A DNA stretch of 33,521 nt from Thiovulum sp. ES (GTDB lineage: Bacteria > Campylobacterota > Campylobacteria > Campylobacterales > Thiovulaceae), in contig AKKQ01000016.1 in the NCBI GenBank assembly GCA_000276965.1, positions 1 to 33,521 of the forward strand. Direction: 5' to 3'. The notes beneath the pieces are model-generated. The model did not search any database. It was given only the letters and a program-made list of their open reading frames with translations, and was not told the origin of the DNA. Of this stretch, positions 1 through 33,521 are shown one piece after another; the first letter of the stretch is position 1, and every line of letters begins with the position of its first letter. The position numbers and the translations under genes were made by a program.

Positions 1-840
1 ATTCACTTTTAAACTAAGTTTGAAATTAGTAACATCCACTCCGATAACTACTGGTTTTGGAATAGAGTAGTCATTTATAGAATGAGACATGACCATTAAG
101 ACAGATTTCAAATGTCTGGAATATGTCATTGTATGGATTTTGTGATACCATGTATTTGACCTATCTCTATTTACTGCAGACATACGACTGTATTCCCCAA
201 ATCCGTAGAACTTATCTAATGAAATATACTGCCCTTTAGATAAGTTCAAATCTATAACTAAGAATAGAGGGACTTCTTCACCCTTATGATTAGCATATGT
301 AGAAGAGGAATTGTAAGCATTTACCTGAACCCATAAAGAATTAGTCTCTTCAATGTATAGTAGCCCTCTATTTAAAGCTAATGTCTGCCACCCTACTGAA
401 TTTCCATTTGTTAATGAAGCTTTATCCACAGTCTCAGATAGATAATCAGTTACAGATGTAGCATACTTATCTCCTGTTAAAGCTAACTTACTTAAGTAAA
501 ATGTTGAAGTTCCGTTTAAAACATACAGATTTCCGTTCTTATCTAAAGCTAAAGAGTTAGAAGCCCCGTTAATACTAGTTGTAGCTGGGGTAGGGATGTT
601 ACTATTCACTCTATCCGCTTTAGTATCAAATAAGGAATAGACTTCTATATGCCCTTTACTGTTTATCATAGAAGCTAGTAAAGAACTTCCTGTATCAAAG
701 GTTACCACATCTGACCGTAGGTATCCTGAGGCTAGTTTGAAAGTATATATCTCTTTCATTGTAGCTTTCTCGATTACTGAGACCCACCCCGTATCCGCTC
801 TTGAAGAAAAGATTACTGACTTGTTTAATTTAGATGCCAT
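1..840 (-). CDS. Probable virion/tail-fibre protein, 3' end beyond the window
   Basis: Reading the minus strand from the ATG at 838-840 gives 280 codons without a stop to the window edge, so the gene is C-terminally incomplete. Its ATG overlaps the stop of the preceding gene (TAATG). The sequence is rich in Ser, Thr, Asn and aromatic residues. Around residues 88-115 it has a segment (NGASNSLALDKNGNLYVLNG) of the kind seen in beta-propeller or NHL-like repeats and in phage receptor-binding proteins. No catalytic motif, signal peptide or membrane segment was seen. Its place after the fibre genes suggests a tail-associated or adhesion protein, but that is inference from context and composition. 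Confidence 0.7.
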   Translation of the reverse strand, partial: MASKLNKSVIFSSRADTGWVSVIEKATMKEIYTFKLASGYLRSDVVTFDTGSSLLASMINSKGHIEVYSLFDTKADRVNSNIPTPATTSINGASNSLALDKNGNLYVLNGTSTFYLSKLALTGDKYATSVTDYLSETVDKASLTNGNSVGWQTLALNRGLLYIEETNSLWVQVNAYNSSSTYANHKGEEVPLFLVIDLNLSKGQYISLDKFYGFGEYSRMSAVNRDRSNTWYHKIHTMTYSRHLKSVLMVMSHSINDYSIPKPVVIGVDVTNFKLSLKVN

Positions 841-1079
841 TATTTAACCTCTGTATATTTCTGTTCAAACTGTTCTTTTGGAACTGTTGTTAGTTTAGAG
901 TTGTCTGAAATTAAATAATCGTTAGGAACTACTGTGATTGTTCTAGTTTCAACTGTATTATCATCCCGAACACTGATTTCTAAAATCTTCTGAGACCTTA
1001 GAATGTCTATAATTTCCTGACTGTTCTTACCTGTATATAACACAGCCTCGACAGGTTCTTTTAAGTTATATTTAGCCAC
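840..1079 (-). CDS. Small protein of unknown function (79 aa)
   Basis: A 79-residue acidic, soluble protein beginning MAKYNLKEPVEAVLYTG. No family was recognised. Its start overlaps the end of the upstream 136-aa gene by 8 nt and its stop overlaps the ATG of the next gene (TAATG), so the three are probably translationally coupled. A Lys/Val/Thr-rich C-terminal half with alternating hydrophobic residues suggests beta structure. It could be a small structural accessory or a chaperone for the large downstream protein; neither is shown by the sequence. Confidence 0.65.
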   Translation of the reverse strand: MAKYNLKEPVEAVLYTGKNSQEIIDILRSQKILEISVRDDNTVETRTITVVPNDYLISDNSKLTTVPKEQFEQKYTEVK

Positions 1080-1482
1080 CAGAAACCTCTTTTAATTGTA
1101 TTGTCTTGTATTTCAAGCTTGGATAGAATATTAAAGAAGAATATTTAGCTAGTATGTAAGCTCTATCCTCTTTAAAGATTAATTGTGTATTTGGATTTTC
1201 TTGACCCAAATGTATTTCAGTATTTGGTATCCTCTGTGTAACTCTAGTGTCCCTGAAAATCAATTTAGTAGTAAATCTATAATTATTTACACTAAGCACA
1301 GAAGAGTTACTAGAAACCCTCTCTGAGTCAATTCTGACACTATCTCTTGACCTTAACTCTATATTAGAATAACTTACTGCATTTCTAGTTATAGAGTCTC
1401 CAGTCCTTTTAGCCTTAGATAACCTACCTGTCTCTTCCTCAGTAACAAAATAAGTATTAGAACCTAGTTTTATTGCCCTCAT
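1072..1482 (-). CDS. Unknown protein (136 aa), probable virion component
   Basis: The ATG at 1480-1482 has a good ribosome binding site (AAAGGA, about 6 nt upstream). The protein is basic and rich in Ser, Arg and Thr, with many short alternating hydrophobic runs as in an all-beta protein, and has no Cys. It is the first gene after the antirepressor and after a hairpin at 1504-1532, and overlaps the next gene by 8 nt. No family was recognised. Its place in a short run ending in a long beta-rich protein suggests a structural role, which is inference only. Confidence 0.65.
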   Translation of the reverse strand: MRAIKLGSNTYFVTEEETGRLSKAKRTGDSITRNAVSYSNIELRSRDSVRIDSERVSSNSSVLSVNNYRFTTKLIFRDTRVTQRIPNTEIHLGQENPNTQLIFKEDRAYILAKYSSLIFYPSLKYKTIQLKEVSGG

Positions 1483-1503
1483 TAGAGTCCTTTATAAGAT
1501 AAG

Positions 1504-1532
1504 CTATATATGATAGAAACTATCATATATAG
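1504..1532 (-). other. Perfect 13-bp hairpin between antirepressor and next gene
   Basis: Arms CTATATATGATAG (1504-1516) and CTATCATATATAG (1520-1532) pair perfectly around an AAA loop. It lies in the 94-nt gap after the antirepressor stop. No U-tract follows on either strand, so it is a poor intrinsic terminator. It may be an operator, an RNA-stabilising hairpin or a processing site. Confidence 0.6.
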
Positions 1533-1576
1533 TCTAAGAATTAAAACTTAGTGTTTAAAGTATAGAAGAGGTTTTG

Positions 1577-2686
1577 TTAGAAATGTTCTTTTAAAAGTTC
1601 AAATAATTGTGTAGATTGTTCCTCAAGAACTGCAATGTCCGTAAATAATCCGTTCTTAGTTAAAGCCTTTCCGCTGTCAATAAGTCTAAGATGTTCCAGC
1701 CCCTCTTTAGTTACTCGAACCCGATTTCCATCATAATATATGAGGTCTTGGTCTAACAACCAATCTAATAAGTCAGCCTTTCTAAACCCCTCTAAATCTA
1801 GTTGGTTAGCTTTCAAGAACTCGGAAGCTGAAATTAAGACCTCCTCTTTCTCTGACACCTCCATATCAATTAAAGATAAGAAGTTAATGTCTGTCTTGTA
1901 AATCCTTTTCATTTGAGTCTGTGCTGAGTGGTATGCCTGATTTCCCTTAATTCCAAATAGTTGGGCATATTGGACTAGACTGACATACAAAAACATATAT
2001 GCCTGAGACTCTGTCTTTGTCATCTGAACACCTGATGTCCGTGTTAAAAATGTCCCTCTCTTTTTAGAGATGTTAGCCAACATATCAAAAACCTCTTTAG
2101 TTCTGTCTTGTGTTAGTTCCGCAATCTCCTTATAAAACTCATCAGCCCAAACTGCTAATCTACTGTTAAATCCTTTTAAACGCCCCTCTACCTCTGTTGA
2201 AAGTTTATCTGTAAAAGTATCCAATCTATTAGACACATCTTGACTTAACCGTCCAAAACTCTCTGTTAATCTATACGATAAATCTTCAATCTGTTTGGAC
2301 TGAGTGGAAATAATCTGATTTAACTGCTCTTTCTGATTGTTGATAAGGTCTTTATCTACCTGAATATAATAAAGTCTAATGTAAAACCCTCTTTCTGTCT
2401 TACTAGACATCCCCAAATGTTTTACTGTATCTAATGTTCCGTAGTATTCCTTAGAAGCTCCTCTGTATTTTGTTGCCTTAACATCTATTACCCAGTAATC
2501 AAAGCCTTCCTGAAATCCATATGCTTCAATCTGTCTCTGAATCCACTGAGAAAATCTATCCTTGATTTCTAACCATTTATGCAAATCTCTAAGATTTACT
2601 AGTTCCTCTGTTACATTTACTGGAGACTTCATAGAACTTAAAGTTCCTTTAATCTCCTGTCTCACTTCTTCCGTTAAAACTAACAT
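1577..2686 (-). CDS. AntA-type phage antirepressor protein
   Basis: This 369-residue protein starts at an ATG preceded by AAAAGGTAG. Residues about 25-115 match the AntA/AntB antirepressor pattern: NLRDLHKWLEIKDRFSQWI, then QIEAYGFQEGFDYWV, then TLDTVKHLGMSSKTERG and an IRLYYIQVDK end. In this family the end is typically LDTAKELAM...RxYFIxxEK. A coiled coil (about 117-205) follows, then a helical region, then a C-terminal winged-helix-like stretch (FRKADLLDWLLDQDLIYYDG, about 299-318). Family members inactivate repressors and switch phage gene expression; that role here is inferred. It stands alone after a roughly 950-nt control region full of repeats and palindromes, which could contain its own operators. 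A regulatory gene placed among tail-fibre genes is unusual. Confidence 0.8.
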   Translation of the reverse strand: MLVLTEEVRQEIKGTLSSMKSPVNVTEELVNLRDLHKWLEIKDRFSQWIQRQIEAYGFQEGFDYWVIDVKATKYRGASKEYYGTLDTVKHLGMSSKTERGFYIRLYYIQVDKDLINNQKEQLNQIISTQSKQIEDLSYRLTESFGRLSQDVSNRLDTFTDKLSTEVEGRLKGFNSRLAVWADEFYKEIAELTQDRTKEVFDMLANISKKRGTFLTRTSGVQMTKTESQAYMFLYVSLVQYAQLFGIKGNQAYHSAQTQMKRIYKTDINFLSLIDMEVSEKEEVLISASEFLKANQLDLEGFRKADLLDWLLDQDLIYYDGNRVRVTKEGLEHLRLIDSGKALTKNGLFTDIAVLEEQSTQLFELLKEHF

Positions 2687-2708
2687 TTTCTACCTTTTAT
2701 GTTGTTTA

Positions 2709-2862
2709 TTTACTTGGTTTTCCACTATATAGTTACTGTTTTGTTAGACCCTCTTCCCAAATTGGGAAGAGCTAACTTTACTTGGTTTTCCACTATATAG
2801 TTACTGTTTTGTTAGACCCTCTTCCCAAATTGGGAAGAGCTAACTTTACTTGGTTTTTCCAC
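2709..2862. repeat. 68-bp direct tandem repeat (two full copies plus 18-nt fragment)
   Basis: Two identical 68-bp units (2709-2776 and 2777-2844) are followed by a partial third beginning TTTACTTGGTTTTTCCAC (2845-2862, one T longer). Each unit holds a 10-bp palindrome ACTATATAGT (2724-2733, 2792-2801) and a 21-bp inverted repeat with 10-bp arms CTCTTCCCAA and TTGGGAAGAG (2751-2771, 2819-2839). The array ends 23 nt upstream of the antirepressor start. This suggests iterated protein-binding sites for its regulation. Confidence 0.85.
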
Positions 2863-2996
2863 AAACTTAAGATTAGTTCTTAACTAGGAATTACCAACAT
2901 CTTTCGCCTTATAATTTACTTTAGAATTCATGAAAAAGAGGATTTATTTTTTTTTTGAAGAACTGCAAGATTCATGAAGAACTAAATCCCTTTTTC

Positions 2997-3101
2997 AAAT
3001 GAATTCATATAGACCTTACTTAAATCTTAAAAACCCGTCCTTAACAGACGGGAGAGATTTAACTCTTCATAGGCTCTTGCAAAGCCTATATGAATTCATT
3101 T
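2997..3101 (-). other. Nested inverted-repeat element with alternative stems
   Basis: Outer 16-bp perfect arms at 2997-3012 and 3086-3101 enclose an 8-bp stem (TTAAATCT 3020-3027 with AGATTTAA 3055-3062). Inside that is a GC-rich terminator hairpin (3034-3052). A further hairpin, ATAGGCT (3069-3075) with AGCCTAT (3083-3089), shares bases with the outer 3' arm, so the two stems compete. The shape resembles a structured RNA or conformational switch around a terminator. No known riboswitch, ribozyme or tRNA core was recognised. Confidence 0.6.
3029..3052 (-). terminator. Intrinsic terminator, minus strand
   Basis: On the minus strand the stem CCCGTC/GACGGG with a 7-nt loop is followed directly by TTTTT. 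It would stop transcripts arriving from the tail-fibre genes before the antirepressor. The GC-only stem in AT-rich DNA plus the U-tract make this the clearest terminator in the window. Confidence 0.7.
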
Positions 3102-3181
3102 TCTGATAACTTAACAACAACTTTTATTTCCGTATTATACACTTCTATTACTTAAATTAAAATTAACCCTGTTATAAGAAA

Positions 3182-3211
3182 ACTAAATCGTTCAAATTTG
3201 AACGATTTAGT
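3182..3211. promoter_or_regulatory. 30-bp perfect palindrome, operator candidate
   Basis: The site is fully self-complementary: half-site ACTAAATCGTTCAAA followed by its exact reverse complement. The same 15-nt half-site recurs at 3249-3263. The minus strand continues with TTTTCTT after the hairpin, so it could also act as a weak terminator. The perfect symmetry, repeated half-site and related palindromes nearby favour a dimeric DNA-binding protein. Confidence 0.6.
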
Positions 3212-3248
3212 CCCTCTCTTTTTCTCTTAATAAGATAGGATATTTAAA

Positions 3249-3263
3249 ACTAAATCGTTCAAA
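3249..3263 (+). promoter_or_regulatory. Repeated half-site of the 30-bp palindrome
   Basis: ACTAAATCGTTCAAA is identical to the left half of the palindrome at 3182-3211, 67 bp away, but lacks the mirrored half. The exact repetition argues for a protein-recognition sequence rather than a chance hairpin. Confidence 0.5.
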
Positions 3264-3307
3264 ACTCTCTGGTAATACTGTCAGCCTCTCTAACTGACTT
3301 TTTACAT

Positions 3308-3420
3308 CTATTGACCACCTTTCAATTTTGAACGGTGTTAGAACTACTTATATATTAAGGAATAGTCTTGGTATTTCTATTGACCAGTGGTCAATTTTGA
3401 CCAGTGTTAGAACTACTTAA
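3308..3420. repeat. Diverged 69-bp tandem pair carrying palindromic sites
   Basis: CTATTGACCA recurs at 3308 and 3377 and GTTAGAACTACTTA at 3337-3350 and 3406-3419, giving a 69-bp period. At the same place copy 1 has TTCAATTTTGAA (3321-3332) and copy 2 has TGGTCAATTTTGACCA (3388-3403). Both arms changed together, so symmetry is kept while sequence diverges. Copy 2 also has TGACCAGTGGTCA (3381-3393), and TGACCAG recurs at 3487. These look like related operators. Confidence 0.6.
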
Positions 3421-3553
3421 ATGTTAAGAGTAGAATGTATTTAATATATCAGAATAGTCCAGTGTTTTATAGATATAGTATAGAAATGACCAGCTCTGTA
3501 TAGATATGACAAATAATTTTACGATTCACCTGTTTTTATAAGGGTTCTATGTC

Positions 3554-3636
3554 AATCTATTTGTCGTTATGGAAAAGCCTTAAAGGAAAAGGCTTAGGAT
3601 TTTTTATGATAGGATATCCTATGTATCAAATAGATT
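3554..3636. terminator. Hairpin cluster at the end of the fibre operon
   Basis: Outer arms AATCTATTTG (3554-3563) and CAAATAGATT (3627-3636) enclose a hairpin AAGCCTT/AAGGCTT (3575-3581, 3589-3595) and a 14-bp palindrome ATAGGATATCCTAT. The outer arm overlaps the stop codon of the fibre gene. The central hairpin has a short T-run on the minus strand and a T6 run slightly downstream on the plus strand, so it may terminate in either direction. Strength is uncertain. Confidence 0.45.
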
Positions 3637-4573
3637 AGATAGGTTTCCAGTAAGGCTGTCCCTCATGTTCAATTGGTAGATATGTGGTATCTGAGTATTG
3701 CTCATAGTATTGGACTCCTGACTCTATCTGCTCCTTAGTTGGTAAGCCTTCAAACTTCTGAACTGTTACTGGAAAGCCTGAGGTTCTTAAAGCCTCTTCC
3801 AGCCCCTCTATGTAAGAGATTGGTTGAGATGTTTCAGGGAAGATAACAGTATCTGTAAGTTTAGCATCGCTTGGAACATCTTTTTTAACTGTATGACCAT
3901 TAACTGTTGTAGCATTTATAGATAGCATATTCAATTCAGAAACTGTCTGGTCTCTAGTAGCATTAGCCTCTATTCCGTCTAGTTTCAGTCTATCTTCCTT
4001 AGTAAAGTTCATAGTAGATAAGCTCTTACCCTCCTGTTTAGTTACTTTACTAAATAGCTTAGTATCCATTTGAGGTTTAGTATAGACATCTGCTATATTG
4101 ACCTTACTATATAGCATTTTAGAAATCTCTGCTCTAGTAGGTCTATCTGTAATAAGAGAGGAAAGAGACTCCTGATTACTATCTGTTAAAGATGATTTTA
4201 ATGAGTCAAGTAAAGATAAGGTATTATCTAGTTCGTCAGACTCTTTTAAAGTATTTAGTTCATTACTAATCTTCAATATGTTAGAAGATAGTTCTGAGAT
4301 ACTAAATTCATGAGTAGAGCTATCTACAAAGGTATTAGACTTGTTCGATAGCTCTGACAAAGAGTCTTGTATTGTTTCTGTTTTCTTTTGAATTTCTACG
4401 ATAGATTTGTCTAATGTTGAGAACTTAGAGTCCATATAGGTTCTATGATTTTCAATAAGTCTTGATAGATATTCTATGTTCTGATTAAATCTGTCTGCAC
4501 TTGCTATCTGACCTGACTGCCAGAGGAAGATTTCCCCTGAGTCAATAGCCTCTTTATAAGAGAACTTTTCCAT
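3635..4573 (-). CDS. Tail fibre / receptor-binding protein
   Basis: This is a 312-residue protein. Residues about 30-150 are coiled coil with many Ser and Leu. Around residues 185-240 it has the fibre motif TKEDRLKLDGIEANATRDQT, then NATTVNGHTVKKDVPSDAKLTDT, which recurs in phage tail fibres and host-specificity proteins. The C-terminus (YEQYSDTTYLPIEHEGQPYWKPI) is short and aromatic. It is the last gene of the long tail operon, before the hairpin cluster. No strong Shine-Dalgarno sequence precedes the ATG, and a 7-bp hairpin (4581-4599) sits just upstream, so translation may be coupled to the previous gene or controlled. A role in host recognition is inferred from the family motif. Confidence 0.75.
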   Translation of the reverse strand: MEKFSYKEAIDSGEIFLWQSGQIASADRFNQNIEYLSRLIENHRTYMDSKFSTLDKSIVEIQKKTETIQDSLSELSNKSNTFVDSSTHEFSISELSSNILKISNELNTLKESDELDNTLSLLDSLKSSLTDSNQESLSSLITDRPTRAEISKMLYSKVNIADVYTKPQMDTKLFSKVTKQEGKSLSTMNFTKEDRLKLDGIEANATRDQTVSELNMLSINATTVNGHTVKKDVPSDAKLTDTVIFPETSQPISYIEGLEEALRTSGFPVTVQKFEGLPTKEQIESGVQYYEQYSDTTYLPIEHEGQPYWKPI

Positions 4574-4580
4574 AGATTTA

Positions 4581-4599
4581 GACTCTAGGACTTAGAGTC
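4581..4599 (-). promoter_or_regulatory. Hairpin spanning the stop/start junction of two fibre genes
   Basis: GACTCTA (4581-4587) pairs with TAGAGTC (4593-4599). The hairpin includes the TAG stop of the upstream fibre gene and ends 8 nt before the ATG of the next one, where a ribosome binding site would be expected. Ribosomes finishing the first gene would open it, a typical arrangement for translational coupling. Confidence 0.4.
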
Positions 4600-5703
4600 G
4601 TCTCCCACAATATTATTATCTGTTCCGATTCCGTCATCCATAAATGACCCACTTAGAGTAGAGACACCGAATGACATTGGTGTCTTCTTGTTATGTTTGA
4701 TAGTTACCGAGACTTTTAGAGGCTCTAAAGAACAATCAATGACTTGAGGAACGATATGAACTCCTTTGCTTCTAGCTAGAATTACGAAGCCCTCCTCTGT
4801 TTTAGATGTAATATCTACTTGAGCTTGTGGGTTACCGATAACTGTTAAATCAATAGAGTAGTCATAGGCATTTAAGAATTCCCCGAAGCCCTCTACAGCC
4901 ATATTGAAGTTATAAGTTCCTGTTGAAGAGTTAATAGCAACTTCTTTACCATAAACTCTATTCATTGTATTTAGCTCATCAATTGCCGCATCGATAGATT
5001 TTAAAGCTTGTAGGTCTGTTCCTCTTAAAGTATCAATTAAAGCATTGACCTGTTGAATTCTCTGAGAAGCTTCACTATCTGTTTTATAGATGTCATCTAA
5101 AGCTGAAATTTTAGATTGAGCATCGTCTGCGACTTGTTTAACTTTCAACATGTTATTATGTAAAAGACCTACAACTCTGTTAATTTCAGAGGCTGTGTTC
5201 TCTGACTGTTCTGCATTCTTAGTTCTAATAACTGCTAGTTGAGTATTTAAACCTGAGATAAGCCCATCAAATGAACTTTGCAGATTAGACTTATTAGTAT
5301 CTGCCTCTGTTCTCAATTCTGTTAGTCTGTTATTCACTGAAGAAACTAAATCGGTAAAAGCCTTATCTGTATCTGTTCTTAAGTTAGCAACAGAACTTTT
5401 AATTTTATCCGAAAAATCTATTAGAACTGTATTAACATTATTAGTTAATGTATCAACATTTTTATTTAACCCGTCTTCTGTGGAGGGGTCAGAAGGCTTT
5501 ATCTTTGTGTAAGTTATAGTAGATAAAGTATCCATAGCAATCTCTCTAATAGTATTAGAAGAAACTGATTTAGCTTTATTATCTGTTGTGATAGTAACTC
5601 GATCTAAGTCTAAAGGAGCTGGAGATATTATACTCTCAGCAGAAGAAGGAGCAATCTCTGATAGATTTATTGTAGTTAAGGTTTCTAACTCTTCTTTAGT
5701 CAT
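4585..5703 (-). CDS. Coiled-coil tail fibre protein
   Basis: A 372-residue protein. Residues about 1-65 are Thr/Ser-rich, about 70-245 form long heptad-rich coiled coil (for example TLTNNVNTVLIDFSDKIKS), and the last 120 residues are predicted beta. Trimeric phage fibres have this shape: a shaft of coiled coil with a globular tip. It ends in TAG and is followed by a hairpin and the next fibre gene, so the two probably assemble together. No enzymatic motif is visible. The exact partner and position in the tail are not shown. Confidence 0.7.
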   Translation of the reverse strand: MTKEELETLTTINLSEIAPSSAESIISPAPLDLDRVTITTDNKAKSVSSNTIREIAMDTLSTITYTKIKPSDPSTEDGLNKNVDTLTNNVNTVLIDFSDKIKSSVANLRTDTDKAFTDLVSSVNNRLTELRTEADTNKSNLQSSFDGLISGLNTQLAVIRTKNAEQSENTASEINRVVGLLHNNMLKVKQVADDAQSKISALDDIYKTDSEASQRIQQVNALIDTLRGTDLQALKSIDAAIDELNTMNRVYGKEVAINSSTGTYNFNMAVEGFGEFLNAYDYSIDLTVIGNPQAQVDITSKTEEGFVILARSKGVHIVPQVIDCSLEPLKVSVTIKHNKKTPMSFGVSTLSGSFMDDGIGTDNNIVGDDSKS

Positions 5704-5726
5704 AAAGAACCTTTATAATGTATATT

Positions 5727-5930
5727 CTAGTGCCAAATAATAAGACCTTTATCAGCTAGACTTTTGATTAAAGATTTTAAATTGTTATCCAATAGTTTAA
5801 AAGGTTTAGATAAAGAATCATCACTTATAACCATGCCTTCTGTATAAATCTCTTTTAATGGCTCTACCTTTATAGGCTCAAAACTTAGCTTTGTAGTCTT
5901 AGTAGTTAATCTATGTTTTATTCTAGTCAT
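5727..5930 (-). CDS. Small protein of unknown function (67 aa)
   Basis: A 67-residue basic protein starting MTRIKHRLTTKTTKLSFEP, lying between the hydrolase and the coiled-coil fibre. It has a Pro/Lys-rich N-terminal half and a helical C-terminal half (LDNNLKSLIKSLADKGLIIWH). No family was recognised. Its size and place suggest a small fibre accessory or assembly factor, by context only. Confidence 0.55.
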   Translation of the reverse strand: MTRIKHRLTTKTTKLSFEPIKVEPLKEIYTEGMVISDDSLSKPFKLLDNNLKSLIKSLADKGLIIWH

Positions 5931-5969
5931 TATACAGTCCTTTCACAATATCAGACCTATACCTGAGAC

Positions 5970-6515
5970 TCATTTAGAGCCATTATGAGCCACTTTTAGC
6001 TCTATTCCCTCTATTTCTACCATAGCTTTATATAAATCCACTGGGGACATTTTATGAGGTTGATATATTTGCAATTCTGGAAAACTCATTATCTGCAATA
6101 GTTTAAGAGTTATTTCCGAACAAAACCATCTGTCTGTATGATTAGCTCCTAAAGGTATGAACTGTGTCCCGAATATCCCTATCCAGTCGTAATTAGAACC
6201 CTTTATCTGCTCAGCAAAACTCTCCGCCGCTTGTTCCATAATCTTCGGAACTCTCAATTCAATAGTGTCGATGAGGTGTTCTTGGTCTCTTATATCTTCG
6301 TAGGGCTTAAAAATTATAGTGTCGTTATGCTTATCGCTATGCCCAAAGACACGACCGTTAGAGAACTGCAACTCCACATGAGTGTAATCATGAGGAGCTT
6401 TCGCTCCTGTCCATAACTTAATAGCCTTAGAGGTAAGAGTGTTAGAGGTTCTAAAAAATAGAACCTTTACGGTTACCTTGCCTAATTGACTAAAGTGTTG
6501 TTTATGTGTCAGCAT
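5970..6515 (-). CDS. Permuted papain-fold (YiiX/NlpC-P60-like) hydrolase
   Basis: A 181-residue soluble protein with the signature of circularly permuted papain-fold amidases/peptidases: HVELQF with His46 and Glu48, a GHS turn (58-60), SNYDWIGIFG (107-116), then WFCSE with the candidate nucleophile Cys132. Enzymes of this superfamily cleave amide or ester bonds in cell-wall peptides, lipids or modified proteins. Here it could open peptidoglycan during infection or process a fibre or cell-surface substrate. There is no signal peptide or membrane segment. It overlaps the DUF4376-like gene by 14 nt, lacks an obvious ribosome binding site and is probably translationally coupled. The fold assignment is moderately firm; the substrate is unknown. 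Confidence 0.7.
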   Translation of the reverse strand: MLTHKQHFSQLGKVTVKVLFFRTSNTLTSKAIKLWTGAKAPHDYTHVELQFSNGRVFGHSDKHNDTIIFKPYEDIRDQEHLIDTIELRVPKIMEQAAESFAEQIKGSNYDWIGIFGTQFIPLGANHTDRWFCSEITLKLLQIMSFPELQIYQPHKMSPVDLYKAMVEIEGIELKVAHNGSK

Positions 6516-6921
6516 TGCTTAATAAAATTTGCTTCTTTTTAGCATATTCCATAAAGATTTCCGTCTGTTTCTGACCTGCTTCTTTTAAGACTTCTAATAA
6601 CTGACCTTTAGTAACTGTTTGAAGATTACCCTCCGAGTCAATCCACTTAGTCTCTGATGTAAGTTCTGAAAGACCTATTACAGCTCTTGAAATTCTCTCC
6701 TGAGAGACCTCATCTCCGTTTAGATTGATAGATGTATCTGGAAGAGTTACTAAGATGTTACTTACCTCTGTATCTCTAGCCCTTTTAAGTTTAGAAAATT
6801 CAAAAGTATCAGCTCCTGATAAAGTCTCATTTAATAAATCGTCTATAGACTCTTTAGTTTCAGGAGTGTAGTCTCCAGAATTTAAGAACTCTGTCTCTGT
6901 GTCATTTAATGTTTCTACCAT
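6502..6921 (-). CDS. DUF4376-like tail-fibre-associated protein
   Basis: A 139-residue acidic protein. Residues about 65-130 (LNGDEVSQERISRAVIGLSE, then TKWIDSEGNLQTVTKGQLLEVL and a helical end) resemble DUF4376, found at the ends of phage tail fibres and fibre-assembly proteins. It lies between a large adhesin-like protein and the papain-fold hydrolase. It may be a fibre-assembly chaperone or a capping subunit. The assignment rests on pattern memory, not a search. The first 60 residues are low-complexity, Thr/Glu/Ser-rich and probably flexible. Confidence 0.6.
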   Translation of the reverse strand: MVETLNDTETEFLNSGDYTPETKESIDDLLNETLSGADTFEFSKLKRARDTEVSNILVTLPDTSINLNGDEVSQERISRAVIGLSELTSETKWIDSEGNLQTVTKGQLLEVLKEAGQKQTEIFMEYAKKKQILLSNADT

Positions 6922-6934
6922 GTTTCACCTTTTA

Positions 6935-8389
6935 TTAGTATCTTTCTTCTGAGGCTTTATGCTCAATAATAGTTTTAGACCCTAGAATTCCACCGTGTCC
7001 GTCTGCTCTATGAGAGGTAAGATTAAGAATAAATGAAGAATAATATAGAGAATTAGCTGAAAGTTCTATACATAGTTCTTGAGTATCTGAAGCTAAATAG
7101 TATTCCATAGTTACATAATCTGAAGCCTTGTGTTGAACCTCACCTCTGTGTAGAATCTTATCCGGTAGATATATAGGCATATCTGAATCAATAGCATAAG
7201 AACCTTTATTTGCATATTTATTACTAAGAGAGAACCCCCGAACATTTACTACGAACATAGGACGATTTATTGCATCTGCACTTATCCCTGTTCTAATCTG
7301 CACCTTACTCGTATGGTCTTTTTGGAAAACAGACCCTAGATAATAATCAAATCTATAAGAATGACCGTAAGGTTGATACAGATTAACTTTCGGGTCTGTA
7401 TGACCAGTAAGAATGTTAGGAGTAGTAGGTAATGATGTGTCCATCTGAGGATAAGTATATACTTGAGGAAGAGCTATATAAATCTCATCGTCTGAATTAT
7501 AAGAAAACCCTAATAAATGGGCAGAACCTTTCTGATTAACTACTCTTGAACTATGTCCAACAAAATTTACATAATACCATCCTTGACCAGTATCTTTGAC
7601 ATAAGTATTCCTCCAGTTTCCTGCCACACAATCTAAGGCATACTTTGATAAGCCGTCATTACTGAAAACTCTACCTCTTTTTAAAGCTCCTGCTCCGCCA
7701 GAATTATAACCTGAATCAGTTCCTATCGCAAATGACCCTTTTTCTATACGAACATAAAATGAAAATCTCAATCTATTAGTAGCAATAAAGCCATGTTCAA
7801 TAAGATTAAAGACTAAAGATAGCCAATGTTGAGTCTTATCTGTTTCAGGTGAGGTAATCTTTAGTATCTGACCATCCTTAGTACCTGACCAGCCTCCTGC
7901 TAAACCTCCCCTATGCATACGAGGACCTGTTGTCTGATCCCCACTATATATATAAGGATTGTCTTTTGTAGCTAAAGAAGGGTCAAATGTGGAAGTTGTT
8001 TGTTCTGAAGAAAATCTACCCTCGAATGCCTTTGTATGAGGATGTACAGCTTCTACTTTAACTTTAGAATTACGAGAAATAAATGGTAGTTCTCTGTCAG
8101 GCAACACATAACTGTTATAAAGGATAGGATGACCTATATCATTTCTCATAAGATGTAAAGTATCTTTATCGTTTTCGACCAGCCTTTTATCATAACCGTT
8201 CTCAAATTGGTTCATAGCCTTCTTATAGTTAGGAACTTTAGAACCATCAGATAATGTTACATCTTTCTCTGAATTAGAGGTCATGTCTCTAATAGAAGAA
8301 ATGTTTTCCTGATAAGTCTTATTCAGGTCTTCTGTAGCTTCAATTGAGTCGTTAATGGATGTAATTACATCTGACATATTTACTGACAT
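6935..8389 (-). CDS. Receptor-binding / adhesin-type tail protein
   Basis: A 484-residue protein with a short N-terminal coiled coil (about 5-45) followed by a long beta-rich region. A Gly/His/Trp-rich stretch (about 155-290: GPRMHRGGLAGGWSGTKDGQ, KGSFAIGTDSGYNSGGAGAL, DTGQGWYYVNFVG) looks like a lectin or jelly-roll carbohydrate-binding domain. Later segments are aromatic and consistent with a surface-binding tip. A ribosome binding site AAAAAAGGA lies 10 nt before the ATG. It sits among the fibre genes. Carbohydrate binding is inference; no catalytic residues of known spike depolymerases were recognised. Confidence 0.6.
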   Translation of the reverse strand: MSVNMSDVITSINDSIEATEDLNKTYQENISSIRDMTSNSEKDVTLSDGSKVPNYKKAMNQFENGYDKRLVENDKDTLHLMRNDIGHPILYNSYVLPDRELPFISRNSKVKVEAVHPHTKAFEGRFSSEQTTSTFDPSLATKDNPYIYSGDQTTGPRMHRGGLAGGWSGTKDGQILKITSPETDKTQHWLSLVFNLIEHGFIATNRLRFSFYVRIEKGSFAIGTDSGYNSGGAGALKRGRVFSNDGLSKYALDCVAGNWRNTYVKDTGQGWYYVNFVGHSSRVVNQKGSAHLLGFSYNSDDEIYIALPQVYTYPQMDTSLPTTPNILTGHTDPKVNLYQPYGHSYRFDYYLGSVFQKDHTSKVQIRTGISADAINRPMFVVNVRGFSLSNKYANKGSYAIDSDMPIYLPDKILHRGEVQHKASDYVTMEYYLASDTQELCIELSANSLYYSSFILNLTSHRADGHGGILGSKTIIEHKASEERY

Positions 8390-8444
8390 TTACTTAATAT
8401 CCTTTTTTAGATTTGGAGTTTATCCTAAACATAAGTTCCAAAAC

Positions 8445-8657
8445 CTATGAAACTTTTATCAGTTTCTTTTCAGAATAGAGTTTATCTAGTCTTGTAAGAA
8501 TTAAGACATCTTCACTAAATAAGAATAAGTCTTCCGTAGATTCGACATAAACATAAAAGCCTTTATAGCCTCTAACTGTTATAGAACGATTAGCTACAAA
8601 CTGTGTTGGCTCTTCTATCATTGAATTCGGAATAATCTCCCGACCATTTCTTAACAT
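8445..8657 (-). CDS. Small protein of unknown function (70 aa)
   Basis: A 70-residue protein (MLRNGREIIPNSMIEEPTQF...), predicted mostly beta. The ATG has an AAGG sequence 6 nt upstream. It follows the two-domain fibre protein with a 3-nt gap and precedes the large adhesin-like gene. The pattern of a short loop followed by VRGYKGFYVYVEST suggests a small structural subunit or connector. No family recognised. Confidence 0.55.
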   Translation of the reverse strand: MLRNGREIIPNSMIEEPTQFVANRSITVRGYKGFYVYVESTEDLFLFSEDVLILTRLDKLYSEKKLIKVS

Positions 8658-8660
8658 GTA

Positions 8661-9197
8661 TTACCTTATTGTAAAAATTTCTACTCTATGTGAGTCAATT
8701 GGAGCTATCTGGAACACAACTTTATCTTTAGAACTATTCAAACCCCATATGCCATCTCGAACTTGATAGACCCCCTCGATTGTAACTACCACTTCTGCAC
8801 TATCATTTAAAGGTGAAGTTTGCTCTGGAATTGCAAATTCTGTAGTAGCTCCGTCTCCTACATATAGTTTCCTTGCCTTAGATATTCCTAAAGATATATT
8901 TATAGCTTCCTCAATATAGCTTAAGTTGAGATAAGTTTTATCTGAAGTAGAGGTAACCTTTAATTGTTCCTGCTGTCTCAAAACCAAATTATCCAGCCCA
9001 GATAGAACATCTGTTTCACCTGCTTTAATAGTATATTTAGCAATAGCACTAGACACAATATTTGAGTCTGAGTCCTGAATATCTATATAAATTGATTGGT
9101 CTGAATTGCTTGTATTAACTAATGAGGCAGAGACTACCTTTATTGGGGCTTGACATATTAATAAGTCTGTCCCCTTAAATGTTGTTCTGTTTAACAT
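8661..9197 (-). CDS. Two-domain beta-sandwich tail protein
   Basis: This 178-residue protein has an N-terminal beta-sandwich (about 1-97) and a C-terminal domain (about 104-178) of the form LYVGDGATTEFAIP ... VVVTIEGVYQV ... VVFQIAP, ending in VEIFTIR. That resembles the small attachment domains found near the N-terminus of many phage tail fibres. The N-terminal domain resembles the separate 97-residue protein at 22570-22863 in strand spacing and in a GET/ND/L pattern. It is probably an adaptor linking fibres to the baseplate, judged by domain type and position. Confidence 0.6.
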   Translation of the reverse strand: MLNRTTFKGTDLLICQAPIKVVSASLVNTSNSDQSIYIDIQDSDSNIVSSAIAKYTIKAGETDVLSGLDNLVLRQQEQLKVTSTSDKTYLNLSYIEEAINISLGISKARKLYVGDGATTEFAIPEQTSPLNDSAEVVVTIEGVYQVRDGIWGLNSSKDKVVFQIAPIDSHRVEIFTIR

Positions 9198-9206
9198 AAA
9201 AGTTCC

Positions 9207-10745
9207 TTAATGTATAGAGCTTAACTGAACAGACAAAGTATCCATTTTAATAGAATTCAATTGTCTTAAGACACTGTTTGCCTTAGAAGTTATAAAAGAA
9301 AACTTAGAAGAAATCTCTGTATCAATAGTGTTATATTTAGAAGAAAGAGTTAAAGACTTCTTTAGATTTTCAACTTCTGTCTTAATGGCTAATTTGAAGT
9401 CCTCGTAATCTTTAGATAAAGATTGTTTAACTTCTTTTACAGAAGCTCTAAGCTCTTCTTGTTCAGCTAAATTCAATAGATTTAAAGCCTTACTAGAAAC
9501 TCTCATAAAAGACTGTAACATCTGCCCTTGTTTTATATCTTCTTGATTATGCCTAAACTTTATCTCGTATTCAGAAACTAATTGTTCGCTTTTAGATAGT
9601 CTATCTGTAACTGATTGTAAAATAGTATCTCTAGTTTGGTCAAAGTCCCTTTTCTCTTTTAAGAACTCTTCTTGATAGATTAAATTAGCATTTACTAGAC
9701 CTACCTGTGCTTTAGTAATAACAACATTAGCTTCTGTCTCTATGTAATTATCATAAGTCTTGTTAGAGATAGATTTTAAATCCTGAGTATAAGTAGCAAT
9801 AAGGTCCGATATAGTTTCAGTATATCTATTAACATCTTGTTCCACTTTAGTATAAATAGATTTAGTATTGTTCTTTAAATCTCTTGCTTCCAGTTCGCTT
9901 AACATCGATTTTACAGCAGAGTTATTAGCTAATATAGTCTGTCTTCTTGTTTCAATTACTGAGTCTTGAGACTGACTGTATAAAGTGTCAATTAGAGGGG
10001 TTAGAAAGTCTAGTTTTAAAACATGTTCGTCTATCTTGGTGGAAATAAGGTCGCCTTTAGCTTCTGTTTCTAAATAGACTTTTCTAACCGCTGACAGACT
10101 ATCTATTGTTTTATCTGTCAGTTGTTTTATAGCGGATGTGAAAGATGTGTCCCCTTGTTTTATCAATTCTTTTAGATTTGAAATAGCACTGTCGGTAACC
10201 TCAGTAACGGTTTTCTCAGAGTTATAAGCAATAGTTTGAATACTAGTAGATAACTGTGTAATGGATGTCATAACACCTTGGATATAGTCTTTCACCAAGT
10301 CTATTTCATATAGTTTCTCTTTTACTAAAGACTCAGATGTTTGTGTAAAAGTATCTTGTATAGCAAACAAAGTGGTGTTCAGGGAGGTTATATGCTGGTC
10401 TCTTAGAGAAGACAAGTATTCTCGACTATGAATGGTTACATAATCTTTTAAAGAGAGATAAAGAGTGTCTATCTCTGTAAGAATAGATTTTGAAGAGGAG
10501 AGTCTTGTATCAATTTCTGATAAAGCCTTGCCTAATGAGTAAATTTCTTTACCGTCTATATCTAAGATGTCTGCCTCTGAAAACATAAATGACTCTAAGT
10601 TCTTGAACCTTTGTAAAGTTTTAGTTATGTTAGAGGCGATAATTTCCATATCTGAGTTATAAGTTTCAATTAGAGTGCCGAGGAAATCGCTCCCCTCGAC
10701 TACTTTGAGACCTATTTCAGAATTACTCGAAGTATTTCTAGCCAT
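9207..10745 (-). CDS. Long coiled-coil tail/fibre shaft protein
   Basis: A 512-residue protein that is almost entirely alpha-helical coiled coil with Leu, Ser, Thr, Lys and Glu in heptad patterns; there is no Cys and no membrane segment. It starts 9 nt after the 1405-aa baseplate gene. The composition resembles that of phage fibre shafts or tail whiskers, but no family was recognised. It could form a trimeric fibre attached to the baseplate periphery. Function beyond a structural rod cannot be read from the sequence. Confidence 0.65.
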   Translation of the reverse strand: MARNTSSNSEIGLKVVEGSDFLGTLIETYNSDMEIIASNITKTLQRFKNLESFMFSEADILDIDGKEIYSLGKALSEIDTRLSSSKSILTEIDTLYLSLKDYVTIHSREYLSSLRDQHITSLNTTLFAIQDTFTQTSESLVKEKLYEIDLVKDYIQGVMTSITQLSTSIQTIAYNSEKTVTEVTDSAISNLKELIKQGDTSFTSAIKQLTDKTIDSLSAVRKVYLETEAKGDLISTKIDEHVLKLDFLTPLIDTLYSQSQDSVIETRRQTILANNSAVKSMLSELEARDLKNNTKSIYTKVEQDVNRYTETISDLIATYTQDLKSISNKTYDNYIETEANVVITKAQVGLVNANLIYQEEFLKEKRDFDQTRDTILQSVTDRLSKSEQLVSEYEIKFRHNQEDIKQGQMLQSFMRVSSKALNLLNLAEQEELRASVKEVKQSLSKDYEDFKLAIKTEVENLKKSLTLSSKYNTIDTEISSKFSFITSKANSVLRQLNSIKMDTLSVQLSSIH

Positions 10746-10753
10746 AATGACCC

Positions 10754-13700
10754 TTAATATTCTGTTTCAGTAGCAATAGCTCTAAGATTAAAGATTTTAG
10801 GTCTGTTAAGCTTATCCTTATCTGTAACACTTAGCTCTATTTTTATTCTTGGACTAAAACCTTTCCTAAAATCGATTTTATCTGAACCAACTTCCTCGCT
10901 ATCTATGATTTCAATAAATGTTGAAGCCTCTCCTGAATTGTTAAGCACTCTGTTGTGGTAAATATCTTCAAAAATAGTTAGACCTGTATAGTCTTCTGCA
11001 TATAGGTGATGCCCATCTATCTTAGAACTTATCTTTACAGAATTAGTATCTACTTTATTAACATTAAAGTCTAAATCAGTTAAAGTCTTGTTTAATAGCT
11101 CCTGAACCTCCGATAAGTCTAACCCTTTGATAGATATGTTTATGTTTCTTATATAAGAGTTTATATCTGTTGTAGGTAAGACTTCTTTATAAGCATTTAG
11201 TATGTAAGTTATCCCATCATTATAGTTAAACAATAGCACTGAGAAACATAAATTGTCTGTATAGTTAGTATCTGTTTGGAAAGTTAAGGTTGTAAAGACT
11301 CTCTTCTTAGATATTTCAAATAAGAATTCCTGCATATTCTGTTGAGTTACCTTAGACAGTTCGTTCCAAGTATAACCATTAGTTAAAGAATAAAAGACCT
11401 TTACATTGCTATCTCTATAATTATGAATAGTTAGATAAGTTTTCAAACTGTTTTGATTTGACCAGTTAGATATGCTCTTTGAAATATAAACCGATTTATC
11501 TGTAATGTCTGACACAGACAATTGGATAGAATTATCTAACTGAGGACTTAGTAAAGTTTCTGTTTCCAGTGAGTTAGATGTCAATTTTACAGAAACCTCT
11601 ATAGATTTTATATTATTAGAAGGAATAGAGACTGTCTCATATAGCTCTACATCATGTAGAAATGCACCTCCCTCTGTGTCTATAAGTTTGACTTTCTTTT
11701 CTATAGATGTGTTTTCTTCAATAGTTTCAGCAGACAATAAAGAAAAGTTAGAAACCTTTCTAGGAGTGTCAAACTTATATGTAAATGAATGTGTAACAGT
11801 GTTCTCGAAAACAATTCCGTTTATTTTAAACCATAAATCACTGTTTTGCACAGGAGTCCATGTTACCATGTTAGAACTTTCCAGCATGACTCCTTGTAGA
11901 TAGGGTTGCACAGAAATCCAGTTCCCTGTAAATAAATCTTTCTCGCCTAGAGTAGCTATTCTTGTAACTAATTCAGTCTGATTAGTATATAAAATAAAAG
12001 CATAATATGTGTCTTTCTCTAGCAAAATTTTATCCTCAAATTCTACCTCTGTCGGCTGAAGAGAAGATACTTCAGTTTTTTCACCATCAGCCACATATGG
12101 AATAGTAGCCTTAGTAACCATCTTAGTTATATCAGGTATCCCCGCTGTTAATTCAACTACATAGACTGTTAGGTCTGACAATAGAGTAGCGGTTTCAGAC
12201 CCATTTTCTGCTCCTATATAGAACTCAATAGAGTGTAGATTAAAGCTATTAGATACATAAAATACCTGAGAAGTAGGGTCTCCACAATGACAACAGTTAC
12301 ATGGTGGAGGAGGCGGGGGAGTATAAGTTACTAAAGTAGTCTTCATTGGAATTCCAGTAAAAGAAGCAGACCCTCTAGTCCCTAGGTATTCTCCTGATAG
12401 ATTATCTAAGAACTTTTCAACAGTCTCCATTACAGCTATTCCTCTAGTCCCTGAATTATATCCACCTATATCTACTGTTAGACTTACAGACCCATCTGAG
12501 TTTGAATTATAAGAACCTGAAACCTTTATGTCATCAATATATAAGTCTAGCTCTACATCTGGATTATATGCTCCTGCGGGAGCGGATATTACAATCTTTG
12601 TTGGGGTTGGTAGCATTCTGTTGGAATTCAGTTCTTCCGTTGTTCTACCTGCCAGTGAAGTTACTGAAGTTGTAGTAGTTATATGCTCATCTACCCACCG
12701 TAAAGTATTAGGAGTTATAGTTAGATTTACAAATGGAGGCTTCTTAGTAGATAGCCTGTTTATCCGTTTCAATGCAGAATATAGTTCTTGTTTTATCTCT
12801 GTTGTGTAGTAGTTTGATTTTACAGGAAGAGTTATCCTAGTCCCTTTTATTCCTGTGTCAAGATTAAATGTTTCCCAGTCTGAATTCAAAGATATAGATT
12901 TATCCTCAGAAACTGTTACACAAGTTTCCTTTAAAGCTTCTATCAATTCTCTGTCTAATAAAGAGTCATCCGTGAAAGAATCGATAAATATATCTGATAG
13001 CTCTGAAGCTCCTGACTCAGCTCTTGCTTGACTTAACAAAAAAAGATTAGACATACCTTTCTCTAGCTTCTGTAATCTATCAGCCATGTCCTGGATTTCT
13101 GACATCATAAAGACTCTGTAAGCTTCGTATTCAATGACAGGAGTTTTACCATATTCAACTGATATTGTAGCAAGACTCAAGGAGTTTATATTGTCTGTTA
13201 CAGGAGCAATAGGTGTTCTGTAAAGATTGGATTTACCTCTTAATATGAAAAATCTACCAGAAACAGAATTAAACATATCTTCTCGTTTTAATATTAGCCT
13301 ATCTTTTCTAGGACTGACTAATCTATATGTAGCAGATAGTTTATATTTAAAAGCTCCCTCTGAATCAAATTGGAACATAGAATACATCAATCTAATCTTA
13401 TTCCTATCGACTCCCTCGACACTTACTAGAGACCTTTCTGAGACATTAGTATATTCATATCTATAAAACAATTTAAGTATGGTAAATGTAGAACCTTTTT
13501 CAGGACGATTTCCAGACAACCACTTAATATAAGCCTTTCCTGAATTATGACTTAATGTCCAATCAGAGTTCATTTTATATATAGCTTCCCCTACACTTAT
13601 TTGAGGAGTTATATATGATATTTGAAACACAGACTCAGTTATATCAGATATATAGATATAGTCTAGGTCTCCCGTATTTGACCTAGTTATAACTGTATCT

Positions 13701-14971
13701 ATCAGTCGTTTATGACCTACCACAGATTCAATAGAGTGGATAAACTTATCTGTAAATTTATAAGCTAGAAAGTTCCCTATAAAATAATCCTCTGACTGTC
13801 TATCAGATATTAAAGTAGAAGTGTCTTCTGATGTAAATAACTGATATGAGAAGCTTTGGTCGTATAAAAAGGATAGATTATAACCACCTACATTAGCATT
13901 TCCTGAAGATATATTCATATGTAACTCCTCAATTATCTCTGGATTAGTTGAGTTAGTTAGTCTTTGATTTACCGTAGGTCTTAAACCTTTTACTACATAG
14001 TTTCCATTAGAATTATAATCGTATCGTCCTACAATATCTAAGACTCCCCGCATTTCAGGGTCTATTCTGTTAGCATTTATAACTACCGCTCCCTCTATCT
14101 GCCAGACTCCAAAGAAAGGTTCTTCTTGAGAGGTCTTAGATAGTACCCACTCACCTTTTAGTTGCAATCTGTCTGCACCTCTACTGTCGTAAGCATATCC
14201 TGGTGCTAAGTCTCTTAAAGTAGGGTCTGTATCAGCTTTTACTCTAACCGCTGATATTAATATGCCCACAGTATAAGTGTTTATAGTTCCATCTTCTTTA
14301 TAGACTGGCTCTGTAAATAAAGAGTCTTTACCGTCTATGTCTATATAGAACCCCTCATAATAAAGAGTAGTAGAACCGCTAACAGATACAGTTACCTTAT
14401 TATTAGTTATAATTAAAGGATTGATTATATTTATTAAAGTTTCTTCTTGGTCTTTTATCAACTTTATAGGTAGTATCTCTTTTAATCCTAAAGAAGACTT
14501 ATCAGATAGTATATAGTCGTGTAGGTCTTTTACTGTTGATGTAGCCTTACCTTTTTTCATAGGTAAATAGAAATAAATCATCTGCTCATCTGATGAGGTT
14601 TCATGTCTTATTTCCTGATAGTCTTCTGTTTTATTCATTTCAAAGGTGAAGTATTTATTAGAGTCTGTATGTAAAAACTCTAACCCTTTCAGCTCTAGAT
14701 AGTGGCTCTTATCCGTTTTATTTATATAAACAGATCCGCCCTCAATTAATGACCCAGATTTCTTATATAAAGTATCGGACAGCTTCTTCATTTCATTTAA
14801 AAATAAAGACTGTATTTCGTTTAGTTCTGAACTCTGTAAAGGAGATGTAGCTCTGAATAAAATCTTTTTATAGCCTTTAGATATATGATTATCTTCTGTT
14901 GGGTATAAAGTTCTATCAAAGATTTCACTCTCTTTAGTTAATTTCTCTGCTAGTTGTAAAATTACTGACAT
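10754..14971 (-). CDS. Giant peripheral baseplate / fibre-network protein (DUF4815-like N-terminus)
   Basis: This 1405-residue protein is the largest in the window; its ribosome binding site is AAAGG. The N-terminal region (about 30-65, KKILFRATSPLQSSELNEIQ) matches the DUF4815 pattern of an FRPG-like stretch then LQ..ELNE.Q, seen in large baseplate proteins of other myoviruses. The middle is beta-rich. Around residues 884-900 there is a hexaproline run directly followed by CNCCHCGD, a compact Cys/His cluster that may bind metal or form disulfides. The rest is repeated beta domains with Ser/Thr-rich strands. By size and position after gp6-type genes it fills the role of T4 gp10/gp7-like outer wedge proteins; this equivalence is inferred. 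Confidence 0.65.
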   Translation of the reverse strand: MSVILQLAEKLTKESEIFDRTLYPTEDNHISKGYKKILFRATSPLQSSELNEIQSLFLNEMKKLSDTLYKKSGSLIEGGSVYINKTDKSHYLELKGLEFLHTDSNKYFTFEMNKTEDYQEIRHETSSDEQMIYFYLPMKKGKATSTVKDLHDYILSDKSSLGLKEILPIKLIKDQEETLINIINPLIITNNKVTVSVSGSTTLYYEGFYIDIDGKDSLFTEPVYKEDGTINTYTVGILISAVRVKADTDPTLRDLAPGYAYDSRGADRLQLKGEWVLSKTSQEEPFFGVWQIEGAVVINANRIDPEMRGVLDIVGRYDYNSNGNYVVKGLRPTVNQRLTNSTNPEIIEELHMNISSGNANVGGYNLSFLYDQSFSYQLFTSEDTSTLISDRQSEDYFIGNFLAYKFTDKFIHSIESVVGHKRLIDTVITRSNTGDLDYIYISDITESVFQISYITPQISVGEAIYKMNSDWTLSHNSGKAYIKWLSGNRPEKGSTFTILKLFYRYEYTNVSERSLVSVEGVDRNKIRLMYSMFQFDSEGAFKYKLSATYRLVSPRKDRLILKREDMFNSVSGRFFILRGKSNLYRTPIAPVTDNINSLSLATISVEYGKTPVIEYEAYRVFMMSEIQDMADRLQKLEKGMSNLFLLSQARAESGASELSDIFIDSFTDDSLLDRELIEALKETCVTVSEDKSISLNSDWETFNLDTGIKGTRITLPVKSNYYTTEIKQELYSALKRINRLSTKKPPFVNLTITPNTLRWVDEHITTTTSVTSLAGRTTEELNSNRMLPTPTKIVISAPAGAYNPDVELDLYIDDIKVSGSYNSNSDGSVSLTVDIGGYNSGTRGIAVMETVEKFLDNLSGEYLGTRGSASFTGIPMKTTLVTYTPPPPPPCNCCHCGDPTSQVFYVSNSFNLHSIEFYIGAENGSETATLLSDLTVYVVELTAGIPDITKMVTKATIPYVADGEKTEVSSLQPTEVEFEDKILLEKDTYYAFILYTNQTELVTRIATLGEKDLFTGNWISVQPYLQGVMLESSNMVTWTPVQNSDLWFKINGIVFENTVTHSFTYKFDTPRKVSNFSLLSAETIEENTSIEKKVKLIDTEGGAFLHDVELYETVSIPSNNIKSIEVSVKLTSNSLETETLLSPQLDNSIQLSVSDITDKSVYISKSISNWSNQNSLKTYLTIHNYRDSNVKVFYSLTNGYTWNELSKVTQQNMQEFLFEISKKRVFTTLTFQTDTNYTDNLCFSVLLFNYNDGITYILNAYKEVLPTTDINSYIRNINISIKGLDLSEVQELLNKTLTDLDFNVNKVDTNSVKISSKIDGHHLYAEDYTGLTIFEDIYHNRVLNNSGEASTFIEIIDSEEVGSDKIDFRKGFSPRIKIELSVTDKDKLNRPKIFNLRAIATETEY

Positions 14972-14983
14972 TCTTAGTTACCT

Positions 14984-15589
14984 TTAAAATGATAGCACAA
15001 AATCGAAGACTTCTCTGGTGTATTTACTTTTCACGACAGGTGCAATATTGCTTACAGCTACGAATGTCCCTATATTATACTTATCTGTATCTGTCTCAAA
15101 TTTCAATAAAGATTTTGTCGGAGAGGAACCTGTTTTTGTTTTAGTGTCATAGAACAGACCAATCTGATATAGAACAGTTCCATCAGATATATCATCTAAA
15201 CTTAGACGGAAACTAAAATATAAGTTTCTAGTTATGTCCTCAGTATTCTCTGAAAACTTATTAAAGTCGCCTTCCCCTAGTATCTGCCAATACTTACCAT
15301 CATTTGTAGCAATATTGTCAGGTTTTTCATATGAAAAATGCTCTGCTTTTATCTCTTTCACGAAACCTTTCTTGTCAGACTCTTTAAGGTATAATATGTT
15401 TTGAACCTCTGTAGTGTCTGTGCTTACAGGAACTGACCCCTCTAACCACTTTTCTATCTGACTGTTAGAATAATTTGAGACCGGTCTGCCTCCAAATGCT
15501 AGATAAAATCTTCTAGAGTAGCTCTTCCCAGCTAAATTCTCTGATAGTTTTAGTCTCATTTCCTTATCATAGTTCTCAGAATATATCAA
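14984..15589 (-). CDS. Baseplate wedge protein, gp8-like candidate
   Basis: A 201-residue protein with a TTG start at 15587-15589, 8 nt after a perfect AGGAGG, which decides the start. Near the N-terminus YSRRFYLAFGGRPVSNYSN resembles the FY.FFGR...W motif near the start of T4 gp8-type wedge proteins. The rest is mixed beta, ending VFDFVLSF. It is shorter than T4 gp8 (334 aa), so homology is tentative. Its place between a gp7/gpI-position protein and the giant outer baseplate protein supports a wedge role. Confidence 0.5.
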   Translation of the reverse strand: MIYSENYDKEMRLKLSENLAGKSYSRRFYLAFGGRPVSNYSNSQIEKWLEGSVPVSTDTTEVQNILYLKESDKKGFVKEIKAEHFSYEKPDNIATNDGKYWQILGEGDFNKFSENTEDITRNLYFSFRLSLDDISDGTVLYQIGLFYDTKTKTGSSPTKSLLKFETDTDKYNIGTFVAVSNIAPVVKSKYTREVFDFVLSF

Positions 15590-15601
15590 AGGTTAGACCT
15601 C

Positions 15602-17434
15602 CTATACTTTCTTTGTCAAGTCAATAACTCTGATATCATTAGCCCAGTATATCCTCTTATTAGAAGAAATGTCGTATAGTTTATCTAAAGATAAATTATA
15701 GTTGTCTTGTATTGTCCCAGTTACATCACTTATAATGTAGTCTGTCTCTCTGTCTAGTATTCTTAGATAGTTATTCAATTCATCATCTGACCATTTTAAA
15801 TATCTTCTACCTGTTAAAGTTTCCATTGTATCCTTTATGTCTCTTACTTCAAGTCTTTCAGAGGTTAAAGTGCTTACAGAACACTCTATTTCAGATAAAG
15901 GAGTTTCTGAAATATTTTTATAAGAACTAAATATAGACCTAAGCTCGTCTTTCACTACATAAAGACCTTTACCCCATGATAAAGCTTTGTTCCAATATAG
16001 TTTATCAATATATGAGAGGTCTAAAGATGTAAGATTACCCACAGTAGTTATATGTATATCCACCCAGTCTGGAAATCTCTTATATATTGGTTGCAAATTA
16101 ATTAGAGAAGATAAGCTAACTTCCAACCACTCAGACCTAATGAACTCTTTTTTAAGTGTCCCAGAAATATCGTCTGAAGATTTATTATATATGTCTCTTA
16201 ATTCCAAGCTATAAATATCCTTTAACAAAATGTTTGTGTCTGAATAGTAACGGTATAAATCCGTCTTTACCTGACTTTTATGCATAGTATATGTATTTCT
16301 AGTCTTAGAAGAGATAAGATTATAACAATAAGACTTAGTTCTATAATTAGTTGAAGTTAAGCTAAGTCTATATTCAATATGTTTGGAGGTGTTTCTAGTT
16401 AAGTTTAGATTTACAATAGGTAAGAATAAATTAGTAGTGTCAGAGAAGACTCTCTGGTAATCAATATAGACTTTATTTCGCTTTACTCCTGGTATCCCTG
16501 AAATCACTGATAAATTTTGAAGAAAGGGACTTCCACCAGATAGTATCATCTGTCTATTGGCTTCTGGGTCTCGTAATACCTTACAAGAGGTTTCGTAAGG
16601 TTTGTAAGTGTCAATAGTGTCTATCAATAAGTCTAGTTCGTTCTCATCTGTTATAGCTACTGAACTCTCTATATCAAATATGCCCTCTCTGTTATTCCTT
16701 AGACTCTGTCTTACTGGTATAAACCTTTCTGCACCTGTTGTTAGGTCATACCTGCATATATTAGAGTCTGTCTTACCTAATGAAGCTTCAGTCTCATAAA
16801 CTATGCTAGTATTTGAGATAGCTCTCAGCAAGACCTCTAACATAAACTTAGTCCCAGATTTAGGAGTTATTAGAAAGTTCCATAAGTATAAGCCCTCTTC
16901 CGATATGTCTCTATTGTAAGACAGTATATTATCTAAAGCCTCGGGTTCAACTTTCTTCAGTTCTGAAGCAGAAACATAGAAATATTTTTCTTGTATATAG
17001 TCTATCAATATAGCAAGTATCTTATACAAAGGCTCATCTCGTAGTCTTTCAGGGATAAACTGCTTAGAATGAGATATTTCAAGTAAATCTAAAGGATAAG
17101 TTTTATAATATATAGTCATAATATACCGAACTAATCTCTGCTTCTCTTTAGAGTCTTTTTTATCTTTGATTAATAAATTATACACATAACTATCTGTTTC
17201 CCTCTGAGTCCAATCTGTGTAACTCTGAGCCACCTCTATGAACCTATCTAAATAAATATCAGATAACAATATTTCATTTAGAGTAGATAACAATTCTTGC
17301 TCTGAAATATTCCAAGATAGTTCAGAGTATAGTTCCTTTATATTAGGAGATGTTTCTGAACCCTCTAGTTTCTTAGTAAAGTAGAAAAAAGAGATGTTAT
17401 AGAATAGTTTATTATTAGTAAATTGATAATTCAT
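15602..17434 (-). CDS. Baseplate wedge protein in the gp7 / gpI position
   Basis: A 610-residue protein starting MNYQFTNNKLFYNISFF, 2 nt after the gp6-like gene. It is rich in Tyr, Leu and Ser with no Cys cluster or membrane segment. A segment LLIDTIDTYKPYETSCKVL (about 269-287) resembles the C-terminal pattern of P2 tail protein I-like wedge proteins, where a KP turn is conserved. In T4 gp7 follows gp6, and in P2 gpI follows gpJ, so the position fits a wedge subunit bridging the inner baseplate to the periphery. The family match is weak; the structural role is supported by order. Confidence 0.55.
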   Translation of the reverse strand: MNYQFTNNKLFYNISFFYFTKKLEGSETSPNIKELYSELSWNISEQELLSTLNEILLSDIYLDRFIEVAQSYTDWTQRETDSYVYNLLIKDKKDSKEKQRLVRYIMTIYYKTYPLDLLEISHSKQFIPERLRDEPLYKILAILIDYIQEKYFYVSASELKKVEPEALDNILSYNRDISEEGLYLWNFLITPKSGTKFMLEVLLRAISNTSIVYETEASLGKTDSNICRYDLTTGAERFIPVRQSLRNNREGIFDIESSVAITDENELDLLIDTIDTYKPYETSCKVLRDPEANRQMILSGGSPFLQNLSVISGIPGVKRNKVYIDYQRVFSDTTNLFLPIVNLNLTRNTSKHIEYRLSLTSTNYRTKSYCYNLISSKTRNTYTMHKSQVKTDLYRYYSDTNILLKDIYSLELRDIYNKSSDDISGTLKKEFIRSEWLEVSLSSLINLQPIYKRFPDWVDIHITTVGNLTSLDLSYIDKLYWNKALSWGKGLYVVKDELRSIFSSYKNISETPLSEIECSVSTLTSERLEVRDIKDTMETLTGRRYLKWSDDELNNYLRILDRETDYIISDVTGTIQDNYNLSLDKLYDISSNKRIYWANDIRVIDLTKKV

Positions 17435-17436
17435 AG

Positions 17437-18777
17437 TTATCTCGTATAAGTTATAAACATATCAGAAATATATATAGATTTCTTTAAAGAATGAAAAGTA
17501 TCTATGTCTGGCACAAACCTACCTTTAGGAACACTTTCTGTTAGTTGTAAGCATATATCAGAAGTAGATATCTGAATATCTTTAGTCTGTATAGTGTTTT
17601 TATACTTATTAGAGACAGTTTCAATAATATTCTGAACTTTCCCATCTGCCAAGTCTCCTATATAAATAACAGAGAACTTTAGAGATATAGAATTTTCTAT
17701 ACTCAAGACTATTACTGACACCCTAGTCTCTAAGAGTCTTCGGAAATTCAGGTCTCTCTGAAAATCCTCTAGTAAGACCTCTGAGAATTTTTCATTTGGA
17801 AGTAGATAAATATATTTATAAGGAAAAGACTCCTCTACAAAAAAGTCGTGAAGATATGAATATAGTTGTTTAGAAACAAAAGTTTCATAATCAGATTTTA
17901 CAACTAATCGACCATCTACCGAACTTCTTAAAGCATTATATCGTAAAGTTTCAAGGTTCATGTAGTAGCTCGGCTCTCTTATAACTTTACTAGAAAGTAT
18001 AACCATATCTTCAATAATTATCTTAGATATGTCTAATTCTTCAATAGTTCTACTAAAGCCTAAGAATGTGTATGATATTATGTCCTGATGTGAAATCTTA
18101 CGACCTAATATCCCGTTACCAAAGACTAGCTTTACTGTATTTTCTGAAGGAATTCTTAGAACTGTATTATGTAAGTTCTCATAAAAACCAGAAACACCTG
18201 TATCAATTACAGAAACCTCTTCATTATTTATAGATAAAGTTTCAAATTCCTGTGATATGTAAGTGTGTTCTATGCCTATATTCGCCACATAGAAATCTTG
18301 ATAACCTCCTGTTATCTTTATTTCTAGTTTCCTAGCTACCAATATATCTAAGATAATCTCTTCCCCAGATAACACAGTGTAAGAGGAATGAGAAGTATTA
18401 TCCACTACAATATCTTTTATTATAGCTTGGTAATCCAAATCTTCATAGAGAGCTAGTATAGACCCCGTATTTAAAGTTACTGATTTTTCAAATATAGCTC
18501 GGTATCTTACTACTTTAGCCTTAGCTAATGGAATGAAAAAGCCTTTATTCACACCATGTTCTGTTACTGAACTTAGTTTCCTAGCCTTTAACAGAGAAGA
18601 CTCTCTCTGTAATAAAGCTTTACTATGCTCAGACATAGATGTTACTCCTGATAACAGTTCAATTATAGTCTGACCTGCACTCCCGCTAAAAAAATCTTTA
18701 GTCTTCATAGAATTCGGAAGAGTATTGATAAAATCTTTTAAGTCTTTCTGTATCTCTTTATTAGAAATATAGCTCAT
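17437..18777 (-). CDS. Baseplate wedge protein, gp6 / baseplate J-like
   Basis: This 446-residue protein opens with the characteristic N-terminal helices of gp6/J-type proteins: DFFSGSAGQTIIELLSGV, then LLQRESSLLKARKLSSVTEH and a GFFIPLAKAKVVRY strand. This pattern is common to P2 gpJ-like and T4 gp6-like wedge proteins, which form the ring around the central hub. It is shorter than T4 gp6 (660 aa). It follows gp25 directly, with an AAGGTGAGCT ribosome binding site overlapping the gp25 stop. The gp25-gp6 pair is conserved across contractile injection systems. Confidence 0.85.
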   Translation of the reverse strand: MSYISNKEIQKDLKDFINTLPNSMKTKDFFSGSAGQTIIELLSGVTSMSEHSKALLQRESSLLKARKLSSVTEHGVNKGFFIPLAKAKVVRYRAIFEKSVTLNTGSILALYEDLDYQAIIKDIVVDNTSHSSYTVLSGEEIILDILVARKLEIKITGGYQDFYVANIGIEHTYISQEFETLSINNEEVSVIDTGVSGFYENLHNTVLRIPSENTVKLVFGNGILGRKISHQDIISYTFLGFSRTIEELDISKIIIEDMVILSSKVIREPSYYMNLETLRYNALRSSVDGRLVVKSDYETFVSKQLYSYLHDFFVEESFPYKYIYLLPNEKFSEVLLEDFQRDLNFRRLLETRVSVIVLSIENSISLKFSVIYIGDLADGKVQNIIETVSNKYKNTIQTKDIQISTSDICLQLTESVPKGRFVPDIDTFHSLKKSIYISDMFITYTR

Positions 18778-18780
18778 AGC

Positions 18781-19149
18781 TCACCTTGTTAAGTCGCCCA
18801 CAAATTCAAATTTAGTCTGACCGTACCCTTTTACCTTAAAGACTAGCCTTAACTTATATATGTGAGAGTCAATATCTAAAGAGACCTCAGAAGAACTTGG
18901 AATAATTATGACCCTCTGTTCCCATCTTGATACAGCATTTAAGATTTCATTATATATAGAGAAAGCTATCTCGTCTGAATATAGCTCAAATAGTAGTTTA
19001 TGCACATTACTACCATATTCAGGATTAAACAGCCTTTCTCCTTTCCTAGTAAGTATTAAGTTCTTTAACGATTGAAACACAGAATCTATATCTTTCAATA
19101 CAGAAGTTTCTAAAGATTGGTCATAGTCAGTATATAGATTTAGGTTCAT
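18781..19149 (-). CDS. Baseplate wedge protein, gp25 / gpW-like
   Basis: A 122-residue protein with the classical GPW/gp25 signature: VFQSLKNLILTRKGERLFNP followed by EYGSNVHKLLFELYSDEIA, then a helix with SRWEQRV and a beta C-terminus. The TRKGER...PEYG motif is typical of the gp25 family (lysozyme-like fold, not catalytic). The protein anchors the wedge to the start of the sheath and nucleates sheath assembly. Its neighbour downstream is the gp6-like gene, as in nearly all contractile tails. Length is normal for the family. Confidence 0.92.
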   Translation of the reverse strand: MNLNLYTDYDQSLETSVLKDIDSVFQSLKNLILTRKGERLFNPEYGSNVHKLLFELYSDEIAFSIYNEILNAVSRWEQRVIIIPSSSEVSLDIDSHIYKLRLVFKVKGYGQTKFEFVGDLTR

Positions 19150-19155
19150 AATAAG

Positions 19156-19500
19156 TTAATCCCAACTAAAATCTTTAAACTTAACATTAATCTCTCCGTT
19201 TAACAATCTCACTAATTGTCTAGCATTGTAATTATTGTAATTATTGTAATTATTGTAATTATTGTAATTATTGTAATTATAAGGATAGCCTAAGAAGAAA
19301 TCTTCTAATGTTTCTACCGCTGTATCATAGTATCCTAAATTATCTAAGTCTAAATCCAAATTTCCTTTAGAATCTAATCCTACTCTTATCTTTATATGAG
19401 CTGAGTCAAAAATATCAGACTCCTCTACATATAACATTACAGACTTACCTTTAACCTCAGATATCTGATATCTGATATATCTTTTCCACATACTTACCAC
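19156..19500 (-). CDS. Baseplate-region protein with (NYN)6 tandem repeat
   Basis: A 114-residue protein read from a GTG at 19498-19500, 8 nt after AGGAGA, which supports this start over the ATG three codons later. It is mostly beta with acidic strands. Residues about 75-92 are six perfect copies of Asn-Tyr-Asn encoded by six identical 9-bp units. The repeat separates the main domain from a short C-terminal segment (ARQLVRLLNGEINVKFKDF). Unit gain or loss would keep the frame and change linker length. The gene lies just before gp25. No family was recognised; it is probably a structural baseplate part. A 23-codon ORF (19457-19528) in another frame, with its own AAGGG site, overlaps the start. 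Confidence 0.65.
   Translation of the reverse strand: MVSMWKRYIRYQISEVKGKSVMLYVEESDIFDSAHIKIRVGLDSKGNLDLDLDNLGYYDTAVETLEDFFLGYPYNYNNYNNYNNYNNYNNYNARQLVRLLNGEINVKFKDFSWD
19225..19278. repeat. 9-bp microsatellite, six perfect units
   Basis: Plus-strand unit ATTGTAATT repeated six times without mismatch, inside the coding sequence of the 114-aa protein, where it encodes (NYN)6. Being a multiple of 3 it can expand or contract without a frameshift. Confidence 0.95.
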
Positions 19501-19528
19501 TTAAATGTTCTCCTAAAAGTTTCTTCAT

Positions 19529-19731
19529 TTACTTGCCCTTATATTTCTCTTTTAATAGTTTATACAAAGCACTCTCTATTTTATCTATATTTGCTGTTTC
19601 TCTTAACTCTTTTATAGTGTAGATTTGTCCTCTTCATATTCCAAAACTCTTATTAAATCCTCATTAGCTTCCCAGAACTCTTTCAAGTCTTTTTTTACCT
19701 GCTTAAAAGAATTACCTAAAACCTTTCTCAA
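19529..19731 (-). pseudogene. Small charged protein gene split between two frames
   Basis: One frame runs from a TTG at 19729-19731 to a stop at 19612 (LRKVLGNSFKQVKKDLKEFW onwards, ending EYEEDKSTL). A second frame, open from 19633 to a stop at 19529, continues with GQIYTIKELRETANIDKIES onward to KYKGK. Adding one base in the GG at 19629-19630 (plus-strand CC) joins them into one helical, Lys/Glu-rich protein of about 67 residues. GGAGAG lies 13 nt before the TTG. The first frame is also open back to the TAG of the preceding 70-aa gene. Either the gene is genuinely disrupted or the sequence has an indel error. Family unknown. Confidence 0.45.
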
Positions 19732-19764
19732 TTGTTTAAAATGACTCTCCGAAGTTTCCCTACC

Positions 19765-19977
19765 CTAATATGGAATTTCTTGATTTCCTACCACGACTTT
19801 TATTCTATGAGAATGACCTGCCCCTGAGCCTTTTTCAAAAAATACTTTTATATGAAAGTTCTTCTTTAATTTTACTATAAAGTCCTTAGCATTATATTTC
19901 ACAGGAGACATAGCTAAAATAATATGACCTGCCTTTAACAATTCTTCCATTACTCTATCTTCAAAATTATACGACAC
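19765..19977 (-). CDS. Small MSYN-EDRV family protein (70 aa)
   Basis: A 70-residue basic protein. Its N-terminus MSYNFEDRV...LKAGHIILA closely matches the 61-aa protein at 29784-29969 (MSYNLEDRVKAGYITLA), after which the two diverge. The rest holds Lys-rich beta strands and a GSGAGHSHR loop. It follows the PAAR gene directly. Since both copies sit in the tail operon, the shared N-terminus may be a docking segment for the same virion partner, with different C-terminal parts. It ends in TAG. No known family recognised. Confidence 0.6.
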   Translation of the reverse strand: MSYNFEDRVMEELLKAGHIILAMSPVKYNAKDFIVKLKKNFHIKVFFEKGSGAGHSHRIKVVVGNQEIPY

Positions 19978-19989
19978 TTAGATATCCTT

Positions 19990-20280
19990 TTAATTTGCAA
20001 TAACATCTGGAGAACCTTGCACATTTACAGAGGTGCATGATATTAAATCTCCGACTCTAGCTACTGGCTTGGAATTCACTAAAACAGTAGATGAGCCTGT
20101 TAATTGCACACCTTTATGACCTTTTGTAGGGTCTCCACAAGAATGCATAGCCCACTTATCCCCAACTCTATGTTTAGATTTAGAATTCACTAAGACATCT
20201 GGAGAACCATTTTCACTTGGTCTAGGAGGAAAACATTGATGACCTGAGCAAAAGTCTCCCTGTCTAACAATAGAAGGCAT
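19990..20280 (-). CDS. PAAR-repeat spike tip protein
   Basis: A 96-residue protein with the PAAR pattern: MPSIVRQGDFCSGHQCFPPR, repeated SPDVLVNSKSKHRVGD and STVLVNSKPVARVGD turns and a SPDVIAN end. Candidate metal ligands are His14, His46, Cys48 and Cys82; related proteins bind a metal ion at the sharpened apex. PAAR proteins cap the gp5/VgrG spike and pierce the host outer layer during contraction. Its start overlaps the stop of the upstream gene (TAATG). The nearby gp5-like spike fits its role. Confidence 0.9.
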   Translation of the reverse strand: MPSIVRQGDFCSGHQCFPPRPSENGSPDVLVNSKSKHRVGDKWAMHSCGDPTKGHKGVQLTGSSTVLVNSKPVARVGDLISCTSVNVQGSPDVIAN

Positions 20281-21161
20281 TATAGATTACCTACTTTCCC
20301 GTATTCTCGCTCTTTTCTGAAGAAGTCAGATTTCCAATTAAGATTGAAGAATTCCATAAGTTCTGTATCAGACACATCGTAAGAGATGTCAGATATCTCT
20401 TTGAAAAATTCTTGTTCTTTCTCTAGCTTATAGATATTTACTAACCTGTCGATTTCTGATAATATAGCATTTATATTAAAAGCATTGTATAGATTTACTA
20501 TTAGCTCTTGCTCTGTGTTTCCTGTAACTTTTTTGAAAGTATTAAATAGCACAGCTTTTATTGAGGAGGAAATAGATAGTCTGTTTATATAACTATTAAA
20601 AGAATTAGACTCTATCGTGTTATATTGGTCTAGGAACTCTTTTATGAAGATAGATTTAGGATATAATATCTCTTGTCTCAATAGGTTTAAATCGCATACC
20701 TCTAGTAAAGGTAGGTCTAAGGAATTAATTGCTATGTAAAGCTTATTACGATAGGCTACAATATCTGTATAAGTCTCGGAATAATATGTATCTAAGACTT
20801 TAGAGGTATATATAAATCTCTGTATGTTTTCTTGTAAAAGTTCTTCAGTGTTAAATAGCTCTTTCATATATTTATAGTAATCCGTATTCCTGTCCTTTAC
20901 AAATACTAGCTGAGTGTCAAATATAAGATTATTATCTAGTTTAGGAGAAGTTCCAGAGGTTTCACTTGCTCCTAAACTATCACTTCCGTTAGCTTCTATA
21001 ACTCTATATAGATAGTTCTTATCTAATTTAGGAAAGAATAGTATATCGCCTACTTTATACTGTTGATTAGGCTTAAATATAGTGTCTGTTCTTAGCACTA
21101 AATCTTCTGAAAGATTTCTTAGAATGTTCTTTATGTAGACTACACTCAACTGATAAGTCAT
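20280..21161 (-). CDS. Unknown baseplate-region protein (293 aa)
   Basis: A 293-residue protein between the spike gene and PAAR. Near the N-terminus (about 31-80) the pattern FKPNQQYKVGDILFFP, YLYRVIEANG, SGTSPKLDN resembles the small beta domains repeated in phage fibres and chitin-binding-like modules (Y.vGD ... Y.. ..SGTSP ..D..). The remainder (about 95-290) is helical, Leu/Asn/Tyr-rich. It may be a spike-associated or hub accessory protein, judged by the neighbours. No enzyme motif was seen, and family assignment is weak. Confidence 0.55.
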   Translation of the reverse strand: MTYQLSVVYIKNILRNLSEDLVLRTDTIFKPNQQYKVGDILFFPKLDKNYLYRVIEANGSDSLGASETSGTSPKLDNNLIFDTQLVFVKDRNTDYYKYMKELFNTEELLQENIQRFIYTSKVLDTYYSETYTDIVAYRNKLYIAINSLDLPLLEVCDLNLLRQEILYPKSIFIKEFLDQYNTIESNSFNSYINRLSISSSIKAVLFNTFKKVTGNTEQELIVNLYNAFNINAILSEIDRLVNIYKLEKEQEFFKEISDISYDVSDTELMEFFNLNWKSDFFRKEREYGKVGNL

Positions 21162-21205
21162 ATAAGTCCTTTTATTTATGACTTATCAAACCGTAGCTAT
21201 TAGAT

Positions 21206-22123
21206 TTAGTTTTCCATTATAGGTTGCCCTTTTAGTATTAAGGATGAGGTTGCTGACACCGTTATACCTTTATCTGAAACAATAGTGTCGCCTTTACTGT
21301 AAGAATATGTTCCTGACCCTTGCACCATCTCTTTATGGTTCTTCTCTGTTAGAACTGTTGTATTACCGTCTGTAACAGTCTCTCTGTCTTTCTTTACATG
21401 ATTGTAAGAATTAGTTTCAATAGATATGTCTGAGCTACCTTTTATTAAGGATGTATAGTCTCCGTCTGTTACTATCTTAGTATTTCCTGTAATATGGACA
21501 TATAGATTTCCGTCAGCATCTATCTTAGCAAATGACCCTGAAGAATGATGTAAGGTTAATTCTTGTTTAGTTCTATTAATTTTAAAGAAGTTCAATAATC
21601 TGTCTATCCAGCCATAAGAGGTGGGATAGTCTTCATTGAAGTCAGCATTTAGACAAGTATCTTTAGGAGATGTAAATCTTTTATCAGATATAGTTTGGTC
21701 TTCACCTAGCTTACCTTTTACATGCTTAGATTCGATAGTCTCGTTCGGAGTTCCTTTTAATGTTCCTGATGTTGGGCATTTAGAGTTAGAGGTGGAATGT
21801 CTATCATCTTGTCTGGTTCTCTGATTAGATAGTATGCCTATTACAATTCCATGGTAAATGTCTCTGTGAGGAAATGTTACAATTACTTGTGTGTTTATGT
21901 CTGGTATGCTAGAGAAAGAAGAATAAGCACTACCGCCTATTCCTACGGGTTGCAATATAGGGTAGAAAGGAAGGTCTTCTTTAGGTATCTGTTCTGTTAG
22001 ACCTTTTATATGAACCTTTACTCGTGAGAGTTTCTTTGGGTCGTTGTTGTCTATCACTTCTGCTATAAAGATTCCGTCTAGTTTATGAGTCTTAGATATA
22101 GTGTCAATTGGATTAGTTAGCAT
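21206..22123 (-). CDS. Baseplate spike protein, gp5/VgrG-like, without lysozyme domain
   Basis: I place the start at the ATG 22121-22123 (MLTNPIDTISKTHKLDG), preceded by AGAAAG, rather than at an upstream in-frame codon that would add 37 low-complexity residues. The 305-residue protein has an OB-fold-like N-terminus (GIFIAEVIDNNDPKKLSRVK, then a VTFPHRDIYHGIVIG strand) and a C-terminal beta-helix (about 225-305: HHSSGSFAKIDADGNLYV with repeated T-G-D-N turns). This matches gp5/VgrG/gpV spikes. No lysozyme domain lies between, unlike T4 gp5. It partners the gp27-like hub and the PAAR tip. Confidence 0.8.
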   Translation of the reverse strand: MLTNPIDTISKTHKLDGIFIAEVIDNNDPKKLSRVKVHIKGLTEQIPKEDLPFYPILQPVGIGGSAYSSFSSIPDINTQVIVTFPHRDIYHGIVIGILSNQRTRQDDRHSTSNSKCPTSGTLKGTPNETIESKHVKGKLGEDQTISDKRFTSPKDTCLNADFNEDYPTSYGWIDRLLNFFKINRTKQELTLHHSSGSFAKIDADGNLYVHITGNTKIVTDGDYTSLIKGSSDISIETNSYNHVKKDRETVTDGNTTVLTEKNHKEMVQGSGTYSYSKGDTIVSDKGITVSATSSLILKGQPIMEN

Positions 22124-22199
22124 AGTTTTTCTTTCTAGGCTAACCTTTAGAAAATTAGTGTTAGTATATAGTATAAATAAAAATAAATAATGTTTTTGA

Positions 22200-22226
22200 A
22201 AATTGCCCTCGAAAGAGGGACTTTTG
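22200..22226. terminator. Terminator-like hairpin between repeat-protein gene and spike gene
   Basis: CCCTC (22206-22210) pairs with GAGGG (22215-22219) around GAAA; outer AAAA/TTTT also pair. On the minus strand a U-run (CAATTTTC) follows; on the plus strand ACTTTTG follows. It could terminate the repeat-protein transcript and act in both directions. Confidence 0.5.
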
Positions 22227-22267
22227 TGGGTCAAATTATCGTTTTTCCCTTTCTTTTTATAATCCTC

Positions 22268-22489
22268 CTAAGGAATAAAACTATCGTTTTCATCGAATTC
22301 CGATTTTTTCCAAGTTTTTCTTGAAGTTTCAAAATAAGTTTTATTACCGTTTTGGTCGAATTCCGACTTTTTCCAGTATCCATCAGAGTCTTTCCAATAA
22401 GTTTTATTACCGTTTTGGTCAAACTCGAATTTAGTCCATGATTTTACAAGTTCTTTAACAGAACTTGATTTTTCTTTAGGAACTTCCAT
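22268..22489 (-). CDS. Short tandem-repeat protein (FDQNGN / YWKKSEFD type)
   Basis: A 73-residue protein made of a 21-residue repeat, seen as WTKFEFDQNGNKTYWKDSDG, YWKKSEFDQNGNKTYFETS and TWKKSEFDEND. The DNA repeats with a period of about 63 bp, which is why another frame is also open here. Similar D.NGN..Y....G.W.K.E repeats occur in scattered bacterial and phage proteins of unknown function. The gene has an AAGGTG ribosome binding site and is enclosed by hairpins at 22517-22560 and 22200-22226, so it may be expressed apart from the structural genes, like a moron. Its role is unknown. Confidence 0.65.
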   Translation of the reverse strand: MEVPKEKSSSVKELVKSWTKFEFDQNGNKTYWKDSDGYWKKSEFDQNGNKTYFETSRKTWKKSEFDENDSFIP

Positions 22490-22516
22490 AATTTAACAAC
22501 ACCTTGTATAATAACT

Positions 22517-22560
22517 CAAAAAAGAAATTTTGAATTTTTACATTCTCTATTTCTTTTTTG
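22517..22560. terminator. 12-bp stem hairpin with T-rich arm
   Basis: CAAAAAAGAAAT (22517-22528) pairs perfectly with ATTTCTTTTTTG (22549-22560) around a 20-nt loop. The minus-strand 3' arm carries T6. It lies just after the stop of the 97-aa gene and would end or weaken that transcript. The AT-rich stem makes it weaker than classical terminators. Confidence 0.45.
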
Positions 22561-22569
22561 TTACCGAAA

Positions 22570-22863
22570 TTATACATTTGATAAGTCAGCAGATAACATA
22601 TATGTTACATCGTCTGGACTGTTTATCAATAGTTTCAAAGTATCTCCAGCTACTAGCACTATCTTATCGTTAAAAGTAACGGTCTCTTTACCAGACAGTT
22701 CTATTTGGATAATAGGTATGTCAGACACCTTTACAATTACGGAAACTGTAGCTTCTGAGAGGTTACTTAGGATAAGCCCTATGATAACCATCTCTTTATG
22801 GTTCTCGATAGTTATTAATTTATTAGATATATGTTTTAAATATCCTTTATGATTTACCAACAT
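22570..22863 (-). CDS. Small beta-sandwich structural protein (97 aa)
   Basis: A 97-residue protein with alternating hydrophobic strands (MVIIGLILSNLSEATVSVIV, SGKETVTFNDKIVLVAGDTL) as in an Ig-like or jelly-roll domain. The strand order and a GET/ND/L..GD.L pattern resemble the N-terminal domain of the 178-aa protein at 8661-9197. No Cys or catalytic residues. It follows the fibre-motif protein at 22873 and precedes a terminator-like hairpin. Probably a small tail decoration or adaptor subunit. Confidence 0.55.
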   Translation of the reverse strand: MLVNHKGYLKHISNKLITIENHKEMVIIGLILSNLSEATVSVIVKVSDIPIIQIELSGKETVTFNDKIVLVAGDTLKLLINSPDDVTYMLSADLSNV

Positions 22864-22872
22864 TGTTAGCCC

Positions 22873-23370
22873 TTATCCGTAGAGTAATGATTGTCGTTTG
22901 CAATAAGCTCTAGTAGGCTTATCGGATATAGAGATAGAAGTATCTTTCACTGAACTCTTTAGTCCCTCTGTATTTAAACTGAACTCTCTAGCCTTTACAT
23001 TATCTCCATTAACATTTAGACTCACTATAGAGTCCTTTAGAGACACTCTAGCTACCTTACCTGATAAAGTTAAATCAATATCCTTAGAATTAAATTCAAA
23101 TGTAGTTGCTGGATAGACAGTTCCTGTTGTGTTAGAAGAAATAGCATAGATATGAGTAGAAGCATGATTTCTTAAGAAGTCTGATAATAGTTTATCCTCT
23201 TTAGAGTGAAGACCATCTTTAGTTTTAGTTGCTGGTGTTAAGACAATATCAAGGGTCTTTAAAGCTTCTGTTACTGTTCCTGACTCTGCTAAGACATTTT
23301 CTAGCTCTTTCTTATTTACTAGAATGTAGTCTGTAGAGTATTTCTGTAAGATAAGTTCTTGTTCTGTCAT
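22873..23370 (-). CDS. Fibre-motif structural protein
   Basis: I prefer the ATG at 23368-23370 (MTEQELILQKYS), with an AAAGAGAA ribosome binding site, over an upstream TTG with none. The resulting 165-residue protein has the fibre motif TPATKTKDGLHSKEDKLLSD (about 46-65), typical of the shaft of phage tail fibres, then a beta-rich Ser/Thr part. It lies between the gp53-like and beta-sandwich genes. It may attach to the hub or the baseplate upper part. Precise role unknown. Confidence 0.6.
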   Translation of the reverse strand: MTEQELILQKYSTDYILVNKKELENVLAESGTVTEALKTLDIVLTPATKTKDGLHSKEDKLLSDFLRNHASTHIYAISSNTTGTVYPATTFEFNSKDIDLTLSGKVARVSLKDSIVSLNVNGDNVKAREFSLNTEGLKSSVKDTSISISDKPTRAYCKRQSLLYG

Positions 23371-23413
23371 GCTTCTCTTTTTCAATATCTAAGATAAATC
23401 TTTAGTATTATAG

Positions 23414-23770
23414 CTAGTCTCTACTTACTTGATTATTTTTAGACTGTCTCTTTAAATCAAAGTATAAAGCTTCGAGTTCAACGATAGAGAAGTATTTAAC
23501 TGTTTGCCCTTGTTTTAATTCTCTGTAATCGTGTATGTCATTGTATAGTAACAATAAGAACCAGTATTGAGTGTCTTTATATAGATTATAAGAGAGTAAG
23601 TCTGGTCTGTGTTCCTCTTTATCTACTATGTAAAGACCGATAGATTTTAGTTCAGATATTCTTTCAATTATAGAAGAGGTTAGAATATCTAAAGACTCGC
23701 CATCATGATTAGCGAACTTCTCGATTGCATATTTATCTTGTGTTGATATTTCATTGTTTAGATAGAACAT
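23414..23770 (-). CDS. Baseplate wedge protein, gp53-like (LysM-type)
   Basis: A 118-residue protein. The segment RPDLLSYNLYKDTQYWFLLL followed by YNDIHDYRELKQGQTVKYFS matches the T4 gp53 / tail protein X pattern, where a Y...D..YWW...N.I.D stretch is followed by a LysM-like G..L..P turn. Proteins of this class link the central hub to the wedges. Its place between the tube-initiator candidate and the spike fits. The length is shorter than T4 gp53 (196 aa). Confidence 0.65.
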   Translation of the reverse strand: MFYLNNEISTQDKYAIEKFANHDGESLDILTSSIIERISELKSIGLYIVDKEEHRPDLLSYNLYKDTQYWFLLLLYNDIHDYRELKQGQTVKYFSIVELEALYFDLKRQSKNNQVSRD

Positions 23771-23782
23771 TATTATTTTACT

Positions 23783-24397
23783 TTAGACTAACCACTCGTT
23801 AGCTTCCTCTAAATCTAACTGCATAGAAGGTTCAAGAGTTATAGATATTTCAGCATAAAGAGGTAGATTTGTGCCTTTTATGACTTCCTTACTTAGGATA
23901 GTATTCAGACTTCTAAGGATTAGATAAGAGGCTCTGAACCATTTACCCACCTTTATAGAGATAGTATTTACTGGCTTCAATAGAGGGGTTCCTGCATTAT
24001 ATCCTAAAGGAGCTGTTAAAGTGCCAATCATAGTTTTAGTAGGATAAATAGCTTCGTTTAAGTCTCTAACAGCCTTTCTAACATCATCGTCTGGATTTAA
24101 AGCTACATGAACAAATGTGAATGATAAGGGAGATGTAGTAGTAGATTTCCATAACTGTTTAGAGTCTTCTAAAGTTCTTACTGTAAAAGATTGACCTACT
24201 AGAGAAGCTACTTTCTCAGCCTTATCTGAGAAATTATTCAATTTAGATAACTCATAAGCAGAGGTGTAATCAGTAGATGTAGCTAAAGATAGATTGTCTT
24301 TTATAAACCCTGAAACTGTATTTCCGTTAGGTAAAGCAATTATAAGCTTATTAGTGCTATTAGACTGAATAGAGGTGATGTAATTATTAGCATCCAT
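23783..24397 (-). CDS. Tail tube initiator / baseplate cap candidate (gp48/gp54-like position)
   Basis: A 204-residue protein. The C-terminal half (NTISIKVGKWFRASYLILRS, then PLYAEISITLEPSMQLDLEE) has the beta-strand, helix, beta-strand arrangement of tube-fold proteins. The PL.AE....LEP stretch is reminiscent of hub-to-tube connectors such as T4 gp48 and gp54. It lies between hub and gp53-like genes. A hairpin AATAGAGT-GTA-ACTCTATT (24420-24438) lies just before its ribosome binding site (AAAGGAAATC). Assignment rests on context and pattern only. Confidence 0.45.
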   Translation of the reverse strand: MDANNYITSIQSNSTNKLIIALPNGNTVSGFIKDNLSLATSTDYTSAYELSKLNNFSDKAEKVASLVGQSFTVRTLEDSKQLWKSTTTSPLSFTFVHVALNPDDDVRKAVRDLNEAIYPTKTMIGTLTAPLGYNAGTPLLKPVNTISIKVGKWFRASYLILRSLNTILSKEVIKGTNLPLYAEISITLEPSMQLDLEEANEWLV

Positions 24398-24419
24398 ATT
24401 TTAGATTTCCTTTATATAT

Positions 24420-24438
24420 AATAGAGTGTAACTCTATT
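24420..24438 (-). promoter_or_regulatory. 8-bp hairpin before the tube-initiator candidate
   Basis: AATAGAGT and ACTCTATT pair around a GTA loop, in a 105-nt gap between the hub gene stop and the next ATG. No U-tract follows on the minus strand. It may stabilise or process the mRNA. Nothing else was found in this gap. Confidence 0.4.
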
Positions 24439-24502
24439 TACAGTTTTTCATGATTTCCATAGGGGTTCTGTGTAAGTAAAGTTACATTTCTGATATGCCT
24501 AT

Positions 24503-25657
24503 CTATGTAGGAGGCATAAAGTCTCCTGTTAATTTATTCAAAGACTCTCTAGTTAGTTCTATAACCTGTCTAAAGTTACTATTTTCATAGATTGAAGAAA
24601 CCTTAGATACTAGATAGTTCCCGCTATAATAATCTGGTATATTAGAATAGTGGGTAGGAGTGTCTAAGAACATAACCAGCTCTAAAGGTCTTACTTCCTT
24701 ATATAGATTAGAATAAGACAGTTTCAAGCTATGAGAGGAAAATAAGGAGACAGACTGTTTATAATTACCAATAGCTTTTACATAGTTATCATGAACATTG
24801 TCAGAAAACAATTGAGTAGGGTCGTATCTGTTACCGTATTTAGAGTTTATATTCATATTACTAGATGTAAAGATAGGTTTAACACCATAAGAACTATGAA
24901 GTGTGTAGGAGTCTTCGATGAGGTCGTATTGGTATCTCTGTTTAGGGACTCCTGCCCATTTATTAGAAAACCCTGTGTTGTTAAGATATGTTACATCATG
25001 ATTGTAGTTTATGTCTTTAGAGCTAGTGATATGACCGTCAGGATATATAAATCTCCATGAATGTTTCTTATCTGTTACACTGTTTAAGTCTCGTATAATA
25101 AAGCTACCGTCAGCTAATATAGAGTTTATCAAAAAGCTACCTTTAGTGTAGTATCTTAATAAGACTGTATCCACCATCTCTTTATCTGTCTGATTAGTTT
25201 GTATCCATGAAGACTGCTTAGAATTGTCCGCCTTTACAAAAGAGTCAATACTTGTAGCATGTTTAGATAGTATGGTAGAAGTAACAACTAATGCAGTCAT
25301 GTCTTTATAAGCTTTCTGTATCTGATTTGAAGTGTAGTTTATCATAGAGGAGATAGTGCCGTATATAGAAACTGAAATATAGTCTGTTGAGACTCTAGAT
25401 ACAGATAGTTTCAGTATAACAGCTTCAATTAGCTTAGACTCTGTTATTGTCTTGCCTATGTTGATATTAAACAGATTCCCCTCGTTTAAGTATTCTGTTA
25501 GTTCAATTATCTTTGTTTGGAAATGTATCTCAATTAGGGGAGGTATGTTACCAGACTTCTCTTCAATGATAAGTTTCTGTAAGTCTCCTTTATTTAGAAA
25601 GTCTTTAAAGTGAGCGATAGTGAAGCTAAATATATATTGGTTTTCAATTCCTATCAT
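24503..25657 (-). CDS. Baseplate hub protein, gp27 / gpD-like
   Basis: A 384-residue protein starting 3 nt after the tape measure stop (TAGCTCATG). The N-terminal half shows the tube-like fold pattern of hub proteins (FTIAHFKDFLNKGDLQKLII, then IHFQTKIIELTEYLNEGNLF). The centre has MVDTVLLRYYTKGSFLINSI and LADGSFIIRDLNS, recalling late-control D/gp27 proteins. The C-terminus has LELVMFLDTPTHYSNIPDYY and the strand YLVSKVSSIYENSNFRQVIE, typical of gp27/gpD-type ends. Such trimers sit under the tail tube and hold the spike. Order (tape measure, hub, spike) supports this. Confidence 0.7.
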   Translation of the reverse strand: MIGIENQYIFSFTIAHFKDFLNKGDLQKLIIEEKSGNIPPLIEIHFQTKIIELTEYLNEGNLFNINIGKTITESKLIEAVILKLSVSRVSTDYISVSIYGTISSMINYTSNQIQKAYKDMTALVVTSTILSKHATSIDSFVKADNSKQSSWIQTNQTDKEMVDTVLLRYYTKGSFLINSILADGSFIIRDLNSVTDKKHSWRFIYPDGHITSSKDINYNHDVTYLNNTGFSNKWAGVPKQRYQYDLIEDSYTLHSSYGVKPIFTSSNMNINSKYGNRYDPTQLFSDNVHDNYVKAIGNYKQSVSLFSSHSLKLSYSNLYKEVRPLELVMFLDTPTHYSNIPDYYSGNYLVSKVSSIYENSNFRQVIELTRESLNKLTGDFMPPT

Positions 25658-25660
25658 GAG

Positions 25661-27745
25661 CTACTCGAAGAAATTAGATATAGCCATACTAAGACTTACA
25701 TCATCTACATTAGTCTTAGAAGGTTGAGGAGACTGATTAGTAGTAACTGTTTGAGGAGAGACTACTGAAGTAGATGTATTATAAATAGCATTAGACATTG
25801 TGTCTCCTAAAGATTGAAGTTTATCATTTACCGTGGATAACCATGAATTGTTTTCTGTATATTGAGGCACAGACTCTTTTACTGCTGAGTAAGTGTCAAT
25901 TAAATTAGTCTCATCTCTATTATTCAAAGTGTATCCTAGAGACTCTTTAGAGCTATTCTGTGCCACTTTGTCGCTATTTTCTACCATATTCTCTAAAGAC
26001 TCTAAGCTACTTATAGAGTTTAAAGGAGCTACACTAGATGTAGCCTCTATATTATTTTCTTCTGTATCGTCTCCTCCCCACCAACTAGATATAGAGTCTC
26101 CGACACTAGATAGCATAGAGATAGGTGCGTAGTCCATGAGCTTAGAACCAGTATCATGTATAAAGTTAGAAGATGTCTTAGAGTCTAATAAACCAAAAGA
26201 GAGGTCAGATAAAATCCCACCTGCAGAAGAAGATAGTTTTTGACCTAATGTAGCTTCTTGACCATCCTCTATGTCAAAATTAGTATTAGCATCATTCCAC
26301 CCTGACACTCCTGATATAGCTGTTGAGGTTAATAACCCTAGTGGCCCGAGAAATTTTGCCCCTTTAGATAAAATAGAAGCTCCTGAACCTGCCATCTTAG
26401 ATATAAGACTTGAACCAGATTTACTAGCACCAGATATTAGGTCTGAGGTGTCTGGAAGTAAGCCTCCTGAAAGTAGATCTGTTCCTAGAGATAATAGAGA
26501 AGAAGCTTTAGACCTCTTCTTATGTGAGAAAGGATGTACTCTATCTTTAGTAATAAAGTCTGACCTTGTATTATTTAAGCCTGAATGATAATTTTCTCTC
26601 GAGGTGTTAAATATGTTAGAGTGGTTGAAGGAAGTAATATCGCTACTGCTAGACCTACCCCTATGAGAATAGCTATTAATGCCCATATTGTGTAAAGTAT
26701 TACTAGAAACGCTCTCACTGTTAATGACATTGTTTAAACCTCTTTTCCTGAAAGCATTGCCTTCAATTTCTTTATTATGGTTAGTTTCAAAACCTGTATT
26801 TCTATGATTAGTATCCCTTAGAGGTGTGTCTGTGCTTCTATGATAATCTCTAGTATTTTCAGATAATCTAGTTTTAGATTTATCTAAAGCCCTACTTTCA
26901 GAGACGAACTTAGACTTTGTAGAACGATTATTACTATCTTTCCTTAAATCAATTAGACTAGAAGTGTAACTCTTAGTTGAATTTTGAGACTCTAGCTCTG
27001 TCTTTATATCTGTCAATAAGTCTTGCTGTATGAATCTATCTCTGTCAGCTTCTCTGCTATAAGTCTCAATATCTATTAATGTCTTTAAAGTCTGAACTAA
27101 TATAGATTGGGACTCTTCAGAAATGTCAAGATGGGAGTCTAGTTGGGGTTTTATATATTGAGACTGACTCTCTTTTGATGCTGTGTTTGAAGATAGCTCT
27201 TTTACAATGTTGTTAGAATTGTCAATTAAAGAACTAAGTTTAGCTTCAGAGTCCCTCGTATTGCTAATTTCCTTATTACTGTGTTCCATCATATTTGAAG
27301 TTTCATTATAAGCAGATTGCACCTCTACTAATGATAGAATTTTATCTGTATTCTTTTCAGCCTGTTTTTGGATTTCTTTTAAATTTTTAGAACTCTCTAG
27401 AGTCAATTCTGAGCTATCTAATCTCTGAGATATATATTCACTACTATTTTTATCAGACTTATCTCTGAGCTTATCTGAACTACTCTGAGACATATATTCA
27501 GAAATATATTTTACATACTCTTTATTAGTATATAAAACCTGTTTTAGAGACTTATCCATATTAGAAACTAAAAGTCTTATTGACTCCTTAGTATCTTTAA
27601 TTAGAGACTCCGAGGCATTTTCTCTGTCTTGATAATCTTCTTTATAGTTGAGGGTGGAAGAATTCTCAAGAGAAATAATTGGTGAAGATATATTCACTTT
27701 AGATAGTTCTTCCAACAAGTTGGTTGTAGATATGTTGAACTTCAT
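25661..27745 (-). CDS. Tail tape measure protein
   Basis: A 694-residue protein. Residues about 1-400 are helical, very Ser/Asn/Glu-rich coiled coil. About 410-560 contain the Gly/Leu/Ser-rich hydrophobic segment typical of tape measures (SLLSLGTDLLSGGLLPDTSD, AKFLGPLGLLTSTAISGVSG followed by WNDANTNFD). A short acidic and Ser-rich tail follows. Such proteins fill the tube, set its length and cross the host membrane. It starts at the TAATG overlap with the +1-frame ORF at 27745-27885 and has only a weak purine-rich site upstream, so it is probably translationally coupled. T4 gp29 is 590 aa, so the length is plausible. Confidence 0.75.
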   Translation of the reverse strand: MKFNISTTNLLEELSKVNISSPIISLENSSTLNYKEDYQDRENASESLIKDTKESIRLLVSNMDKSLKQVLYTNKEYVKYISEYMSQSSSDKLRDKSDKNSSEYISQRLDSSELTLESSKNLKEIQKQAEKNTDKILSLVEVQSAYNETSNMMEHSNKEISNTRDSEAKLSSLIDNSNNIVKELSSNTASKESQSQYIKPQLDSHLDISEESQSILVQTLKTLIDIETYSREADRDRFIQQDLLTDIKTELESQNSTKSYTSSLIDLRKDSNNRSTKSKFVSESRALDKSKTRLSENTRDYHRSTDTPLRDTNHRNTGFETNHNKEIEGNAFRKRGLNNVINSESVSSNTLHNMGINSYSHRGRSSSSDITSFNHSNIFNTSRENYHSGLNNTRSDFITKDRVHPFSHKKRSKASSLLSLGTDLLSGGLLPDTSDLISGASKSGSSLISKMAGSGASILSKGAKFLGPLGLLTSTAISGVSGWNDANTNFDIEDGQEATLGQKLSSSAGGILSDLSFGLLDSKTSSNFIHDTGSKLMDYAPISMLSSVGDSISSWWGGDDTEENNIEATSSVAPLNSISSLESLENMVENSDKVAQNSSKESLGYTLNNRDETNLIDTYSAVKESVPQYTENNSWLSTVNDKLQSLGDTMSNAIYNTSTSVVSPQTVTTNQSPQPSKTNVDDVSLSMAISNFFE

Positions 27746-27885
27746 TATTTATTTTCTTTCTGTTTTCTTTCGTTCATTAAGTATAAAAACATTTTAAGTT
27801 CTCCGTAATCCATGTTATCTAACTCTGTCAAGGTAAAACGGTATTTACTACTTAATAAGTCTAATTTTAGATTTGTCAGCCCCAT
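27745..27885 (-). CDS. +1-frame C-terminal extension of gp26-like protein, or small overlapping chaperone gene
   Basis: An open frame overlaps the end of the gp26-like gene in the +1 frame. It can be read from an ATG at 27883-27885, but no ribosome binding site precedes that. The protein (TNLKLDLLSSKYRFTLTELD, then NMDYGELKMFLYLMNERKQK and ENK) is helical and clearly protein-like, and its stop overlaps the tape measure ATG. In the main frame GAT GGG GCT contains GGGG at 27880-27883; a +1 slip of the Gly-GGG tRNA, or one extra G by sequencing error, joins the frames into a 298-residue protein. An ORF at this point, right before the tape measure, is where tail assembly chaperone frameshifts occur in other phages. 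Confidence 0.6.
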   Translation of the reverse strand: MGLTNLKLDLLSSKYRFTLTELDNMDYGELKMFLYLMNERKQKENK

Positions 27886-28642
27886 CAGAGACAGATTTGG
27901 AAGTAATATATTCTCTGATATTCTTAAAGGGTATTAGAGATGTGTGTCCGCACTCTTTAGTTTTACAAACTGCTTCTACTGGATTTACATCATGATATAA
28001 ATGTCTGTCAATCTCGTTTATCGCCTCTATATCTTCTTTATCTGACAGATTGTATAGAAAGTTGTAAATATTCCCAAAAGGTTCTTCTGTATCAACTTGT
28101 AAAGCCATGACACTTACATCAGTTTCGTATTTATCTGACAAGGCTAGTTTAGTTTTATAGCCTTTCACAGTTAGAGGTGTAAAAGTTAAAGTTTGAGAGT
28201 TTATATCTGCTTCAATAAGCTTAACCTCCAAGTCTTTAAATTCAATTTGTGTGGTTAGATTTACTGTTCTATTATGAGTCTTGCCACACTTAGGGCATTT
28301 CCAAGTTAATGTTAGTTCTGAATCGTCCCCTAAAGTAGATATTTGTCTTAGAACTGACAAATAGTTGAAATCTGCTAAAGTTAGCATTTCCTTAGACATG
28401 CCTTTCACAAATATTCCGCTAAGAATAATATCCACTCTTCTAATGTTTAAAGCTGTGGTAGTATCCTTTGGTATTTGTGAAATCTTATATAGCTCACCTA
28501 GTATATACGGTCGATAAGATATTTCAATATTATTAGGGTATGTAAAGCCTCTTGAGGGGAGTGTGGAAGGTTCAATAGGTATGTCTATTGTAGAAGATAA
28601 GCTATAAGAAGCATCTTCTAATACTTTTCCAGTAAAGTTCAT
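27848..28642 (-). CDS. Baseplate hub/assembly protein, gp26-like, with zinc ribbon
   Basis: A 264-residue protein in this frame. The N-terminal region (TLPSRGFTYPNNIEISYRPY, ELYKISQI, LNIRRVDIILSGI) resembles the T4 gp26-type baseplate protein family. Four cysteines (Cys116, Cys119 in WKCPKCGKTH; Cys226, Cys231 in CKTKECGH) form a probable zinc ribbon. The frame ends in TAG just after KSKIRLIK, but helical C-terminal sequence continues in the +1 frame to the tape measure start. In phages the gene before the tape measure commonly encodes assembly chaperones, so this protein may act in tape measure loading or hub assembly. GP26 identity is moderately supported. Confidence 0.65.
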   Translation of the reverse strand: MNFTGKVLEDASYSLSSTIDIPIEPSTLPSRGFTYPNNIEISYRPYILGELYKISQIPKDTTTALNIRRVDIILSGIFVKGMSKEMLTLADFNYLSVLRQISTLGDDSELTLTWKCPKCGKTHNRTVNLTTQIEFKDLEVKLIEADINSQTLTFTPLTVKGYKTKLALSDKYETDVSVMALQVDTEEPFGNIYNFLYNLSDKEDIEAINEIDRHLYHDVNPVEAVCKTKECGHTSLIPFKNIREYITSKSVSDGADKSKIRLIK

Positions 28643-28654
28643 ATTATTCCTTTT

Positions 28655-29164
28655 CTAGTCTTTATAGAAAACCTTACCTATTACATTTAGATTTACTGTA
28701 AATTCCTTAGATTTAGCATTAGAAGATAACTTATCTGATAGTCTTTGTATAGGATAGACCACATACTTTTCTGTATGTAGTATCTCTTTCAAAGAATTAA
28801 GTTTAAATATAAAGACCTCTCTTAGAACACCCTCTTCACCGATTGTAGCTACTCCGTCCTCTGCATATATCTGGTCTAGCCAGTCTTTAAACCATAGATA
28901 AATAGTCCCTAGCTCATCATCAATAAATGTTATAGAGATATTAGGAAAAGACTGGCTCTTAGGAATTTCAAAAGAACCTAAAGGATATTCAATTGTATAA
29001 AGACTGTCTGCGGAATACTCTATTTCCACCGATGTAGCAGGGAATATATCTAAGTTTCCGTCTTCTCTAGCGGATAGAGGAGGGGCATTTAAGAACTGTA
29101 TGTCCCATGTATGTTCGCTCCCCCACCGAACATCTCTTATTTGAGATAGTGTAGGGAACGGCAT
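28655..29164 (-). CDS. Second tail-tube-like protein
   Basis: A 169-residue protein starting MPFPTLSQIRDVRWGSEHTW, whose pattern (short lead, WDIQF, FPATSVEIEY, GSFEIPKSQSFPNISITFID, then WLDQI and VYPIQRLSD) follows the gp19-like tube fold also seen in the tube protein at 30017. Such a paralogue is typical of tube cap or tube initiator proteins, which differ from the major tube subunit. Its ATG overlaps the stop of the upstream fibre-like gene (TAATG). Whether it forms part of the tube or a hub layer is not shown. Confidence 0.65.
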   Translation of the reverse strand: MPFPTLSQIRDVRWGSEHTWDIQFLNAPPLSAREDGNLDIFPATSVEIEYSADSLYTIEYPLGSFEIPKSQSFPNISITFIDDELGTIYLWFKDWLDQIYAEDGVATIGEEGVLREVFIFKLNSLKEILHTEKYVVYPIQRLSDKLSSNAKSKEFTVNLNVIGKVFYKD

Positions 29165-29787
29165 TATATTATAACCTTTTCAGTGGATAGAGTTCCGTCG
29201 TCTGATATATTCAATTTAAATCTAGTTCCGTTAGGACTTTTTAAGACGAGACCGTGTTTATTAGTTATTAACACTTTAGATTGGTTGTTATCAAATAAAG
29301 CTATCCCGATTAGGTCGTCCTCTGTGTCATAGATTTTATCATTTCCTGCAGATAGAAGTCCTAAATATATTTCAGCGGTAGTCATGTCTGAGTCTGTAAA
29401 ATTAAACCCGTATTGATTTATATTAGTAACTGAAGCTCCTGAATCGCTTAATACGGAATAACCTTGTTTTGGATTTATATATGTCCGTATCCCTGCCTCA
29501 ACTACTGATTTAAGTTTAGTGTCTGCTTTTAATTCAATAGATGTGGCAAATGAAGATAGCTTAGCTCCTATTGATATAGTATTAGCCCAGTCTAGTTTAT
29601 CTCCTGTAATCAGGCTTCTAGTGTCTGTTACATGTTTCACCATATAAGACCCTGTATCGAAGTTGGTAGATAGAGGTTCGCCTAACTTATCTAAGACTCG
29701 TAGAGAGGTTTGAAGATAAGTTAAAGAAGCATATAAATCATCTGAGTGGTCAGGAATGTGTAGATTTAAATGTTCTGTTGTAGTCAT
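29164..29787 (-). CDS. Fibre-like protein inserted in the tail tube region
   Basis: A 207-residue protein whose start (TTTEHLNLHIPDHSDDLYAS) resembles the baseplate-attachment N-termini of phage tail fibres (T..LgL.lPd..D). Its C-terminus (LVLKSPNGTRFKLNISDDGT) has the SPNGTRFKL..D.GT pattern found at the ends of many virion proteins. The middle is Ser/Thr/Asp-rich. It overlaps the 61-aa gene by ATGA. A fibre or decoration protein between two tube-like genes is unusual and may be an inserted accessory. Confidence 0.55.
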   Translation of the reverse strand: MTTTEHLNLHIPDHSDDLYASLTYLQTSLRVLDKLGEPLSTNFDTGSYMVKHVTDTRSLITGDKLDWANTISIGAKLSSFATSIELKADTKLKSVVEAGIRTYINPKQGYSVLSDSGASVTNINQYGFNFTDSDMTTAEIYLGLLSAGNDKIYDTEDDLIGIALFDNNQSKVLITNKHGLVLKSPNGTRFKLNISDDGTLSTEKVII

Positions 29788-29969
29788 AAAAAGTCCTTGT
29801 AATTCACATCTTTCAGTTTTACATTTTTAGCCACTAAAATATTCTGCCCTTTAGGACTAACAGGATTTTTCAAGAATATTGTAAGGTATTCACCTGTTAA
29901 ATCCCTTGTTGTAGCCCTTGCTAGAGTAATATAACCTGCTTTTACTCGGTCTTCTAAATTATATGACAT
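29784..29969 (-). CDS. Small MSYN-EDRV family protein (61 aa)
   Basis: A 61-residue basic protein (MSYNLEDRVKAGYITLARAT) sharing its N-terminus with the 70-aa protein at 19765-19977. It lies between the tube gene and the fibre-like gene and overlaps the latter by 4 nt (ATGA). Its ribosome binding site (AAAAGG) follows the 24-bp palindrome. The recurrence of the N-terminal motif suggests docking to a common partner. Function unknown. Confidence 0.6.
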   Translation of the reverse strand: MSYNLEDRVKAGYITLARATTRDLTGEYLTIFLKNPVSPKGQNILVAKNVKLKDVNYKDFL

Positions 29970-29988
29970 TTTTAGCCTTTTAAGTATG

Positions 29989-30012
29989 TATTGCTTACAT
30001 ATGTAAGCAATA
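29989..30012. promoter_or_regulatory. 24-bp perfect palindrome after the tail tube gene
   Basis: TATTGCTTACAT is followed by its exact reverse complement, starting 4 nt after the tube gene stop. No U-tract follows on the minus strand, so it is not a classical terminator. It sits where expression should fall from abundant sheath/tube to scarce baseplate proteins, so it may stabilise the upstream mRNA or limit read-through. Confidence 0.6.
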
Positions 30013-30016
30013 AGAG

Positions 30017-30541
30017 TTATACGGATTTACCGTCAGTGAATTTATCATACCAAAGAGTGAGACTTAATTCAATTTTATCAGGTTCGTTAGCCATAGACCC
30101 AGGGTCGTAATCTTTTAGATAAACTCCTAACAGTTTGTATTGCCATATTGGATTATCCTGCACATCTAATCTAGATAGAATTAGAATAGCCTCTATATCT
30201 TCTTTTTTGTTCTGTTTCCCTGTCTCATAATCATAACAAGCATCTCGCCATGACTTAATAAGACTATGAATTACAGAGTCCTCTGTTTCAACTAAAGTGA
30301 GAGTTAGTTCATGGTCAAAATCGTATGTCCCTGGTTGTCCGACATGCATACCTCGTATATCTACCTCAATTCCTGCTTTCTCTGTAATCTTAGGAACTGA
30401 AGAAGTAGTGCAACGGAAATTTACATCTTCACTGTCTGGATAATCCCCCACATTAGGAAACTTAGCGAATGTTATCATCCATCTGTTCTGATTAGCAAAT
30501 GTTCCTAGATTTCTTATCTCGTTGTATCCTGGTCTAGCCAT
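30017..30541 (-). CDS. Major tail tube protein, gp19-like
   Basis: A 174-residue protein with an excellent ribosome binding site (AAAGGAG, 9 nt before ATG). The gp19/tube fold is visible: ANQNRWMITFAKFPNVGDYP, CTTSSVPKITEKAGIEVDI, then GQPGTYDFDHELTLTLVETE and LSLTLWYDKF at the C-terminus. It forms hexameric rings of the inner tube around the tape measure. It follows the sheath gene by 18 nt, the order of nearly all contractile phages. The length matches T4 gp19 (163 aa). Confidence 0.9.
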   Translation of the reverse strand: MARPGYNEIRNLGTFANQNRWMITFAKFPNVGDYPDSEDVNFRCTTSSVPKITEKAGIEVDIRGMHVGQPGTYDFDHELTLTLVETEDSVIHSLIKSWRDACYDYETGKQNKKEDIEAILILSRLDVQDNPIWQYKLLGVYLKDYDPGSMANEPDKIELSLTLWYDKFTDGKSV

Positions 30542-30559
30542 CTATGTTAGCTCCTTTCT

Positions 30560-32602
30560 TTATACTGCACTCGCCGCAGTCTTGAAATCCATGCCTGTTC
30601 TAGTAACAACTACCGTAGTTTCTACATATTCAATAGATTGAGTAGGTTTTACTAATAACATTAGATTTAGTTTATGATTATCAATATCTTCAGCTGTGTT
30701 GTTAGTGCTGTCGCAAATAACCTGATAGTCATAAACCCCTTTCCTAGCTTTAATAGACTCCATAAACGAATCGACAATAGATTTAGCAATTGTCCTTGTT
30801 TCTGATGTGTTAAGCTCGAATTTAAAAGTTTCTAAGGCAATAGATACTGCTTCTTCGACCACAATCAACATTAGACGGACATTTAGTCTATCTAAAGAAC
30901 TAGCATATGCTTGTAATGTTTTTTGACCCTCTACTGTAATTCCTTGACCAGTCATATATTTCAATGGATTGATTCGATTGTCATATAAAGCATCTAGTTC
31001 GCCATCAGTATATCGTCTCATTAAGTCTAAAGCATTGACTTTACCTCGTTTAGAACCACCGACTGGATACCATAGCTCATAATTGTCAGCTGTCTTACTT
31101 AATAAAGCACCTACAATTCCTGATGGAGAGATATAAATTTCCCTGTCATTATCTTTATCATAGACTTTAACATGAGGGGAGTATATCGCGGCATAGCTAG
31201 TATTAGGATTGAAGTCTTCGTTTATCCACTTTAAAGTATCAACCATATAGTTGTAAGATTGAAGAATATCTTGAGGAGCTGATAGAATAGCAATACAGTC
31301 TTTTCTAGTCTCTGCAATATCAATTAGATGTTTCTGAAAAGGAGTAAAGGTTAAACCTCCGTCCATGATAAGTCTCAATTTGATACTTTGCTTAGCTTTT
31401 AATCTATCAGCGGCTTTCATTAAATCGCCTGTGCTTACTCCTGTTCCGTCGTCTCCACCTGATAAAGGCACGGGTGTAATAATAACCTCTCCGTTTAGAT
31501 TAGTCTTTAAATCCATCGGCATATAGGTTTCATCGACTAAAGGATTATTTACTGCACGAATAAATCCTGACCTTTTTAGAACATCTTCAATGTATAACGA
31601 TTTCTTGTATCCGTCTTTCATACCCTCAATTCTAGAGACAATAAATGTTTCGACAGGATTGTTTAAATCTGAACCTTTAAAGACATCAATTAAGAAAGCC
31701 TTTTTAGAAGATGGTTCTTTTATCCTTGAGTCTTTCGTAGAAATAGCTATATGAACATTATTAGCCCATGAACCTACACTTGAAGCATGTATTAAGAAAG
31801 CAGTGTCTGCTGGTAGCTGTAATCCCTCAGGATAGACAGTAGCCCCCTCTAGTTTAGAATGCCTATTCTCATTTTTAGTATAAGCATCAGACACGGATGT
31901 TGAGGTTAGAATTCCCTCTTCATCGGAATTATGCTTTATCAAAATAGAAGAATAGACTGCACCATCTCCATGTTCAAATGCCTCTTTCATTGTTCCTTTA
32001 GCCTGTAATGTTCCTAATGAGCCTGAGGTGTTAGAGTCGTATTTTACATTAAAGTATTTAGATGTGAAATTTACTGAAGACTCAATGTCCTCTAAGACAA
32101 TATTATCGATAGTTTCTAGGGCTGTGCCTGTATCGTCATCATATACTGTAATAGCAAGGTCTTTAGTGTTGTCAGTAGGACTATGAACACTAATGTCTAA
32201 GTTATTATAGTATCTACCAGCATTTATAGCATGAATTACAAATATTTCACCGTCTTGGAATGTATGCTCAAAGGGATAAAGATGCTTAGTAGCTCTAGCA
32301 TTCCCCGTAGTAGAGTTTTCATAAACTAACCCTGCAATCTTTGGAGAAGCAGTAGCACGACTGACCCATAATTTATTAGAACCGTAGAGATATTGAAGAG
32401 CTGAGAAGTAGGATAAGTCCATACCTACTGTTACTTTTTCGTTAGCTGTGTATTCCCTTAAGAATTGAGTTTCACCTGTTACTAGACCTATTTCTGCACC
32501 TTTAGAAGCTGGTAGGACGATACCACCATAGACCCCTCCTTGCATCTGCACTCTAGTAGATAAGTCAATTTCTCGTATTGTTGATTTAGGTGCTCCGCTC
32601 AT
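30560..32602 (-). CDS. Tail sheath protein, gp18-like
   Basis: A 680-residue protein. The N-terminal arm (PKSTIREIDLSTRVQ), the following GGIVLPASKGAEIG strand and the C-terminal sheath domain (about 565-680: LDRLNVRLMLIVVEEAVSIA, CDSTNNTAEDIDNHKLNL and VKPTQSIEYVETTVV) match the phage sheath families. The sheath contracts to drive the tube into the host. It is close in length to T4 gp18 (659 aa). The start overlaps the small upstream gene by ATGA and has AAGG 10 nt before. Middle domains with repeated HAxxxGxWxNN and DxND turns form the outer surface. Confidence 0.95.
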   Translation of the reverse strand: MSGAPKSTIREIDLSTRVQMQGGVYGGIVLPASKGAEIGLVTGETQFLREYTANEKVTVGMDLSYFSALQYLYGSNKLWVSRATASPKIAGLVYENSTTGNARATKHLYPFEHTFQDGEIFVIHAINAGRYYNNLDISVHSPTDNTKDLAITVYDDDTGTALETIDNIVLEDIESSVNFTSKYFNVKYDSNTSGSLGTLQAKGTMKEAFEHGDGAVYSSILIKHNSDEEGILTSTSVSDAYTKNENRHSKLEGATVYPEGLQLPADTAFLIHASSVGSWANNVHIAISTKDSRIKEPSSKKAFLIDVFKGSDLNNPVETFIVSRIEGMKDGYKKSLYIEDVLKRSGFIRAVNNPLVDETYMPMDLKTNLNGEVIITPVPLSGGDDGTGVSTGDLMKAADRLKAKQSIKLRLIMDGGLTFTPFQKHLIDIAETRKDCIAILSAPQDILQSYNYMVDTLKWINEDFNPNTSYAAIYSPHVKVYDKDNDREIYISPSGIVGALLSKTADNYELWYPVGGSKRGKVNALDLMRRYTDGELDALYDNRINPLKYMTGQGITVEGQKTLQAYASSLDRLNVRLMLIVVEEAVSIALETFKFELNTSETRTIAKSIVDSFMESIKARKGVYDYQVICDSTNNTAEDIDNHKLNLMLLVKPTQSIEYVETTVVVTRTGMDFKTAASAV

Positions 32603-32790
32603 GATTTATTTACCTTATGAACACCTTTTGGAATAGAGATGATTTCTGAAGCTAGAATTCCCTCTGCTTTACCTTTAGCTGGTAATATAATGTCGTCATC
32701 GCCTTTTAAATCAATTGTAACTGTATAGCTAATAGTTGAGATTAAGGTTACTCTATCTCCTCTATTAGCTATATTAGAAATTTCTGACAT
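32599..32790 (-). CDS. Small protein before the sheath (63 aa)
   Basis: A 63-residue protein (MSEISNIANRGDRVTLISTI) predicted as a compact beta fold, with ILPAKGKAEG as a loop. It overlaps the sheath start by 4 nt (ATGA). No family was recognised. It may be a sheath terminator, a neck accessory or a small decoration protein; position is the only clue. Confidence 0.55.
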   Translation of the reverse strand: MSEISNIANRGDRVTLISTISYTVTIDLKGDDDIILPAKGKAEGILASEIISIPKGVHKVNKS

Positions 32791-32792
32791 GA

Positions 32793-33412
32793 TTACTCCG
32801 TTAAATAATCTATATGTAATTCTACATTTTCTATTAGCTTTATAACCTTGGTGTTATTTAAGTCTAGAATTGGAAACTCTAATTTTACCGTGAAATCTAT
32901 CTTAGCGACATTACCAAAAGACTCTAATGAGACTATTTTAGAACCACCTGAGACTATTTTAGAGTAATACATATATAAATTTAACTCATTACCTAAGGAA
33001 TAACCTAGAGAACTCTCGTCTGATAGTTTCACGATAGATAGCTCCTCTATTAAGCAAGCCTCTATTATAGTCTTACGATATATAGTAAAAGATAAAGACA
33101 TAGAAGCCCACTTAAATTTCACAGGATTTACAGAAGAAAGCCCACTACTCTCTGTCTTATAAACCCACATAGGTTTAATAGAAGTACCAGACGAAGAGAC
33201 TGTTAAAGCACTTTTAGACCAGCTCAATATGTTCATATAGTTATCTTTATTAAAGATTTTATTAGAACTGGTATCTCTTGTATTCAATAATGTAGATAAA
33301 GAAGAATTGTAGTTATACAGTATCTTAAAATCTGCTAAGTCTAACTGGAAAGACTTTTAAGATAATATTTAAGAAAAGTATCAATAGCAATAATCTGTTG
33401 TGATGAGGTCAT
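32793..33412 (-). CDS. Neck / tail-completion protein candidate, frameshifted
   Basis: Two frames together look like one gene. The ATG at 33410-33412 (MTSSQQIIAIDTFLKYYLK) closes at a TAG at 33341. A second frame, open from 33356 (KSFQLDLADFKILYNYNSSL) to the stop at 32793, has no good start of its own, only a TTG without ribosome binding site at 33287. Adding one A to the AAAA on the minus strand (33355-33358) fuses them into about 206 residues. The C-terminal part is beta-rich (AKIDFTVKLEFPILDLNNTK). Being just upstream of the sheath suggests a tail terminator or neck protein. Slippage is not of a canonical type, so an indel error or true mutation is likely. Confidence 0.5.
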
Positions 33413-33413
33413 A

Positions 33414-33521
33414 TCAACTAACCTGAGGAACTAAAGTATATATCTTTACAGATTTCTCTGGAACAATATGCCCATTCAGCTCTACAGTGTCCCCCAGATG
33501 ACATAACTACTGAACCTTGTA
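33414..33521 (-). CDS. End of an upstream neck-region gene (partial, with frame break)
   Basis: The last codons (DTVELNGHIVPEKSVKIYTL then VPQVS and TGA at 33414-33416) read well in one frame, but a TAG at 33507-33509 interrupts it. In another frame the preceding codons read QGSVVMSSG. Removing one G from the G5 run (plus-strand CCCCC, 33491-33495) joins them. The gene starts beyond the window. The next gene's ATG lies 1 nt after the TGA. Product unknown, probably a neck or head-tail protein. Confidence 0.45.

Follow-up and report, generated by a model that had tools for sequence, protein, structure and literature searches.

The window, as we term the whole 33,521-nucleotide stretch of Thiovulum sp. 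ES DNA analysed here (contig AKKQ01000016.1, positions 1 to 33,521), very probably encodes the tail assembly chaperones of a contractile phage of the T4 superfamily, with a +1 frameshift joining a gp26-like protein to an open reading frame in the +1 frame. The gene is laid out in two overlapping frames, this layout is conserved in relatives, and both of its parts have recognizable homologs. The frameshift had been proposed in an initial annotation of this DNA. It is supported by the conserved layout, by an extension homologous to the C-terminal part of T4 gp51 and by a second frame that offers no usable start, and the exact site proposed for it, GGG_G, is a plausible candidate. The function is ordinary; it is the detail of the decoding that is unusual. 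The features used in this analysis are:

30560..32602, minus strand: tail sheath protein, gp18-type (phrog_23, E=7e-73; PF17482, PF04984)
30017..30541, minus strand: tail tube protein, gp19-type (phrog_45, E=1e-19)
28655..29164, minus strand: second tube-like protein, immediately 5' of TAC-N (phrog_1842, E=4e-6; phrog_45, E=2.5e-4)
27848..28642, minus strand: TAC-N, the gp26-like short form in the 0 frame, 264 aa (PF12322, phrog_150)
27745..27933, minus strand: +1-frame open region from stop to stop, containing TAC-C, the C-terminal extension of the putative long form (reading frames, extension HMM, phrog_150 alignment)
27928..27931, minus strand: CCC_U (in CCC TTT AAG), alternative candidate +1 slip site at the 5' limit of the open +1 frame (sequence)
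27893..27901, minus strand: TCC_AAA_TCT, position homologous to the CCN_TTT_CGY of relatives, with AAA_U as an alternative slip (TAC-N flank protein alignment, extension profile)
27883..27885, minus strand: ATG, the start if the +1 frame were a separate gene (sequence)
27880..27883, minus strand: GGG_G, preferred candidate +1 slip site, GAT GGG G/CT being read as GGG CTG after the slip (sequence)
27743..27747, minus strand: TAATG, the TAC-C stop overlapping the tape-measure start (sequence)
25661..27745, minus strand: tape-measure-like protein, 694 aa, with a weak Shine-Dalgarno (SD) sequence (place after the chaperone; phrog_26249 of unknown function, E=2e-8)

The tail module lies entirely on the minus strand, in the order sheath, tube, two small genes, second tube-like protein, gp26-like protein and tape-measure-like protein. 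An anti-repressor-like protein is found at the end of the module (window 1577-2686; phrog_5817, E=1e-28). Most other genes of the window match known families weakly, and a protein of unknown function at 4585-5703 stands apart by matching phrog_20948 very strongly (E=4e-155).

The gp26-like open reading frame (28642-27848, minus strand) encodes 264 aa with two CxxC-type metal sites and ends in a TAG at 27850-27848. It recovered the PF12322 (T4_baseplate) profile with E=6e-9 and 36.3 bits, above the curated cut-off of 24.5, and phrog_150 (baseplate hub) with E=4e-17 and 63.4 bits. An AlphaFold model of this short form (pLDDT 84, pTM 0.80) drew predicted T4-type baseplate hub and gp51-like proteins in BFVD; a fold search of the PDB gave nothing significant. 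T4 gp26 and gp51 both belong to PF12322/phrog_150, with gp26 covering positions 14-235 of phrog_150 and gp51 positions 13-280; since gp51 covers the C-terminus of the profile and gp26 does not, gp51 corresponds to the long form and gp26 to the short form. The gp26-like protein is the only phrog_150 match in the whole genome bin, and thus no separate long-form gene is seen.

As the initial annotation had described, the +1 frame continues past the TAG and runs into a TAATG shared with the tape measure, and both points are borne out by the reading frames. The +1 frame is open from stop to stop over 62 codons (27933-27745, minus strand), with its TAA at 27747-27745 sharing the TAATG with the tape-measure ATG at 27745-27743, so that an overlapping open reading frame lies directly upstream of the tape measure, as in the G/GT type of chaperone. 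When the tail of the gp26-like gene was recoded synonymously using the phage's own codon usage, the +1 frame remained open over its first 27 codons from 27933 in only 0.9% of recodings. Furthermore, of the 17 gene ends in the window, that of the gp26-like gene alone is flanked by a long open +1 stretch before as well as after its stop (28 codons upstream and 34 downstream). By comparison with the relatives described below, the conserved part of the extension spans about 27894-27748. Against a profile built from the relatives it scored 14.8-15.9 bits (the best of 200 shuffles reached 5.8), the match running through TLTELDNMDYGELKMFLYLMNERKQKENK; this HMM match is limited to the last ~29 residues, with the N-terminal part marginal (P=0.015). 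In the phrog_150 alignment the fusion product covered positions 6-278 of 282 with 67.2 bits and the short form positions 5-243 with 63.4 bits; the conceptual long form thus acquires a gp51-type C-terminus, with a small gain of 3.8 bits. A -1 poly-T shift of the T4-like type was also sought, and the window does not show its combination of a U_UUU_UUN-type heptamer and a -1 open reading frame, the -1 frame being open for only 1 codon before the stop and 6 after it.

The initial annotation had proposed a comparison of the junction in related phages, and this comparison revealed that the two-frame +1 layout is conserved in 39 phage or contig sequences, 33 of which were found by searches blind to the junction motif, and this lends strong support to a programmed +1 frameshift. 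A tblastn search with the gp26-like protein against phage records yielded 26 records at 24-29% identity, from phages of Rhizobium, Pseudomonas, Vibrio, Escherichia, Thermus and Acinetobacter. In the first seven junctions examined, P-F-R is encoded close to the C-terminus in the 0 frame (CCN TTT CGT), and from there the +1 frame goes on (C CCT TTC GTN) into a short extension. A pattern scan of IMG/VR added 24 further true homologs, and motif-blind protein-based scans contributed additional ones and recovered many of those already found. The total comprises 37 tabulated relatives, one sequence found through the extension pattern (L190) and one from a Deferribacterales bin (L204), which is the nearest to the window (37% identity; site AAA_TTT_CGT). 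Searches of 100 related genomes, 298 genomes of the phylum and viral contigs detected no close relative of the window.

The junction is NNN_UUU_CGY in all 39 relatives, and the extension of ~43-74 residues ends near the next gene. All 37 tabulated relatives conform to CCN_TTT_CG[T/C], with CCC (26), CCG (9) or CCT (1) before TTT_CGT and a single CCC before TTT_CGC; elsewhere in these genes TTT accounts for 57% of the other Phe codons and CGY for 31% of the other Arg codons. It should be noted that these sequences are mutually related, a few being near-identical, and the site counts are given without formal P values. The extensions share the motif V....LL...F.LA....V......mDy.Ev, and between close relatives the substitutions past the 0-frame stop fall mostly in third positions of the +1 frame. 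A sequence HMM of the +1 extensions did not significantly match the extensions of T4 gp51, cyanophages or phage RM378, and only phrog_150 links them. Some family members depart from the common junction: Vibrio phage Va2 (L094) is an exception without PFR and a second natural variant of the site, retaining a clear +1 extension after a TTT CCC TAT (UUU_CCC_U) junction. In RM378 (L106) and CP21 (L111), the gp26/gp51-type genes have their +1 extensions close to T-rich sites other than UUU_CGY (TCC TTT TTT TGG and ATA TTT TAC, respectively).

The +1 open reading frame could alternatively be a separate gene, initiated at the ATG at 27885 or at another internal start, that makes a free small protein of at most 46 aa. 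Such an ATG does exist, and a separate small gene is annotated at the extension in several relatives. However, the ATG at 27885 lacks a Shine-Dalgarno sequence (0 kcal/mol, where the other genes tested typically reach -4), and in the relatives conservation of the extension sets in at the slip site, before any good start is reached. In several of them (L053, L054, L057 and L063) the extension contains no ATG at all, and a separate gene with a usual start therefore does not explain these cases. In T4 gp51, moreover, the corresponding part is fused to a gp26-type domain. Hence this alternative, which the initial annotation had raised, appears improbable. The same annotation had considered an assembly with one G too many, the true gene being a single in-frame long form. 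The junction does contain a homopolymer and the window is a single contig of a genome bin, but relatives as a rule have the two-frame +1 layout, the 0-frame tail past the junction keeps the family pattern (KIRLI in the window against RIRFG in the relatives), and an in-frame fusion would abolish the short form, of which the bin shows no second copy. We accordingly regard a sequence error as highly improbable.

The +1 frameshift being the preferred reading, its position within the overlap was examined. The UUU_CGY of the relatives is absent from the overlap of the window: the homologous position reads UCC_AAA_UCU (27901-27893), with a CCC_TTT_AAG upstream. This placement of the relatives' site at 27901-27893 follows from the alignment of the TAC-N flank, from the agreement of the 0-frame tails after the junction (KIRLI and RIRFG) and from the best register of the extension profile, which is LSLMGLTNLKLDLL at 27894 (score 0.79, P=0.015). 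CCC_TTT_AAG had been favored by eye as the direct homolog of the relatives' site; it was rejected as the +1 residues that follow it misfit the profile (0.28 given the open frame) and the best register lies at 27901-27893. The GAT GGG GCT with its GGGG at 27883-27880, as pointed out in the initial annotation, is present in the sequence, and GGG_G is the perfect +1 re-pairing site nearest to the homologous position, 15 nt downstream of it. We consider GGG_G, where the tRNA-Gly in the P site would shift by one base onto the overlapping GGG, to be the most likely slip site in the window, at roughly even chances. A further perfect +1 re-pairing site, AAA_A, is found nearby (27868-27865). GGG had been expected to be a rare codon, but it makes up 65 of the 322 Gly codons (20%). 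The tetranucleotide GGG_G is found in frame 13 times among 7700 codons, including once more within the gp26-like gene itself, and its chance occurrence in the 27-codon overlap (P about 0.045) is weak evidence by itself. In the bin of the presumed host, from which 30 of 33 tRNA loci were extracted, we found tRNA-Gly with UCC and GCC anticodons and tRNA-Pro with UGG, and no tRNA-Gly(CCC). With only these tRNAs, both GGG and CCC are presumably read by wobble, which may favor +1 slippage.

The +1 shift might also occur elsewhere in the same overlap, for which we would allow somewhat less than even chances, either at CCC_U (27931-27928, read by the wobbling tRNA-Pro UGG) or at AAA_U (27898-27895), the homolog of the relatives' UUU_C. 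That the relatives' site maps to 27901-27893, 15 nt upstream of GGG_G, favors a slip other than at GGG_G, although at AAA_U the re-pairing of AAA on AAU would be imperfect. CCC_U is a classical +1 tetranucleotide, and several observations are in its favor: CCC is rare in the phage (14 of 182 Pro codons), with tRNA-Pro UGG alone seen in the bin for its decoding, in-frame CCC_U is itself infrequent (7 in 7700 codons), the open +1 frame starts 2 nt upstream of it, and Va2, the other exception, reads UUU_CCC_U. In addition, MAFFT alignments with many relatives, at variance with the placement above, pair the PF of the window with the PF of the relatives. However, a slip at this position would imply that part of the metal-binding hairpin is deleted, and the misfit of the +1 residues that follow it also counts against CCC_U.

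No conserved downstream RNA structure that could stimulate the shift was detected (mean z of -0.46 in the relatives and -0.11 in the window). On the upstream side, 23 of the 33 distinct relatives carry a strong SD-like stretch (<= -6.5 kcal/mol) at a distance of 13-28 nt from the CCN codon, versus 8.3% of background windows, the mean energies being -8.2 kcal/mol for the relatives and -4.3 kcal/mol for the background. This GGAGG-like element is positioned about 19-25 nt upstream of CCN_TTT_CGT (for example, in L002, L004 and L049) and occurs in all three codon registers; hence, a single protein motif does not explain it. Known stimulators of shifting act at spacings of about 3 nt (+1) or 10-14 nt (-1), and the element of the relatives is spaced otherwise. 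In the window, a scan of the region upstream of CCC_TTT_AAG did not find the element (best -3.2 kcal/mol). The tape-measure gene of the window is itself almost devoid of a Shine-Dalgarno sequence (-0.3 kcal/mol), whereas a normal one is present there in most relatives. Given this near-absence and the start within the TAATG, translation of the tape measure may depend on the shifted ribosomes.

We infer the slip itself, and propose the following scheme for where and how efficiently it occurs and for what the two forms do. Most ribosomes would stop at the TAG of the gp26-like gene and release the short form, TAC-N, and a fraction would slip +1 within the 28-codon overlap, adding about 45-60 residues to give a long form, TAC-NC, whose C-terminal part would match that of T4 gp51. 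If lambda gpG/gpGT is a guide, many copies of the short form and few of the long one would cover the tape measure and bring in the tube subunits. As a tentative scenario for the family, a widespread T4-type clade could slip +1 on a PA-X-like UUU_CGY with an SD-like element ~20 nt upstream; the window would have lost this cassette and slip at GGG_G or CCC_U in the same overlap, and synthesis of its tape measure may be coupled to the rare shifted ribosomes. The relatives provide a bacterial set of UUU_CGY +1 sites with a distant SD-like element. Many phage genomes have a separate small gene annotated at the extension, or a gap left in its place, and a joined feature would put this right.

The arrangement resembles lambda gpG/gpGT in its place directly 5' of the tape measure, in its short and long forms and in a shift close to the 3' end (Xu, Hendrix and Duda 2004; PMC5009743), but the lambda shift is -1 and involves another protein family, in contrast to the +1 layout of the window. 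A 2016 review described the chaperone frameshift as conserved, naming T4 as the exception, and listed UUU_Ynn as +1-prone in bacteria (PMC5009743). UCC_UUU_CGU is the +1 site of influenza A PA-X (PMC3498833), and a TTT-CGC site has been proposed for the HF1-group haloarchaeal viruses at the chaperone/tape-measure junction (PMC7230728). The relatives of the window share the UUU_CGY core and the +1 direction with both, and with HF1 also the junction; they differ in having the additional SD-like element about 19-25 nt upstream, and the window differs in having no UUU_CGY. We found no report of a +1 UUU_CGY site in the gp26-type family in the literature, where the 2022 study of Vladimirov et al. 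is represented by papers that cite it; by the literature found, a +1 shift on UUU_CGY combined with an SD-like element farther 5' seems new in T4-type phages.

Frameshifting as such is not new to gp26-type proteins, for which the initial annotation had cited none. According to the accounts in PMC12846349 and PMC10885494, work published in 2022 identified the PF12322 proteins of T4-like phages as tail assembly chaperones, with -1 poly-T shifts in several groups, T4 gp26 being the short chaperone TAC-N and gp51 the long chaperone TAC-NC (Vladimirov, Gautam and Davidson 2022, Virology 566:9, as cited there), in agreement with the phrog_150 coverage of the two proteins. The gp26-type genes of cyanophage S-RIM8 (L101) and Vibrio phage 6E35-1b (L104) end in T_TTT_TTC (U_UUU_UUC) with a -1 extension; in S-RIM8, the small annotated gp51, a cyanophage protein noted as truncated in 2010 (PMC3037559), belongs to this extension. 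Like T4, Campylobacter phage CJLB-7 carries two copies. The window shares the PF12322/phrog_150 family with T4, its extension corresponding to the C-terminus of gp51, but T4 makes the two forms from separate genes whereas the window has one gene plus a +1 frame. One protein family thus presents three routes to the same protein pair, namely a -1 slip, a +1 slip and gene duplication, and offers a natural series for how recoding signals are gained, swapped and lost.
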